A DNA stretch of 64,000 nucleotides from a virus, in IMG/VR virus record IMGVR_UViG_3300027759_000072, positions 1-64,000 of that record, one strand, 5' to 3'. The notes below the pieces were generated by a model that had not been told where the DNA came from, searched no databases, and worked only from the letters and a program-made list of their open reading frames with translations. The translations under genes and the position numbers were made by a program. Of the stretch, positions 1 through 64,000 are shown piece by piece; positions within the stretch are counted from its first letter, which is position 1; each line of letters starts with the position of its first letter.

Positions 1-18
1 AAGAATATATTGAAAAAT

Positions 19-645
19 ATGTTATATCTCCGAGAGAATCTCAGTTTCAACGAAGCAAAAATGATCGTTGAGTCTGATGACAAAGATGGGAAAAACTTAT
101 ACATGTCCGGGATTTGCATCCAGGGCGGTATACGCAACGCTAACCAGCGTGTTTACCCTGTGAATGAGATTGGCAAGGCTGTCAAAACCCTAAACGATCA
201 GATTCAAAATGGTTATAGTGTTCTCGGAGAAGTAGATCATCCAGACGATTTAAAAATTAACCTGGACCGTGTATCACACATGATAACAAATATGTGGATG
301 GACGGTCCTAACGGTTACGGTAAACTTAAAATTTTACCTACACCAATGGGACAACTGATTCGCACAATGCTGGAAAGCGGAGTGAAATTAGGAGTTAGCA
401 GTCGCGGATCCGGTAACGTCAAAGATGACGGCTCCGGTGAAGTATCAGATTTTGAGATCATCACAGTAGATATGGTGGCTCAACCTAGTGCTCCAGGAGC
501 ATATCCTACACCAATTTATGAACACTTGATGAATAGTCGAGGGGGATTAAGTGCCTTACGCATAGCGCAAGAGGTCAAAGGTGATCCTAAAGCACAAAAA
601 TATCTCAAAGAGAGCTTATTAGGTATAATAAGCAAACTCCAATAA
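19..645 (+). CDS. 21: Prohead core protease gp21 (T4-like)
   Basis: Serine protease of the T4 prohead (gp21 family) that cleaves scaffold and capsid proteins during head maturation. The product from the ATG at 19 is 208 aa, the usual size for the family (T4 about 212). Visible family blocks are NANQRVYP (about residues 40-47), GEVDHP with the likely catalytic His, NLDRVSHMI, and GVSSRGSG with the likely catalytic Ser, followed by DMVAQPSAPGAYPTP. I chose ATG 19 because the translated start (LYLRENLSF) looks like gp21 N-termini. An in-frame TTG at 10 is possible and the frame stays open to the window edge. Genes 22 and 23 follow directly, as in T4. The identity is confident; the exact start is less so, as no clear ribosome site precedes it. 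Confidence 0.9.
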   Translation: MLYLRENLSFNEAKMIVESDDKDGKNLYMSGICIQGGIRNANQRVYPVNEIGKAVKTLNDQIQNGYSVLGEVDHPDDLKINLDRVSHMITNMWMDGPNGYGKLKILPTPMGQLIRTMLESGVKLGVSSRGSGNVKDDGSGEVSDFEIITVDMVAQPSAPGAYPTPIYEHLMNSRGGLSALRIAQEVKGDPKAQKYLKESLLGIISKLQ

Positions 646-658
646 TAAGGAGAATCAC

Positions 659-1756
659 ATGTTGGATGCACTAAAAAGTTTATTTGAAAACAATGTGATT
701 TCTGAAGAGATCAAGGAATCCATTGAACAGGCTTTTGAGAGTCGCATTAGCGAAGCTCGTGAGGAAGTCGCAGTTCAATTACGCGAAGAGTTTGCTCAGA
801 AGTATGAGCACGACAAGAACACAATGATTGAAGCTGTTGACCGTATGGTTACAGATCATTTATCTGCTGAGCTTGTTGAATTTGCTGATGACCGTAAACA
901 ATTATCCAAAATGAAAGTCAAGTATGCTCAAAAGATGCAAACAGAAAGCGCAGTATTGAAGCAATTCGTTACTCGCCAACTAGCATCAGAAGTATCCGAG
1001 CTACATGAAAATCAAATGGAAATGGTTACTAAGTTTGGCGCATTAGAACATTTTGTTGTAGAAGCCCTTGCTCAAGAAATTACAGAGTTTTACAAAGATA
1101 AACAAGACTTAGCTGAAACTAAAGTTCGTCTAGTCCGTGAAGGACGTGAAGAGCTTAAAAAAGTTAAGCAACAGTTTATTGAACGTGCCGCTGGTCTAGT
1201 CGATCGCGTTGTTAGTGAAGGATTAAATTCCGAACTAAACAGCTTGAAAGAAGACATTGAGGCAGCTCGTCGTAACGACTTCGGTCGTAAGTTATTCGAA
1301 GCTTTTGCTTCAGAATATCAAACTAGTTACCTATCTGAGAAATCAGAAACTGCAAAATTACTCAAAGTCATAGACGTAAAAGAGCTAGCAATCGCTGAAG
1401 CTACCCACGCTGCCGCGCAAGCATTGTCTCTAGTAGAAAGTAAACAAGCAGAAATTGCGAAACTAAAAGAGTCGCAAGAGCGTAAACAAATCATGAATGA
1501 ATTGCTTGCTCCACTTAACAGTGAGCAACGTGAAATCATGAGCGAATTAATGGAGAGTGTAAAAACTACTCGACTAAACGAAAGTTTTGACAAGTATCTT
1601 CCATCAGTTATTTCTGGTGGTAAAGCTCCGCAGAAGAAACAGGCACTAGTAGAGGCTAAAGAAATTACCGGAAACAAAGTTTCCAACAGCAATCGTAGCA
1701 GCGAGAGTGATAGCAATATCGTTGATATCCGTCGCCTTGCTGGACTAAAATTTTAA
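659..1756 (+). CDS. 22: Prohead core scaffolding protein gp22
   Basis: Internal scaffold around which the capsid assembles, later degraded by gp21. The 365-aa protein is dominated by charged heptad-like sequence rich in E, K, Q, A and L (roughly residues 15-300), predicting long coiled coils, with few aromatic residues. This composition, plus its position between genes 21 and 23, identifies it better than any single motif. It starts 13 bases after the gp21 stop behind a clear AAGGAGA ribosome site. T4 gp22 is shorter (about 270 aa), so this one is enlarged. The basic, Ser/Asn-rich tail (residues about 325-360) ends in RRLAGLKF. Confidence 0.85.
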   Translation: MLDALKSLFENNVISEEIKESIEQAFESRISEAREEVAVQLREEFAQKYEHDKNTMIEAVDRMVTDHLSAELVEFADDRKQLSKMKVKYAQKMQTESAVLKQFVTRQLASEVSELHENQMEMVTKFGALEHFVVEALAQEITEFYKDKQDLAETKVRLVREGREELKKVKQQFIERAAGLVDRVVSEGLNSELNSLKEDIEAARRNDFGRKLFEAFASEYQTSYLSEKSETAKLLKVIDVKELAIAEATHAAAQALSLVESKQAEIAKLKESQERKQIMNELLAPLNSEQREIMSELMESVKTTRLNESFDKYLPSVISGGKAPQKKQALVEAKEITGNKVSNSNRSSESDSNIVDIRRLAGLKF

Positions 1757-1767
1757 GGAGAAATTAA

Positions 1768-2937
1768 ATGTCAGAACTACTTAATGGCCGTTGGGCAGAA
1801 ACTAAAGAAGCCCTATTAGAAGGCTTACAAGGCACTAAAAAATCAGTAATGGGTGTTACACTAGAAAATACTCGCAAGTATTTGATGGAATCACCTACAG
1901 CTGGTGCCACTTCTGCCGGCAACGTCGCAACACTAAATCGCGTGATCCTTCCAGTGATCCGTCGCGTTATGCCAACCGTTATTGCTAACGAGTTAGTTGG
2001 TGTACAACCAATGACTGGCCCAGTTGGTCAAATCCATACATTACGTGTACGTTATGCAGATAACGGTAACGGCGTAGTAGCTGGTGAAGAGGCACTAAGC
2101 CCATTCAAGATCGCCGCTGGTTATTCTGGTAACGATCAAGATCCAGGTTCAAAAGCTACAAGCACAGCAACTCTAGAAGGTGCGGCTGGTAAGCGTATGA
2201 GCATTCAAATCTTGAAGCAAACAGTTGAAGCTAAAACTCGTAAGTTGTCTGCACGTTGGACATTCGAGGCTGCTCAAGATGCACAAGCCCAACAAGGTAT
2301 TGACATCGAAGCAGAAGTTATGGCTGCTTTAGCACAAGAAATCACTGCTGAAATCGACCAAGAGATTCTAGGTTCCCTAGCTTCTTTAGCTGGTTCAGCA
2401 TCAGAAACTTATGACCAGTCACAAGTATCTGGTACAGCAACATTCGTTGGTGATGAGCATGCCGCATTAGCTGTTCAGATCAATCGCGTAAGCAACTTGA
2501 TCGCACAACGTACACGTCGCGGTGCTGGTAACTGGGCAGTAGTAAGTCCATTTGCTTTAACAATTCTACAATCTGCTACTACAAGCGCATTTGCTCGTAC
2601 AACAGAAGGTACATTCGAAGCACCTACAAACACTAAGTTTGTTGGTACATTGAATTCAGCAATGAAGATCTATGTTAACACATACGCAAACGATGCAACA
2701 GCAGTGTTGATCGGTTACAAAGGTTCATCAGAGTCTGATGCGGCAGCGTTCTATTGCCCATACATTCCTCTAATGAGTTCTGGTGTTGTGTTAGATCCAT
2801 CAACATTTGAACCAGTCGTATCATTCATGACACGTTATGGTTATGTTGAGTTGTCAAACACTGCGTCATCTTTAGGTAACGCGGCTGACTACTTAGGTAA
2901 AGTTGATATTACCTCAGGCGCAGTTAAGTTCAGTTAA
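1768..2937 (+). CDS. 23: Major capsid protein gp23
   Basis: Main shell protein of the capsid, T4 gp23 family. Recognisable blocks include RVILPVIRRVMPTVIANELV, GVQPMTGPVGQIHTLRVRYA, the RKLSARWTFEAAQDAQAQQG segment and a C-terminal FMTRYGYVELSN. At 389 aa it is clearly shorter than T4 gp23 (521 aa) and shorter than typical cyanophage versions, so outer insertion-domain sequence is probably reduced. The sequence KYLME-SPTAG near residues 37-46 fits the gp21 cleavage rule (L or I, any residue, E), predicting loss of a 41-residue propeptide. A strong AAGGAGA ribosome site lies 6 bases before the ATG, and a terminator follows the stop. Confidence 0.95.
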   Translation: MSELLNGRWAETKEALLEGLQGTKKSVMGVTLENTRKYLMESPTAGATSAGNVATLNRVILPVIRRVMPTVIANELVGVQPMTGPVGQIHTLRVRYADNGNGVVAGEEALSPFKIAAGYSGNDQDPGSKATSTATLEGAAGKRMSIQILKQTVEAKTRKLSARWTFEAAQDAQAQQGIDIEAEVMAALAQEITAEIDQEILGSLASLAGSASETYDQSQVSGTATFVGDEHAALAVQINRVSNLIAQRTRRGAGNWAVVSPFALTILQSATTSAFARTTEGTFEAPTNTKFVGTLNSAMKIYVNTYANDATAVLIGYKGSSESDAAAFYCPYIPLMSSGVVLDPSTFEPVVSFMTRYGYVELSNTASSLGNAADYLGKVDITSGAVKFS

Positions 2938-2958
2938 TCTAAACTTATCCAAGCAATT

Positions 2959-2985
2959 AAAGGGCTCTTCGGAGCCCTTTCTCTT
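2959..2985 (+). terminator. Rho-independent terminator after gene 23
   Basis: Perfect 9-bp stem (AAAGGGCTC / GAGCCCTTT) closed by a TTCG tetraloop, followed by a short T-rich run. It ends the head-gene block 21-22-23. Confidence 0.9.
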
Positions 2986-2987
2986 GA

Positions 2988-2995
2988 GTTAAATA
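2988..2995 (+). promoter_or_regulatory. Possible late promoter box GTTAAATA
   Basis: Variant of the T4-type late -10 box, directly after the gene 23 terminator. Only four bases separate it from the ATG at 3000, so a transcript from it would begin at or very near the start codon. Weak match; placement after a terminator supports it. Confidence 0.35.
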
Positions 2996-2999
2996 TTGT

Positions 3000-3467
3000 A
3001 TGCTAGATCAAATTAAACAATATGACCTTGTATTTCCTAAAGAACTACTTGAAAACATCTACGAATTAAAAAATAAAAGTACTCCTCGTTTAAGAAGTAA
3101 CATTTTAGGATGGCAATCTAAGCAATATTCAAACACCAAAGAAATACAATGGATTGATAATTTTTTAAAAAATTGTTGTTCAACAGCAAATGCAACTAGT
3201 ACGCCTACCGCTGTTTGGTTTAATATAAGTCCTAAAAATGCTCATCACAGATGGCACAGTCATGGTGGGGCAAGTAGTATAGGTGTATTTTATATACAGA
3301 TTCCTGAGAGTAGCGGAAATATAGAATTTAAACACAACGATAAAGTAATATCTATTACTCCGTACGAAGGTTTACTTTTAATTGCCCCAGCTGGAATAGA
3401 ACATCGGGTACTAGCTAACAACTCTGATGAAGACAGAATAAGCATGGCTTTTAACTTTGATACCTAG
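3000..3467 (+). CDS. Putative 2OG-Fe(II) oxygenase (PF13759-like)
   Basis: Small (155 aa) double-stranded beta-helix dioxygenase of the kind common in marine T4-like phages. Seen: AVWFNISPKNAHHRWHSHGG (residues 71-90) with His ligands around 86-88, GVFYIQIPESSGNIEF (95-110), a second His in GIEHRV (H135), and an Arg followed by a beta strand (DRISMAFNF, R146) that would bind 2-oxoglutarate. This H...H...R order matches the putative 2OG oxygenase family of TIGR02466/PF13759. The substrate is unknown; such enzymes hydroxylate protein or small-molecule targets. It lies between the gene 23 terminator and the fibre cassette, with no ribosome site before the ATG. Confidence 0.75.
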   Translation: MLDQIKQYDLVFPKELLENIYELKNKSTPRLRSNILGWQSKQYSNTKEIQWIDNFLKNCCSTANATSTPTAVWFNISPKNAHHRWHSHGGASSIGVFYIQIPESSGNIEFKHNDKVISITPYEGLLLIAPAGIEHRVLANNSDEDRISMAFNFDT

Positions 3468-3475
3468 CATAAATA
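3468..3475 (+). promoter_or_regulatory. T4-type late promoter box CATAAATA
   Basis: One mismatch to the T4 late box TATAAATA. It overlaps no coding sequence and lies 88 bases before the ATG of the 397-aa virion gene. The same CATAAATAC string recurs before other late genes here. Confidence 0.7.
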
Positions 3476-3563
3476 CATTGTATGACTTACACAGGGTAAG
3501 TTTTATGCGGAACAGCAACCGCGTACGGCCTAGAACGCCGTGATTTCTTAAGGAGAAAATAAA
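3476..3563 (+). other. Hairpin-rich late mRNA leader
   Basis: Between the late box and the ATG at 3564 are three successive hairpins: ACTTAC/GTAAGT (3485-3490 with 3496-3501), GCGG/CCGC (3507-3510 with 3519-3522) and ACGGC/GCCGT (3525-3529 with 3537-3541). They are followed by an exposed AAGGAGA ribosome site. No coding signal was seen. Role unknown; it may stabilise the 5' end or control translation. Confidence 0.5.
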
Positions 3564-4757
3564 ATGGCTCGTAGTTTGAATAAAAAATATTTTGGTAACC
3601 GCAACATCGGTACCACAGGCACATCAGACAATAAGATTGGCGGCGAAGGTGTAGCAAGTTACACAGTATCTAACGCAGGATCAGGTTGGACTACGGCGCC
3701 AACAGTTACACTTGCCGCACCGGATATTCCAGGCGGTGTTCAAGTTACAGGTACTACACGATATAAAGCATTATCGTTTGCCACAACAGCGAACGGCACA
3801 GGATATGACGTAGGCAATATCTTAGAAGTATACACAGGTACACAAACAACTAAAGCTCGTGCTCCAGTTGCGTCAGTTGTCACAGTAACCGTAGCTAAAG
3901 TTGCCGGCGGTGTTGATTATGAAGCTGGCAACACTATTACAATGCAAGGTGCAGGTTGGCCATTGTCGTTAATCATTACTGTTGACTCAGTTGACGGTTC
4001 TGGCGCTATTTTAACATTTACAGTTACTCAAAACGGTCGTAGAGACGCCGCTGTTCCAGCGAATCCGGTCAGCGGTACAACCGCTCAAGGCACAGGTATT
4101 GACGCAGACGGCAGCGGCGCCACGTTTAACTTAACATGGGGTGTTTACTCTTTTGGTACAGTAACAGTGGCTGGTTCATACACAGCATTTCCAAGCACAG
4201 GTGCCGCAGGTACACTAACATCAATTAGCCCAGCAACTGGTACAGGTGCTAAAGCTGATATTACAATGGGTCTACTAAGTGTTACAGTAACAGAAAAAGG
4301 TTCTGGTTATACTAGTCCAGTAGACGCTCAAGTAACATTCAGTGGCGGCACTGGCGCAGTTGCTACAGCAGTTCTAACAACTGACAGCGGCAACGTTGGT
4401 TCAGCAACTAATCAAGAAAATGCAATTATCATCCGTGCTAAAATTGATGCTGAAGCTACAGTTCGTGTTGGTGATATTATTAAACAAACTTCAGGTCGTC
4501 GTTACAAAGTTAAAACAACTGACGGTACAGCAGTTTGTAAATTAGTAGCCGACGATACTCCAGCAACGTTTGAAGCTTATATCAAAGCAACTGACGCCAA
4601 TGGCAACACATATTTTGTAACTAAACTAACAGCGCACAAAGCATTGTTAACACAGTGGACAAATAATGAATCAACCTGGTTGGTGGCCAATGGCACAACA
4701 GCTCAGTGGTCATTTGCAGCCGCATCTGGTAACCGTGTACAGATTGAAAACGCTTAA
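3564..4757 (+). CDS. Virion structural protein with GTGY-type beta modules
   Basis: 397-aa Thr/Gly/Ala-rich protein with no recognised catalytic motif. It contains repeats of a beta module also present in the giant fibre proteins: SNAGSGWTTAPTVTLAAP (about residues 36-53), TANGTGYDVGNILEVYTG (about 73-90) and TEKGSGYTSPVDAQVTFSG (about 248-266). The C-terminal 120 residues are a different domain (IIIRAKIDAEATVRVGDIIK onward) ending in a probable beta cap. It sits first in the fibre cassette behind a late promoter, a structured leader and a strong ribosome site, suggesting high expression, so an abundant surface or decoration protein is plausible. Structural role inferred from composition and context. 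Confidence 0.65.
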   Translation: MARSLNKKYFGNRNIGTTGTSDNKIGGEGVASYTVSNAGSGWTTAPTVTLAAPDIPGGVQVTGTTRYKALSFATTANGTGYDVGNILEVYTGTQTTKARAPVASVVTVTVAKVAGGVDYEAGNTITMQGAGWPLSLIITVDSVDGSGAILTFTVTQNGRRDAAVPANPVSGTTAQGTGIDADGSGATFNLTWGVYSFGTVTVAGSYTAFPSTGAAGTLTSISPATGTGAKADITMGLLSVTVTEKGSGYTSPVDAQVTFSGGTGAVATAVLTTDSGNVGSATNQENAIIIRAKIDAEATVRVGDIIKQTSGRRYKVKTTDGTAVCKLVADDTPATFEAYIKATDANGNTYFVTKLTAHKALLTQWTNNESTWLVANGTTAQWSFAAASGNRVQIENA

Positions 4758-4765
4758 TTAGGCAT

Positions 4766-4781
4766 GGGGACTTAGGTCCCC
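4766..4781 (+). other. Intercistronic hairpin
   Basis: 6-bp stem GGGGAC / GTCCCC with TTAG loop just after the stop at 4757. No T-run follows, so it is more likely an mRNA end-stabilising or processing hairpin than a full terminator. Confidence 0.5.
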
Positions 4782-4797
4782 AACTTAAGGATAATAA

Positions 4798-5823
4798 ATG
4801 TCAAGAATACTAAAAGTTAGTGATAGTAATTATAGATTACAGGTAAAGTCCGGGGGGAAAATCTGGCTAGATGTTGGTACGGCTGATTTAGATGATCCGT
4901 ATAATCCTCGTGGTACTGTAGTTATCACAGGTAATCTTGACGTTTTAGGAACTACTACTACTATTGAATCAACTAACGCTAGTATTGCTGACAACATCAT
5001 TATCCTTAATAATGGCGAACCAAACGTAGGTGTTACCTTAAACGGTAGCACCTCTGGTATTAGGATTGATCGAGGACAGCGCACACACTCTTCTGGCACA
5101 ATATATGATGCTGAATTATTATTTGACGAAAATATTAGCCACTATGATCCAATTTTAAATGATCAGGTAGACGGAACTTTTGTACTACAAACAACTGATA
5201 CTGCCCTAAGCGGCCTCCGACTAGCTAGTATTAGCCCCCCAGATTCTTACGATATGGTATTTGATATGGGTAACAGTCTTACTAAGTTAAGAATTGTTAA
5301 CTCTACAGTTGGTCTAAGCAATTACGAAGATCGTATAATTGATCCAAACGATATACCTAATAAACAATATGTTAACGATTATGTGGCGGCATCTGGCGGT
5401 ATTGCTACCGTTGACCGACTTTATTATCCTATTAGTGGTAGTATTACAGCGGCCACATCATCAATTAGGGCATACGGAAATCACATTGATTTTGAAATTG
5501 CACACACTTTAATAGCCTCTGTAACAGCTACTGGTGTAACTGTCAGTAATATAAACATATTTGAAGATACTATCACTAATGTTAGTATAGGAAATAATTT
5601 AATTCTAAGTGCGCTTACCGATACTCTCGAAGTTGATGCAGTATTACAACTAGACGATAAAGGGTTAAGCCCGACTGCAATATATGGTTCAACAAAAATT
5701 TATACAAAAGATTCAGATACAACACCAGCACCAGGTAAAACAGGTATATATTTTACCAATTACGGAAACTCAGACGAACTAGTAGCTAAGAATAGAGCAC
5801 TATTGTTTAGTATACTATTTTAA
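4798..5823 (+). CDS. Tail fibre-like virion protein
   Basis: 341-aa beta-rich protein with fibre-type sequence: VVITGNLDVLGTTTTIESTN (about residues 40-59), followed by ASIADNIIILNNGEP, a segment I recognise from virion proteins of marine T4-like phages. Around residues 177-192 it has IIDPNDIPNKQYVNDY, a motif like the C-terminal 'PTQRAIKAYI' region of the giant fibres. No enzyme motif was seen. Its ribosome site is AAGGA; the next gene starts 9 bases after its stop, so these small fibre genes are co-transcribed. Confidence 0.65.
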   Translation: MSRILKVSDSNYRLQVKSGGKIWLDVGTADLDDPYNPRGTVVITGNLDVLGTTTTIESTNASIADNIIILNNGEPNVGVTLNGSTSGIRIDRGQRTHSSGTIYDAELLFDENISHYDPILNDQVDGTFVLQTTDTALSGLRLASISPPDSYDMVFDMGNSLTKLRIVNSTVGLSNYEDRIIDPNDIPNKQYVNDYVAASGGIATVDRLYYPISGSITAATSSIRAYGNHIDFEIAHTLIASVTATGVTVSNINIFEDTITNVSIGNNLILSALTDTLEVDAVLQLDDKGLSPTAIYGSTKIYTKDSDTTPAPGKTGIYFTNYGNSDELVAKNRALLFSILF

Positions 5824-5832
5824 GGAAAGAAC

Positions 5833-6153
5833 ATGGCAATTTATAACAAAGTAATTACAGCAACATCAGCAGGCAGCTCAGACAAATTAGATTCAGGTAC
5901 CGGCGCTCGAGCTGTTACTACTATCATTGTTTGTAATACAGGTGTAGCTGATAGAACTTTAACATTATACGCTGTCCCAAGTCCAGGAACAACTGCAAGT
6001 TCATCAAATATGATTGTTAATGCGCTGATAGTTCCAGCGGGCGATACTGTTAGTTTTGACCAAGAAAAATTAGTATTGGCAACCGGAGATGAGGTTAGAG
6101 CCATTTGTTCAGCAAGTGGGTTAACAGCAACAGTAAGTACATTGGCGGTATAA
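5833..6153 (+). CDS. Small beta-sandwich virion accessory protein
   Basis: 106-aa protein with alternating hydrophobic beta strands (TTIIVCNTG, RTLTLYAVPSPG, LIVPAGDTVSFDQEKLVLATG, EVRAICSASG). It has the same size and strand plan as the proteins at 15268 and 30675: a 'cross-strand CN' element, then a PAGD or PKG turn, then a '(K/N)(I/L)VL...' strand. All three follow fibre genes and precede the next one. Function unknown; a fibre tip, cap or small adaptor is plausible. Confidence 0.55.
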   Translation: MAIYNKVITATSAGSSDKLDSGTGARAVTTIIVCNTGVADRTLTLYAVPSPGTTASSSNMIVNALIVPAGDTVSFDQEKLVLATGDEVRAICSASGLTATVSTLAV

Positions 6154-6157
6154 AACA

Positions 6158-6916
6158 ATGAGATTTTTAAAAACGTTAACACTTAACCGTAGAGCAATTT
6201 ACGATAGTCGTGTGGCGCTAGACACTAGTAACAATTTTACACTAGCAGACAGCACAGTAATGACATTGCCAAAAAGCACTGGCACTATTACTTCACCTAT
6301 TTCTGGAAATATAAGATACAATACCGGCACAGACGAAGTTGAAGTTTATCAAGGAAGCTCGGCAACTTGGCGAGCAATAAAATTTAAAGAAGCAAGCAAA
6401 ATTATCCAGCAGAGTCTAGGGCAGTTAGATGGATATAGTTACTTTTATGGACCGTTAAATTCAATGTACGATCCAACAAACATATCAAGCAATGTGCCGC
6501 CTACAGGTGGGCAGGGTGCTGGACAGTTTGGCGGCCAAAATATTTTAGTGTTTATTGAAAACGTATTTCAAATTTATAACACTAACTATGTTGTAGATCA
6601 AAATCCAACAGCAGGGCTAGTTACTACCGCAGATTCAAATGCTGGCGCAACCACTTTAACATTTACAAGTACAGCGGCTATTCCTAACGGGTCAACTGTA
6701 ACTGGATCTCCGTATTTGCTTCCAAATACAACTGCAACTGTAACTAACGGAACTACTGTTACACTAAACAATCCTGTGACTGGTGGAAATATTCTTACTG
6801 GACATGCTATAACATTTACAGCGCCAACTGGTTATTATTTAAATTTCACATCAGACCCAGAATATCTAAGTATGATTGGTAAACCTATAACTGTATTGAT
6901 AGGCTTTGACAAATAA
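6158..6916 (+). CDS. Virion structural protein, small fibre
   Basis: 252-aa protein starting 4 bases after the previous stop. Residues about 46-72 carry the module ISGNIRYNTGTDEVEVYQGS...TW, which also occurs near the C-termini of the 1067- and 1650-aa fibre proteins (GEVRYNS..., GMIRFNT...). The middle (about 95-130) is Gly/Tyr/Phe rich and the C-terminal half is Thr-rich beta sequence ending TVLIGFDK. There is no recognised enzymatic domain. The shared module and gene position support a virion role; the specific location is unknown. Confidence 0.55.
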   Translation: MRFLKTLTLNRRAIYDSRVALDTSNNFTLADSTVMTLPKSTGTITSPISGNIRYNTGTDEVEVYQGSSATWRAIKFKEASKIIQQSLGQLDGYSYFYGPLNSMYDPTNISSNVPPTGGQGAGQFGGQNILVFIENVFQIYNTNYVVDQNPTAGLVTTADSNAGATTLTFTSTAAIPNGSTVTGSPYLLPNTTATVTNGTTVTLNNPVTGGNILTGHAITFTAPTGYYLNFTSDPEYLSMIGKPITVLIGFDK

Positions 6917-6924
6917 TATTTCCC

Positions 6925-6932
6925 CATAAATA
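6925..6932 (+). promoter_or_regulatory. T4-type late promoter box CATAAATA
   Basis: Intergenic CATAAATAC, 18 bases before the ATG at 6950, followed by a GGGG(T) ribosome-site-like run. Same octamer as before 3564, 31020 and 40782. Confidence 0.7.
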
Positions 6933-6949
6933 CACTATAGGGGTAAATT

Positions 6950-9900
6950 ATGGGAGCAGAATTAGGTAGAATTAGCGGCCCGCTGTTGGCGAAGAACTTA
7001 CTTCGCCAAGGCGCAGATCTTGCATTTGAAACTGATCTACTCTATCTTGATGTTAGTAACGGCCGTATTGGCGTTAACACCGCAGGTCCTTCTCAACGAT
7101 TAGAGGTAGTAGGTACTACTCGTACCAGTACAAATCCGTACATTAACGGTGATGCTGAACTATTTGTTGATACTCAAGCCGAATTTGACAATGTAAGATT
7201 TGTATCTTACAAAATTCAAAACGATCTTGGCAGGATTTACATTGTACCTGACCAACTCAGCAACCCAACAATAACTGCTAACGAAGTACGTACTAGTCAG
7301 TTAACCCTGTTTGATCGTGCAATTACTACTCGTAGTGTTGATACACATATCGAATTAACTGCCGATGGCACTGGCCGAGTAGTTTTTAATACCGACAGGG
7401 TAAATGTCAATGGTAACTTACACGCAACAGGTAACATTACCTGGGACGGTACTATTACAATTGGTGATAGTAACACTGACAATGTAGTATTTGAAGCCGA
7501 CATTAACAGTGATTTTATACCCAACGATGATAACTTTTGGGATTTAGGTAAACTTAGTCAGCAGTGGAAAAAGTTATACGTTGATACAATTGAAGTTGAT
7601 ACTACAACCTTAGACACGTTGACCGTTAACAACATTGATATGTTGTTGACACAAGGTAATACTATCTATGTTAGCATTAATGGTGACGATCTTTATTACG
7701 GAGACCATTTACACGCAACTTATAGAACAATAAAATATGCTCTAAGTCAAGCCGTTGCCGGAGATAACATTGTAATATTTCCAGGTACGTATGTTGAAGA
7801 ATTTCCGCTAACTATACCACAAGGTGTTAGTGTAAGTGGTGCTGGCATTAGAGCAGTTACCATTAGTCCAACCGTTGGAACTAGTGATAAAGATGCATTT
7901 TTGCTTAATGGAGAAACAACTGTTAGCAATCTAGCAGTTAGTGGAGTTAAGTACGATAGCGTTAATGATACCGGTTACGGATTTAGATTAGCACAAGGAT
8001 TTACAACTACTACTCGTAGTCCCTATGTTCTAAACATAACAGTTATTAACACGGCGCCTAACGCAGGAAGAGGCGCATTAGTAGACGGCAGTGTAGCAGA
8101 CCCATCATCAAACACCGCAACTATGTTATTCAGTGCCGTGACCTTTATTGTTCCAGGTGCCGACGGCATAACAGCAACAAACGGTGCCCGGGTCGAGTGG
8201 TTAAACTCGTTTACATACTTTGCCAACATAGGTATAAATTTAACACAAGGTACACTGGGTTTTGCTAGTTTAGGATTAAAATTTGGCGCAGAGATGCGCA
8301 GTATTGGATCAGCTAACGTATATGGTACATATGGCGCAAGAGCTGATGGCGCAGACACGTTAGGATACTTAATTGGACATAACTTTGGTTATATTGGGTC
8401 GGGCACTGACAGTCAAAATGACGATCAGTTAACCTTACAAGCCAATGAAATCATAGCAATTAATGGCGGCCAGCTGTACTATGACAGCATGGACCATAAG
8501 GGTAATTTTCGAGTCGGTGATGTATTTTATGTTGACCAACAAACTGGTAATGTAACATTTAATGCACAGTCAATTAGTTTTACAGCTGGCGGAAATATTA
8601 CGTTTGATAGCCCTAACGGCCAAACTATTATTGATGCAACAAAGATACAAACTGGAAATATCAGGATTCACGATAATGAAATTCAGTCGTTAATAGGCCC
8701 AGTAAACTTTTTTGCCGCTAACGGTACAACTAATCTTAACACAAACGTATTTGTAACTGGAAACATTGGAGTAACCGGCAATACGTATGTTGACGGCAAT
8801 GTATACTTAGGTGATACAAAATACGATTTAGTTACTGTATTTCCAAAACTAACACAAAATATCAATCCTAAACTTGATAGAACATACTCATTAGGCAATA
8901 ACGATCTTATTGATCCTAGAATATGGCGCACTGCTTTTTTAACTACACTAGACATTGACGGTGTTACACAAGTAACTAACAATACAATTTCTACGTTAAC
9001 TAGCGGAACAGATTTAAGATTTGTTGCCGCGGGCACAGGTACAGTTAAAGTAACATCTACAGATGTACAAGCAGATCAAAGTTTAACAGTAGGCGGAACA
9101 ACGGCAACTGTTAACGGTACAACCAGTCTACAATATGTAGAAATTGGAACAATATTATCTCCAAAAACACTAACACTTACTGGCGATATTGGACAAACTG
9201 GCGATACTTATATTACTGGATTGTTTGGTAATGCTGATATTAATATTTTAGGAGCAGGATCATATTTCCAAGTTCCTAGCATTAAAATACAAAATAATAT
9301 TATTACTACAATAGCGCCTGCAACTGATTTAGAAGTTGTAGCTAATAACAACGGTAGCATTATTGTTGACCAAAAGTTAAAGATTAAAGATAATGTTATT
9401 ACAAATAACTGGACTGGTGCAACTACAAACAGTCAAAAAAGTATATATTTTACTCCTAATGGAACAGGCAATGTAGTAGTTAACTCAACAAAATATTTAA
9501 AAATACCCTATAGTAATGACTCAACAAAGGTACTTTCTGCACCTGGCGAAATTAGACAAAATAGCACAACTCAAGCATACGAAGGTTATTTGTCTACCGG
9601 AACTGAAAGTTTTGTAAACGTCTACAGCACTGATAAAAATACATATATTACTCCAGAATTAACCATCGGCACTAATGATAACACATTAAGATTTGTTGTT
9701 AATAACGCTCTTAAAGCAACTATTACATCAACTATGATGTCAGATGCTGTACTGCAAGTTGGTAATTTTATACTATCTGGAAATACTATTAACAACCCTG
9801 TTACAAATTCTGATACAGTATTTCAACCTACAGGTACAGGCTCTATAAATGTTAACGGGTTATTATTTAAAGACGACAGTATTACAAATACTGCCGCAGG

Positions 9901-10153
9901 AGCAGTAACACTTCAAAGTACAGGCACAGGGTATGTAAAGTTTACAGGAACCGCCGGAGTAGTATTTCCATATGGTGATACTAGTCAACGCAGACTAACT
10001 CCAGCTCTTGGCGAAGTTAGATATAACAGCCAAATAAACTATATGGAAGTTTTTGACGGTACTAATTGGATCCCAGCCGTTGGTACTTTAGGGGCCGCAC
10101 CTCTCTCCGAAGTCCTTGATATTATGGACTTATGGGGCCTTGTCCTAGGCTAA
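6950..10153 (+). CDS. Large tail fibre protein with beta-helix (1067 aa)
   Basis: Host-contact fibre-type protein. N-terminus GRISGPLLAKNLLRQG, then LAFETDLLYLDVSNGRIGVN, shared almost residue for residue with the 1650-aa protein at 10309. A pectate-lyase-like beta-helix begins near residue 235 (NTIYVSINGDD, then TIKYALSQAVAGDNIVIFPG, TYVEEFPL) and runs to about 490. Next is the linker module MDHKGNFRVGDVFYVDQQTG (about 515-534), repeated TGNI/TGNT-type strands, and two 'GE(I/V)R.NS...EG/EVF' modules near residues 865 and 1020. There is no chaperone or protease signature at the C-terminus. It is probably trimeric, as in other beta-helical fibres. Exact virion position unknown. Confidence 0.75.
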   Translation: MGAELGRISGPLLAKNLLRQGADLAFETDLLYLDVSNGRIGVNTAGPSQRLEVVGTTRTSTNPYINGDAELFVDTQAEFDNVRFVSYKIQNDLGRIYIVPDQLSNPTITANEVRTSQLTLFDRAITTRSVDTHIELTADGTGRVVFNTDRVNVNGNLHATGNITWDGTITIGDSNTDNVVFEADINSDFIPNDDNFWDLGKLSQQWKKLYVDTIEVDTTTLDTLTVNNIDMLLTQGNTIYVSINGDDLYYGDHLHATYRTIKYALSQAVAGDNIVIFPGTYVEEFPLTIPQGVSVSGAGIRAVTISPTVGTSDKDAFLLNGETTVSNLAVSGVKYDSVNDTGYGFRLAQGFTTTTRSPYVLNITVINTAPNAGRGALVDGSVADPSSNTATMLFSAVTFIVPGADGITATNGARVEWLNSFTYFANIGINLTQGTLGFASLGLKFGAEMRSIGSANVYGTYGARADGADTLGYLIGHNFGYIGSGTDSQNDDQLTLQANEIIAINGGQLYYDSMDHKGNFRVGDVFYVDQQTGNVTFNAQSISFTAGGNITFDSPNGQTIIDATKIQTGNIRIHDNEIQSLIGPVNFFAANGTTNLNTNVFVTGNIGVTGNTYVDGNVYLGDTKYDLVTVFPKLTQNINPKLDRTYSLGNNDLIDPRIWRTAFLTTLDIDGVTQVTNNTISTLTSGTDLRFVAAGTGTVKVTSTDVQADQSLTVGGTTATVNGTTSLQYVEIGTILSPKTLTLTGDIGQTGDTYITGLFGNADINILGAGSYFQVPSIKIQNNIITTIAPATDLEVVANNNGSIIVDQKLKIKDNVITNNWTGATTNSQKSIYFTPNGTGNVVVNSTKYLKIPYSNDSTKVLSAPGEIRQNSTTQAYEGYLSTGTESFVNVYSTDKNTYITPELTIGTNDNTLRFVVNNALKATITSTMMSDAVLQVGNFILSGNTINNPVTNSDTVFQPTGTGSINVNGLLFKDDSITNTAAGAVTLQSTGTGYVKFTGTAGVVFPYGDTSQRRLTPALGEVRYNSQINYMEVFDGTNWIPAVGTLGAAPLSEVLDIMDLWGLVLG

Positions 10154-10165
10154 AAAGCCCAATCC

Positions 10166-10173
10166 GATAAATA
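10166..10173 (+). promoter_or_regulatory. T4-type late promoter box GATAAATA
   Basis: Intergenic GATAAATAC, one mismatch to TATAAATA, 135 bases before the ATG at 10309. Confidence 0.65.
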
Positions 10174-10308
10174 CTATTACTGTAAGAACTGACCAAGTTT
10201 TTACGATATTCGACTGTGGTAAACCCGCAAAGAGCCTAAGTAAAATTTAGGATGCGAGCGCAAGCTCAAAGGTGGTTAACCGTGTAACACGGGGTACGAG
10301 GAGAGCTC
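10174..10308 (+). other. Long hairpin-rich late mRNA leader
   Basis: A 135-base non-coding leader with four potential hairpins: GTAAGAACT with AGTTTTTAC (10182-10190 / 10196-10204, one G-U pair), CCTAA/TTAGG (10235-10239 / 10247-10251), GAGC-GCAA-GCTC (10256-10267, a GNRA tetraloop) and CCGTG/CACGG (10280-10284 / 10288-10292). A GAGGAGAG ribosome site follows. It is the longest leader in the fibre cassette and was not seen to encode a peptide. Confidence 0.5.
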
Positions 10309-13300
10309 ATGGCTGTTGGTCGCATTACGGGTCCGCTCTTAAAGGCAAACCTTCTTCGAGAAGGTGTGAATCTTGCTTTTGAGACGAACTTACTTTATCT
10401 AGATGTTGTTAATGGCCGTATTGGTATTAATACTGCAACACCCGGGCACGACCTAGAAGTTAACGGAACAACTCGTACTACAAATTTAATAGTAGACAAT
10501 CAAGCAGACATTGCTACATTTACAATTAGCGGCGATACAATTGCTAGTTCTAACGGAACAATTAATTTAGAACCTAGTGGTTCTAATCCAGTAGTTTATC
10601 AAGGTAAATTACTTGTTAATGACAATTTACAAGTTACTACTAACGCAATATCAACTACTGATGCTGACGCTGACTTAGAATTTAATACTTCAGGTACCGG
10701 ACAAGTTAATGTTAACAGCGATATGCTTGTTAACGGAAATTTACACGCTACTGGAAATATTACAGCCGATGGCGATATTACTATTGGAAGTGCTAATAAC
10801 GACAACGTTATTTTTAATGCAGATATTAATAGTAATGTAATTCCAGAAGTATGGCAAGCTGGTGATCCCGGAGTCCCGGGAAGTCATGCAATTGGTGATC
10901 CTAAATGGGATTTAGGTAGTGTTACCCAAGCATGGAAAACAGCCTACATACACGACATACAAGCAACTAATTTTAATTCAAATAGCATTACTGTTAATGG
11001 TATTGATTTAGCATTACCTCAAGGAAATATCATTTATGTTGCAGAGGCAGGAAATGATAGCAATGCAGGACTACATGAAAATAACCCTGTACTCACAATT
11101 AAACATGCTTTATCATTAGCTTCTTCCGGTGATGTAGTTTACATCTATCCAGGAATTTATACTGAAGAATTTCCTCTAATAGTTAATGTAGGTATATCTG
11201 TTCGAGGCGCTGGTATTCGAGCAGTTAAAATTGTCCCAACGGTTGCAACTCAATACAATGATGCATTTGTATTAAACGGCGAAACTACAATTGAAGATTT
11301 AACTGTTGCTGATTTCTTTAGCAACGGAAATTATTTTACAGTTACTAGTGCATCTAGCGGATCCGTAACATTTAATGCTGGAACATCACCGTTTGCACAT
11401 ACTTATACTAGTGGCGGCACAGTTAACGTTAACGGCACTGACTATGCTGTTATTACAGCAACTTATAATTACTTAACAGGAATAACAACTGTTACTCATG
11501 CTGGCGGCACAGCTACCGGTACTATCTTCTTATCAAACTTAACATTTAGTTGTAATGGTAGCACACGAGTATTTCCAGATAACGGATACGCTTTCCGTTT
11601 TGCTAGCGGATTAACTGTAAGTAGTCGTAGTCCATATATTCGAAACGTATCGGTTATTACAAAAGGTTCAGTAACTAGCCTAAGTGACCCATTGGGATTT
11701 AACGCAGGTAACGCAGGTAAAGGCGCATATATTGACGGGGCATACGCAAATGTACTAAGCAAAGAAGCAAGTATGCTGTTTCATAACGCAACGTTTATTA
11801 CTCCGGGTGTTGATACTATCACCGCAACTAACGGCGTTCGAGTTGAGTGGTTAAACTCGTTTACATACTTTGCAACTCGCGGTATGTATGCATCATCAAA
11901 TAATTATGGTTTTGCACAACAAGGTAAAACACACTTAAGAATTAATACAAGAGTGGGTACTTGGGCAGTAGGAAATACTGTAAGTTACTATGATACTAAC
12001 GGCTCAACACTGTTAGCTAGCGGTGTTATTTCAAGTATTGACGGGAATTATGTAAATCTTACTGGCAGACAACTAGGATTTGAAACAATTACAGACCGTG
12101 CAGGAAAAACAGTATACGCTCAAGGCAACGCTAAACTTTCCACAGCAGTTAAGAAATTTGGCACGGCAAGTTTGGCACTAGACGGCACAGGCGATTATGC
12201 TAGTATAGCAACCCAACCAGACTTTGCTTTTCCGTCAACTATATCAAGACTACCTAAGACAATTACAGTCAACGGCAACGCCGCAGTCAGCGCAACACAA
12301 AGCAAGTTTGGCGGCAGTAGTATTGCGTTTGACGGTACAGGTGACTATCTTAGTCTTGCTACAGATACAGATTATGGATTTGGAACTGGGGACTTTACTA
12401 TTGAAGGCTGGTTCTATAAAACAGCAGTATCTACACAATATTTGTTTGATACAAGAACAACCCTAACTGAAAACTCCGTTGTTGTTCAGTCTAACGGTTC
12501 AGGCTCTTTAAGATTATTTGTAAATGGCGCATTTGTATTAACAAGTAGTAATGCTCATACTAATAATGCTTGGAATCACGTTGCTATCTCTCGTGCTAGT
12601 GGAGTGACAAGATTCTTTATAAATGGTGTGGTATCTACCGCTACCTATACTGATACAACTAACTATGGAACTACAAAGCCCTTAGTAGTCGGTGCTCAAT
12701 ACAACGGAACAACAGCATTTAATGGTTATATTGATGACTTTAGAGTAAGCAATACCGCAAGATATACCGCAACATTTACTCCTACTACTACAGCATTTGT
12801 TGACGACTTTAATACTAAATTATTAGTCAACGGAAATTCAACCATTGTTGACGACGCTTCCTACGGAACAGCAACTGACTTTACTATTGAGGGGTGGATT
12901 TATCCTACAGCAGCCGGAACATATCGAACACTATTTGATTTTAGATCAGCCGCTATTGAAAAATCAATTTATCTAGCTATCAATACTAGCAATCAACTGT
13001 ACTTGTATGTAAACGGCGTTATAACTATCACCACAGCCGCAACAGTATCGTTGTCAACCTGGACACACGTAGCATTAGTTAGAAGAAACGCCTCAACAAA
13101 AATATATTTAAATGGCACACAGTCGGGTTCTTCTTGGGCCGACATAACTGACTACGGAACAACCAAACCATTACGCATTGGTGCTGACTACAGCGGAGCA
13201 TACGGATTCACTGGTTATATTGACGATGTAAAAATTAGTAAAGGTGTAGCAAGATATACGACAACGTTTACTGCGCCCACTACAGCATTGACAGGCGATT

Positions 13301-15261
13301 TAGGAACAGTATTATTATTACATTTTAACGGTAACAATAATTCTACAACTATTTTAGACGATGGCATTACATTCCAAGACTTAAGAACTAGTGCCGGTGG
13401 CACCGCAACATTAATTGACTTTGCCGACTACTCAGACTTCGGTGCTGAGATTCGTTCAATTGCATCAGCCAGTGTCTATGGTAATTATGGGGTGTACGGG
13501 GACGGCCCCGGTGTTATTGCTTACTTAATTTCACAAAACTTTGCATACATAGGTGCTGGAAAACTATCAACAAACGATCCTAACGATCGTATTGCCGCTA
13601 ATGAAGTAGTAGAATTAAACGATGCAAAGATTTATTATACTAGTGTTGACAATGAAGGAAACTTCAAAGTTGGTGACAATTTTTATATTAATCAAAAAAC
13701 TGGCGAAGTTTTATTTAACAATCAAAACTTAACTGTTACTAGTTTAACCGGTGTTACATTCACTGACGGTACACATACTACAACTATTACTTCAACTGAT
13801 ATTACTACTGGTAATATCAGAATACACGATAATAACATTGATTCTACCACAGGGCAAATTGATGTTACTGCTGCCAACGGTGTAATTAATTTACAAAACA
13901 ATACGTTTGTTACAGGTAACTTAGATGTTACAGGCGATATTACCATTGGCGGAAATATTACTATTGGTGATCAAAGTACTGACACTATTAATTTTGTTGC
14001 TAGCATTGACAGTAGTTTAATTCCGTCACTGACAGCGTTCTATGATTTAGGCACAAGTTTATTACGGTGGAATACAGCGTTCTTAAGTCGTGCTGAAATT
14101 GACGGCGTAATTATTGATTCTAATCAAATTAGTACATCTATTGGAAATGATGATTTAACACTAACTGCCGCAGGTGCAGGAAGAATTTATATTCCAAGCA
14201 ACAATGTACAAATTGATCAAAACTTAACAGTAACTCAAAATCTTACAGTAACTAGCGGTACTACATATCTAAAAAATACAACAGTTACAGGCAACATTAC
14301 GCAGACTGGTAACATTAATCAAACTGGTAATTTTGTTACTAGCGGTAATACGCAAGTTACTGGTAATATTACCGGCTCAACATATTTGCAATTATCGCAA
14401 ATTAGACTTGAGAATAATGTAATTTCTACAACTGTGACAGATTTAGATTTAGAATTAAGGGCCAATGGCATCGGCAATGTTGTATTAGAAGGCATTAAGT
14501 TTAGCGACAACAATATACAAAGCATTGTTACAGACTCAAATATTACATTAGTACCACAAGGCACCGGCGGTGTAATAATTAATAGTAATCAAAGTATTCA
14601 AGTTCCAGTTGGAACAACTGCTCAACAACCAGGAACTCCGTCAAACGGTATGATTCGTTATAACTCAGACCTAACTAGGTATGAAGGATATAATAATGGT
14701 TATTGGGTAAAATTAGGCGGCCTGCAAGACGTTGATGGTAATACCAAGATTATTGCAGAAGCAACCCCTGGCGCAAACGACAATACACTTTATTTTTATG
14801 CTGACGGTAACTTAACAGCAACAATAGACAGTACAAAATTGTTTACCCAGCGTTTTCAAACAGTTAATTTAGATTTATATAGCAATACTATTACACCTGT
14901 ATTAGCAGATAGCAATCTTAATTTAACAACAACAGGTACCGGCGGGGTTCGCTTAGGTAACTTAAAGATTTTTAACAATACAATTACTAATATTGTAAGC
15001 GGAGCAATTACAGAATTTTCCGAAACAGGAACAGGGTATGTACGGATTGCGGGCTCTAATGGTGTAGTTATTCCAAGCGGTGATGTATTAAATGATCGGC
15101 CTGCAGTTCCTGAAATTGGAATGATTCGATTTAATACATACGACAACTTAGTAGAAGTATTTAACGGAGTAACTTGGTCAAGTGTTGCAGGTGCATCCGG
15201 CGGCGTAACGAGTTTAGAAGCAACAGAGATTGGTATTGCTTCCGCGCTCATATTTGGATAA
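10309..15261 (+). CDS. Giant tail fibre with beta-helix and two LamG-like domains (1650 aa)
   Basis: Paralogue of the 1067-aa fibre: same N-terminus (GRITGPLLKANLLREG), same beta-helix entry (NIIYVAEAGNDSNAG, about residue 240, then YIYPGIYTEEFPL), same GNFKVGDNFYINQKTGEV linker (about 1117) and same terminal GMIRYN/GMIRFN modules. It differs by a block of roughly 500 residues (about 535-1042) inserted in the beta-helix backbone. The block holds two laminin-G/concanavalin-like jelly-roll domains: DFTIEGWFYKT...WNHVAISR...FNGYIDDFRVS (about 675-826) and DFTIEGWIYPT...WTHVALVR...FTGYIDDVKIS (about 855-991). Such domains usually bind glycans, so receptor binding is the likely role. A second smaller insertion lies near residues 338-417. 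It has a strong GAGGAG ribosome site. Confidence 0.75.
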   Translation: MAVGRITGPLLKANLLREGVNLAFETNLLYLDVVNGRIGINTATPGHDLEVNGTTRTTNLIVDNQADIATFTISGDTIASSNGTINLEPSGSNPVVYQGKLLVNDNLQVTTNAISTTDADADLEFNTSGTGQVNVNSDMLVNGNLHATGNITADGDITIGSANNDNVIFNADINSNVIPEVWQAGDPGVPGSHAIGDPKWDLGSVTQAWKTAYIHDIQATNFNSNSITVNGIDLALPQGNIIYVAEAGNDSNAGLHENNPVLTIKHALSLASSGDVVYIYPGIYTEEFPLIVNVGISVRGAGIRAVKIVPTVATQYNDAFVLNGETTIEDLTVADFFSNGNYFTVTSASSGSVTFNAGTSPFAHTYTSGGTVNVNGTDYAVITATYNYLTGITTVTHAGGTATGTIFLSNLTFSCNGSTRVFPDNGYAFRFASGLTVSSRSPYIRNVSVITKGSVTSLSDPLGFNAGNAGKGAYIDGAYANVLSKEASMLFHNATFITPGVDTITATNGVRVEWLNSFTYFATRGMYASSNNYGFAQQGKTHLRINTRVGTWAVGNTVSYYDTNGSTLLASGVISSIDGNYVNLTGRQLGFETITDRAGKTVYAQGNAKLSTAVKKFGTASLALDGTGDYASIATQPDFAFPSTISRLPKTITVNGNAAVSATQSKFGGSSIAFDGTGDYLSLATDTDYGFGTGDFTIEGWFYKTAVSTQYLFDTRTTLTENSVVVQSNGSGSLRLFVNGAFVLTSSNAHTNNAWNHVAISRASGVTRFFINGVVSTATYTDTTNYGTTKPLVVGAQYNGTTAFNGYIDDFRVSNTARYTATFTPTTTAFVDDFNTKLLVNGNSTIVDDASYGTATDFTIEGWIYPTAAGTYRTLFDFRSAAIEKSIYLAINTSNQLYLYVNGVITITTAATVSLSTWTHVALVRRNASTKIYLNGTQSGSSWADITDYGTTKPLRIGADYSGAYGFTGYIDDVKISKGVARYTTTFTAPTTALTGDLGTVLLLHFNGNNNSTTILDDGITFQDLRTSAGGTATLIDFADYSDFGAEIRSIASASVYGNYGVYGDGPGVIAYLISQNFAYIGAGKLSTNDPNDRIAANEVVELNDAKIYYTSVDNEGNFKVGDNFYINQKTGEVLFNNQNLTVTSLTGVTFTDGTHTTTITSTDITTGNIRIHDNNIDSTTGQIDVTAANGVINLQNNTFVTGNLDVTGDITIGGNITIGDQSTDTINFVASIDSSLIPSLTAFYDLGTSLLRWNTAFLSRAEIDGVIIDSNQISTSIGNDDLTLTAAGAGRIYIPSNNVQIDQNLTVTQNLTVTSGTTYLKNTTVTGNITQTGNINQTGNFVTSGNTQVTGNITGSTYLQLSQIRLENNVISTTVTDLDLELRANGIGNVVLEGIKFSDNNIQSIVTDSNITLVPQGTGGVIINSNQSIQVPVGTTAQQPGTPSNGMIRYNSDLTRYEGYNNGYWVKLGGLQDVDGNTKIIAEATPGANDNTLYFYADGNLTATIDSTKLFTQRFQTVNLDLYSNTITPVLADSNLNLTTTGTGGVRLGNLKIFNNTITNIVSGAITEFSETGTGYVRIAGSNGVVIPSGDVLNDRPAVPEIGMIRFNTYDNLVEVFNGVTWSSVAGASGGVTSLEATEIGIASALIFG

Positions 15262-15267
15262 AAAATT

Positions 15268-15597
15268 ATGGCATCATTCTTTAGAACAAAAGTAGCAAAG
15301 AACATCGGTACAACACCTGTTGATGTATTAGAAACTAGTCCCGGCAACAGATTTACATTGATCGGTTGCAATCTAGCAAACACTACAGACGAAGTTGTGA
15401 TAGTTGACATCACTATAACTGATTCAACCGCAGTAACCGGGTACTATATCAAAGGACTAGTAATAGATCCGTATACTAGTGCAAAGATAGTAACAAATGG
15501 TGAAAAGATTATTCTAGCAGAAAGTACAACAATGACAATAGTAAGCGATACGGCAAATAGCATTGATCTAATTGCTAGTTACGCCGAGATTGTTTAA
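15268..15597 (+). CDS. Small beta-sandwich virion accessory protein
   Basis: 109-aa protein with strand-rich sequence (RFTLIGCNLAN, EVVIVDITITDSTAVTGYYI, LVIDPYTSAKIV, GEKIILAESTTMTIVSD). It starts 6 bases after the 1650-aa fibre gene and matches the size and strand plan of the proteins at 5833 and 30675. It is probably a member of the same small family that accompanies fibre genes here. No catalytic residue pattern is visible and the function is unknown. Confidence 0.55.
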   Translation: MASFFRTKVAKNIGTTPVDVLETSPGNRFTLIGCNLANTTDEVVIVDITITDSTAVTGYYIKGLVIDPYTSAKIVTNGEKIILAESTTMTIVSDTANSIDLIASYAEIV

Positions 15598-15608
15598 GGA
15601 GATTTATT

Positions 15609-15968
15609 ATGGCAAGCAATTATCAATTTGGCAGGTCACAAGAAGATGTATTGGGAGATACTCCCAAGTACTTTTATGCCCTACGCAGAACAGATGACGG
15701 AGTATTGTATTTTACACGAGTTAATCAACTTAGTAGAGAAGACAGTATTCAGATTAACAACGACGGAACAGCAGACGGCAACTATCCAGATTTTGAAGTA
15801 GGTGTAGATTTCTTTGAGGGCCGCGATGCAATACACGAGCTAGTTTTTGAAAATTTAAATTTTGAACAAATGCGTTGGGACAACAGAAATTTGTATTATT
15901 ATATTGATGATGACGGACAACTAGTTGTAAGAGTAGATACAAAATACCAGTACCCAAGCGGCGTATAA
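15609..15968 (+). CDS. Conserved virion-associated protein, unknown function
   Basis: 119-aa acidic protein (MASNYQFGRSQEDVLGDTPK, then YFYALRRTDDGVLYFTRVN, DFFEGRDAIHE, LYYYIDDDGQLVVRVDTKY). Unlike its neighbours it is not Thr/Gly-rich. It has a good AAGGAGA ribosome site and lies between the small beta-sandwich gene and the 1973-aa gene, so it is part of the same late transcript. I recognise the style from marine T4-like phage virion clusters but cannot name a function. Confidence 0.5.
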   Translation: MASNYQFGRSQEDVLGDTPKYFYALRRTDDGVLYFTRVNQLSREDSIQINNDGTADGNYPDFEVGVDFFEGRDAIHELVFENLNFEQMRWDNRNLYYYIDDDGQLVVRVDTKYQYPSGV

Positions 15969-15971
15969 ATA
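15964..15971 (+). promoter_or_regulatory. Perfect T4-type late promoter box TATAAATA
   Basis: Exact match to the T4 late consensus, overlapping the stop of the 119-aa gene and 28 bases before the ATG of the 1973-aa gene. Confidence 0.75.
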
Positions 15972-15999
15972 TACAAAATTAAAAATATTGAGGTAGATA

Positions 16000-17330
16000 A
16001 TGGCAGATTTTAAGATAAACCGAATTAGATTTACATGGAAAGATACATGGGTAACCAACACGGCATATACCAAAGACGATATTGTTCGTTACCGTGGTAA
16101 ATCATACGTATGTCTAGTTGGGCATACTTCGTCTGCAGATTTTAATACCGATTTAAATTATATTGATGTTTCTACAACGCCAGACGAGGCCGCGCCAAAA
16201 TGGCAATTATGGTTAGACGGCTACGAGTGGAGGAACACTTGGTCAACTAATACACTATATAACCTTGGTGATTATATTCGATATAACAGCATTGTCTATA
16301 TTTGTATTACTAGCCATACCTCAGCAACAACTATTGCCAGCGGACTTGAAGTAGACCAAAGCAAGTGGGCACGTTATGCAGTCACAGACGACTGGCTCAA
16401 AGCATGGACCATTAATACTCGTTATCGATTAAACGATCTAGTTCGATACGGCGGAACAATTTATAGATGTAATTTTGGTCATACTAGTTCATCTACTACA
16501 TCGTTCCCAGGCGGCCTTGAATCTCATCAAGCATACTGGGATGCAGTCCTGTATGCCAATGATTGGAAGACTGACTGGGCTCCTTTGACTCGTTACAAAC
16601 TAAGTGATGTAGTTCGATACGGCGGGATTATTTATAAGTGTACTGATGCACACATTAGCGGAGCAACTGCAACTGTTGGTATAGATCCTGACATTTTAAA
16701 ATGGGAAATTGTACACACTGGAATAGATTACAAATTTACGTGGCAGGCACTGACACGATACAAGTTGAACGATGTAGTAAAACAAGGACCAGATTTATAT
16801 ATCTGTATTGTTGCACACCAATCGACTAGTACTTTTGATACAGCAAGTTTTAAAATTTGGGTTCCAGGCTTAGAATTTGCAAATGCATGGTTAAATTCAA
16901 TAGCTTACGATAAAGGCGATGTTGTTACATATGGTGGATATCAGTATACAAGCAATGTTCAAAATAATATTAATAATATTCCGTCAACCGACCTAATCAG
17001 TTGGACACTAGTAGTTAAAAATTACAACATAATGGGCGATTGGACCTCGGTTGGTAATTATCGCACTGGCGACCTTATTCGAAGAGATGGATATTTGTAT
17101 GTTGCGATCATGGATAGCGTAAGTATTGAACCTACAGATACTAGTAAATGGGAATTAGTAAATCCAGGTATGTACTGGCGCGGCGGCTGGGCCGCAGATC
17201 AAGTATATGTAGTCGGCGACGTTGTTACTTATTATTCAACTTCTTATATTTGTCTTGTTAAACATACTTCTGGTGCAATATTAGCTCCAGCACAAGATAC
17301 CACAAACATATATTGGGTTATATATGTTCG
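16000..17330 (+). repeat. Eight tandem coding repeats (Trp/Tyr carbohydrate-binding-like)
   Basis: Each unit is about 55 residues with a W-x-x-x-W start, a Y..(G/N)D(I/V)VRYGG turn and a Y.C...H(T/Q)S end. Units 1-5 and 8 keep the Cys; units 6 and 7 are diverged. Confidence 0.75.
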
Positions 17331-20300
17331 AGGTGATCAGTTTGAAACATTACAATATCAAGGTGATATTCAAACCTATAACAACAGTCAGTGGACCGCA
17401 ACTCCTATTGGTGGTGAAGGAAATTTATTAAAGACTAGAACACTCAGTACTAACAATTACCTGCCGATCCCGTCATGGGATAATTGGGGAATTATTGGAA
17501 AGGTCTATTACGTGTCACCTACCGGAGTTGACACTGCATCATACGGTACAACAATATCTACTCCGTGGAAAACTGTAAAATATGCGTGTAGTCAAGTTGC
17601 TGGACCTGCCACAATTTTTATTAAAACTGGTACATACGGTGAAACATTGCCAATCAGGGTACCAGCAGGTGTTGCTCTAGTAGGCGATGAACTTCGCGGA
17701 ACAGTAATCCAACCAGCAAAAATTATTAACTGTATTGCTACTGCATCAAGTAGCGCAACAGGAATAATTACATTAAACACTACTGTTGGTATATCAGCAA
17801 ACGATCCTATTCAGTTTGTAGTTGAAACATTAATTACTACAGCTCTTGCCACAGTTGCCTCAACTAATAAAATTACGTTAGCGTATGTTGCTAATTTATA
17901 TGTAAATGAAACTATTGTGTTTAACGGTGCAAGTCTTGGTGGGCTGGTTTCAGGCCAAGTATATTATATTAAAACATACGACTCGGCAACACAAACTATT
18001 ACAATTAGTGCAAGTTATAACGGCCCGACGTTTGCAGTAACCGATGCTCAAGGAGCAATGGCTGTTATAGCAGGTGGATTTGCTGGACTAACAATTGGCC
18101 AAACATACTATGTTATTGGTTCAACTATAACTCCAACAAGTTTTAAAATTTCTAACATTAACGGCGGTACAGCCGCAGTTAGTTTATCTGAGTCAACTAG
18201 TCAAACAGTTAATGTGTATGGCGGAGATGCAATTAAAAATATGTTCTTAGTTGCAAATGCAACTGGTATTCGAAACATGACCTTAACTGGTTTACTTGGC
18301 GGATTAGGTAGCCCTAATAGTTACGGAACAAGACGCCCAACAGCGGGAGCTTACGTATCACTGGATCCAGGCACTGGCCCAAATGATACATCAGTGCAAA
18401 TTACTACAAAATCTCCTTATGCCCAAAACGTATCAATGTTTGGACAAGGATGTGTTGGCGTAAAGATTGATGGAACATTACACAACGGTGGTAATAAATC
18501 TATTGTTGCTAACGACTTTACAACAATTTTATCTGCTGGAATTGGTGCTTGGTGTACTGGAACAGGATCATTAACAGAATTAGTATCAGTGTTCTCATAT
18601 TACGGCCATTGCGGTTACCTAGCAGAAGACGGCGGACGTATTCGTGCTACTAACGGTAACACATCTTATGGAAATTTTGGTTGCGTTGCCGAAGGATATG
18701 ATACAACAGAAAGTCCAATCACTGCAACTGTAAATAACAGAAATCAACAAGCTCAGATTGCTGCCGCGTTTATTGGTGAAGCAACTAACAAAATTTTAAA
18801 ATTTGAATATTCTAATGCTGGGCAAGAATATACTGGTGTAACTTATGCGTTTGGCGGATCAGGAACCGGCGCAATTGCAGTCGGTGACGAGTTCCGCGAT
18901 GGTGGAGTATATGAAGTTAGAATTTTAGGTAGCGATTTTGCCGCAGGTGGATTAGGATATATCACCGCAGTTAACCAAGCACAGGCTGGAAATACTCAAA
19001 CAATTACCATTGCAAGTAACGATCAAAATACGTTTGCTACTTACTATGGTATGAGATTAATAGTTACATCTGGTACTGGTGTTGGACAATACGGATACAT
19101 TGCAGGCTACGATGCTGTTGGTAAAATTGCAACCATTGCCAATGAAAGTGTTACACAACAAACATCGTCGTCTACCTCCGCTATAGATAATACAATTAAT
19201 GTACCAACAACCGCTGGATTTACTCCCGGCAGTGCAATTGTTTTTGTTCCTACTCAACAAAATACTACTGCTTTCCAGACTATTCGTACTATTGCTACAA
19301 TGACTACTGCTTATATTGCAGGCAACACATTATATGTTGTTTCAATGGGTGCCGGAGCCGTTGCAGTTGGTATGACCTTGACTGGGGCTGGGGTAACTAG
19401 CGGCACATACATCACAGCTAATAATGCCGGAACCGGTAGCGGAAGTACTTGGCAAATTAGTGTAGCACAAGTAGTTGGTAGTCAAGCAGTACCAATTACA
19501 ATTACTGGAACTAATAATTTAATAACCCTAACCTCCTCTGCAGGAATGGTTATTGGAGAACAAATTGTGTTTTCCGGAACAACATTTGGCGGAATTGTAA
19601 GTGGAACAACGTATTATATTATTAATGCAATTATAGGAAATCAAATTACTATTAGTGATACCTATCAAGGTCCAGTAAAAACATTAACTAACGGTTCGGG
19701 ACAAATGGCCACAGTAGCTGGCGGAATGTTAGGCGGCTTAACAGCAGGACAAATTTATTATGTAATTGCAACAAACTATTCAGCAACAAAGTTTTCAATA
19801 TCTACAAGTTTTGGCGGAACAATTCAATCAGTAACTACACAAACTTATGGAACAAAGATGGATGTACATGCAGTAGGATGGCAAAATATTGTTAGCGGCA
19901 CCCCGGCGGTTGCCTTATTAGATTCAACCAGCGTATATTCAATTGAGCCATGTGTTAGATTTAGCCAACCAAGCTATTCTTCAAGCGCGGTAACATTACC
20001 TACTACTGGCTGGGTATCAGTTACATACGGCAACGGAAAATATATTGCAATGACCTCAACAGGAGCAACTGCAAATTCATTAAATGGAACAGCTTGGACT
20101 ACAGGTACTGCCTTGCCCACCGGAACGTATGCAAAACTAAAATTTGTCGGCGGATTTTTCTATGCAATAACTTCTAATAGTAGCAGTATAGCATATTCTA
20201 TTGATGGTACATCTTGGACTTCGGGTAACACTACATTAGGTGGCGGCCACGCTGATATTGCATGGGGTAATAATAATTATATTGCTTTACAAACTACAAG

Positions 20301-21921
20301 TAGTGCAGTTGCTTCAAGCTCTATTAATGGATCAACATGGAGCGCAGTAACATTACCTACTACTGCTAGTTGGAAATCTATTGCATACAGTAACATTGGT
20401 GTGTGGGTTGCTATTGCAGGAAGTAGTAATATTGCCACATACTCATTAGACAACGGAACAACGTGGCTTACAACATATTCTACAGACGGCGGCATAACGC
20501 AGACTAACGTTCAGCTACCAACTTCGTCAAACTGGATTTCTGTTATATGGGGAAATGGTAGATTTGTTGCAATTTCCACTGGAGGAAGTGCAGCCGCATA
20601 CTCATTCGATGGCAAACTTTGGACAGCTAGCACAATGCCTGTAACAGCATCCTGGCAACAAATTACATACGGCCAAGGAACTTTTATAGTAGTCGGCAAC
20701 GGGACTTCGACCGCGCTATCTAGTCCTGACGGTATTGTATGGACTCAACGTACCTTATCATCGTCTGGATCGTGGGCAAGCGTTGCATTTGGTAATACTA
20801 ACTCAACTCCACTATTTTCCGTAGTATCTTCGTCGGCTAGCGGATTAGCCGTGGCATGCGGAGCTCAGGCGTTTGGTCGAGCTACTGTAGCTTCTAATAA
20901 AATTAGTGCTATTAAACTGTTAGAGCCCGGCAGTGGATATATTTCAGCTACACTAGGGGTTACTGATCCTAATCCAACATCATTTGTTACAACACTAGCG
21001 CGAATAGGTAACAAGGTCTTGGGAAATCCAACTTTTGTTAATCGAGGTACAGGATACAGGACATCGACAACAGTTATAACAGTTCAATCAGGAGACGGCT
21101 ATGCTGATATATATCAACCTAGCAAATTCTTAACAGTTTCTAACTTAGGATTTTTACCAACTCCAGGCGCCGCTTTAACAATCAACGGTAACCCTAATCA
21201 GTATCGAATTGTTCTTATTACCGACTTAGGTGCAAATAAAGCGCAATTCCAAATAAGTCCTCCGTTGACTATTTTATTAGCACCTGAGCATAATACAAGT
21301 ATCAATATTCGACAAAAATATAGCCAGTGCCGTATTACAGGACATGACTTCTTGTTAATTGGTACTGGAAATAAAGAAACGACGAATTATCCAAATGTTG
21401 ATGTTAATACAGCACTTCCATACCAGCAAATTGCTGAAAATAACGGAGGACGAGTATTCCAAACTTCAACAGACCAAGACGGCAACTTTAAAGTTGGTAA
21501 CTTGTTTGCGGTACAACAAGCATCTGGTATTGTTACAATTTCAGCAGATCAGTTGAGTTTAACAGGTCTACAAACACTGTCACTTGGCGGATTCCAGTTA
21601 GGAACAAACTCTGTAGTAATTACACAGTTTAGTACTGATAGTTATTTTACAGCAAATAGTGATAGTATTGTCCCGACTCAGAGAGCAATCAAAGCCTATA
21701 TTGCTAGAAACATTGCAGGTGGTGGTGCAAATGCACAAGCAGGCGCAATTGTTGCAGGTACATTTGGTGTTGGTGGTCCTAATAGGATTTACTCGTCAAC
21801 CCAGCAACAACTATTTGTTAGAAACTCTATGAGAATGACAAAAGGTATTAACGGAACTATGTTAGCTAAAAGCTTCTTTGCACACGGATTTTCCGTTGGC
21901 GGCAGCGATGCAGGAAAGTAA
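16000..21921 (+). CDS. Giant virion adhesin-like protein with Trp repeats, beta-helix and propeller (1973 aa)
   Basis: Multi-domain surface protein. Residues about 1-445 are eight tandem repeats of the form W..T.Y..(G/N)D.VRYGG..Y.C...HTS, resembling small carbohydrate-binding (chitin-binding type 3-like) modules. Residues about 500-920 form a pectate-lyase-like beta-helix (VYYVSPTGVD, FIKTGTYGETLPIRVPAG, then [16 protein letters not shown]). The helix has inserted GGL..GQ.YYVI and AGNTLYVVS modules there and at about 1095-1290. Residues about 1335-1605 hold at least six ~40-residue repeats with W.S..YGNG.(F/Y)(V/I)AI....AYS.DG..W, a propeller of Asp-box/BNR style. The C-terminus has [20 protein letters not shown] and YFTANSDSIVPTQRAIKAYI. 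Paralogous to the 2894-aa protein. Glycan binding is likely by analogy; no enzyme active site was identified. Confidence 0.75.
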   Translation: MADFKINRIRFTWKDTWVTNTAYTKDDIVRYRGKSYVCLVGHTSSADFNTDLNYIDVSTTPDEAAPKWQLWLDGYEWRNTWSTNTLYNLGDYIRYNSIVYICITSHTSATTIASGLEVDQSKWARYAVTDDWLKAWTINTRYRLNDLVRYGGTIYRCNFGHTSSSTTSFPGGLESHQAYWDAVLYANDWKTDWAPLTRYKLSDVVRYGGIIYKCTDAHISGATATVGIDPDILKWEIVHTGIDYKFTWQALTRYKLNDVVKQGPDLYICIVAHQSTSTFDTASFKIWVPGLEFANAWLNSIAYDKGDVVTYGGYQYTSNVQNNINNIPSTDLISWTLVVKNYNIMGDWTSVGNYRTGDLIRRDGYLYVAIMDSVSIEPTDTSKWELVNPGMYWRGGWAADQVYVVGDVVTYYSTSYICLVKHTSGAILAPAQDTTNIYWVIYVRGDQFETLQYQGDIQTYNNSQWTATPIGGEGNLLKTRTLSTNNYLPIPSWDNWGIIGKVYYVSPTGVDTASYGTTISTPWKTVKYACSQVAGPATIFIKTGTYGETLPIRVPAGVALVGDELRGTVIQPAKIINCIATASSSATGIITLNTTVGISANDPIQFVVETLITTALATVASTNKITLAYVANLYVNETIVFNGASLGGLVSGQVYYIKTYDSATQTITISASYNGPTFAVTDAQGAMAVIAGGFAGLTIGQTYYVIGSTITPTSFKISNINGGTAAVSLSESTSQTVNVYGGDAIKNMFLVANATGIRNMTLTGLLGGLGSPNSYGTRRPTAGAYVSLDPGTGPNDTSVQITTKSPYAQNVSMFGQGCVGVKIDGTLHNGGNKSIVANDFTTILSAGIGAWCTGTGSLTELVSVFSYYGHCGYLAEDGGRIRATNGNTSYGNFGCVAEGYDTTESPITATVNNRNQQAQIAAAFIGEATNKILKFEYSNAGQEYTGVTYAFGGSGTGAIAVGDEFRDGGVYEVRILGSDFAAGGLGYITAVNQAQAGNTQTITIASNDQNTFATYYGMRLIVTSGTGVGQYGYIAGYDAVGKIATIANESVTQQTSSSTSAIDNTINVPTTAGFTPGSAIVFVPTQQNTTAFQTIRTIATMTTAYIAGNTLYVVSMGAGAVAVGMTLTGAGVTSGTYITANNAGTGSGSTWQISVAQVVGSQAVPITITGTNNLITLTSSAGMVIGEQIVFSGTTFGGIVSGTTYYIINAIIGNQITISDTYQGPVKTLTNGSGQMATVAGGMLGGLTAGQIYYVIATNYSATKFSISTSFGGTIQSVTTQTYGTKMDVHAVGWQNIVSGTPAVALLDSTSVYSIEPCVRFSQPSYSSSAVTLPTTGWVSVTYGNGKYIAMTSTGATANSLNGTAWTTGTALPTGTYAKLKFVGGFFYAITSNSSSIAYSIDGTSWTSGNTTLGGGHADIAWGNNNYIALQTTSSAVASSSINGSTWSAVTLPTTASWKSIAYSNIGVWVAIAGSSNIATYSLDNGTTWLTTYSTDGGITQTNVQLPTSSNWISVIWGNGRFVAISTGGSAAAYSFDGKLWTASTMPVTASWQQITYGQGTFIVVGNGTSTALSSPDGIVWTQRTLSSSGSWASVAFGNTNSTPLFSVVSSSASGLAVACGAQAFGRATVASNKISAIKLLEPGSGYISATLGVTDPNPTSFVTTLARIGNKVLGNPTFVNRGTGYRTSTTVITVQSGDGYADIYQPSKFLTVSNLGFLPTPGAALTINGNPNQYRIVLITDLGANKAQFQISPPLTILLAPEHNTSINIRQKYSQCRITGHDFLLIGTGNKETTNYPNVDVNTALPYQQIAENNGGRVFQTSTDQDGNFKVGNLFAVQQASGIVTISADQLSLTGLQTLSLGGFQLGTNSVVITQFSTDSYFTANSDSIVPTQRAIKAYIARNIAGGGANAQAGAIVAGTFGVGGPNRIYSSTQQQLFVRNSMRMTKGINGTMLAKSFFAHGFSVGGSDAGK
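20005..20810 (+). repeat. Propeller-type coding repeats
   Basis: At least six ~40-residue blades of the form W.SV.YGNG.F(V/I)A(I/V)...(A/S)YS.DG..W....LP, in the C-terminal third of the 1973-aa protein. Confidence 0.7.
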
Positions 21922-21941
21922 AAAAGCAATATTAACAAATG

Positions 21942-21949
21942 AATAAATA
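21942..21949 (+). promoter_or_regulatory. T4-type late promoter box AATAAATA
   Basis: Intergenic AATAAATAC, one mismatch to the consensus, 27 bases before the ATG of the 2894-aa gene; a CGGAG ribosome site lies between. Confidence 0.7.
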
Positions 21950-21975
21950 CAATATAATGAAAATCGGAGCATTGA

Positions 21976-23790
21976 ATGGCTGAATTTAAACTAGGTAGAA
22001 TCCGCTTTGTTTGGAAAAACAACTGGAGTGCATCTACAACATACGTAAAAGACGATGTTGTAAGATACGGTGGTAAGACGTTTGTTTGCGTAGCAGGACA
22101 TACTGCCAATGCAGATTTCTACGTCGACCTAAACCATGGTCCGACACGTTGGAACCAAATTGCTGACGGCACAAGCTGGAAGGGCGATTGGGATACTGAT
22201 ACATATTACAAGATTAACGACCTAGTACGATTTGGCGGCAGAGTTTACTTATGTAACACCGGACATCAAAGCAATGTACTAGCAACATCTGGTACTAGCC
22301 CAGAAGTAACTGCGGGCTTGGAAGCAGATCAAAATAAATGGGATTTATTTGCCGCAAGTTTAGACTGGAAGAACGACTGGACTACCGGTACTCGATACAA
22401 AACAGATGACGTTGTTAGATACGGTGGTATCAGTTATATCTGTAATACTGGGCATACAAGTTCAGCTACTAACAATACTGACTCTGATGGTCTCGAACAA
22501 GACCTAAGTAAATGGGATATTTACGCCAAAGGATTTGATTGGATTGGCCAGTGGACTATTAATACACGTTACAAACAAAACGATGTTATTTTATACGGTG
22601 GCATCACTTACGTATGTAATACAGGCCATCAATCTGCCGCCACTCTTGCATCAGGTTTAGAAGCAGATCAGGGGCTATGGGATCCGTTCCATAAAGGTAT
22701 TAAATATTTAGGTTACTGGTCATCAGGCGCCAGCGTTACTGGATATATTTCTGGAACAACATTAACTGTTAGTGCAGTATCATCTGGACATTTATCTATT
22801 GGTCAAGTATTATCTGGTGCTGGAGTAACCTCTGGAACTACTATTACTGAATTGTTAACTGGTACATTCCCAGGAACTACCGGAACATATACTGTAAACT
22901 TTTCACAAACAACAGGCAGTGTTGGAGCACAAATTACAATCACAGGTGCCGCTGTTCGCTATCGCAAAAACGATATTGTAAAATTTGGAGCAGACCTTTG
23001 GATTTGTACAACTGACCATACATCTTCCGGTACATTTGCAGAAGCAAACTGGGTTATATTTGTTGGCGGATTAGAATTTGAAAATAGTTGGTCAAGCTCA
23101 GAAGTTTACCAACCAGGTGACATAGTATCCTATGGTGGATATGCATACGTAGCTAAAACAAATAATACTAATAAAACTCCTACTGCTTATATTTCTGATT
23201 GGGATTTATTTACTACTGGATTTAGTTTCCAGGGCGACTGGTCAAATGCAACTGCATATAAAGTTGGCCAGGTAGTAAGACTAAACGGTTACACCTATGT
23301 AGCAATCCTTGACCACACCGGCAATACCCCACCAAACCTAACCTACTGGTCACGCTTAAATAGTGGTGTTAAATGGGCGGCAACGGGCCAAACATTTACA
23401 GGCCTAAGTGGCACAAACATTGTCGGTACAGGCACTAGCGCAACATTCGATGTTGCGTTGTCTAACACAAAATATACAGTTACAGTCAATGCTACAGGAT
23501 CTGGATATGCAACTAGTAACACTATTAAAATATTAGGTACTCAAGTTGGCGGTATTACTCCAGCTAATGATATTATTATCACAGTCACTGCACCTAGTGG
23601 GGCTATAACCGCAGTGTCAGTTGCTGGGGTTGCAGTATCATGGAAAACTGGTGTTGATTATGTATTAGGTGATGCAGTACTGATGGGTGTTAACACTTAT
23701 ATTTGTATATTAGCTCATACCGGATCAAACGGCAACCGCCCTGATAACGACACAACAGGTACTTACTGGAACGTAATGTCAGTTGGTTCG
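21976..23790 (+). repeat. Eight Trp/Tyr coding repeats, two interrupted
   Basis: Same repeat family as at 16000-17330. Units 1-4, 6 and 7 are intact; unit 5 is interrupted by a [10 protein letters not shown] module and unit 8 by a GTGY/LGT module. Confidence 0.7.
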
Positions 23791-26700
23791 ATTACTTCTA
23801 TATTGACAACCCAAGGTGATACAATTTATTATGGCGGTGCTGGCCCAACTCGCCTACCAATCGGCACTGATGGACAAGTACTACGTGTAAACAACAATAC
23901 TCCGGCATGGTCTTATTTTGGTGTTATTAATAATGTAGTGTATGTTGCATTGAACGGTGTTGACGTTCTTGGAAACGGCCAAGGGTTAACTATGGATAAA
24001 CCCTGGAGAACTGTTCGCTATGCGGCAAAACAAGTTGAGGACGGCTATTTGAATCCCAATGCTGCCGCATTACTAGCTAAAAATAAACAATTTATAACTA
24101 AAGAGGTTAATAATTTTGTTCAGTATACAAATACTACAACAGTAGCATCTGCATCAACAACAGTATTCACATGTAATTCAACTGCAGGTTTATATGTTGG
24201 CATGCCAATTAGCTTTACGGGAACAACTGGCGGTGTAACTGCCGGCGTAACCTACTACATATTTGATATTCCTAACACTACAACATTTGGTATTAAAAAT
24301 AATTATGCAGATGTAACTCGTAGAACATTAACTGCTGGTTCAGGCTCAATGACTGGTTCGTATGTGTATAGTTCATCTAAGACAGAACGCGATGCAGGTA
24401 TTATTCTTGATGCATTGATTTTTGATATAAGTCATAGCGGAACATTTAAAACAACATCTGCGGCATTAGCATATTTTACCAGTGCAGGTAATGCTTATAT
24501 TAGCGGTGTTTATGCATATGATATTACTGCGTTTGTTGGCGCACTAAATTATCTAGTAACTGTTTCAAATAAGGTACTAGTTAATTCTGCACCTGTAGCA
24601 AATTATCAAACACTAAACGGAGTATTACTGGCTAACCAAGCAGAGCAAATTATAGATACTAGCCTAACTTCTGAGTCAGGTACTACGACTACACTGACAA
24701 CCTTAGTGTCAATTATTACAACAGGACTAAGCGCAGGAACAACATCGGCAATTCCATCTGTAATTAATCCAGGAACAACAATTAGTGTTAAGACAGGAAC
24801 ATATTTAGAAATTTTACCTATAGTTGTTCCAAGAAATACTGCGGTAGTTGGTGATGAACTTCGTTCAAGTGTAATACAGCCAGCAGGTGCAGTTACAAAC
24901 TTAGTAAACGACAAACCAAAAACGATTTCAGTATTGACTCGCATGAAAGCGATCATTCCAACGCTTGTTGCTAACGGTACAGTTACTCCTACTACAGGAA
25001 ACACAACCGCTCAAGTTACTACATTGCCCGTGGGTGATGTTGGTAGTACTGCGGCAGTTTCGTCAGTATTAACTAACGGCGCAACTATTAGAAATATTTT
25101 ACAAAATACAATCACAGCGGCGCCAGCATTTACATTTACAAATCCAACAGGATATAACGTTGGATTCTTAACAGGATACGGTGATGGTAAGGCACAGGTT
25201 GTTCAAAACTATCAATATATTAAAACTTATATCAGCCAGTATTTGTTTAACAATTATCTATCAGTATACAATGCAATTAACGTAGCAACCTGCCAACGTG
25301 ATATTGGTTACTTGTTAGATGCATTACAATATGATATGACCTATGGCGGCAATACCCAGACATTAATTGCTGGTAGTTCATATTTTACAAGTTCTGCGTT
25401 AAATATTGCGTCAACAGAAAAGACAGCAACATTAGCCGCATACACAACTTTAAAAACAATGATTTCAAACATTGTTTTAAAGACTACACCTACAGTTAAC
25501 AGTCCTAACACTACATTTAGTACAACTGGTTACATCAGTGGAACTACATTAACTATCAGTTCAGCAGTTACTGGAACTATCATGGTTGGACATGTTCTAA
25601 CTATGGTTGGATCTACAGCCGGTACTTATATTACTGGTTACATTGCTGGCGGCGCTGGTTCCGGTTCAACATGGACAGTTAGTGCCAGCCAAACAGTTGG
25701 TTCGAGCGGAAGCCCGGTTGCAGTAAGTGGTGCTAACCCAACACAAACCACAGCTGGCACAGCAGGTTCAGCAGGTGCGGCAACATTTGCACAAGCTCGT
25801 ATCCAAGATATAATTGACTGGATTACTAATGGTACAGCACCTGCAACTGTCGCACCAACAGCGGCCATTGCGTTGTCTTCAACCGCATTACAAAACGGAT
25901 ACAATGCATTGCAAGCGGCACGATCAGAAATTCAAGCTGATACAGTAGCATGGGTCCAGAAGTTCTATCAATCAATGAACTTTAACTCGGCAACGTGTTC
26001 ACGAGATACAGGATATATTGTTGACGCATTAAGTTACGACCTAGTGTTTGGTACAAACTTTAACTCTGTTAAAGCCGGTATGGCATATTACAGAGCAACA
26101 ACTAGTGCTCAGTATGTTATTAATAATCAGTTAACAGCAGAAATTGGTGCTGTTAATTTTATTGCACAAAAAGCTAGACAAATTGCAGCCTACGGCAGTG
26201 CCACACAGATCGGTACAATTATTGACGATATGATTCTATCAATTGCTGGTACTATAACAACAACTGCTTCAGCTACCGCTGTTGGTGGAAATATTACAGT
26301 TGGATCGACTGCAGGTATGGTGGTAGGAATGCCAATTGTGTTTAACGGCTCAACAGGCGGCATCAGTGTTAATCAGACTTATTGGATTATTTCTATTGTT
26401 GACGCAACTACAATTCAAGTAACATCGACCTTTGGCAGTGCAACTCCAATTACTTTAACAAATACTTCTAGTTTATTAACTGCTACCGCAGGTGGTGGAT
26501 TTGAATACGCTGGTACAAACACATATAATAATGTGTTAAGTACTATTAAGGGTGTTGAAATTTTAAGAGCTAATACAGCATTCTTAGCTAACGAAGCAAC
26601 GGCTTGGGTAACTCAAAGTTACGGCGGCACAGTAACAACTACAACTCAATCAACCGGCAGATTTACAACAAGTTCTGCACACAATTTCACTATAGGTGAT

Positions 26701-29700
26701 CCTGTAACATTTACAGGCGGTTCGTTGCTCGGAGGTGTAATATTAGGCAGTACTTACTATGTATTAACAGTGCCGTCGGGAACAGAATTTACTGTAGCTA
26801 GCACATCGGTCGGCACAAGTCCGTTAATTATTAATAACGGATCAGGATCAATGACTGTTCGATACCAGTTTAGTCAGGCAGCATGCCAACGCGATATGAC
26901 AGAATATGTCAACGGCTGGATATATGACATAAATTATCTTGGTAATTATAAGTCTTTACGATCTATTGTTAGCTATAAAAATGCAGTTAGCGGCTCTATT
27001 CAGTCTGACATGTTCTATCTACGTAATTCAACGGGGTTACGTAACATGACAGTTACCGGATTAACCGGTACTATAGGCGCACCTAATATATATGGAACCC
27101 GTAGACCAACAGCAGGTGCCTATTCTAGCTTAGATCCAGGATATGGCCCAACAGATTATAATGCTTGGATTTCAACTCGCTCACCCTATACTCAAAACTT
27201 AACATTATTTGGTACTGGTTGTATAGGAATGAAAATTGATTCATCACTACATGCAGGCGGAAATAAATCTATTGTTGCTAACGACTATACTACTATTATC
27301 AGCGATGGTATTGGAGTATGGTGTACTGGTTCAAATGCATTAACAGAACTTGTTTCTGTGTTTGCCTACTATTCATATGCAGGCTACTTAGCAGAGCTTG
27401 GCGGCAAAATGCGAGCTACTAACGGTAATAACTCATATGGCACATATGGTTCGTTAGCTGAAGGTGTTGATACTTACGAAACTCCAATTTATGCATCGGT
27501 AAACAATCGTTACACACATGCACAAATTGGTCTTGCATTAACTGACAGCGTTAATCAAATCTATCGACTTGAGTTTACTAATGCAGGAACAAATTATTCA
27601 ACTGCTAGTTATGTGGGAAATATTGGTGGAACAGGTTTTGGAGCCACAGCAGTAGGTGATGAATTCCGTGACGGCGCAGTATTTGAAGGAAGATTGTTAA
27701 GTAACGGTGCTAATTATGCATCTATTACTAACGTGGCACAGGGCGGAACGGCGCTAGGAATTACACTGGCAGCAACTGATTCGGCAATTAGTGCAGCCTA
27801 TGTTGGTATGCGAGTAATGGTCACTGGTGGTTCAGGTGTTGGCCAACAAGGTTACTTTATAAATTATAACTCAGGTACTAAGTTTGGCTCAGTTGCCAAA
27901 GAAAGCTTCCCTTACACTACTGTAACAGCGACAACAACATCGTCTACGACATTTGTAAGTTCGGGAATTAGTGGCACAACATTAACAGTATCTGCTGTCA
28001 GCGTAGGAACAATTGTTCCAGGTATGTTTGTTACAGGTGGAACAACCACAGCTGGTACATATATTGTTGCTAACTTAACAGGTACAGGAACAACTGCAAG
28101 TACTTGGCAAGTTAGTATTAGCCAAACAACTAGTGGTGCAACTACTGGTACACAAAATACGCTAACCTTGTCTAGAGCAACTCCTGCGTACAATACTATG
28201 CCAGTTATATTAAGCTCGGCAATTGGCGGGTTATTAGCATTTACAACATATTATGCTATAGGCGTTATTCCTGGCGGCACAACTATCAGCGTAGGTACAC
28301 TATCAAGTTCAACAACTGCTCAAACAGTGTCGGCTACAACAGGCCAAAGTGTGTTAATTCATCAACCGGGATGGGATCATATAGTACCAGGTACAACCAT
28401 TTCATCTTCATTAGATTTAACCACAGCATATATCATTGAACCAAGAGTGGTATTTACCAGTCCAACATATACTGCTACTGCTACTACTTCAACAAGTGGC
28501 ACATGGGCCGATATGGCCTACGGCGATTGGATTACTACCTTCAGCAGTATTACTGTTAGTGGCGGCACAGGATCTAGTGCTACATTTAACGTAGTAAAAT
28601 CTGGACTTGCTTATACTGTATCAGTAAGTGGTGCAGGAACAGGATATACTGTAGGTGACACATTAACAATCTTAGGTACTAACCTAGGCGGAACAAGTGC
28701 AAATAATGTTGTACTTACAGTTAATAATGTTAGTTCACCTGCAGGAGCTATCCAAAACTTTACATATGATGGCGTAGGATCTGGTGGATACTTTGTTGCA
28801 ATTCCGACAAGTGGCACAGGCACACAAATTAGTGCTAATGGAACCACATTTATAGCAGGCGGAGCCATTGCAAGTGCATCATGGACTGCAATTGCTTATG
28901 GTGCAGGACGGTGGGTAGCAGTATCTAATGGTACAGCTACAGCAAACACAACCGACCCAACAGTAGCATGGACAACTGGCGGACTTCTTACAAACGCTAA
29001 CTGGTCAGCAATTACCTACGGTAACGGACAGTTTATGGCGGTTGCTAGTGGAACAGCAACAGCGGCCTATAGTACTAACGGTACAAGTTGGTCAAATACT
29101 GCGGCATTGCCTGCAAATACAACATGGACCGGCGTTGCTTATGGTAACGGCGTTTATGTAGCAATTGCCAGCGGCGGCACACAGGCTGCTTCAAGTTCAG
29201 ATGGACTATCATGGACCACTCGTTCACTACCAACATCAGCAACTTGGTCTAGTGTTGCATTTGGCGATGGCACATTTGTTGCAGTTGCATCAGGTAGCAC
29301 AATTTCTGCATACAGTAAAGACGGTATAACATGGGTACAATCTGCACAAGGAACAATCCAAGCTAGTAACTGGTCTAAAGTTAGATACGGTGCTGGATTA
29401 TTTGTTGCTATTGCAGGAACAACATCAACTGCTACTATTGTAACTTCTGACAATGGATATACATGGTATCAACAAGCTCTAAGCACAGCCGCTACTTGGA
29501 CTGCGCTTGCCTACGGTAATCCAACACGAACACCGCAGTGGGCGTTTGTACGTACTACATCATTAGTCGCTAATAGTGTAGTAATGGGCGCGACAACACA
29601 AGCTCGCGTTAAGGTATCTAACGGTGCAATTAGTGAAGTTAGAATTATAGAGCCAGGCAGTGGTTATGCTGTAGCGCCAACTATGACTTTAATTGATCCT

Positions 29701-30660
29701 AACTATACTTCGGCAGCAACTTGGCAGATTCGTATTGGTAACGGAGCATTGGCTAGCCCAACGTTTACAAACAGAGGTAGCCAGTATGCTACTGCTACAG
29801 CAACAGTAACTGGTAACGGGTACGCAGACATATATCAAACAGGATATTATGTCAACGTATATAATTTACCAAGTTCACCAACACCTGGATCAAATGTACA
29901 ATTTGCACTTAATGGAACTTATTATAAACTAGTTGCAGTAAATAACTTCTTAGGTACCGATAGAAATAGTTATCAGGGATGGACTGCGGCAGGCGGCTCA
30001 ACTCCATATAGTGCTCGTTTCCAAATAAGTCCAGCATTAACAGCTTCTAATAATCCTACTCACGGTACATTGATTACCTTGAGATTAAAATACAGTCAAG
30101 TTCGTTTAACTGGACATGACTTTTTAAGTATTGGAACGGGTAACACCACTACTACTAACTATCCAGGAACCCCGACACAGCCAGCTATTCCAGCTAATGA
30201 AACAGTAGGTAACGGTGGTGGTCGCGTGTTCTACACAAGTACAGACCAAGACGGTAACTTCCGCGTTGGTACTTTGTTTAGTGTTCAGCAAGCAACGGGT
30301 GTAGCAAGTATTAATGCTGACGCATTTAATCTAGCAGGTTTGAACTCACTAACACTGGGTTCTGTGGCACTAGGCGGATCTGGAGCAACTATTACTAGTT
30401 TCTCAACAGACCAGTATTTTACAGCCAACAGTGACAACATTGTTCCAACGCAAAAAGCTATTAAATCATATATTAGTAGCCAAATTGGTGGCGGATCAAG
30501 TGCATTGAACGTAAATACACTAACGGCTGGTGTTATCTACATTGCTGGTAATAGTATTAGTACTACTACTGGTGTGCAGATTAACGTAACAGCAACAATG
30601 AACTTCACTGGCGGAATTAACGGGTTGCCAGTAGCAATGGACTTCTTACTTTTAGGATAA
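21976..30660 (+). CDS. Giant virion adhesin-like protein (2894 aa)
   Basis: Largest gene of the window, paralogue of the 1973-aa protein. The N-terminal ~600 residues again hold eight Trp/Tyr repeats, but repeats 5 and 8 are split by inserted modules (a [10 protein letters not shown] unit at 22738-22952 and a GSGYATSN...GTQVGG unit near 23480-23590). The beta-helix entry ([22 protein letters not shown]) is split by ~730 bases before the helix resumes at [17 protein letters not shown]. Four C.RD.GY.(V/L)DAL.YD modules lie at about 24382, 25291, 25993 and 26881. Then comes the shared [19 protein letters not shown] region, a 6-7 blade propeller (28495-29520) itself carrying a GTGYTVGD module, and the terminal [11 protein letters not shown] and [19 protein letters not shown] elements. 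Probably a long adhesin; no enzyme motif seen. Confidence 0.75.
28495..29520 (+). repeat. Propeller-type coding repeats, one interrupted
   Basis: Six to seven blades of the W..(I/V)AYG.G.(F/Y/W)VA(I/V)ASGT form. The first blade (WADMAYGDW) is interrupted by about 75 residues of GTGY-type module before the blade resumes at [11 protein letters not shown]. Confidence 0.7.
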
Positions 30661-30674
30661 CGGAGAAATAAATT

Positions 30675-30995
30675 ATGGCAACAGGAAGATTAGGTACTGC
30701 AAACCTTTCGGCAGCAACAAACGCTACACTATACACATGCCCTGCAACAACGTTTGCAGTGGTAACAGTGTCTATTTGTAATAGATCTAACTCGGCAGTT
30801 ACTTGTAGGGTATCACTATCTACAACAACAACTCCAGCTAACGACGAATATTTAGAATACGACACTGAAATTCTACCAAAAGGTGTACTTGAAAGAACAG
30901 GTATAGTAGTAGATGCTGGTAAAAACATAGTTGTGCAAACCAGCACAGCCAACTGTTCAGCAGTAGCAATGGGTATTGAGACCCCAACAGCATAA
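30675..30995 (+). CDS. Small beta-sandwich virion accessory protein
   Basis: 106-aa protein that follows the 2894-aa gene after 14 bases, with a CGGAGA ribosome site. Strands include FAVVTVSICNRSNSAVTCRV, YLEYDTEILPKGVLERTGIV and KNIVVQTSTANCSAVAMG. It has the same length and topology as the proteins at 5833 and 15268, so these three probably form one paralogous family that accompanies fibre genes. Function unknown; fibre adaptor or cap inferred. Confidence 0.55.
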   Translation: MATGRLGTANLSAATNATLYTCPATTFAVVTVSICNRSNSAVTCRVSLSTTTTPANDEYLEYDTEILPKGVLERTGIVVDAGKNIVVQTSTANCSAVAMGIETPTA

Positions 30996-30998
30996 ATA
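30991..30998 (+). promoter_or_regulatory. T4-type late promoter box CATAAATA
   Basis: CATAAATAC overlapping the stop codon of the preceding gene, 22 bases before the ATG at 31020; the box, stop overlap and spacing resemble the box at 40756 before the 2619-aa gene. Confidence 0.7.
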
Positions 30999-31019
30999 CA
31001 CTGATAAAGGAACATTGAA

Positions 31020-31346
31020 ATGGGAAGATATATTACAACAACAGGAACTGCTGGCACAGTAACTAGAATTAATGCTGGTACTGCTTACACAGCAATAGTT
31101 AATGATCGTATACTATGCACTGCTGGCGGCCAAACAATTACATTGCCCGTTAGTACAAGCTGTATCGACGGCGACACGGTGCAAGTTATTGACGCATTTG
31201 GCAATTCGTCTGGTAGCAACATAACTATTGCAAGGAACGGGCCAGCTAATATTCAACTATTAGCAGAGAATTTAACAATCAACGTTAATAACTCTACAAC
31301 TACATTAGTGTATTCAACAGCATTGGGTTGGTTAATTATTAAATAA
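31020..31346 (+). CDS. Small fibre-like beta protein
   Basis: 108-aa protein with a repeating beta pattern: NDRILCTAGGQTITLPVSTS, then GDTVQVIDAFGNSSGSNITI, NIQLLAENLTINVNNS, and terminal LVYSTALGWLIIK. This 'ND.I...G..TITLP...GD.V...D' pattern with a C-terminal 'Y....GW.I' is common in phage fibre and tailspike end domains. It lies directly between the fibre block and the Cys-rich proteins. No active site visible. Confidence 0.55.
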   Translation: MGRYITTTGTAGTVTRINAGTAYTAIVNDRILCTAGGQTITLPVSTSCIDGDTVQVIDAFGNSSGSNITIARNGPANIQLLAENLTINVNNSTTTLVYSTALGWLIIK

Positions 31347-31359
31347 TAAGAGAGTTACA

Positions 31360-32130
31360 ATGTCAACATTACGAGATTTAATACTTACTACGCCAATTAG
31401 CTCTAGTTATAAACAACAGCAACTTGCTGTGTTTAACGGACGAGAAGGTACTAGTGCGCAGGATGGCGGAAGATGCTGTTGCTGGTTAATTCCTTCAGGA
31501 ACCACTTGGGCCACGTTTGAAATGTGGGGAGCAGGTGGTGATGGTGGCGGAGCATGTTGCTGTATGGGGCCGTATCGTAATCCTGGAACAGGCCAATATG
31601 CTAAAAAAACGTTGGCAGTAAATTCAGCTAATTCATTTTTTATTATTTGTGCCGCTGGATCAGGATGCTGTAGTCAGCAGTGTTGCGGTGGTTGCGGATT
31701 CCCAAGTTTTGTACTTTGCTGTACATTAGCAACATCGTCTTGCGCCGGTGGCGGCTCAGGCGGATGTACAGTATGTCATCGAATGGGTGGTCAGGCATGT
31801 ACAGGTATTTGCGTACCAGGTTGCTGGCAAGGATGTCAGGGTGGTGGCTACGACCTAGCACTGCCAAGTGTATCCAACGGTGACATGCAGAACAACTTCT
31901 GTACAAGTGCGGCACTTCCATATACACAAACAGGTTTAAAATATACTCCAAATATGCGTCACGGAGCTGACTCTTGTGGAGTTGGTATGACAGTATCAGG
32001 ATGTTACTATTATCATGGACAAATGACAACATGGCCAGGCGGCCCGGGCGCATCAGGCCAAGCCTGCGGTGGTCCTTGCTGTTGGGGCGGCTGGGGCACC
32101 GGCGGATTAGTTTTAATAACATACGGTTAA
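31360..32130 (+). CDS. Cys/Gly-rich virion-type protein 1
   Basis: 256-aa protein with 27 cysteines (about 10.5%) and very high Gly. Layout: a 36-residue non-Cys N-terminus (STLRDLILTTP...), then GGRCCCWLIPSGTTWATFEM and WGAGGDGGGACCCMG (residues about 37-70), then a Cys/Gly-rich body with CC, CxxC and CCxxC pairs, ending GGLVLITYG. The 'W.VP.GTT...FE.WGGGG.GG' core resembles the glycine-rich domain seen at tips of some phage fibres and adhesins, with many Gly positions replaced by Cys. Two paralogues follow at 32831 and 33593. It is followed 13 bases later by a chaperone-like gene. Fibre-tip or disulfide/metal-stabilised surface role is inference. Confidence 0.6.
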   Translation: MSTLRDLILTTPISSSYKQQQLAVFNGREGTSAQDGGRCCCWLIPSGTTWATFEMWGAGGDGGGACCCMGPYRNPGTGQYAKKTLAVNSANSFFIICAAGSGCCSQQCCGGCGFPSFVLCCTLATSSCAGGGSGGCTVCHRMGGQACTGICVPGCWQGCQGGGYDLALPSVSNGDMQNNFCTSAALPYTQTGLKYTPNMRHGADSCGVGMTVSGCYYYHGQMTTWPGGPGASGQACGGPCCWGGWGTGGLVLITYG

Positions 32131-32143
32131 AAGGGTAAAAAAA

Positions 32144-32827
32144 ATGCCAGAAATTACAAGAATTGAAAACAAAACATTTGAGTACGATTTACCAGATGAA
32201 TACTTACATTTAACAAATGATTTACAACGCAAGGGCACTTGGTCTTATTCAGGCCCGCGTTACTTGTGGATATTTGCAGATGCAACTACTAAAAAAATTA
32301 TCAGCCGCTTTCACTATACAGAACGCGACAATGGTGCAGATGTACCAACACCAGCTGGCCAAATTAAAGTGTTAGTAGATGCAGAGGTTAATCCACTTAT
32401 CTCAGCTATGATACATAACGAACATAATTATGCTACTCTTCCACAGAAAGTAGATATATTACCAGACGGTAGCACATACAGTACTCCTGATCCACAAGCA
32501 CCTGATCATACTTATGAACTCAACGAAATTAAGTGGAACGAAGAAACAGCAGAATTTGAATTTACATATCCAGATTGCTGGAAAAAACCGCATACTACGT
32601 GGGATGATTTAATTAAGTGGCGTAATCAATTGCTATCAACTACTGATACTAGAATTCAAAAAGCCATGCCCGATAAAATTGCAATGTGGGAAGAATATCG
32701 TCAAATATTAAGAGATATCCCTGCTGTATTTGCCGGCGTTGATCCGTGGAAGGTTCCGTTTCCGTCAGATCCTGAAAGAGAAGAATTACCTCCAACTGAT
32801 CCACCGATTAATCAACCGGGGGTATAA
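32144..32827 (+). CDS. Tail-assembly-chaperone-like protein (APC type)
   Basis: 227-aa non-Cys-rich protein. Residues about 160-210 fit the phage tail assembly chaperone domain (PF16778 style): WDDLIKWRNQLLSTTDTRIQ, then MWEEYRQILRDIP and DPWKVPFPSDP. The N-terminal half (YDLPDEYLHLTNDLQRKGTW and LPDGSTYSTPDPQAPDH) is shared with the 340-aa protein at 34352. It is interleaved with the Cys/Gly-rich genes, which suggests it helps fold or attach them. Chaperone function is inferred from the domain and context; it could also be a structural adaptor. Confidence 0.6.
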   Translation: MPEITRIENKTFEYDLPDEYLHLTNDLQRKGTWSYSGPRYLWIFADATTKKIISRFHYTERDNGADVPTPAGQIKVLVDAEVNPLISAMIHNEHNYATLPQKVDILPDGSTYSTPDPQAPDHTYELNEIKWNEETAEFEFTYPDCWKKPHTTWDDLIKWRNQLLSTTDTRIQKAMPDKIAMWEEYRQILRDIPAVFAGVDPWKVPFPSDPEREELPPTDPPINQPGV

Positions 32828-32830
32828 TCG

Positions 32831-33583
32831 ATGTCAAATTTAAGAGATTTATTTCCTGACTCAAGATTTCTACAAAGCGTAACAGTCAACAATCCGTATA
32901 ACGTTGTTTATGTCTATCCTGCTGACAATGCAACGCCGTCAAACGGCGGCAAATGTTGCCTATGGGTAGTTCCAGCAAACGCTACTTGGGCAAAATTTGA
33001 ACTCTGGGGTGGTGGTGGTGGTGGTGGTGGTGCATGTTGTTGCCAACATGCACAAATGGGTGGTGGTGCCGGAACATATGCTCGTAAAACTATTCGAGTA
33101 GTACCTGGACAATCATATACTATATGTGCCGCGGGTACTACAAATTGTACTCCTGATTGTCGAGGAGCCAAAGGTTTTGATTCATATGCGTGTAACCCAA
33201 GTGCAACATATCCACTATGCTTGTGTGCGCAAGGCGGCTCTGGTGGATTTACACAGTGTTTTGTAGCAAACAACGGATGTTATCACTGTATCAGTTGTAT
33301 TTGCGGCTGTGCTTGCGGGCATGATTTTGCTCTTTGCGGCCCTACCGGTGCCGCACATAACACAAGTTGTGGTTTTTCAGCGTTCCATTATACTCCTGAA
33401 CCAACATATATTGGTGGCGGACTACGTGTATCACAAGATCATTGTCGTATTGCTTGCGGAACATTTATGAACGGTTGCGGATCGTTCCCAGGTGGTGGCG
33501 GCGGAACAGCTAACACCCACGACGGATCATGCCAGTATGGCAGTCTTGGTGCTGGCGGACTTGTAATTATCACATACAAATAA
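32831..33583 (+). CDS. Cys/Gly-rich virion-type protein 2
   Basis: 250-aa paralogue of the protein at 31360, with 24 cysteines (about 9.6%). Same plan: N-terminus SNLRDLFPDSRF, then NGGKCCLWVVPANATWAKFE, then a run of nine glycines before ACCCQ (about residues 60-72). A dense cluster GCYHCISCICGCACGH lies near 147-162 and the C-terminus is GGLVIITYK. His residues beside Cys (YHC, CGH, DHC) make metal binding possible as an alternative to disulfides. The poly-Gly run is encoded by a pure GGT tract. It starts 3 bases after the chaperone-like gene stop. Confidence 0.6.
   Translation: MSNLRDLFPDSRFLQSVTVNNPYNVVYVYPADNATPSNGGKCCLWVVPANATWAKFELWGGGGGGGGACCCQHAQMGGGAGTYARKTIRVVPGQSYTICAAGTTNCTPDCRGAKGFDSYACNPSATYPLCLCAQGGSGGFTQCFVANNGCYHCISCICGCACGHDFALCGPTGAAHNTSCGFSAFHYTPEPTYIGGGLRVSQDHCRIACGTFMNGCGSFPGGGGGTANTHDGSCQYGSLGAGGLVIITYK
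33008..33031 (+). repeat. (GGT)8 microsatellite with adjacent hairpin
   Basis: Eight consecutive GGT units encode most of the poly-Gly run of Cys-rich protein 2. Directly after, TGCATGTTG (33031-33039) and CAACATGCA (33044-33052) form a perfect 9-bp inverted repeat. Unit changes would keep frame. Confidence 0.85.
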
Positions 33584-33592
33584 GGATAAAGA

Positions 33593-34345
33593 ATGTCAAA
33601 TTTAAGATCACTACTGTATACGGTAACTGCTACGGTAACTAGTACAAATTTCCCTCAAGAATTTATTGTTTATAATGAATGCGCCAGTATTAACGCATTA
33701 AATGGCGGAAAATGCTGTCTATGGACTGTTCCAGCAGGAACAACTTTTGTTACATTTGAAATGTGGGGTGGCGGCGGATCAGGTGGTAATAGCTGTTGTT
33801 GTACTACGGGCTTTGGTGGTGGTGCAGGCGCATACTCAATAAAAACAGTTTATGCTACTACCGGCACTCTAGCGGGATGTCAATATACAATCTGTGCCGG
33901 TAGTTCAAGCGGTTGTTCACAATCAACTGCTGGTTGTAGTGGATTTACATCATATGTAAATGGTTACGGATTAAGTAACTTCTGTGCCGCAGGCGGCGGC
34001 CAGGGTTGTACAGATTGCTGGAGATATTGGAGTTGCTATACTGGTTGTAGAATTCAATATTGTTGTTCTTGTGCTAACGGTGGAGATTTAAATATTCCCG
34101 GATATCAAGGATCTGCTAAACTAACACAATACTGCGGAATGCATGCGGCAGGCCAAGCGCCATATGCCCCAGCAACTGCTTCAGGCCCTAGTGTCACAGG
34201 ACATGGTTGCCAGTGGGGTGGCGGACAAAGTTGGGGTTGTACTATGATTCCGGGCGGCGGCGGCCCAAGTGCAGTTGCATCGGCAAACGTTTGCTGTTAT
34301 AGTGCAATTGGCGCAAACGGATTTGTTTCAGTAACATACGGATAA
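33593..34345 (+). CDS. Cys/Gly-rich virion-type protein 3
   Basis: 250-aa third paralogue, 23 cysteines (about 9.2%). Shares SNLRSLL at the start, NGGKCCLWTVPAGTTFVTFE, WGGGGSGGNSCCCTTG and a terminal GGGG...NGFVSVTYG. Cys motifs in the body include CTDCW, CYTGC and YCCSC. It follows protein 2 with a 9-base gap and an AAGGATAAAG ribosome site, and is followed 6 bases later by the second chaperone-like gene. As for its paralogues, a surface or tip role is inferred only from the glycine-rich fold signature and position inside the fibre cassette. Confidence 0.6.
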   Translation: MSNLRSLLYTVTATVTSTNFPQEFIVYNECASINALNGGKCCLWTVPAGTTFVTFEMWGGGGSGGNSCCCTTGFGGGAGAYSIKTVYATTGTLAGCQYTICAGSSSGCSQSTAGCSGFTSYVNGYGLSNFCAAGGGQGCTDCWRYWSCYTGCRIQYCCSCANGGDLNIPGYQGSAKLTQYCGMHAAGQAPYAPATASGPSVTGHGCQWGGGQSWGCTMIPGGGGPSAVASANVCCYSAIGANGFVSVTYG

Positions 34346-34351
34346 TTTAAA

Positions 34352-35374
34352 ATGGCAAATATTATTACTAAAGTTTTTACATATAACTTACCCGATGATT
34401 ATCTAAGTCAAGAAAGAACATTAGGTAAGACAGCAGAATGGACTTATATTGGTCCAGACGAAGTGTGTCTAGTTGTAAAATCAGAGACAAACAAGTATGC
34501 TGGTAAATTTTTAACACACGATCATGATAAGGATAACATTCCGGTTGCACTTGATGAGTATCACGTACATGTCAATTGCGAAGAAAATCCATTGCTATGC
34601 GCTTTAGCACATTGCGAAATTGAAAAACCAGATTATGCAGATTTAGATCAGCATGAGGAATTATTACCAGACGGATTAACATACAAACGTCCGTTGCATC
34701 CACCACCAGATCACACCCACGATATTCAGGACATTGAGTTTACACCAGACGGTGTTCCTCCAAGTGTATCTACTTTTCCGTGGAAGGGTAATCACTCAGA
34801 TTGGGATCGTCTAAGATTGTGGCGTAATAATTTGTTAATGATATCTGATGATAAAGTACACGAATACGTACCTGCTAGGGTTAGAGAGCCTTGGGAAGAG
34901 CATCGTCAACTGTTACGTGATATGCCGCAAATTCACGGCGCATCTAATGTGCATACTTTTTTAGATTTGTCTGCATCCGCACCGCTTAATACTCCAGGGC
35001 AAACTTCAATTAAAGTAGTTAGCACTGCTAGTATTAATATTGGTGACGATATTGGTGTTCGTGGTTGGCCTACTACTGATATTTTCAGTGATCATACTCG
35101 TGTAGTTAGTGTAGACCCAGTTAATAAAGTTGTTGAATTAGATAAGCCGTTAGTATTAGCACCTACAGCAGGTTACAACGATGAAGTGGCATTTAGTCCG
35201 TGTCCGGGAACCGAACCACACAAGATTGGGGCATATACAGCACCAGACGGTACAGGCGGAGTAGATGGTACAAACGGTCACCCAGACTTTGATCCAGCAG
35301 ATCCTACTAAGCCGTTGGGAAATCCATTAGCCCACATTGATGGAAATGTATTCAACTCAAGTAGCCCACAGTGA
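34352..35374 (+). CDS. Tail-assembly-chaperone-like protein with C-terminal extension
   Basis: 340-aa paralogue of the protein at 32144. Shared: YNLPDDYLSQERTLGKTAEW at the N-terminus, LLPDGLTYKRPLHPPPDHTH in the middle, and the chaperone-type block WDRLRLWRNNLL...WEEHRQLLRDMP (about residues 150-193). It adds about 140 residues: LNTPGQTSIKVVSTASINIG, a beta unit (about 212-270), then a Pro/Asp/Gly-rich tail ending FNSSSPQ. The tail unit may be structural, making this an adaptor rather than a pure chaperone. Last plus-strand gene before a bidirectional terminator. Confidence 0.55.
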   Translation: MANIITKVFTYNLPDDYLSQERTLGKTAEWTYIGPDEVCLVVKSETNKYAGKFLTHDHDKDNIPVALDEYHVHVNCEENPLLCALAHCEIEKPDYADLDQHEELLPDGLTYKRPLHPPPDHTHDIQDIEFTPDGVPPSVSTFPWKGNHSDWDRLRLWRNNLLMISDDKVHEYVPARVREPWEEHRQLLRDMPQIHGASNVHTFLDLSASAPLNTPGQTSIKVVSTASINIGDDIGVRGWPTTDIFSDHTRVVSVDPVNKVVELDKPLVLAPTAGYNDEVAFSPCPGTEPHKIGAYTAPDGTGGVDGTNGHPDFDPADPTKPLGNPLAHIDGNVFNSSSPQ

Positions 35375-35397
35375 TGGGAATGTATTTTAAGTACAAT

Positions 35398-35423
35398 AAA
35401 AAAGCACCCTAGGGTGCTTTTTT
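35398..35423. terminator. Bidirectional terminator between convergent operons
   Basis: 26-bp perfect palindrome AAAAAAGCACCCT/AGGGTGCTTTTTT. It serves the plus-strand fibre cassette and the minus-strand carbamoyltransferase, whose stop lies two bases beyond it. Confidence 0.9.
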
Positions 35424-35424
35424 G

Positions 35425-37233
35425 TTAGTTAGCTACTTTAATTAATTTACTGTATTCTGGCAAATACAAATATTCAATGTCACATCTAGATAATGTATCA
35501 ATTGCATCATCTAATGTTTCTACTAACGGATCACCACCTAGGTTAAAGCTGGTATTAAACAAGATAGGTACTCCTGTACGACTATGGAATACTTTGATCA
35601 AATCATAATAGTGTTTGTTCTGTTCTTCTGTAACTGTTTGAATACGACAAGTTCCATCTATGTGAATAATAGCAGGAATCTTTTCTTCGATGCCAGGTTG
35701 GCAGTTAACAGCATACATCATATAAGGACTATCTTCCATACCTCGTAAATCAAACCATTCATGCACATGATCCTGCATAATAGAACCTGCAAACGGTCGG
35801 AAATATTCTCTATTTTTAACTTGGTTTACAAAATCCTTGCCGTCAATATACGTGGGATTAAACAATATACTACGATTACCTAATGCACGTGGCCCGTTTT
35901 CACTACGACCTTGGAACATACTAACAATGTTTTTATTCAATAATAATTCAACTACGTCTTCGTGTGTTGCATCTGTGATCTCAACACCGTGCGACTCAAC
36001 ATATTTTTGTAAATATGCATCGGTATAATTATATTGAAATCCTAAATATAGTCTATTTTTAGTATAATCAATGTCACCTGCTGGAACTAAATTCTTATAC
36101 ATCATAATAGCGGCGCCGATAGCAGTGCCAGCATCGTTACTAATTGGCTCGACATAAATGTTAATACCGTCATCCTTTAATGCTTCTAAATAATGATAGT
36201 TAGCAACACAATTTAAACCATAGCCACCGCTAATAACAACATTCTTTTGTCCAGTCATTGCAACTGCTTTACGAATTAACTTTACAACTTGAGCTTGGGT
36301 TTGAGTTTGGCAAGCATATGCTAAATCTCTACGATTTTGTAGTAGTGTTACATCACCGCCATCACCGTAATCTTTAAGAGCATCATATAATCCAATGTTA
36401 ACTACCGCGCCATTAGGGTAAGTAGGAATAATTATATTTCTATTTGGCAATGGAGCAATTGTTGTCTCGTCAAATAGTGGCGGAATAGCGTCGTTAGGGC
36501 CACCGTATGGAAATAGTCCCATAGTTTTGCCAGCTTCGATTGGCGCCCACCCGCAGTATTGTGTTACCGCTTCGTATACTTTAGTAATACCAGCACGATC
36601 AGTTACTAATGCTTCGTGCGTTTGTCCCGGTTCTTGGTAAATGCTACTATCAAATTCTGTAGCAAGAACACCAGGATGTGGCCCACGTGTGCCAATATGC
36701 TTATAAACAGTCTTAAACCATGCTGGATATTGACAATCGAAAACTGATTCAGTTTCCCATCCAGTCCACTGGTGATCATCATTGCTAATTTGCAATGGTA
36801 CAAATGTACCAGCGCCGTCAACAATAACACCCACTGCTTCTTTAAATCCACTGCGATAAAATGCACATGCGGCATGTAATTTATGATGTACTGAACTCAT
36901 GTCAATAACTTGTGGATGTTTAAATGGATTTTCTTTCCGACTAATTAATCCTAATTTTCTTGCAAGTCCGGTATAGACATCTTCGCCTGAAAAATCAACT
37001 TTACCAGCAGTTTCTGATAAAGACTGTGTATGTGCAATAGCAATATAGTCTAACTTATCAGTATATTCAAGAATTTTAAGCATAGCGGCATATGGCCCAC
37101 CGTCATACTTCGCTCTAGATAGGCGCTCTTCTTCTATACTAAAAATGATTTCACCGTTTTTTAACAAGCATACACTACTATTATGCCCACGGGTAATACC
37201 TGCAATCCATATATCTTTTCTAAGTTCTTTCAT
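35425..37233 (-). CDS. Carbamoyltransferase, NodU/TobZ family
   Basis: 602-aa protein with both halves of the family. The N-terminal kinase-like fold has AGITRGHNSSVCLLKNG (residues about 11-27), SSVHHKLHAACAFYRSGF (113-130, His ligands H116/H117/H120) and GVIVDGAGTF (D139). The C-terminal YrdC-like half has FQGRSENGPRALGNRSILFN (about 440-460). Family members transfer a carbamoyl group from carbamoyl phosphate to hydroxyls on sugars or antibiotics, via a carbamoyl-adenylate. The length is normal for the family. It is last in a minus-strand operon after an SGNH hydrolase and a glycosyltransferase, so a glycan is the likely substrate. Related genes occur in marine T4-like phages. Confidence 0.85.
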   Translation of the reverse strand: MKELRKDIWIAGITRGHNSSVCLLKNGEIIFSIEEERLSRAKYDGGPYAAMLKILEYTDKLDYIAIAHTQSLSETAGKVDFSGEDVYTGLARKLGLISRKENPFKHPQVIDMSSVHHKLHAACAFYRSGFKEAVGVIVDGAGTFVPLQISNDDHQWTGWETESVFDCQYPAWFKTVYKHIGTRGPHPGVLATEFDSSIYQEPGQTHEALVTDRAGITKVYEAVTQYCGWAPIEAGKTMGLFPYGGPNDAIPPLFDETTIAPLPNRNIIIPTYPNGAVVNIGLYDALKDYGDGGDVTLLQNRRDLAYACQTQTQAQVVKLIRKAVAMTGQKNVVISGGYGLNCVANYHYLEALKDDGINIYVEPISNDAGTAIGAAIMMYKNLVPAGDIDYTKNRLYLGFQYNYTDAYLQKYVESHGVEITDATHEDVVELLLNKNIVSMFQGRSENGPRALGNRSILFNPTYIDGKDFVNQVKNREYFRPFAGSIMQDHVHEWFDLRGMEDSPYMMYAVNCQPGIEEKIPAIIHIDGTCRIQTVTEEQNKHYYDLIKVFHSRTGVPILFNTSFNLGGDPLVETLDDAIDTLSRCDIEYLYLPEYSKLIKVAN

Positions 37234-37242
37234 GTTTATCCT

Positions 37243-38163
37243 TTAAAATCCTAACGGGCTTCCTGGCCAATTCATTTTATCAATTGCCGCTTGAGGGAAT
37301 CCCTGTTTTCTTGCTAATGCATATTCAAATGCTGACTTATCATACTTAAATTTTTTATGTACTATATTAATACCATCTACTAAGTCTTGTGCTAGTGCTA
37401 GTGTAACATCTTTTATACCTAATTTGCTACCTAATTCTTGCTCTAACCATAATCTATGTTGGGCGACACTGGGGTGTATATCAAGGAAATGGACATTTGT
37501 TTTATCTAAAAAGTCAAAAGTTAATTCAACATGTGATTGACAGAATAGTTCTAAAGGCATTAACCAGTGATCTTTGTGATCTTGCCATATCGATTTGTCA
37601 TATATTTTAAGAGTGGGTACCATTTCCCATGCAGTGTATGAACCTTGAGATTTGTGCTTATCAATAAGAGGACTGCGCTCTCCGTATGTAGTATTAACTC
37701 GCATATCTGAACCCATATTACGAATATCACTCATGCTGGTCATGTACCATTGGCAACCTGTAGATTTTAACAATGCCTGAGATAACACAATATTGTTAAG
37801 TGTATGCATTAAAAATGCAGGTTCGTAAAAAAAGGTGTCGATCCATTTTTTATCATAGAGTTTATCATTATGATAGTTAAAAATACTACCATAGGTTTTC
37901 CACCCTCGTGTACGATTTAATACTGGTTCTTGATGCCACCAATCATTTCGTAAATGACCAGACCATTGTACAATAACTAGGTCATCGGCAGTAAATGTAT
38001 TTTTAGCATGACATTCTGCAAGTCGTTCGGCAATAGCACGATTGCCAAGCCCAGGTAGTCCCCAGTTTTCAATGTGACCATATTCAAGTTCCAGCATGTT
38101 AGCCCAAGTTGGCCAACTATAACATGTATAACTACAACCAAAAACAAATACCCGTTTGGCCAT
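37243..38163 (-). CDS. SGNH/GDSL-type hydrolase-like protein
   Basis: 306-aa protein. It begins RVFVFGCSYTCYSWPTW, a block I form with GCS in place of GDS (S11), then NWGLPGLGNRAIAERL (G40-N41 like the block III Asn), and near the C-terminal half FLDIHPSVAQHRLW, giving the D228-x-H230 pair expected for the catalytic triad. Enzymes of this kind de-acylate or acylate sugars and lipids. Its place between a glycosyltransferase and a carbamoyltransferase suggests esterase or acyl-transfer action on the same glycan, which is inference. The stop is 9 bases before the carbamoyltransferase start, and its start is one base from the glycosyltransferase stop. Confidence 0.65.
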   Translation of the reverse strand: MAKRVFVFGCSYTCYSWPTWANMLELEYGHIENWGLPGLGNRAIAERLAECHAKNTFTADDLVIVQWSGHLRNDWWHQEPVLNRTRGWKTYGSIFNYHNDKLYDKKWIDTFFYEPAFLMHTLNNIVLSQALLKSTGCQWYMTSMSDIRNMGSDMRVNTTYGERSPLIDKHKSQGSYTAWEMVPTLKIYDKSIWQDHKDHWLMPLELFCQSHVELTFDFLDKTNVHFLDIHPSVAQHRLWLEQELGSKLGIKDVTLALAQDLVDGINIVHKKFKYDKSAFEYALARKQGFPQAAIDKMNWPGSPLGF

Positions 38164-38164
38164 A

Positions 38165-39166
38165 TTAGTGTCCGCAAGCAGGAGCCGCAGGGGTAGTAGC
38201 TGTTATTGGTTGAGCCTTATTAGTATTATTAAACTTTTTAACGCCGTCAACTACTGATTTTACAATAGCTTCTTCGACTTTGTCATTCATTAACATAATA
38301 CCGTCGTTACCTCGATCTGCAACTTCGTCCATGGTAATACGTATTGGACTGTATCGACGAATACTACCACCCATATCTAATACATCAAACTTTTCGTAAT
38401 CTGGAAATGACACATTAATTGCAAACGTAGATCCTACTACAATTGTAGCAGGCTTATCTAGTGCGTATGCTAGGTGTTGCCCCACAGAATCACAACCTAA
38501 GAAGTAATCTGCATTGGCAATAACCCCAGCCCACTGGCGCAAATTAATACCTTGAGGATGTGCTACGGGATCTTTACATCCATGTTTTTGGAAATCAATG
38601 CCCAGTTCACTCATAAGAATCACAGCATATTTTTTCTGTAGTTCTTTAACAATATTAATAACACTTTGACCTTCAAAACTGCGAGCAGACGGATCAAAAA
38701 TAACATTGTTTTGTGACTGTACGCCCCGACCAAACGGCTGGAACACTATTACTTTATCTTTCTTGGTCTTTTCTTTAACTTCAGCCAGTACATTAAAACC
38801 AGTAAACATTTCTTCGTTGGAAAGTTTCATAGTTGGCTTTGGTAAGTCTCTTATACCTTTATTATTAATTGCAATATCATATGCCTGTGCAATTGAACAT
38901 TTTTGATTGTAGTATTCCCAAACTCTGTATGGTTCTGGACTGACTAAATCCATATTAATTAGCTTGTCTTCAAAGAGGTTTTTGTGCCAATGGTCGTAGG
39001 CTCGTTCGTGTAAAATTGGATGACCCTTATAAAAATCTGTTGGGCCTTCGCAAACAATGATAAAATCGTTGCCGTGTTCTTCAGCATACTTTTCAAGTGC
39101 AGGGATTGAACATACTACTCTGCCAGCGCCACCGTTGATAAAAAATGCTTTTGCTCGTTGGGTCAT
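38165..39166 (-). CDS. Glycosyltransferase family 9-like (GT-B fold)
   Basis: 333-aa protein with two Rossmann-like halves. The N-terminal half has AFFINGGAGRVVCSIPALEK (residues about 7-26), like the 'GD...T.P.L..L' entry of heptosyltransferase-type enzymes. The C-terminal half has VIVFQPFGRG (about 140), WAGVIANADYFLGCDSVGQH followed by LAYALDKPATIVVGST (about 214-250), the GT9 donor-site signature. The tail is Thr/Ala/Pro-rich ending PACGH. First gene of the minus-strand glycan module, with AGGACGG before its ATG. Donor and acceptor sugars are unknown. Confidence 0.7.
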   Translation of the reverse strand: MTQRAKAFFINGGAGRVVCSIPALEKYAEEHGNDFIIVCEGPTDFYKGHPILHERAYDHWHKNLFEDKLINMDLVSPEPYRVWEYYNQKCSIAQAYDIAINNKGIRDLPKPTMKLSNEEMFTGFNVLAEVKEKTKKDKVIVFQPFGRGVQSQNNVIFDPSARSFEGQSVINIVKELQKKYAVILMSELGIDFQKHGCKDPVAHPQGINLRQWAGVIANADYFLGCDSVGQHLAYALDKPATIVVGSTFAINVSFPDYEKFDVLDMGGSIRRYSPIRITMDEVADRGNDGIMLMNDKVEEAIVKSVVDGVKKFNNTNKAQPITATTPAAPACGH

Positions 39167-39191
39167 AAACCGTCCTATAATAATATACTAT

Positions 39192-39220
39192 AATTTAGCA
39201 GATTTTAGAAAGGAAAGCAA
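39192..39220 (-). promoter_or_regulatory. Possible sigma70-like promoter of the glycan module
   Basis: On the minus strand TTGCTT (39215-39220) and TAAATT (39192-39197) are 17 bases apart, 26 bases ahead of the glycosyltransferase ATG. Both boxes are imperfect. No late box on that strand was seen here. Confidence 0.3.
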
Positions 39221-39233
39221 GAGTTTTGAGTCA

Positions 39234-39241
39234 GCTAAATA
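39234..39241 (+). promoter_or_regulatory. Late promoter-like box GCTAAATA
   Basis: Late box variant 20 bases before the ATG at 39261. The surrounding AGCTAAATAT is identical to the box before gene 13 at 52789, the other divergent intergenic region. Confidence 0.5.
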
Positions 39242-39260
39242 TACTATAAAGAGACTAATA

Positions 39261-40223
39261 ATGAGCAATTTATCTTCATTTTTTACCACTAGTGCGAAGG
39301 GTATTTTAAAATTTTTAAGAAAGCCTGCCCTAACCTATAAGGGTGATTGGGTACAAGTATTTCCAAATACCGTACTTGATAGTTGGCACGTCGGTGAATT
39401 TTCAACAGCCTCTTATCTACTTACAGTAGAACACAACTCAAACAAAAAAGAAGTGATGCACATAAATGTAGTAGCAAGACCAGATCAAGCTAGCTACAAC
39501 GTATATGGAAGAACTAGCATTGATGACGAATTAATCACGTTGGATGCCTCTGTAACCAATAGTATTTTTTCATTAAAAGCTAGCCCAACTGACCCGATAT
39601 TTTTAGGTGTAAAAGTTACAATGCTGGCATTCTACGGTGAAACAATTAATCCATTAACTCCGCCGTTGGCTGTTTCGACGGGCCCAGGTTATACTGCCGG
39701 TACTGGTGGAAATACAGAAGGTGGCGGCAGTGGATCAACATACGTTTTGCCAACAGCTGGAGTAGGTAGTGGTGGTGTATTAGGCGGCGTTAAAGTTGAC
39801 GGAACAAGCATTACTATCAGCGGCGGAGTAATATCATCTACTGCGGCTGTTAGTAGATCTGCAGTATCGACTACTGTGAGTTTAGCATCTGGAGCAAGTA
39901 CAACAGCAAACGTAGCAATAGCAAAAGGCTATCTGCTTTATAGTATACAAACGTCTTCGGCAGCATGGGTAACTTTGTACACTAGTTCGGCAGCTAGGAC
40001 ATCAGATGCATCTAGAACAATTTCAACAGATCCCTTACCAGGCGCCGGTGTAGTAGCAGAAGTTATTACTGCTAGTGCAGACCTAGTATTCATGAGCCCA
40101 GCAGTTGCCGGATATAATGCAGAATCACCAGTAACTACTAGTGCTTATTTAAAAATTTATAACAACGGTGGTACAACATCTGCAATAACAGTTACATTAA
40201 CCTATGTTGTACAAGAGGTGTAA
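39261..40223 (+). CDS. Virion structural protein, fibre/collar-like
   Basis: 320-aa protein. I place the start at ATG 39261 because it lies behind the late box; an upstream in-frame extension would overlap the divergent glycosyltransferase gene and has unrelated composition. N-terminal ~130 residues (SNLSSFFTTSAKGILKFLRK, LTYKGDWVQVFPNTVLDSW) form one domain, then a Gly/Ser linker (about 145-163), then GVLGGVKVDGTSITISGGVI (about 172-191), a motif frequent in phage fibres, and a C-terminal beta domain ending ITVTLTYVVQEV. No enzyme motif seen. Virion role inferred. Confidence 0.6.
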   Translation: MSNLSSFFTTSAKGILKFLRKPALTYKGDWVQVFPNTVLDSWHVGEFSTASYLLTVEHNSNKKEVMHINVVARPDQASYNVYGRTSIDDELITLDASVTNSIFSLKASPTDPIFLGVKVTMLAFYGETINPLTPPLAVSTGPGYTAGTGGNTEGGGSGSTYVLPTAGVGSGGVLGGVKVDGTSITISGGVISSTAAVSRSAVSTTVSLASGASTTANVAIAKGYLLYSIQTSSAAWVTLYTSSAARTSDASRTISTDPLPGAGVVAEVITASADLVFMSPAVAGYNAESPVTTSAYLKIYNNGGTTSAITVTLTYVVQEV

Positions 40224-40242
40224 AATTATGTGCATGATACCG

Positions 40243-40250
40243 AATAAATA
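40243..40250 (+). promoter_or_regulatory. T4-type late promoter box AATAAATA
   Basis: Intergenic AATAAATATAG, one mismatch, 27 bases before the ATG at 40278. Confidence 0.65.
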
Positions 40251-40277
40251 TAGATATAATCACGAACTGGAACAACA

Positions 40278-40760
40278 ATGGGTGTAATACAAAAACAACT
40301 AACGTCAACTTCGGGTTTTAGAAGCCCGGGGTTTTCTGTCGACGGCTCCGGTAATTTTTCGGTAACTACCCTTGACGCTACGGGCACACTAAAGATCAAC
40401 GGCTCTGATGTATTAAGTACAACTACACTAGCTAGTTCAGTTGTTAACAGTAGTTTAACTAGTGTTGGTACGTTAACTGGACTTAGTGTAGATGCAGGAT
40501 CAGATATTAATATTTTATCAGATACACTTATTAACTTAACAGCACCATTAATTGAAATTAACTCCAATAGCCTTACTATAACACCGTCTGGTGCTATAAC
40601 ACTTACTTCAGGCACAACTGGAACTTTAGATAATATTAGCATTGGTGTAGATACTCCGGCAACTGGAACTTTTACCACATTGACTGCAACGACTGACTTA
40701 TATGTTGGTACACAAAACATCAAAGCCTTGGCAGCGGCTCTGGCAGTAGCCCTTTCATAA
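40278..40760 (+). CDS. Short fibre-like virion protein
   Basis: 160-aa Thr/Ser/Gly-rich protein of simple repeated strands: GVIQKQLTSTSGF, GNFSVTTLDATGTLKINGSD, SSLTSVGTLTGLSVDAGSDI, and TPATGTFTTLTATTDLYVG, ending AALAVALS. The 'TLDATGTLKINGS' and 'S(L)TSVGTLTGL' units are typical of phage fibre shafts. It lies just before the 2619-aa gene and probably shares its transcript. Structural role inferred from composition. Confidence 0.55.
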   Translation: MGVIQKQLTSTSGFRSPGFSVDGSGNFSVTTLDATGTLKINGSDVLSTTTLASSVVNSSLTSVGTLTGLSVDAGSDINILSDTLINLTAPLIEINSNSLTITPSGAITLTSGTTGTLDNISIGVDTPATGTFTTLTATTDLYVGTQNIKALAAALAVALS

Positions 40761-40763
40761 ATA
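40756..40763 (+). promoter_or_regulatory. T4-type late promoter box CATAAATA
   Basis: CATAAATAC overlapping the stop of the 160-aa gene, 18 bases before the ATG at 40782, with GGAGA ribosome site between. Confidence 0.7.
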
Positions 40764-40781
40764 CAAGACTTGGAGATATAA

Positions 40782-43700
40782 ATGTCAAAGAAAAGAATAG
40801 CAAATTATGTATTTCAACCGGGAGTGTCAAACGCAAGTAATGCGTACCCCAATGCATATTCTTTGTTAGATGCTAATTTAGATTTTATTAAAAAAGAAGC
40901 AAACGCTTATATTGCACAACAAGTTATTGTTGATAGTGCCAACAATCTTTATCCTAAAGCTGTTACTCTACTAACAAATAATAAACTGTTTATCATTGAC
41001 GAAGTGAGTGCATGGACTACTGCCCAAGTTGCCGCTGCCAGTGCTGGCGGAACATTTTATAACTATACCTACGGAACTACAGAAATTGAAAAATGTAAGC
41101 GAGATATGGGATACCTTATCGATGCTATTATCTATGATATTAGATACGGCGGGAACGAACGTCTAACTTTTGTAGCAAGCCAATATTATCTAAGCGGAGT
41201 TATTCAAATTATAGCTCCTGCGGTAGAAGTTGCAATCCAAACACGCTTGTGGAATATTATTATAGGGTTTGTACTAAATGCCATTACACTAAGTCCGGTT
41301 AGCGTAGGAAATACACGGATTCAATATACCACAGGCGGTGCCGCCGAAGCAGGCGCAATAGCACAAATGGCCGGCTGTCAAAATACCATTAGTAATGTTA
41401 TCAATGGTGGTTTATCAACATTACCTACAACAGTATATTCAGTATATAATTTCCCAGGATATACGTATGATGGACCAAAGTGCGAGCGCGACATAGGATA
41501 TGTTGTTAAGGCATACACACACGATTTAAGATACGGTGGAAATGTTCGTACAAGATTAATGAGTAGCAAGTATTGGAACGGAGAAATACCGCAAGTTGAC
41601 GGCGATCGAAAACCAGAGATTGCTACCCATACTTTCATCCGTAATTTAATTAACAATGTAATATTTGACGGCGGCAAGTGTGCCAGAGACATTGGATACT
41701 TACTAGATGGCGTAAGATATGATGTTGCCTTAGGCACAAATTATAACCAAGTATTTTTAGGTCTAGCAGAATACAATTCTTTAGAAACTAGTAGTAATGT
41801 TATTACTAGTATACTGGCAGCAGGTAATGCCGTTTCAAATCTAACTGCGGTATCTTCTGATGCTACTGCTCTTAGCAGATCGAATACTTTCTTTGCTGAA
41901 GTGGTTAATATCATACAAAACGGTCGTACAGCGGCAGATCCATTGGTATTTCCTAATCCAACCAGCGCAACTGCAAGTCAAATAGCTGCCAAAGATAAAA
42001 TTATTGCCAATAGAGAGTTCTTAGCGGCAGAAGTTAACGCATGGGTGGCAGCAACATATCCGGCAGCTGATCACGATCCTGCAAAGTGTACTAGAGATGT
42101 ACACTATGCAGTTGATGCAATTTGCTATGATATTTTATATGACAGCAATCAAGCTACATATTCTCAATCAAAATTCTTTTTCTATAGTTTTGCAGACGGC
42201 TCCCCAGGAATCCTTGCTTCACATAAGGCAGTAACTGTTGCAGCCTATGGAAGATTAAAGGCAATTATTGGCCAAGTGGTTCAAGGACAAACTGTTACTA
42301 AAACAACAACTGGAGCTAGTCCCAATACTGAAACACAAATTACTACCGGTAACAATGCCAATGCTGGCACAGCAACATCATGCCAGGGTCTAGTTCAAAT
42401 TACTGCAGATGTTATTAATTCTGGTTCAAAAGCAGCCGCCCTTGCATATCTTACTAGCATAGTCGAAACGTTTCCAGATGTAACATGGGCTACTGCCGGA
42501 TTACAAACAGCTAAGACAGCTATTGAAACTAATAAGGCTGATATTATTGACCTTGTTACAAGTTATACTGCTTTACAAAACACTGAACCAAGAGTATTAT
42601 TAAGCGGCATTGCTGGTGAAGCTGGCAGTCGTGCAAGAATCACTACACTATCTGGAGTTGTTACTTCTGTTATTCAAAATGGTCTAAGTAGTTTACCTGC
42701 AGTTCAAGGCGGCGTGACTAGTATTAAATTACAAGGTTACTACCCACTTGATAAACTATTATTAATTACCAACAGTGTAAACAATCAAATTATTTACAAT
42801 TTTAGTGACGGTAATTTAGGAGCAACTGCAACGTTTGATTCACCCCATAATAGTAATGGAGTTGATCAAGATGATGACTATCCAGCATATATTAATGTTA
42901 CCGATTACATCACTGTATTAGAATTACAAGCCGATACAAGTACCTGTTCTAGTACAGACGATATACAAATTTTTATTGAAGCAGAAGAACAAAAAACTAG
43001 ACCGTATGACTTTGGCACAGACGCTATTGAACGTATGCGTGTTGCACAGCCACAGTCCATGCTTGACGCTGACTTTGAGTACGGCTTACAGCCAACTAAG
43101 TGGCAAGCGATTGGCGTTGCTCGTGGATACCCATCAGTATATGAAATTCCAGGATCTGACACCGCAGTAGTAACTGTAGTAACAGATGCGTCTGCAGGCA
43201 CTGCCGGTATCGGCAACTCATTAATCACAGTTACTACATCAGGAGCACACGGATTTAGTGCAGGTACTCCTATTACTATTCGTGCATTAGCAAATACCAT
43301 TAGCGGATTTAGTCGTGCAGAGGGCACGTTTATTGTAATTTCAATAGGTAGCCCAACCACATTTTCATACTACTCAACAGCTAAAGTAGGAACAAGCAAT
43401 GGCCAAGTTCTTGCAACAACCTATACGCAATTACGTAAAGGTGCGTTTTATACAGGCGCAAGTATTGGACAACCGGTTGTTAGTGTGTTTAGTAACGGTA
43501 TTACCGGATCATTTACAACAAAATATATAACTACATCAGGCACTGATCAAATTGCAGTTACTGGCGCATTACCTTCACTTGGTGCTCCAATTACTGCTAC
43601 TGGAATTAATCCAGGTACCCAGATAACGGGTACTGTTGGTACTGGTGGTATAGTAACAGCAAGTGTTAGCATTCCGGCAGCGATTGGCGATACATCTGTT

Positions 43701-46700
43701 TCTTTTGTAGATACAGCTGGAATATTAGAAGGAATGGCTATTGACAATGGCACTGGCACTGCTGTTTTTGTAAGCGGCATAATTGGCAATACTATTATAT
43801 TTACACAACCGTTGACTTCAGTAAGGGGCGGTGCAACACAAACCTATTTAAATAAAACAGGAACAAATATTATTCCAGCAGGAGCTGGTGCAGTTTTCAG
43901 TGTTGATCGAGTAGCTGGAAATTATTCAAATATTACAGTAACTAGTCCCGGCACCAACTATGTACTAAATTCAAGAATTAAATTGTTAGGCTCTGACTTA
44001 GGCGGCACAACACCTGCAAACGATTTAATCCTTAAGATTACTTCTATAACTAACTTAGATACCTTTTCAACTGTTAGTGGAACTGCTAGTGCATCGGGAA
44101 CTGGCGCGGCATTTGACATTCTAATTAGCCCTACTAATGTATATTCTCTAGCTATTCATTCAAATGGAACTGGCTATGCTGTTGGCGAAACTGTTACACT
44201 ACTAGGTACTAACTTAGGTGGTACTGCCCCAGCTAATAATGCTGTGGTCACTGTGACCACAGTTACAAGAACATATACTGGAGTATTACAAACATCTGCC
44301 ACGGGAACTCCGGGCACAGGTGCTCAATTTACTGTAGTACGCACTGGAGCCCTATACGCACTAACAGTTACCACTCCGGGTACAGGTTACACTCCTGGAG
44401 ATGTTATTACTATCGCAGGTACAAGTTTGGGTGGCACAACACCTGCAAATAATTTAACAATTACTGTTGTTGATGTTGATCTTAGTAACGGTATTAACTT
44501 GTTTAATAATCTAACAGGCTCTGGTGCAGGCGTTGGATCAATTTATGCGGCTTCGATTACAGGTACTGGAAATTTTGTAGGCGGACTAATTAACGTTGTA
44601 GATGTTGTTTCGGGTACCAGTGTTAGTGGAGAGAGATCATACTCTGCACTAGCATTTGATACAACTAGTGCATCTGGCATTAATGCAACATTTGATGTTA
44701 GCACGTTGAGCGGTACGTATGATGTTATTATTAATAATCCAGGTTCAACTTTTTCATTCGGTGAAATTATTAAAATTTACGGTACTCAACTTGGAGGAAC
44801 AACTCCAGGAAATGACCTAACATTAACTGTTACTAGCGCAGATTCTTTTGGCGGCGGCATTCTTGCATTTAATACAGCAGGAACTCCATCATCTGTTGAT
44901 GCGGCATTTACTAGTTTGTCAGCAACTAAAATTGCTCCAGGTATAAATGCATCTTTTGATATTACTCGAGCAGGCGGAGCATACACTACTGCGGTACCTA
45001 ATATAGCTGGTACTGGATACGAAATTAATGACAAAATTCTATTTGCTGGTGCAAACTTTGATGGCGCAACACCAACAAACAATGTAACCGTTACAGTTAC
45101 TAGTACCGCCGCTGGAATAGTGACATCTGCTACTGCAAGTGGAACTGCTGTTCTTGGTGCTGCCGTTGACTTTTATTCAGCGGTATCGTTAAGTGAATCT
45201 ACAATAGCAAGTATACCAGATGCAACAAGTATTAGCACAAGTGCTATTGCAACATTACAATTAACATTTTCCTCAGCTCACGGACTGGTACCAGGCGCAA
45301 CTGTACTAGTTGATATAACATCATCCGGCACTAATCATGCACTGGCCAAAGGACCTTTTTATGTAGAAAGTGTCCCAAGCTCAACCGTTGTTCGATACAC
45401 TGCTAGGACAACCGGTACTATTGATACTGGAACTAGTTTAGTAGGTACTGTTTATTCAAGACCGGACAGTTACTTTATTCATAGGCCGTATGACGGTGGT
45501 GTACAGTTAGGTACTGGTGGCCCACAGCATGGCGCACAAGCAATTCGTATGAGTAAGAAATATATTCGTTACCAATCTGGTAAAGGTATTATGTATACTA
45601 CGGGCGCACTATTTGCGCCAAGCTATAGTTTGCAATCAGCAGGTGCTACAGGGACAGCAGTTGGTTCTTACATTACGTTTACAACTGACGACGTTGATCA
45701 CGGGTGCCAAGTTGGCGGCCGAGTTAGAATCATTGGCGTTGACACAGCTGGCTACAACGGCGAATATACAATCACTGACATTGTTACAGAACGTCAATTT
45801 AAAGTTCAAGCACAAACAACATTAGCTAATGTATATGCTACAATTACTACTGCGGCACAGATGTCAATCCTTGGGTGGCACGGTGCAACGGTCCGCGCTG
45901 GAACATATGACGATCAAAACGGTATGTTCTGGCAATACGATGGAACACAATTAGCTGTTGGTCGTCGTTCAAGTACCTTACAGTTAGCTGGCGTGGCAAG
46001 TATTGCTAAAGACAGCAACGTATTAACTGGTGTAAACACACGTTTCCGTGATCAATGTAAAGCAGGCGACCGCATTGTTATTAAAGGCATGACTCACGTT
46101 GTATCTAACGTATATAGTCAAACATCAATGTCAGTTACTCCTGACTATCGCGGCGCAAGCAATTGCGTAAGCGGTAAACTTTGTCTAGTGCAAGATTTAA
46201 TTATTAACCAAAGCGAATTTAATTTAGATCGGTTAGACGGTACCGGGCCGAGCGGCTATAATCTTGACATTACAAAAATGCAGATGATCGGTATGCAATG
46301 GTCATGGTACGGCGCTGGATTTATTGACTACATGTTACGTGGCTCAGACGGTAATTACGTATTCTGCCATCGTATTCGTAACTCAAACGTAAACACAGAA
46401 GCCTACATGCGCACTGGTAACATGCCGGTGCGTTACGAAGTTATTAATGAAGGTGCAATTGGAAAATTGCGGCAGTCAGTAACTGCTACTCAAACAACAC
46501 TCCCATTGTACGATGCAAGTGCATTTCCTAATGAATCAGGCGTAGTCTATGTTGATAACGAACTAATAGTGTTTACTGGCAAATCAGGCAACTCATTAAT
46601 TGGATGTACTAGAGCAGGCCCAATGACTAACTTTGTCGGCGGTGCCCAGCGTACATTCCGTGCAGGTACTGCAACAGTTCATGAAGTTAACACTGGTGTG

Positions 46701-48641
46701 ATTTTAGTCAGCAATACTATTAGTCCAATTATTAGTCACTGGGGTAGTGCAATGTTAACAGACGGACGCTTTGACGAAGATCGCGGATATTTGTTTAACT
46801 ATGCGTCTACCGGTATTCAAGTATCAACTACAAAACAAACTGCATTCTTGATTCGACTAGCACCAAGTGTGTCAAACGCTATTATTGGCGACTTAGGTGA
46901 TAGAGAACTTATTAATCGTGCGCAGTTGTTGTTAAAAGCAATCGAAGTGACATCAGATACAGGTACTGGTGGTCTAGTTGTTGAAGGTATTTTAAATCCA
47001 CAAAACTATCCAGTAGATCCAACGGCAATTTCTTGGGCAGGGCTAGCAGGAAGTTCAGCAGGTGGTCAACCAAGTTTTGCGCAAGTAGCCCCTGGTGGTT
47101 CTGTATCATGGGCTGGCGGCGCAACCACTGCCACTAGTACTGCCACAACTACTGCGGCATTAACTGGAACAGCAACAGTACCAAGCAACGCAGCCTTTGC
47201 AAGTGCAATTGGTTCAAACATACTTTACTTAGATAAGGCCAGCTGGGATACCTTAGGAGCCACTACCGGATTCTCAGTTGCGGCAAGTGAAACAAAATAT
47301 CCAAGCGGAACAACAGTTTCAACCGTAACTGAAAACCCATCCCCAATTGCAACAACATTAGGTCTTATTACTGGAACTGTAACAGTTCCTAATAATGCTA
47401 TTTTTAATCAAGGCGGTGGCGCCACCGCAAGTAATTGTTCAATTAGTGGAACAACACTAACTGTATCAGGTATAGTTACAGGATACATTAGTTCAAACAC
47501 TACAATAACTGGCGGAACAACAGCCGCAAGTACTCGAATTACTGCCCAGCTATCTGGGACATCAGGCGGTGTAGGCACATATCAAGTTAGTATTAGTCAA
47601 TTTGTAGGTGCATTTGCCGGTACAATTAGCGGTAGTAATGTTTTATTTGTCACCCAAGCTAGCTGGGGAGCTCTTAATGGAATTGTAACCTCGGCAATAT
47701 ATAGTGCCGACTACCCGGTAGGTACTACTGTTACCAACGTTGCAGGTCCAGCAATTGCGGCTGGCTTATCATATTATACATTAACAATGAGCCAAAACGC
47801 AACATCGTCGCACTTGGCTACTTCGACTACTACATTCTTTGTAACTGGTCAAGCATCATCTCTTGCAACAACATTAAACTTTACGCAATCTAGTTGGACT
47901 GGATTACCAATTGGATCAGCGGTAGTTGGTAATACTGTTAATGACCTTGCTAAGTTTGCTAACGGGACTTCAATTTCAAATATTAGTGCTGTAAAAACTT
48001 TTGCAGGTGTTAACTATTATACAGTGACGTTTAATACTGGATTGTTGGCAGCACAGGCATCCAGTGTTGCGGTAACATTTACATTTACTCCGTACTATAC
48101 ATTAACATTGAGTAAAACGGCAACTAGTACTATTACCGCCGCTTCTACAATAGCATTTACACCAGCGGTGATTGCAACTAATACTTCGTTCTTGTATTTT
48201 ACAAAAGCAAGTTGGGAAACATTAGTTGCTACTTATGGTGCAACTGCTGGTACTGAAATCGTTGATCCAACTAAGTTTCCGTCTGGTACAAAAGTTGCAA
48301 GCATTGGCGCACTATCATCATTTGCCAGCGTACAATATTATCGTATAAACTTTACACAAAGTTCAATTATAGCCATTTCAAACGGTAGCACAATTACATT
48401 CCAGTTCGGTCTACCGCCTTACGCACAACCGGGTGAAACTGTATTTTCGTTTATTGCGGCTCCGGGTACTACTAGCTCACTAGATTTGTCAGAGTTGAAA
48501 GAGTTGACTAATACTACATTAGGTGGCAGAGGAACATATCCAAATGGCCCAGACGTATTAGCCATTAACGTATATCGTGCTTCGGGTGCTGGAAATATTC
48601 CGACTAACTTGGTTGTGCGTTGGGGTGAAGCACAGGCTTAA
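40782..48641 (+). CDS. Giant virion structural protein (2619 aa)
   Basis: Second-largest gene of the window. N-terminal ~470 residues hold four C.RD..Y..(D/K)A..YD modules (CKRDMGYLIDAIIYDIRYGG near residue 104, CERDIGY near 234, CARDIGY near 299, CTRDVHY near 435), shared with the 2894-aa protein. At about 749-795 it has ERMRVAQPQSMLDADFEYG followed by QPTKWQAIGVARGYPSVYE, a segment I recognise from large virion proteins of marine T4-like phages. Residues about 1040-1450 hold five GTGY...LGT..GGTTPAN beta modules; about 2220-2285 an ISGTTLTVS module. The C-terminus (SSLDLSELKELTNTTLGGRG, then NVYRASG...VVRWGEAQA) also matches that virion family. No enzymatic motif seen. Its stop overlaps the convergent NUDIX stop. 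Confidence 0.75.
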   Translation: MSKKRIANYVFQPGVSNASNAYPNAYSLLDANLDFIKKEANAYIAQQVIVDSANNLYPKAVTLLTNNKLFIIDEVSAWTTAQVAAASAGGTFYNYTYGTTEIEKCKRDMGYLIDAIIYDIRYGGNERLTFVASQYYLSGVIQIIAPAVEVAIQTRLWNIIIGFVLNAITLSPVSVGNTRIQYTTGGAAEAGAIAQMAGCQNTISNVINGGLSTLPTTVYSVYNFPGYTYDGPKCERDIGYVVKAYTHDLRYGGNVRTRLMSSKYWNGEIPQVDGDRKPEIATHTFIRNLINNVIFDGGKCARDIGYLLDGVRYDVALGTNYNQVFLGLAEYNSLETSSNVITSILAAGNAVSNLTAVSSDATALSRSNTFFAEVVNIIQNGRTAADPLVFPNPTSATASQIAAKDKIIANREFLAAEVNAWVAATYPAADHDPAKCTRDVHYAVDAICYDILYDSNQATYSQSKFFFYSFADGSPGILASHKAVTVAAYGRLKAIIGQVVQGQTVTKTTTGASPNTETQITTGNNANAGTATSCQGLVQITADVINSGSKAAALAYLTSIVETFPDVTWATAGLQTAKTAIETNKADIIDLVTSYTALQNTEPRVLLSGIAGEAGSRARITTLSGVVTSVIQNGLSSLPAVQGGVTSIKLQGYYPLDKLLLITNSVNNQIIYNFSDGNLGATATFDSPHNSNGVDQDDDYPAYINVTDYITVLELQADTSTCSSTDDIQIFIEAEEQKTRPYDFGTDAIERMRVAQPQSMLDADFEYGLQPTKWQAIGVARGYPSVYEIPGSDTAVVTVVTDASAGTAGIGNSLITVTTSGAHGFSAGTPITIRALANTISGFSRAEGTFIVISIGSPTTFSYYSTAKVGTSNGQVLATTYTQLRKGAFYTGASIGQPVVSVFSNGITGSFTTKYITTSGTDQIAVTGALPSLGAPITATGINPGTQITGTVGTGGIVTASVSIPAAIGDTSVSFVDTAGILEGMAIDNGTGTAVFVSGIIGNTIIFTQPLTSVRGGATQTYLNKTGTNIIPAGAGAVFSVDRVAGNYSNITVTSPGTNYVLNSRIKLLGSDLGGTTPANDLILKITSITNLDTFSTVSGTASASGTGAAFDILISPTNVYSLAIHSNGTGYAVGETVTLLGTNLGGTAPANNAVVTVTTVTRTYTGVLQTSATGTPGTGAQFTVVRTGALYALTVTTPGTGYTPGDVITIAGTSLGGTTPANNLTITVVDVDLSNGINLFNNLTGSGAGVGSIYAASITGTGNFVGGLINVVDVVSGTSVSGERSYSALAFDTTSASGINATFDVSTLSGTYDVIINNPGSTFSFGEIIKIYGTQLGGTTPGNDLTLTVTSADSFGGGILAFNTAGTPSSVDAAFTSLSATKIAPGINASFDITRAGGAYTTAVPNIAGTGYEINDKILFAGANFDGATPTNNVTVTVTSTAAGIVTSATASGTAVLGAAVDFYSAVSLSESTIASIPDATSISTSAIATLQLTFSSAHGLVPGATVLVDITSSGTNHALAKGPFYVESVPSSTVVRYTARTTGTIDTGTSLVGTVYSRPDSYFIHRPYDGGVQLGTGGPQHGAQAIRMSKKYIRYQSGKGIMYTTGALFAPSYSLQSAGATGTAVGSYITFTTDDVDHGCQVGGRVRIIGVDTAGYNGEYTITDIVTERQFKVQAQTTLANVYATITTAAQMSILGWHGATVRAGTYDDQNGMFWQYDGTQLAVGRRSSTLQLAGVASIAKDSNVLTGVNTRFRDQCKAGDRIVIKGMTHVVSNVYSQTSMSVTPDYRGASNCVSGKLCLVQDLIINQSEFNLDRLDGTGPSGYNLDITKMQMIGMQWSWYGAGFIDYMLRGSDGNYVFCHRIRNSNVNTEAYMRTGNMPVRYEVINEGAIGKLRQSVTATQTTLPLYDASAFPNESGVVYVDNELIVFTGKSGNSLIGCTRAGPMTNFVGGAQRTFRAGTATVHEVNTGVILVSNTISPIISHWGSAMLTDGRFDEDRGYLFNYASTGIQVSTTKQTAFLIRLAPSVSNAIIGDLGDRELINRAQLLLKAIEVTSDTGTGGLVVEGILNPQNYPVDPTAISWAGLAGSSAGGQPSFAQVAPGGSVSWAGGATTATSTATTTAALTGTATVPSNAAFASAIGSNILYLDKASWDTLGATTGFSVAASETKYPSGTTVSTVTENPSPIATTLGLITGTVTVPNNAIFNQGGGATASNCSISGTTLTVSGIVTGYISSNTTITGGTTAASTRITAQLSGTSGGVGTYQVSISQFVGAFAGTISGSNVLFVTQASWGALNGIVTSAIYSADYPVGTTVTNVAGPAIAAGLSYYTLTMSQNATSSHLATSTTTFFVTGQASSLATTLNFTQSSWTGLPIGSAVVGNTVNDLAKFANGTSISNISAVKTFAGVNYYTVTFNTGLLAAQASSVAVTFTFTPYYTLTLSKTATSTITAASTIAFTPAVIATNTSFLYFTKASWETLVATYGATAGTEIVDPTKFPSGTKVASIGALSSFASVQYYRINFTQSSIIAISNGSTITFQFGLPPYAQPGETVFSFIAAPGTTSSLDLSELKELTNTTLGGRGTYPNGPDVLAINVYRASGAGNIPTNLVVRWGEAQA
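41091..42150 (+). repeat. Four C-x-R-D-x-G-Y coding modules
   Basis: Copies start near 41091, 41481, 41677 and 42085. Each has C.RD(M/I/V)(G/H)Y, an acidic residue five positions on, then (Y/H)D(I/L/V) and often YGGN. Confidence 0.75.
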
Positions 48642-49081
48642 ACAATATCGATGATATCGATGATAGTTTGAATCTTAGTCTGTATAATTTTATTACGCAG
48701 ACTAAGACTTAGCCCACTATGTACTGGTTTAGGTAATGAGTTTAGGTCAAACCATCCCCATGCAGTATGCTCATCACTTAAGATAGGAATAAATTCGTTG
48801 TCAATGATGCAGAAGTAGGTATGGAAATTAAAAACAGCATCGTTAGATACAAATGTTTCTAATGGTAGGGTTTTAATAATAGCAGGTATTGAACCAATTT
48901 CTTCAGCAATTTCACGCTGTAAACCTTGCCAGGGATTTTCACCTTCGTTAGTAGTACCGCCTACAAGCCCCCAGGTGCCCTCGTGTTTACCTTGCGCTTT
49001 CTGTAATAATAATACCCTACCGGCATTCCTAGAATAAAATAGCGCACCGCTACAAACAATTTTATCTTTTGTTACTGTCAC
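48638..49081 (-). CDS. NUDIX hydrolase
   Basis: 147-aa NUDIX-fold phosphohydrolase. The NUDIX box is complete apart from its last hydrophobic position: G-TTNEG-E-NPWQGLQ-REIAEEIG (residues about 42-63), giving G-x5-E-x7-R-E-U-x-E-E-x-G. The preceding GTWGLVGG strand is also typical. Such enzymes hydrolyse nucleoside diphosphate-linked compounds (NTPs, ADP-ribose, caps); the substrate cannot be read from the sequence. The start is a GTG directly abutting the TAA of the upstream oxygenase gene, so translation is probably coupled. The stop overlaps that of the convergent 2619-aa gene, and no terminator is visible there. The C-terminus is an IDIIDIV repeat. Confidence 0.85.
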   Translation of the reverse strand: MTVTKDKIVCSGALFYSRNAGRVLLLQKAQGKHEGTWGLVGGTTNEGENPWQGLQREIAEEIGSIPAIIKTLPLETFVSNDAVFNFHTYFCIIDNEFIPILSDEHTAWGWFDLNSLPKPVHSGLSLSLRNKIIQTKIQTIIDIIDIV

Positions 49082-49738
49082 TTATTCTTTTATCCTAAAA
49101 TCAAAATTAATAATACATCTGCTTCTAACAGTTAATGGAGAATTACCAGCATGATAATATTGTCCATCAAAATATAGACCTGATCCTTTTTTAGGAGTGT
49201 TAGTAAAAATAGGCAGGAGGTCTGGTTGATTTTTATTTAATACAACTGGGTTTCCATCATGTTCGTATTTTTTATTAAAGATAACAGTATCACCATCGCT
49301 ATTGTTAACATAGTACACTAGGGTTCTAAATTTTTGAGTTGATCCAATGTCAACGTGGGGAGCATTAAACATGCCTTCTTTATGCCCAGGAAATTGTGGA
49401 GTAAGACGAAGACGAATTCTAATAACCTCAACCACTTCAATACCTAATTTTAATTCTAAAAATCTAAGTATTGTTCTAAAGAACTCGTAATATTGTGACT
49501 GGACACGACCGTCTGAAAAACAAACATGCGCAAAGGCAAATGCGTCTGACACCCTAGGGTCTTCAAACGGCAATCCTGCATCTTTGTATCTATCTTCTGG
49601 AAATAACGAAATTGCCTCGGTCCAAAACCACGGCATTAGCTCAATAGTTTTTTGAATCTCGTTTTGGAACGCTTCTGGTAAAAAGTCATCTACAACTTGT
49701 GCAATATGACTTATATCTGTTAAAGTTCTATTCTCCAT
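49082..49738 (-). CDS. 2OG-Fe(II) oxygenase (prolyl-hydroxylase-like)
   Basis: 218-aa double-stranded beta-helix dioxygenase. The metal triad is visible as PHVD (H128, D130) and YYHAG (H196), followed by Arg (R205 or R207) before IINFDF for 2-oxoglutarate. Between them lie FRTLVYYVNNSDGDTVIF and KKGSGLYFDGQ, normal for the family. The length fits. It sits on the late minus-strand operon gp14-gp15-oxygenase-NUDIX, overlapping the gp15 end by 19 bases. The substrate is unknown; hydroxylation of a virion protein is one possibility, because the gene is co-transcribed with neck and tail genes. Confidence 0.85.
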   Translation of the reverse strand: MENRTLTDISHIAQVVDDFLPEAFQNEIQKTIELMPWFWTEAISLFPEDRYKDAGLPFEDPRVSDAFAFAHVCFSDGRVQSQYYEFFRTILRFLELKLGIEVVEVIRIRLRLTPQFPGHKEGMFNAPHVDIGSTQKFRTLVYYVNNSDGDTVIFNKKYEHDGNPVVLNKNQPDLLPIFTNTPKKGSGLYFDGQYYHAGNSPLTVRSRCIINFDFRIKE

Positions 49739-51210
49739 CGTCCTGCCCTATATTCACCTTCGAATGACTTGGTCCACATGACGCCATGCCATGCATACTG
49801 TACTCCAGTGTATATATTCGTTTGATAGAGCAAAACTTGAGATTTGTGAGTGCTATCAAATATTACGCTCCATTGATTGCCGTCCCACTCGATGATGTCG
49901 TTGGCCTTAGCTATAAAATCGTTGTCTGCGGTTGATTTCCATGCATCCGGGCCGTCTTCGTTGCCTTCTGCACCTATATCTTCTATAATTAAAAACCTAT
50001 CCCCAGCTACTACATTTTGCATACCGTGCCCCGGCCATACTTTCTGGGGATCAATGATAGCGTCAAATGTACCCGGACTTGCCGGCCTGTTGCTTGACCC
50101 AGGATCATACTCTGAGTCAATATATTGTATTCTACCGTCACTATCAATTCCATAATTTTTTGGGTATGTATCAGGATCCCAGTTAATTGCAAGTATTGTA
50201 GGATCAAGTTGATTAACAGCAATTGTGCCAACAACTTCAGTGCCATCTTGCTGTACTAAAAATATTCTACTAGATCCAGCTTTGAGTTTTCCGGGATATT
50301 CTGCAAATAGCAAATCCCAACTTAAGGGCGGACCTTGCCGCACAGGAATTTCTAATGTAAGTCCTGCCGGAACAACATTTTCATTTTTACCTAATAATAA
50401 TGCTTTACCGTTGTATACTTGTATGTGATAATTTGAAATTGTAATTCTATCTGATGACAACATTGAACCTAATGTTACTTCTGAACCGCCAAGAGGATTA
50501 CCTAAACCGTCTACATACATATCATCATCAACTTCTGCACGTTCGTAAATACTAGCAATAATATTTGTAATAACACCAAGGTGCTTAACTTTAACCGGCG
50601 GACTAATCCAGATAGGTGTTTCTAAAGTCATTGTAGCAACGTCAATTGGTGTATCTGTTCCTACTGGAATAGATTTATTACTCCAGGTTAACGATGCTAA
50701 TTCTAAAACAGTAAGGCTAGTCCAGTCTATGTAGTTGTCGCTAGTTTGTAATTCAAGACTAGGATTAAACAATACAAGAATTTGTTCAAGTATTTGTAAT
50801 TTTTGATCAGTGCTAGTTGACCAAATATCAACCTTCATAGTTAATTTAAACGGAGTAGGCATTAACCGTTCTACTGTATAGTTTTTACCTTCTTGCGTTG
50901 TGTAACTATCTGGATCTGTAGAAGTATCAATTTCTCGTTCTCTAAAATGCATTTTCCCTACATAGGAAGAATCACTTAGTCTAGTACGATCAATGTCCAA
51001 TCCAGATATATAAACACTAATTCTTGGAGCACTATTCACTGAATTTTCTGAATTATTGCGCATAATACTAGCTACTTGACGATCAGCATCACCATACATA
51101 ACTGGTACGCGAACTAAACTACCATCACCGTACTTAACTACAAAGTTACTAAGTACACGAATAGTTTGTGTAATGTAACGTCTAATTTGACCATCATAAA
51201 AATGTTGCAT
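49720..51210 (-). CDS. 15: Tail completion/sheath stabiliser protein gp15
   Basis: T4 gp15 caps the contractile tail and joins it to the neck. The N-terminal ~190 residues match the family: HFYDGQIRRYITQTIRVLSN, then FVVKYGDGSLVRVPVMYGD, APRISVYISGLDIDR, and FKLTMKVDIWSTSTDQKLQI, LEQILVLFNPSL. At 496 aa it is much longer than T4 gp15 (272). The extra C-terminal half (NDIIEWDGNQWSVIFDST, YTGVQYAWHGVMWTKSFEGE) is like the versions of marine T4-like phages. The ATG overlaps the gp14 stop (TAATG), implying coupled translation. Confidence 0.85.
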   Translation of the reverse strand: MQHFYDGQIRRYITQTIRVLSNFVVKYGDGSLVRVPVMYGDADRQVASIMRNNSENSVNSAPRISVYISGLDIDRTRLSDSSYVGKMHFREREIDTSTDPDSYTTQEGKNYTVERLMPTPFKLTMKVDIWSTSTDQKLQILEQILVLFNPSLELQTSDNYIDWTSLTVLELASLTWSNKSIPVGTDTPIDVATMTLETPIWISPPVKVKHLGVITNIIASIYERAEVDDDMYVDGLGNPLGGSEVTLGSMLSSDRITISNYHIQVYNGKALLLGKNENVVPAGLTLEIPVRQGPPLSWDLLFAEYPGKLKAGSSRIFLVQQDGTEVVGTIAVNQLDPTILAINWDPDTYPKNYGIDSDGRIQYIDSEYDPGSSNRPASPGTFDAIIDPQKVWPGHGMQNVVAGDRFLIIEDIGAEGNEDGPDAWKSTADNDFIAKANDIIEWDGNQWSVIFDSTHKSQVLLYQTNIYTGVQYAWHGVMWTKSFEGEYRAGRWRIEL

Positions 51211-52772
51211 TATAGATCCGCCTTAGGTCGAAGAGCTTTACTAAGACTCTGTCTTACTTCTTCTCTATTATTGTATAAACCAACACTCCAAATTCCAGTC
51301 TCGGGTATTACAATTTGATCACCGTTTATAATCGGCAACGTGATTCTAACTTTATCACTTACCACTAGTGTAACTGGGTTGGTATATGAATATGATGACA
51401 GTATATTTGAATAGTCGGCTGTTGAGAACCCTAGAATAACAACTGATAATTTTAATCGAATATACGGTGCTGTTGCATAATCAATAATAGTATCTATAAC
51501 AATATCACCACGCTCTAAGGCAACTGAATCAATAATACTAGTTGGTTCATTATAAATGTATTCAGTATTATTAATAAATCCGGTTTTCAAAGTTTGACGA
51601 TTACTGTCATTAGTCATTGACATGCGCACAGCATCTTCAATTTTTGTCCAACGACTACCATTGAATCGAAATAATCTGTTTGGTAAAAAATCAGTACGCA
51701 AAAAGAAATCATCAGTAACGGCTCCTTCGGGAAATTGAATTCCATGACCAAAATCGTGACCGTTTACCGGGAACCCATCACCAACTAGATATCCAGTGTA
51801 GCCTGTTCTAACCGGCCTAGCACTACTTTCTTGTGCGGTAATAGTACTATTACTAGCATCAAAATTAGTAGCATCAGCAGTATTTAAAATTGGTTTGCCA
51901 TCTGTTCCAACAGCTAGTGTATAAAATTGTCTAGTCTCATATCCGCTCTTGGGAGCATCAACTTCTGCTTGTTGCAAGATTCTATCATTAATTTCTAATT
52001 CTTTTGCGCGAGTACTTAAAATACTTTCTAACGTATTGTTGTATTCACTAAAGAAACTAGTGTTTGGTGGAACATTGCCTGTGGTATCTGCTGTAACAGT
52101 ATATAGTGTTCCATTATATCTAATAATTTCACCAGCATGATATGTAACTTCAGGATCATAATCCCCAGCAAATTTATCAAGGTCGGCACCTGCTGGCATG
52201 TTAAGAATATCAGCAAATTGTTGATTGTTTGTAAGTTTCTTAAGTTTTAATCTGTATAAATGAGGATACCATGTAGCTGAGAATCCCTCGCTAGCCCGCC
52301 CCACGTCTTCAATTACAAAGTATCTAGGAAGACTTATATCTGCATCACCAAGCGCAAACTGATCTCTTAAATGTGGTAATTCAACTACGTCACCACTCAT
52401 AGGTTTACGACCAATATATTTGATAAAATCGTTAATATGCACTGTCATGAATACAGTGTCTTGGTCTAAGAATAAACCAAACTGACTTAGGTTAAAGTCG
52501 ATATTTGCAACATTATACAGGCCACGAATACGATAAATTTCTGTACCATATTTTCTATCACGGTTTTCTAAGAACAACAAATCTTGAATATTTGCCACGT
52601 TTTGAGTGGTATAAATTGGTTGATCTAAGGTACCGTTAGTGGGATTTTTAGGCCCTAGGTATTTGTGCAAATATACATCAGTACCGCCAACCTGAAACAT
52701 TTCAGAAATTTGGCGATCTATAAATTTATAGTCCTGCCCTCGTTCGGGCTTATACAGTGAGAGTCTTGGCAT
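51210..52772 (-). CDS. 14: Neck protein gp14
   Basis: Neck component joining head to tail. I start it at ATG 52772 (520 aa): MPRLSLYKPERGQDYKF is the typical gp14 N-terminus. A further 20 in-frame upstream codons would span the divergent promoter. Family blocks follow: VGGTDVYLHKYLGPKNP, IQDLLFLENRDRKYG, NLSQFGLFLDQDTVFMTVHI, MSGDVVELPHLRDQFALGD, and FSATWYPHLYRLKLKKL. It is about twice the length of T4 gp14 (256). The extra part includes YHAGEIIRYNGTLYTVTADT (about residues 205-225), which resembles one unit of the Trp/Tyr repeats in the giant fibres. It also has DDFFLRTDFLPNRLFRFNGS (about 350-370), as in cyanophage-type gp14. Confidence 0.9.
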   Translation of the reverse strand: MPRLSLYKPERGQDYKFIDRQISEMFQVGGTDVYLHKYLGPKNPTNGTLDQPIYTTQNVANIQDLLFLENRDRKYGTEIYRIRGLYNVANIDFNLSQFGLFLDQDTVFMTVHINDFIKYIGRKPMSGDVVELPHLRDQFALGDADISLPRYFVIEDVGRASEGFSATWYPHLYRLKLKKLTNNQQFADILNMPAGADLDKFAGDYDPEVTYHAGEIIRYNGTLYTVTADTTGNVPPNTSFFSEYNNTLESILSTRAKELEINDRILQQAEVDAPKSGYETRQFYTLAVGTDGKPILNTADATNFDASNSTITAQESSARPVRTGYTGYLVGDGFPVNGHDFGHGIQFPEGAVTDDFFLRTDFLPNRLFRFNGSRWTKIEDAVRMSMTNDSNRQTLKTGFINNTEYIYNEPTSIIDSVALERGDIVIDTIIDYATAPYIRLKLSVVILGFSTADYSNILSSYSYTNPVTLVVSDKVRITLPIINGDQIVIPETGIWSVGLYNNREEVRQSLSKALRPKADL

Positions 52773-52776
52773 ATGA

Positions 52777-52784
52777 TATTTATC
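52777..52784 (-). promoter_or_regulatory. Late promoter box GATAAATA for gp14-gp15 operon
   Basis: Reads GATAAATATC on the minus strand, ending five bases before the gp14 ATG. It lies back to back with the plus-strand box at 52789. Very short leader implied. Confidence 0.5.
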
Positions 52785-52788
52785 GTTA

Positions 52789-52796
52789 GCTAAATA
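52789..52796 (+). promoter_or_regulatory. Late promoter-like box GCTAAATA before gene 13
   Basis: AGCTAAATAT, 17 bases before the gp13 ATG, with GGAGAG ribosome site between. Divergent from the gp14 box a few bases away. Confidence 0.5.
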
Positions 52797-52813
52797 TGAA
52801 TGGAGAGTAAAAA

Positions 52814-53584
52814 ATGTCAGATTCCACCTCATTAATTGAACGTAACAAAGTGTTTGAGTATGTTAAAGACATGCTAGGCGACGGCATGATCGAAGTAGAG
52901 CTAGATCCTAAACATTACGAAACGGCACTTAATCGTGCTATAACACGTTTTAGACAACGTAGCAGTAATGCTGTTGAAGAAAGCTATATGTTCTTAGAAC
53001 TTATACAAGATCAAAACGAGTATAGGCTTCCTGATGAAGTTGTAGAAGTACAAAGCATTTTTAGACGTGCAATTGGTAGCCGTAGTGGTTTGGGTGCAGG
53101 CGGAACATTGTTCGAGCCGTTCAACTTGGCGTACACAAACACCTACTTGCTATCAGGCACTATGATGGGTGGACTAGCAACCTACGAGTTATTTGCTGGA
53201 TACCAAAAGTTAGTAGGGCGTATGTTTGGTAGCTATATCGAATTTAAATGGAAATCGCAAAGCCATATTTTAACTATCTTACAACGCCCGTTTGCTCAAG
53301 GTGAACAAATTTTAATTCGATGTCATAATTATCGCCCAGATTGGGTATTGCTAACTGATATCTATGCAAAGCAGTGGTTATACGATTATACTCTAGCAGT
53401 TTGTAAACTAATGCTAGGTGAAGCACGTAGCAAATTTGCCAGTATTGCTGGCCCTGGCGGTGGCGGTATTACAATGAACGGTACGGCTTTGCTATCAGCT
53501 GGCAAAGAAGAACTAACCGCCCTGGACAAAGAAATTGACAATATGGTTTCGGGCGGAACTCCGTTAACATTTGTAATTGGCTAA
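52814..53584 (+). CDS. 13: Neck protein gp13
   Basis: Head-completion/neck protein that works with gp14 to close the packaged head and dock the tail. The 256-aa product has gp13 features: SLIERNKVFEYVKDMLGDGM and ELDPKHYETALNRAITRFRQ (residues about 5-47), RLPDEVVEVQSIFRRAIG (75-92), then FAQGEQILIRCHNYRPDWVL and IYAKQWLYDYTLAVCKLMLG near the C-terminus. T4 gp13 is about 309 aa. It is transcribed away from gp14, unlike the collinear 13-14-15 order of T4. Confidence 0.85.
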   Translation: MSDSTSLIERNKVFEYVKDMLGDGMIEVELDPKHYETALNRAITRFRQRSSNAVEESYMFLELIQDQNEYRLPDEVVEVQSIFRRAIGSRSGLGAGGTLFEPFNLAYTNTYLLSGTMMGGLATYELFAGYQKLVGRMFGSYIEFKWKSQSHILTILQRPFAQGEQILIRCHNYRPDWVLLTDIYAKQWLYDYTLAVCKLMLGEARSKFASIAGPGGGGITMNGTALLSAGKEELTALDKEIDNMVSGGTPLTFVIG

Positions 53585-53592
53585 TAAATAAT

Positions 53593-53621
53593 TTGACCCC
53601 TGTGCAAAAGTGTTATATACT
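53593..53621 (+). promoter_or_regulatory. Sigma70-like promoter before gene 1
   Basis: TTGACC (53593-53598), 17-base spacer, TATACT (53616-53621), 24 bases ahead of the gene 1 ATG. This is a near-consensus host-type promoter. A late-like AATAAATA at 53583 overlaps its upstream edge. Confidence 0.7.
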
Positions 53622-53644
53622 AACACAACTTACAGGGGATTCTT

Positions 53645-54325
53645 ATGATTATTGGCGTATGCGGATTTATTGGCAGTGGTAAAGATACTATTGCAGACTA
53701 TCTAACTAACTTCCATGGTTTCCGACGAGAAAGCTTCGCCAACAGTTTAAAAGATGCAGTAGCCCACGTATTTGGTTGGGACCGTACTATGCTAGAAGGG
53801 CGCACAAAAATGGCCCGTGAATGGCGAGAACAAGTTGATCCATGGTGGGCAGAACGTTTGATGATGCCTAACCTTACTCCACGTTGGGTGTTACAATTCT
53901 GGGGAACTGAAGTTTGTAGGCATGGATTTCACGACGATATCTGGATTGCCAGCGTAGAAAACAAACTCCGTAATAGCAAGGACGATATTGTCATTTCAGA
54001 CTGTCGTTTTCCTAACGAAATCAAATCAATTAAAAATGCCGGCGGCATTGTTATTTGTGTAAAACGTGGTGATGATCCAGTTTGGTATCAAGATGCGTGT
54101 GATATGAATGCCGGCGATCGTTGTATGAATTATATGATAGCAAAAACTCGTATGCAAAACCTAGGTATTCATGCTAGCGAAACAGCCTGGGTTGGCACTA
54201 AATTTGATGCGGTATTAACTAACGATAGTACAATAGATGAGTTGTTTGCTAAAGTTAAAGATCTGGTACAAGATCCCCTTGTCGCCAGCGAACACCTTCC
54301 TTATGCAGGACTCGAGCACAGTTAG
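53645..54325 (+). CDS. 1: Deoxynucleoside monophosphate kinase gp1
   Basis: Phosphorylates dNMPs toward dNDPs for phage DNA synthesis, T4 gp1 family. The 226-aa protein opens with the P-loop GVCGFIGSGKDTIADYL (GSGKDT about residues 10-15). It then has the gp1-type block GWDRTMLEGRTKMAREWREQ and VDPWWAERLMMPNLTPRWVL, followed by FWGTEVCRHGFHDDIW and VISDCRFPNEIKSIKNAGG. T4 gp1 is 241 aa. The gene lies within a late virion region but has its own host-type promoter, fitting expression before the late phase. The 3' end overlaps the convergent gene at 54255 by about 70 bases. Confidence 0.9.
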   Translation: MIIGVCGFIGSGKDTIADYLTNFHGFRRESFANSLKDAVAHVFGWDRTMLEGRTKMAREWREQVDPWWAERLMMPNLTPRWVLQFWGTEVCRHGFHDDIWIASVENKLRNSKDDIVISDCRFPNEIKSIKNAGGIVICVKRGDDPVWYQDACDMNAGDRCMNYMIAKTRMQNLGIHASETAWVGTKFDAVLTNDSTIDELFAKVKDLVQDPLVASEHLPYAGLEHS

Positions 54326-54590
54326 AACAAACTGTTTTTAGATTAGCAGGACGGCAATTATCAAGATTGCCGTCCACGTGAAATACACTAAAAACTTCTT
54401 GGTGTGGTGATTTAAATCCGCATTTGTCACAGACTGGTTTTATCTTATAACCAGCCCTAGACCATCTTGGTATTCCGTGATATGTTCCGTGTGCTAAACA
54501 TTGTTCACACAAACTACGGTAATAGATTTTGTTGTTTTTTTTATAATTAACAGCACAAGGCCTTTGGCCACATATACATAACGGTCTCAT
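54255..54590 (-). CDS. Treble-clef/HNH-like zinc protein
   Basis: 111 aa from the ATG at 54590 (MRPLCICGQRPCAVNY); an in-frame 20-residue extension upstream is less likely. Four Cys pairs are visible: CICGQRPC (5-12), CEQC, CDKCG and CSNC. The segment VFHVDGNLDNCRPANLKTVC followed by SNC resembles an HNH/treble-clef core (H.DGN...N..NL...C..C). I recognise similar small proteins in marine T4-like phages, where they are unannotated. It could be a nuclease or a zinc-binding DNA/RNA-binding protein; the usual final catalytic His is not clear. The stop lies inside the gp1 gene. Confidence 0.6.
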   Translation of the reverse strand: MRPLCICGQRPCAVNYKKNNKIYYRSLCEQCLAHGTYHGIPRWSRAGYKIKPVCDKCGFKSPHQEVFSVFHVDGNLDNCRPANLKTVCSNCARVLHKEGVRWRQGDLVPDL

Positions 54591-54663
54591 ACTGTATTTA
54601 AAAAAACTAAACCTTTTTGACCCCTTTTTTGAATGGTATAACAAGTACAAAAAGTCAAAATCC

Positions 54664-54671
54664 TATAAATA
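54664..54671 (+). promoter_or_regulatory. Perfect T4-type late promoter box TATAAATA
   Basis: Exact consensus 33 bases before the sheath gene ATG; a GGAGA ribosome site follows. Confidence 0.8.
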
Positions 54672-54704
54672 CATGTAGAAATAGTATTCATTGGAGATCA
54701 ACAA

Positions 54705-57700
54705 ATGGCTCAATTAAGTTCACCAGGCGTAGCAGTTACAGTAATAGACGAATCGTTCTATACACCGTCTGCACCTGGCACAACCCCTTTAATTATCGTC
54801 GCTTCTGCCGAAGGCAAGCAAAATGGTTCAGCAACAGGAACCGCACTTGGTACAGTAACAGCAAATGCTGGCAAGGTTTATTTACTAACAAGCCAGAAAG
54901 ATTTAGCAGATACTTTTGGTACACCAGTATTTAAAACTGATGCTAATAACAATCCTATTCATGCTGGTGAACAGAACGAATACGGATTACAAGCCGCATA
55001 TAGTTATTTAGGTGTAAGTAATCGTGCTTTTGTAGTACGTGCAGATATTGACACTACCCAGCTAGATGCTAGCGCAGAACCGCCAGCAGGCGAACCAGAA
55101 AATAATACTTACTGGTTTGAAACTGACGCAACAAACTACGGTATTTTCCAGTGGAACAGCGATAGCCAATCAGTATCCGGCGGTCAAACATTTACTGTAC
55201 AATATCCAATAGTAATTACAAACGCATCAAAATTATCATCTGGTGCTGGCAGTGCTCCTAAGGCTAGTATCGGCGCAGCCGGTGATTATGCTATTGATGC
55301 TACAACAACATCCATTACATTATATTTTAAAAACACTAGCGGTGAATGGCATGAAGTTGGATCAGACTTATGGGCTAAGAGTTGGGCAACTGTACGTGGT
55401 ACAGCATCTAACCCAACACTAAATGCCGGTTCTATTATAATCAATGGTAGTACTGTAAACATTGGCGCCGCAACTGTTTTAGGTGACGGCGTAAGTGCCG
55501 GCCTTGTTAAAAACATCAATGATGCAAGCATTCTAGGTGTTACAGCAGCCAAGGTAAACGGTAGATTAGAACTTTATTCTACAGGCAATGGCAATAATAT
55601 TGTTATTAGCGGTTCTGGAACCGGCATAACTAGCGTACTTTACCAACTTGGATTAATTAGTCAAGCTTCACAATCAGGTGCAACATTAACATTTAAAGCC
55701 CCTGCATTGAATATTAAGCCACATACTGATATTCCTAATTTTAAGAGAACTACAGAAGTGTACAATAACGGTAATGCAACTGGTTCAGTTTGGGTTAAGA
55801 CAACAACTCCTAACTTAGGTGCAAACTGGAAGGTACGTTATTACAATTCAGCTTCGGCAGCTTGGGTTGACTCAAGGGCTCCATTATATGCAGACAATGC
55901 TACAGCCCTTGCAAAATTAGACCCAACCGGCGGCGGCATTAATTTAGCATTGAATTCATTATATGTTAAGTTTGACGATGCAGAACAAGGTACAAATGGT
56001 GCCGGCGATATCATGGCTAACTTTAAGTTGTTCTATCGCAACGGTGTTGGCGCTACAACTCTTAAAACTACAAGTTTCATAAGTGGTGGATTTGCCGAAG
56101 ACGACGTTATAAACTTTACAATTAGCGAATCTTTAAAAGGCAGTACAGAATTATCTGGTCCAAGTTTAGCGATTACATTTACAGCACTGGGCGATAGCAC
56201 AGACGGTGAAACACTAGCTGAAGAAATTGGTCTAGCAGGATTAACTAATATACTTGCAGAATACGATGCAACATCGGGTATTGTAACAATTAGCCACAAA
56301 TTAGGCGGTGATTTTAGAATTACAGATAACGGAGCCACACTAGACTCGATTATGGCCGTAGGCACTACTGCACATTTATATGATGATCCAAGCGGTGATG
56401 CAACTTATCAAGTATCATTATGGTCTTCAACTATTGCTGGCGTGGGATTTGCAGTAGCAACCCCAACTGAGCCAACAACACTTCCAGCCGATGGACGTTT
56501 ATGGTACAACTCAATGATTGACGAAGTGGACATTATGATCCATAACGGTACAACATGGGTTGGGTATGCCAACTTTGACCAAACAGCAGTAGGTGGCCCA
56601 GCAACAGATCCAGCAGGTCCATTTGTACGTGCTAGTAAGCCAACAGCGGCTGATCGTACAGACGGCGAAACTGAACTAGCCCACGGTGATATTTGGGTCG
56701 ACACTAGTGATTTAGAAAATTTCCCAAAGATCTACAAATTCAACTATGTAACTAAGAAATGGGTGGCAGTTGATAATTCTGATCAAACAACAGAAGATGG
56801 AATTTTATTTGCTGATGCACGTTGGTCAGGTGCAGGCAACGATATTGAATCGGACTCAATTGCTAATCTATTGACATATAATTTCTTAGACTTTGACGCT
56901 CCGGATCCTGCACTATATCCAAAAGGTATGTTGTTATGGAACCTACGCAGAAGCGGTTTCAACGTTAAGCGTTTTGTACGTGATTATATTGACACAACTG
57001 AAACTAACTATAGAATTGGTGGCGCCGGTGGCGATCCGATGACAGAATACTATCCACACCGTTGGGTAAGTGAAGCTGGCAATCAAGAAGATGGCAGTGG
57101 TACATTTGGTCGCAAGGCACAGCGTAAAGTTGTTGTACAAGCACTACAAGCATTAGTTAACAGCAACCAACAAATCCGTGATGAAGAATCACGTGTGTTT
57201 AACTTAATTGCTTGCCCAGGATATCCAGAACTAATTGGTGAAATGGTCAGCTTGAACTACGATCGTGGTCTAACAGCATTCGTAGTTGGAGATACACCTG
57301 CTCGTTTAACACCAGATGCTACAACATTAAGCAACTGGGGTAATAACTTAGCAGGAGCGTTAGAAGATAACGATGGTGGTTTAGTTAGCTTTGACGAGTA
57401 TTTAGGTTGTTTCTATCCATGGGGTTTCACAAGTGATAACTTAGGTAACAACGTAGTTATTCCTCCAAGCCACATGATGCTACGCACTATTGCACTAAGC
57501 GATAACGTTTCTTATCCATGGTTTGCACCGGCAGGAACACGTCGAGGCGGTATTACTAACGCAACAGCAGTTGGTTATATCACTAGCGAAGGTGAATTCC
57601 AATCAGTTGCATTGAATAACGGCCAGCGTGATACGCTAGCAAGTGTTAAGGTTAATCCATTAACATTCATTACAGGAACAGGTCTTGTTAACTACGGACA

Positions 57701-58055
57701 ATACACTCGCGCTAAGAATGCAAGTAGTTTAGATCGTATTAACGTAGCACGTTTAGTAATTTACTTACGTAGACAGTTTGCGCAGTTGGCAAAACCATAT
57801 GTATTTGAACCAAACGACAAAATTACACGAGACGAAATTAAACAAGCCGCAGAAAGCCTATTGTTAGAATTAGTAGGACAACGTGCATTGTATGATTACC
57901 TAGTAGTGTGTGACGAATCAAACAACACACCATCTAGAATCGATCGTAGTGAACTATATCTAGACATTGCAATTGAGCCAGTAAAAGCAGTGGAGTTTAT
58001 TTACATTCCATTACGCTTGAAGAATACTGGTGAGATCAAAGGCCTAGGCAAATAA
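54705..58055 (+). CDS. 18: Tail sheath protein gp18
   Basis: Contractile sheath subunit. The N-terminus MAQLSSPGVAVTVIDESFYT and C-terminal third are clearly gp18: LIGEMVSLNYDRGLTAFVVG, SYPWFAPAGTRRGGITNAT, SSLDRINVARLVIYLRRQFA, ALYDYLVVCDESNNTPSRID, ELYLDIAIEPVKAVEFIYIP. At 1116 aa it is far longer than T4 gp18 (659). The extra sequence lies in the middle (about residues 130-680), Thr/Ala/Gly-rich, with ADGRLWYNSMIDEVDIMIHN and HGDIWVDTSDLENFPKIYKF, which look like beta insertion domains exposed on the sheath surface. A late promoter and strong context fit high expression. Confidence 0.95.
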   Translation: MAQLSSPGVAVTVIDESFYTPSAPGTTPLIIVASAEGKQNGSATGTALGTVTANAGKVYLLTSQKDLADTFGTPVFKTDANNNPIHAGEQNEYGLQAAYSYLGVSNRAFVVRADIDTTQLDASAEPPAGEPENNTYWFETDATNYGIFQWNSDSQSVSGGQTFTVQYPIVITNASKLSSGAGSAPKASIGAAGDYAIDATTTSITLYFKNTSGEWHEVGSDLWAKSWATVRGTASNPTLNAGSIIINGSTVNIGAATVLGDGVSAGLVKNINDASILGVTAAKVNGRLELYSTGNGNNIVISGSGTGITSVLYQLGLISQASQSGATLTFKAPALNIKPHTDIPNFKRTTEVYNNGNATGSVWVKTTTPNLGANWKVRYYNSASAAWVDSRAPLYADNATALAKLDPTGGGINLALNSLYVKFDDAEQGTNGAGDIMANFKLFYRNGVGATTLKTTSFISGGFAEDDVINFTISESLKGSTELSGPSLAITFTALGDSTDGETLAEEIGLAGLTNILAEYDATSGIVTISHKLGGDFRITDNGATLDSIMAVGTTAHLYDDPSGDATYQVSLWSSTIAGVGFAVATPTEPTTLPADGRLWYNSMIDEVDIMIHNGTTWVGYANFDQTAVGGPATDPAGPFVRASKPTAADRTDGETELAHGDIWVDTSDLENFPKIYKFNYVTKKWVAVDNSDQTTEDGILFADARWSGAGNDIESDSIANLLTYNFLDFDAPDPALYPKGMLLWNLRRSGFNVKRFVRDYIDTTETNYRIGGAGGDPMTEYYPHRWVSEAGNQEDGSGTFGRKAQRKVVVQALQALVNSNQQIRDEESRVFNLIACPGYPELIGEMVSLNYDRGLTAFVVGDTPARLTPDATTLSNWGNNLAGALEDNDGGLVSFDEYLGCFYPWGFTSDNLGNNVVIPPSHMMLRTIALSDNVSYPWFAPAGTRRGGITNATAVGYITSEGEFQSVALNNGQRDTLASVKVNPLTFITGTGLVNYGQYTRAKNASSLDRINVARLVIYLRRQFAQLAKPYVFEPNDKITRDEIKQAAESLLLELVGQRALYDYLVVCDESNNTPSRIDRSELYLDIAIEPVKAVEFIYIPLRLKNTGEIKGLGK

Positions 58056-58070
58056 ACGGAGCATAAGAAT

Positions 58071-58709
58071 ATGTCAATTGCATCATTATCGAGATTTACA
58101 GTACCGTTAGCTTCAGGACAATCAGCAGCCTCACAAGGTATGTTGATGCCAAAGCTAAAATATCGCTTTAGAATTATGTTTGAAAACTTTGGCGTTTCAT
58201 CAGGTACTACAGAACTAACCAAACAAGTTGCTACAGCAGTTCGACCAACTGTCACGTTTGCTAACCAAACTATTGGTGTTTATAACTCAACTGTTAACTT
58301 TGCCGGCAAACCAGTATGGTCATCTATGGCTATCAAATTACGTGATGATGTAACTGGTGCTGTAAGCAAACTAGTTGGTGAACAGCTACAAAAGCAGTTT
58401 GATTTCTTTGAACAAAGTTCAGCGGCGTCAGGCGGTGACTATAAGTTTACTATGCGTGTTGAAATGTTAGACGGCGGCAACGGCGCAACAACTCCACAAG
58501 TTTTAGAAACTTGGGAATGTTACGGTTGCTACATACAAGTGTCAAACTACGAAGCATTAGACTATACTGTACAGACACAAGCAGAAATTACTTTAACAAT
58601 TCAGCCAGACAACTGTGTACAAATTGGCGCTACTGCTGGAGTTGGTACACCTAACTTCAAACAAACACGTAGCACAAACATTACCGGCGGCGGCGGCCAG
58701 ATCGGTTAA
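58071..58709 (+). CDS. 19: Tail tube protein gp19
   Basis: Inner tail tube subunit. The 212-aa product matches the family: PKLKYRFRIMFENFGVSSGT (about residues 27-46), TKQVATAVRPTVTFANQTI, TVNFAGKPVWSSMAIKLRDD, then DGGNGATTPQVLETWECYGC, YIQVSNYEALDYTVQTQAEI. T4 gp19 is 163 aa; the extension here is mostly the Ser/Gly-rich N-terminus and the C-terminal tail ending TNITGGGGQIG. It starts 15 bases after the sheath gene and ends at a terminator, as expected for an 18-19 unit. Confidence 0.9.
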   Translation: MSIASLSRFTVPLASGQSAASQGMLMPKLKYRFRIMFENFGVSSGTTELTKQVATAVRPTVTFANQTIGVYNSTVNFAGKPVWSSMAIKLRDDVTGAVSKLVGEQLQKQFDFFEQSSAASGGDYKFTMRVEMLDGGNGATTPQVLETWECYGCYIQVSNYEALDYTVQTQAEITLTIQPDNCVQIGATAGVGTPNFKQTRSTNITGGGGQIG

Positions 58710-58714
58710 TAATT

Positions 58715-58737
58715 AGCCCACATGATGTGGGCTTTTT
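58715..58737 (+). terminator. Rho-independent terminator after gene 19
   Basis: Stem AGCCCAC / GTGGGCT (58715-58721 with 58727-58733), loop ATGAT, followed by TTTTT. Confidence 0.9.
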
Positions 58738-58772
58738 ATTGACTGTGTATTAACTGCGTAGTTTATTATTTA

Positions 58773-58780
58773 AATAAATA
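58773..58780 (+). promoter_or_regulatory. Late promoter box AATAAATA close to start codon
   Basis: One mismatch to consensus. Only five bases lie between the box and the ATG at 58786, with no ribosome site between, the same arrangement as at 2988/3000. Confidence 0.5.
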
Positions 58781-58785
58781 TTGTT

Positions 58786-59784
58786 ATGGCATTCATACCT
58801 AGTCAACATTTAAATCTTACTGAGGCAACTCAGTTGCGTGATCAACAACACGCGGCTCGTTTGTTCTCCGATGACGGTTTTAGATTATTACCTAAAACTA
58901 AATTTCTATACCATGTAGCGTTTAATATAAATCCTGCGGCGTTGAAGAGTATTGATCTTATACAGCGCCACAGAAATGAAATTAACATGTTAGTTAAAAG
59001 TGTAGACTTACCTTACTATACTATTAGTACTGAAACGTTAAATCAATATAATAGAAAGAAAAATGTGATGACAGGTCACAAGTATAATAATTTAAACATT
59101 AAATTCCATGACGATAATATGGGGCTAATAAATCAACTGTGGCAAAATTATTACAGCTATTATTTTGCTGATTCAACCCAAGCACAAAATGCTGGCGCAT
59201 ATAATAGAACAGCTACAAAAAATTCTAATTACATTTCTGGTAACTACGGGTTTGATAACGGCAGTATCCTACCGTTTTTTAATTATATAACCATTTATCA
59301 ATTAGCAAGACACGAATACGTTAGTTACAAATTAATTAATCCTATTTTTGCCAGCTGGAATCATAATCCATTAGATTCTGCTCAAGGAACACAAGTTAAC
59401 GACAATACTGCCGTAATTCAATACGAGGCAGTGGCTTATGGGTCAGGACAGATATCTGCAGGTGATCCAGAAGGCTTTGGAATAGAGCACTATGATACAA
59501 CACCTAGCCCGTTACAAGGCGGTGCAGGATTAACAACAGCAAGTCCGTCTTTTGTAAGCAACGGCGCTGTACAAAACAACGGACAAGCCTTTTTAGATAA
59601 CTTAACATCAACTGTCAATGGTTATCAAAATACAAAAGAGCCTGGCACCCAAGGTACCCCGGGACTATTGTCTAACTTAGTAAAATCTGCCCAGCAGGGC
59701 GTGAGCGGCATACAGGGTATTGCATTTCCAGTAGCAAATGCAATAACTAATACAATTGCCGCATTACCAGTTAAATTAGGTTAA
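58786..59784 (+). CDS. Baseplate/tail-tube-like protein (gp19/gp54-like)
   Basis: 332-aa protein. The N-terminal 240 residues carry a tail-tube-type pattern: LLPKTKFLYHVAFNINPAAL (about 35-54), NMLVKSVDLPYYTISTETLN (about 69-88), then KKNVMTGHKYNNLNIKFHDD and INQLWQNYYSYYFAD. Related proteins in T4-like phages start tube assembly at the baseplate (gp54) or form the tube itself. The C-terminal ~90 residues are Gly/Ser/Asn-rich, likely flexible. It follows gp19 behind a terminator and late-type box. Assignment to a particular T4 gene is uncertain. Confidence 0.55.
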   Translation: MAFIPSQHLNLTEATQLRDQQHAARLFSDDGFRLLPKTKFLYHVAFNINPAALKSIDLIQRHRNEINMLVKSVDLPYYTISTETLNQYNRKKNVMTGHKYNNLNIKFHDDNMGLINQLWQNYYSYYFADSTQAQNAGAYNRTATKNSNYISGNYGFDNGSILPFFNYITIYQLARHEYVSYKLINPIFASWNHNPLDSAQGTQVNDNTAVIQYEAVAYGSGQISAGDPEGFGIEHYDTTPSPLQGGAGLTTASPSFVSNGAVQNNGQAFLDNLTSTVNGYQNTKEPGTQGTPGLLSNLVKSAQQGVSGIQGIAFPVANAITNTIAALPVKLG

Positions 59785-59788
59785 CAAT

Positions 59789-60160
59789 ATGCCATCTATA
59801 AATTTACCTTACAACAACATAAATGACAGCAGTACAGAAGTTAAAAGTTTCTTTGACAAGTTCTTTGTTAATCAAATCAGCTTTCCAAGTAACCAAATTG
59901 ATGCAATTGTAGGCTTCTTTTTAAAACATGGATTTGATGCAGAAAGTGCTAGAAGTACAAGTATTGTATTATTAAATCAAGCTAGAGTTGATAATGTAAA
60001 CGTATTTGAATTAGTTGATTCATTAAAAAAATTAACTGAGATTCAATTAAGCCAAGTAGTTGCACAGGTACTAAATGCTTATAGAGAAAAAACTAGTTTA
60101 CTAGGTTATAGAATTGCACCATTAGTTGATACCTACGAATCACGAAACATATTAATTTAA
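59789..60160 (+). CDS. Conserved T4-like phage protein, unknown function
   Basis: 123-aa mainly helical protein: STEVKSFFDKFFVNQISFPS, QIDAIVGFFLKHGFDAESAR, STSIVLLNQARVDNVNVFEL, VDSLKKLTEIQLSQVVAQVL, ending APLVDTYESRNILI. I recognise this as a conserved protein next to tail and head-completion genes in marine T4-like phages but know no function. It is packed between the tube-like gene (4-base gap) and gene 4 (1-base gap), indicating one operon and probably a morphogenesis role. Confidence 0.6.
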   Translation: MPSINLPYNNINDSSTEVKSFFDKFFVNQISFPSNQIDAIVGFFLKHGFDAESARSTSIVLLNQARVDNVNVFELVDSLKKLTEIQLSQVVAQVLNAYREKTSLLGYRIAPLVDTYESRNILI

Positions 60161-60161
60161 T

Positions 60162-60593
60162 ATGGCTTCAAAATTTGCGCAAGGTAAATTCACAATGACT
60201 CGACCTGACAAGTATGTTGGTACAAAGATGCCAACGTACCGATCAAGTTGGGAATGGAGTTTTATGAGATTTTGTGATACAAACAAAAGTGTACAAAAAT
60301 GGGCTAGCGAAGCAATCAGTATACCTTACAGAGACCCGCTCACTAATAGAAATACAATATATGTGCCAGACTTTTTTATACAGTATGTAGATAAGAAAGG
60401 CAAGATGATTGTTGAATTAATCGAAATTAAACCAGCTAGTCAAACAATTTTAGAGCGTGTTGGGAAAAACAAATACAACCAAGCACAGTTCGTTAAGAAT
60501 CAGGCAAAGTGGGCGGCCGCGTCACTTTGGTGTCGTCAACAAGGTATAAAATTCCGTATACTTAACGAAAATGATTTATTCCAGCAGACTTAA
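60162..60593 (+). CDS. 4: Head completion protein gp4
   Basis: Acts after DNA packaging so that tails can join filled heads. The 143-aa product matches the T4 gp4 family in length (T4 about 150) and blocks: TYRSSWEWSFMRFCDTNKSV (25-44), WASEAISIPYRDPL, IYVPDFFIQYVDKKG (67-80) and VELIEIKPAS (84-93). The PD (69-70) and E-x-K (88-90) arrangement after an early Glu looks like a TnsA-type PD-(D/E)XK nuclease core. Nuclease-related activity on DNA ends is therefore possible, though this is inference. The start codon follows the preceding stop by one base. Confidence 0.85.
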   Translation: MASKFAQGKFTMTRPDKYVGTKMPTYRSSWEWSFMRFCDTNKSVQKWASEAISIPYRDPLTNRNTIYVPDFFIQYVDKKGKMIVELIEIKPASQTILERVGKNKYNQAQFVKNQAKWAAASLWCRQQGIKFRILNENDLFQQT

Positions 60594-60610
60594 TTGGCAT
60601 AAGTAATTGC

Positions 60611-61522
60611 ATGCCACATCAAGATCGCTCATCCATATCGTGTTTTAAACAAATCAATCCAGAATTTCAATATAAGATTATTAAATGGTACGAAGTTGGA
60701 ATCCTTGGCATAGGTACAGGCGGAAATCCGTTTTTTGATCTCTCTGATATTATTAACGTCGACTCTACCCAAGCTAGAGACGTTGAACAAGAGCTATTAC
60801 AAATTATAAAAAATCCTAAAGTATCTCATCACGCATACAACAGCACATACGTGCCTGAAGATATTAACAATCAAAAATATTTAACTTACTATGTATGGAG
60901 AGCTGAACAATACATTCCCGAAAATATTAGAGCTTCTTTAAAAACAAATATAGAAATAACCTCTTATGTATACAATACTGGTTTAGCAAAGCCTAGTTGG
61001 AATAATATGACGTTTATTATGAGGCCAAATCTTAATTCTAGAAATGCATCGGGGGCTGTTGACTTTACAAAAATTCAGTCTAACGGAGAAAGGATTGAAA
61101 ACACTCCATTGCTTGACAATTGGATTAAATCGTGGAACATTTTTGATGAGATAGGAAGAATTGTAATTTTTGAAAATTCTAAAAACAATCCAGTTTGTAT
61201 ACACCGAGATAGTGGATTATTACCTAGTAAGATGCATCATATTTCAATTCAATTTACTAAAAACAGGCCTGCTTTTGTATACGATGAGATAAAGAAAGAA
61301 AAAATCTATTATAATTGCCCAGTGTATACATTTAATGCCGCTGATAATCACGGTGTAGATACTGAAAGCGAAAATAAATTTACATTAAGAATAGACGGTG
61401 TGTTTAATTCAGAGTTTTGTAAAAAATTAGGATTAATAGACGGATATATTTGGACCTCACAATATAAGAGCGGATCTAAACTTAAAGATATACAGATTTT
61501 TGAACCTGACGAACGGCCCTAA
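60611..61522 (+). CDS. Putative 2OG-Fe(II) oxygenase, aspartyl/asparaginyl-hydroxylase-like
   Basis: 303-aa protein. The C-terminal half fits a dioxygenase core: VCIHRDSGLLPSKMHHISIQ (H198, D200), VYTFNAADNHGVDTES (H247) and KFTLRIDGVF (R260), the His-x-Asp...His...Arg order of 2OG-Fe(II) enzymes. The N-terminal 170 residues (SISCFKQINPEFQYKIIKWY...) are unassigned. There is no strong ribosome site. It lies between genes 4 and 16 in the late head operon. Substrate unknown. Less certain than the oxygenase at 49082, because the overall match is looser. Confidence 0.6.
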   Translation: MPHQDRSSISCFKQINPEFQYKIIKWYEVGILGIGTGGNPFFDLSDIINVDSTQARDVEQELLQIIKNPKVSHHAYNSTYVPEDINNQKYLTYYVWRAEQYIPENIRASLKTNIEITSYVYNTGLAKPSWNNMTFIMRPNLNSRNASGAVDFTKIQSNGERIENTPLLDNWIKSWNIFDEIGRIVIFENSKNNPVCIHRDSGLLPSKMHHISIQFTKNRPAFVYDEIKKEKIYYNCPVYTFNAADNHGVDTESENKFTLRIDGVFNSEFCKKLGLIDGYIWTSQYKSGSKLKDIQIFEPDERP

Positions 61523-61537
61523 CTGATAAGTATTAGT

Positions 61538-62026
61538 ATGAAAAAACTTGAAGAAATTTTAAATCTGCCAGCTAGTAAAGAACTTATCAAAGCAGAAGAA
61601 AAGAAAAAGCAAAAAGATATGGCCGCAAAGCCAGAAACTTTTTTACGTAGTATGGAAGAATTTGACAAAATATCTGCTAGTTTACCACAAGTTAAAGGAC
61701 TGGGAGATATTGCTGATGCAGAATTAGATGCACTTGCTCAACGTGCTACCGATGCATATGATGACCTAATGGACTTGGGCATGAACGTAGAAGCACGTTA
61801 TTCAAGCAGGATTTTTGAAGTAGCAGGCGGCATGCTTAAGAACGCTATTGATGCAAAATCAGCTAAAATTGACAAAAAACTTAAGATAATTGAGCTTCAA
61901 TTAAAAAAGCAAAAGTTAGATCAGGATGCTATTGGCGGAGAAGATCCCGGAATTAACATCAACGGTGAAGGATTTATTGTTACTGATCGTAATAGTTTAA
62001 TTGAAAAATTAAAGAATATGAAATAA
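61538..62026 (+). CDS. 16: Small terminase subunit gp16
   Basis: Regulates DNA packaging by the gp17 motor; forms rings around a coiled-coil hairpin. The 162-aa protein has a Lys/Glu-rich N-terminus (EELIKAEEK-type), LPQVKGLGDIADAELDALAQ (about 49-68), RATDAYDDLMDLGMNVEARY, FEVAGGMLKNAIDAKSAKID, and a basic helix KKLKIIELQLKKQKLDQD, then NGEGFIVTDRNSLIEKLKNM. This helical hairpin plan and the position two genes before gp17 support gp16. Length is close to T4 gp16 (164). Confidence 0.8.
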   Translation: MKKLEEILNLPASKELIKAEEKKKQKDMAAKPETFLRSMEEFDKISASLPQVKGLGDIADAELDALAQRATDAYDDLMDLGMNVEARYSSRIFEVAGGMLKNAIDAKSAKIDKKLKIIELQLKKQKLDQDAIGGEDPGININGEGFIVTDRNSLIEKLKNMK

Positions 62027-62029
62027 ATA
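62022..62029 (+). promoter_or_regulatory. Late promoter box AATAAATA overlapping gp16 stop
   Basis: AATAAATATAG spans the gp16 stop codon and lies 18 bases before the ATG at 62048; an ACAGGA ribosome site lies between. Confidence 0.55.
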
Positions 62030-62047
62030 TAGTAACAGGAATGTACA

Positions 62048-62659
62048 ATGAAATCATTTAAAGAATACCTAACAGAAAGCAAAAAAGTTTACGAATTTAA
62101 AATAAGATTTGCTGGCGAAATTAAACCAGAAAGTCTTAAAAAAATTAAAATGGCTTTAGAGCAATATAAACTTGAAAATTGCTCAGCACCTCGCAGAACC
62201 CCGATTCAAGAAAGTCCAATTGACTTCCCATCTTTAAAGAATACCAATGTTACTATTTTTGATGTTACATTAGCATATCCTACAACTAGTTTACAAGTTA
62301 AAAATGCTATTGCTAGTGCTGGATTCACTGATAGTAAAATTAGTGTAAGAAATTTAAAAGAAGAAGAAGAAGACGAACTTAATCATGAACATGACAACAA
62401 GTCAGGTGAAACACTATTAGGTAAAGATTACGAAGCAAATAATGATGGACAATCTTTAGTTGGTGAAAAACAAAAGATGGCATTATTAAAAGAATTAAGC
62501 AAATCTAAACATACCGGCAAAGAATATACCGGAGTCAACGATCAACTACTAGCAAAATCTGCACACAGAGAGTATGCTAAAGAGTCAAAGACTACAAAGA
62601 AAACAACAAGTACCGTAGGCAGCAAGAAAGTTAAATTGCCCACTACTAAAGGATTATAA
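62048..62659 (+). CDS. Probable internal head protein with capsid-targeting-like N-terminus
   Basis: 203-aa protein. The N-terminus MKSFKEYLTE-S closely resembles the capsid-targeting sequence of T4 internal proteins (MKTYQEFIAE-A) and ends in a gp21 cleavage motif (L-T-E). Residues about 14-110 form an alpha/beta domain (KVYEFKIRFAGEIKPESLKK, PIDFPSLKNTNVTIFDVTLA, YPTTSLQVKNAIASAGF). The remainder is charged and Lys/Ser/Thr-rich (KTTKKTTSTVGSKKVKLPT), apt for contact with DNA. The family is common and unannotated in marine T4-like phages. Packaging into the head and injection is inference from the N-terminus and the gp16-gp17 location. Confidence 0.6.
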   Translation: MKSFKEYLTESKKVYEFKIRFAGEIKPESLKKIKMALEQYKLENCSAPRRTPIQESPIDFPSLKNTNVTIFDVTLAYPTTSLQVKNAIASAGFTDSKISVRNLKEEEEDELNHEHDNKSGETLLGKDYEANNDGQSLVGEKQKMALLKELSKSKHTGKEYTGVNDQLLAKSAHREYAKESKTTKKTTSTVGSKKVKLPTTKGL

Positions 62660-62660
62660 T

Positions 62661-63278
62661 ATGAACTTTCAAGACCTACTAACAAAAATTAAAAACATTG
62701 ATGAAGGTAAATCAATGGAAGAGTGCGGAATGCCATTACCGGGTATTTCAATTGGAGGACCTAGGCCAGAGCAAGCTGATTCAGTAACAATGAATGTCAG
62801 CATGAATGGCAGTGGCGCAGGTGGTATCCGTGATTTAATGGGCATTTTAAAAAACATCGAAGACAGAGACCATAGTATAAGCCCAGCTGATATGCACGGC
62901 GATGACGAAATTATCATCGGCAGTACTAGCAAGTTTGATTCTCAAATGCAAGATCTAGAAGACGGATATGCTAACGAACCAAATCCTACAACTACCGGTA
63001 CAAATATAATTGACGGCGACGATTTAGCCAGTGACGGTAGAGAAGCACATAAAGTTAACGGTGGTGGGAACCCGATGCACGAATCATTAGTTGAAAAATT
63101 ATCAGCTATGTACAACGACATTAAAGAAGCTAAAGAAGATAAATTTGATGCACTAAAACATGTTAAGGATCCTACCAAAGGTGAGAAGACAGCAGCCAAA
63201 GATGTCAAACGTGGTAGCTATGCTGACCGTGCGGCCATGTTAAAATCAGCAGAAGCTGATGGTCGGCTAAAAGGCTAA
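62661..63278 (+). CDS. Probable internal virion protein, unknown function
   Basis: 205-aa protein starting one base after the preceding stop. The N-terminus MNFQDLLTKIKNIDE-G is again a short amphipathic helix ending in an I-x-E cleavage-type motif. Then come ECGMPLPGISIGG and TMNVSMNGSGAGGIRDLMGI (about 41-63), LKNIEDRDHSISPADMHGDD, a disordered acidic middle, and a basic C-terminus (KRGSYADRAAMLKSAEADGR). I recognise the 'ECGMP...VSMN..G..GI.DLM' pattern as a conserved companion of the preceding gene in T4-like phages. Function unknown. Confidence 0.55.
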   Translation: MNFQDLLTKIKNIDEGKSMEECGMPLPGISIGGPRPEQADSVTMNVSMNGSGAGGIRDLMGILKNIEDRDHSISPADMHGDDEIIIGSTSKFDSQMQDLEDGYANEPNPTTTGTNIIDGDDLASDGREAHKVNGGGNPMHESLVEKLSAMYNDIKEAKEDKFDALKHVKDPTKGEKTAAKDVKRGSYADRAAMLKSAEADGRLKG

Positions 63279-63294
63279 CTATTTTCTAGTATCC

Positions 63295-63322
63295 AAAAAA
63301 GGGCCTTTATGGCCCTTTTTTT
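63295..63322 (+). terminator. Rho-independent terminator before gene 17
   Basis: Stem AAAAAAGGGCC / GGCCCTTTTTT with TTTAT loop and T-run. A TGTAAATA late-like box (63324-63331) lies just after it, upstream of gp17. Confidence 0.9.
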
Positions 63323-63336
63323 ATGTAAATAAGCAT

Positions 63337-64000
<664 letters not shown>

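Follow-up and report, generated by a model that had tools for sequence, protein, structure and literature searches.

The 1650-aa protein B, encoded by one of two adjoining paralogous fibre genes (A and B), holds a cassette of two LamG domains at a fixed point of its backbone. Profile alignments show that these domains are nested, a complete inner LamG lying within a split outer one, and comparison with relatives shows that the cassette has been exchanged horizontally between backbones, approximate borders included. A loop of the B helix is likely, though some way from certain, to act as a socket for an exchangeable nested lectin-like cassette, whose replacement would probably alter adsorption.

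The window, i.e., the whole stretch of 64,000 nucleotides analysed here, is part of an 80-kb viral record and belongs to a contractile-tail phage, with a head protease, major head protein, tail sheath and tail tube all found. The tail sheath protein (54705-58055, 1116 aa) is covered by the general sheath profile phrog_23 over its last third only, and a Nol-like carbamoyltransferase is encoded on the minus strand inside the structural region (35425-37233). A 1973-aa protein (16000-21921) contains N-terminal CBM_5_12 carbohydrate-binding repeats (7 stretches, E 2e-41) and gives a weak match to the beta-helix of A and B. A scan of genome contigs with the C-terminal part as query found no relative and thus provided no host clue.

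Both fibre ORFs of an earlier, sequence-only reading were borne out at the lengths given in Table 1, as was its observation that a LamG-pair insertion sets B apart from an insertion-free paralogue, with border motifs that had been quoted exactly. In B, GFAQQG is found at residue 534 (11908) and FGAEIRSIASA at residue 1044 (13438), and the insert comprises residues 540-1043 (11926-13437), approximately 504 residues with two LamG jelly rolls. The backbone can be aligned on either side of it: BLASTP matches A445-1067 with B1044-1650 (39%, E 1e-104), and the part ahead of the insert aligns too.

Table 1. Features of paralogues A and B in the window (residue numbers refer to B).
Feature	Positions	Strand	Remarks
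Paralogue A	6950-10153	+	1067 aa; backbone common with B, without LamG
Empty site in A	8258-8314	+	reads GFASLGLKFGAEMRSIGSA
Paralogue B	10309-15261	+	1650-aa fibre-like virion protein; PHROG 13163 'baseplate wedge subunit'
N-terminal half of probable pectin-lyase-like beta-helix of B	10960-11925	+	ahead of insert; DUF1565 match in orthologue L165
VEWLNSFTYFA segment, conserved	11842-11874	+	putative upstream homology arm; cassette identity switches near here in relatives
Segment B540-591	11926-12081	+	first cassette part, ~50 residues; accompanies LamG in most relatives
Outer LamG, first part	12082-12234	+	B592-642; profile positions 1-51
Inner LamG, complete	12238-12858	+	B644-850; profile positions 3-223
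Outer LamG, second part	12871-13434	+	B855-1042; profile positions 52-246
Downstream homology arm (putative)	13438-13506	+	start of resumed backbone
Backbone resumes, FGAEIRSIASA...	13438-13788	+	beta-helix C-terminal part and shaft start

The backbone of B is probably a pectin-lyase-like beta-helix, as indicated by PHROG matches and by the DUF1565 match of one orthologue (L165, E 1.7e-9); A and B themselves have no DUF1565 match in Pfam. The family (PHROG 13163/32294/1469) is found here in a contractile-tail phage with a sheath, and the PHROG name 'baseplate wedge subunit' points to a possible, mainly structural role. When PDB sequences were searched, with T4 gp7 among the solved structures, B gave only a LamG-type match (E 0.018), and the 'gp7' of Prochlorococcus phage P-HM1 gave none, a sequence-only result that leaves a distant relation possible. 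As neither T4 gp7 nor any other solved structure matched the backbone, the baseplate label is weak. Among relatives, the L-numbered members of a metagenome-based sample, a 2592-aa B orthologue (L005:10443-18218) has a shaft behind the helix that was apparently enlarged by repetition of a unit also present in the window. Both paralogues have the beta-helix in 24 contigs and both lack it altogether in four (L016, L133, L138 and L146), whereas no contig has it in only one of them. This co-presence (Fisher p 5e-5 over contigs in which both could be judged, not corrected for kinship) suggests that the two proteins function next to each other.

Pfam Laminin_G_3 matches B in two stretches (E 5e-39, 134.3 bits against a curated cut-off of 27.6), while a profile of LamG domains resolves three pieces (Table 1), and some 205-210 residues separate profile position 51 of the outer LamG from position 52. 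A profile built from single-LamG relatives only splits B almost identically, at positions 1-50, 4-215 and 46-239. The sequence-only reading was right that the conserved backbone has a lectin-like pair at one fixed position, but the word 'pair' conceals the arrangement, with one LamG lying inside the other rather than following it. The same split occurs in L002, L003, L005, L006-L009, L033, L034, L039, L129 and L165; L035 is truncated at its 5' end and begins with the inner LamG. One further contig (L032/L124/L166; L032:5900-7000) has a nested B gene with two frame breaks in the LamG region, due either to an assembly error or to gene decay. A LamG domain is usually, but not by definition, contiguous. 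No nested or discontinuous LamG domain was found in a limited literature search, which is weak evidence of absence.

Structure prediction upholds the LamG calls, and neither of the two outcomes named in the sequence-only reading as fatal to it, unsupported LamG calls or a backbone failing to align on both sides, materialised. AlphaFold2 modelled residues 542-1043 with a mean pLDDT of 83.7, reaching ~90-97 over most jelly-roll parts, and a pTM of 0.55, which supports the folds and not the relative placement of the domains. In the alignment behind this model, heads and bodies were entered as separate pieces, because whole single-LamG relatives, when aligned with nested ones, misplace their bodies onto the inner domain. 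Foldseek retrieved laminin LG4-5 pairs (E 2e-10) as well as neurexin and pentraxin/serum amyloid P, and since the pair alignments have an rmsd of ~20, these hits are used for fold class only. Together, AlphaFold2 and Foldseek assign a jelly-roll fold to the LamG domains, and the break in the outer one falls between strands DYASIA and DFTIEGW of the model. A first AlphaFold model (916 aa, 8 sequences; pLDDT 46.7), in which the beta-helix was of low confidence, was left out of the fold claims.

In B orthologues, the same site is occupied by the nested pair, by one LamG or by a ~95-residue non-LamG segment (L125 and L135), and the scaffold aligns on both sides with the insertion-free homologues A, L125, L135 and DSL-LC03. 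Most genomes have an A without and a B with LamG. The statement that the insertion distinguishes the two paralogues holds for this genome, but not beyond it, as in L014 the A orthologue, too, carries a LamG where B has its insert, and several B orthologues have none. A different site is used in L131 (2976-6878), where an A paralogue carries a LamG in its C-terminal domain (residues 970-1178). The direction implied by a pair 'put into' the backbone also claims too much, because these helix parts already enclose one LamG in the 'gp7' of P-HM1.

Horizontal exchange is visible in pairs of relatives with opposite patterns. The nested L002 and the single-LamG L112 have backbones that are 95-97% identical and cassettes of only 57% identity (DNA: flanks 92.2%, aligned cassette 62.3%, p 5e-60). 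L041 and L042, in contrast, share cassettes with 97% identity on backbones with 66-76% (DNA: cassette 94.9%, flanks 70.4%, p 8e-49). At four-fold degenerate sites, L041 and L042 agree in 137/156 cassette positions (88%) and in 57/118 flank positions (48%; p 2e-12), and the window and L003 in 131/192 (68%) and 43/115 (37%; p 1e-7), respectively. The pairs were chosen from a wider table and the p-values are uncorrected for this choice, though very small. Codon-usage constraint could inflate the four-fold comparison, but the contrary pattern in other pairs speaks against this. Identity switches around SMYLYSSNDGFA upstream and at ADYSD|FGVE downstream in L041/L042, and right after EWLNSFSYFADK upstream and ~25 codons into the downstream arm in L002/L112. 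In both pairs, the switches lie at most ~25 codons from the borders originally proposed.

When the 250 C-terminal residues, a short region that may itself recombine, are used for a tree, the nested forms are scattered over the backbone; their grouping in one clade is rejected (AU p 1e-29), and well-supported branches force at least 4 state changes. A second tree, of LamG bodies, separates the inner domains of L129 and L165 from the clade that holds the inner domain of the window and places the outer domains of L003 and L006 in a clade by themselves. Inner LamGs belong to at least 3 lineages, and outer types vary independently of inner types. Mosaicism also exists below the domain level: the outer heads of the window and L003 are identical in 52/52 residues, and their outer bodies in 58%.

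These observations can be combined into a mechanism, in which B would be a fibre or baseplate-associated protein with a permissive beta-helix loop serving as the cassette socket. The cassette in the window would be a LamG whose DYASIA/DFTIEGW surface loop holds a second complete LamG, and the conserved flanks VEWLNSFTYFA (before) and FGAEIRSIGSA.VYG.YG (after) would provide the homology arms. Co-infecting or related phages could then swap cassettes (none, one LamG or nested LamG) by homologous recombination, leaving the scaffold undisturbed. The jelly rolls, presumably exposed, would most likely bind cell-surface glycans, so that a swap would change adsorption and possibly host range. The earlier interpretation, which had proposed a changed receptor range, is thus partly supported; this reading gains support from the transfer of the cassette as one unit from backbone to backbone. 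Exchange may also be two-tiered, with both the helix loop and the LamG 51/52 loop acting as sockets and either the whole cassette or the inner domain being traded, an extension given slightly less than an even chance.

Three other explanations have to be weighed. True nesting would be absent if tandem LamGs exchanged strands, or if the pieces were remnants of a tandem array with a degenerate first fragment and a truncated last LamG. Other phage proteins often contain tandem LamG arrays (L057, L058 and L061), and 322.9 bits are still reached when the inner head is combined with the outer body, which makes a swapped pairing not impossible. The outer body joined to its own head, however, reaches 363.7 bits, compared with 268.5 when it is scored by itself and 206.7 for the inner domain. 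In ~10 distinct relatives, the two outer pieces complement each other, one stopping at profile position 51 and the next resuming at 52 or 53. Over the full domain length, the single-LamG relatives L011-L014 align at 53-60% with the two outer pieces combined, skipping the 200-residue inner domain. The heads of resident single LamGs are closer to the outer head (65-80%) than to the inner one (43-59%), and the outer body follows the same trend. As the outer head is also conserved and well predicted (pLDDT ~90) rather than degenerate, a tandem origin without nesting is quite improbable, and nesting is retained.

It is likewise unlikely that the cassette has no ligand and, with neutral turnover, serves a baseplate protein as a spacer or stabilising knob. 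The PHROG and cyanophage annotations, which name the family a baseplate wedge subunit, and the lineages without helix and cassette are in line with such a role. The weakness of the baseplate label argues against it, as do the reuse of a lectin-like fold in nearly all cassettes and the fact that exchange is limited to this lectin-like part and spares the backbone, as is usual in host-recognition modules (PMC10684548). Purely vertical history, with a single gain of the LamG pair in B after the A/B duplication and differences among relatives due to losses, would fit the prevailing distribution of LamG between A and B. It is nevertheless very improbable, given the interspersed nested and single forms on the backbone tree, the near-identical backbones with different cassettes and divergent backbones with the same cassette, and the origin of inner domains from different LamG lineages.

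If adsorption is determined by the cassette, metagenomic phages could be classified on that basis, and the conserved arms would explain how specificity changes without loss of assembly. Fibres that are almost the same except for one bounded lectin cassette constitute a natural repeated experiment, and a jelly roll inside a jelly roll at one fixed loop would offer a simple evolutionary path to branched adhesins.

Among known systems, phage Dit proteins with inserted carbohydrate-binding modules, which are reported to alter adsorption (PMC10688798), are the closest tested precedent. In the evolved Dit of Skunavirus, P335 and Lactobacillus siphophages, such a module lies inside a conserved tail protein and promotes adsorption, and the remainder aligns with the insertion-free form; the available parts of these accounts describe no module within a module (PMC10688798; PMC9692632). 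Evolved Dit also combines a Dit/galectin ring with another module, whereas B would be a beta-helix fibre of a contractile-tail phage, and the B scaffold, by its PHROG assignment, is not Dit and thus analogous to this group rather than a member of it. The cyanophage 'gp7 baseplate wedge initiator' (P-HM1 PHM1_095, MED4-213 and ACG-2014f) has homologous helix parts flanking a single LamG at the site used in B, as exemplified by L022 (helix 60-284, LamG 420-655, helix 657-772), but P-HM1 has one LamG only, a far longer C-terminal part and ~35-43% identity. Nested LamG was not found among the ~100 isolate records listed, whose matched spans fit one LamG, except for a longer span in one Erythrobacter phage. 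Domain shuffling in tail fibres and spikes, with over-representation of pectin-lyase-like domains, is known from phage receptor-binding proteins (PMC10684548), but the unit exchanged in B is internal to one helix, has defined borders and appears two-tiered. The tandem arrays of phage structural proteins (L057 and L058) contain the same LamG family side by side.
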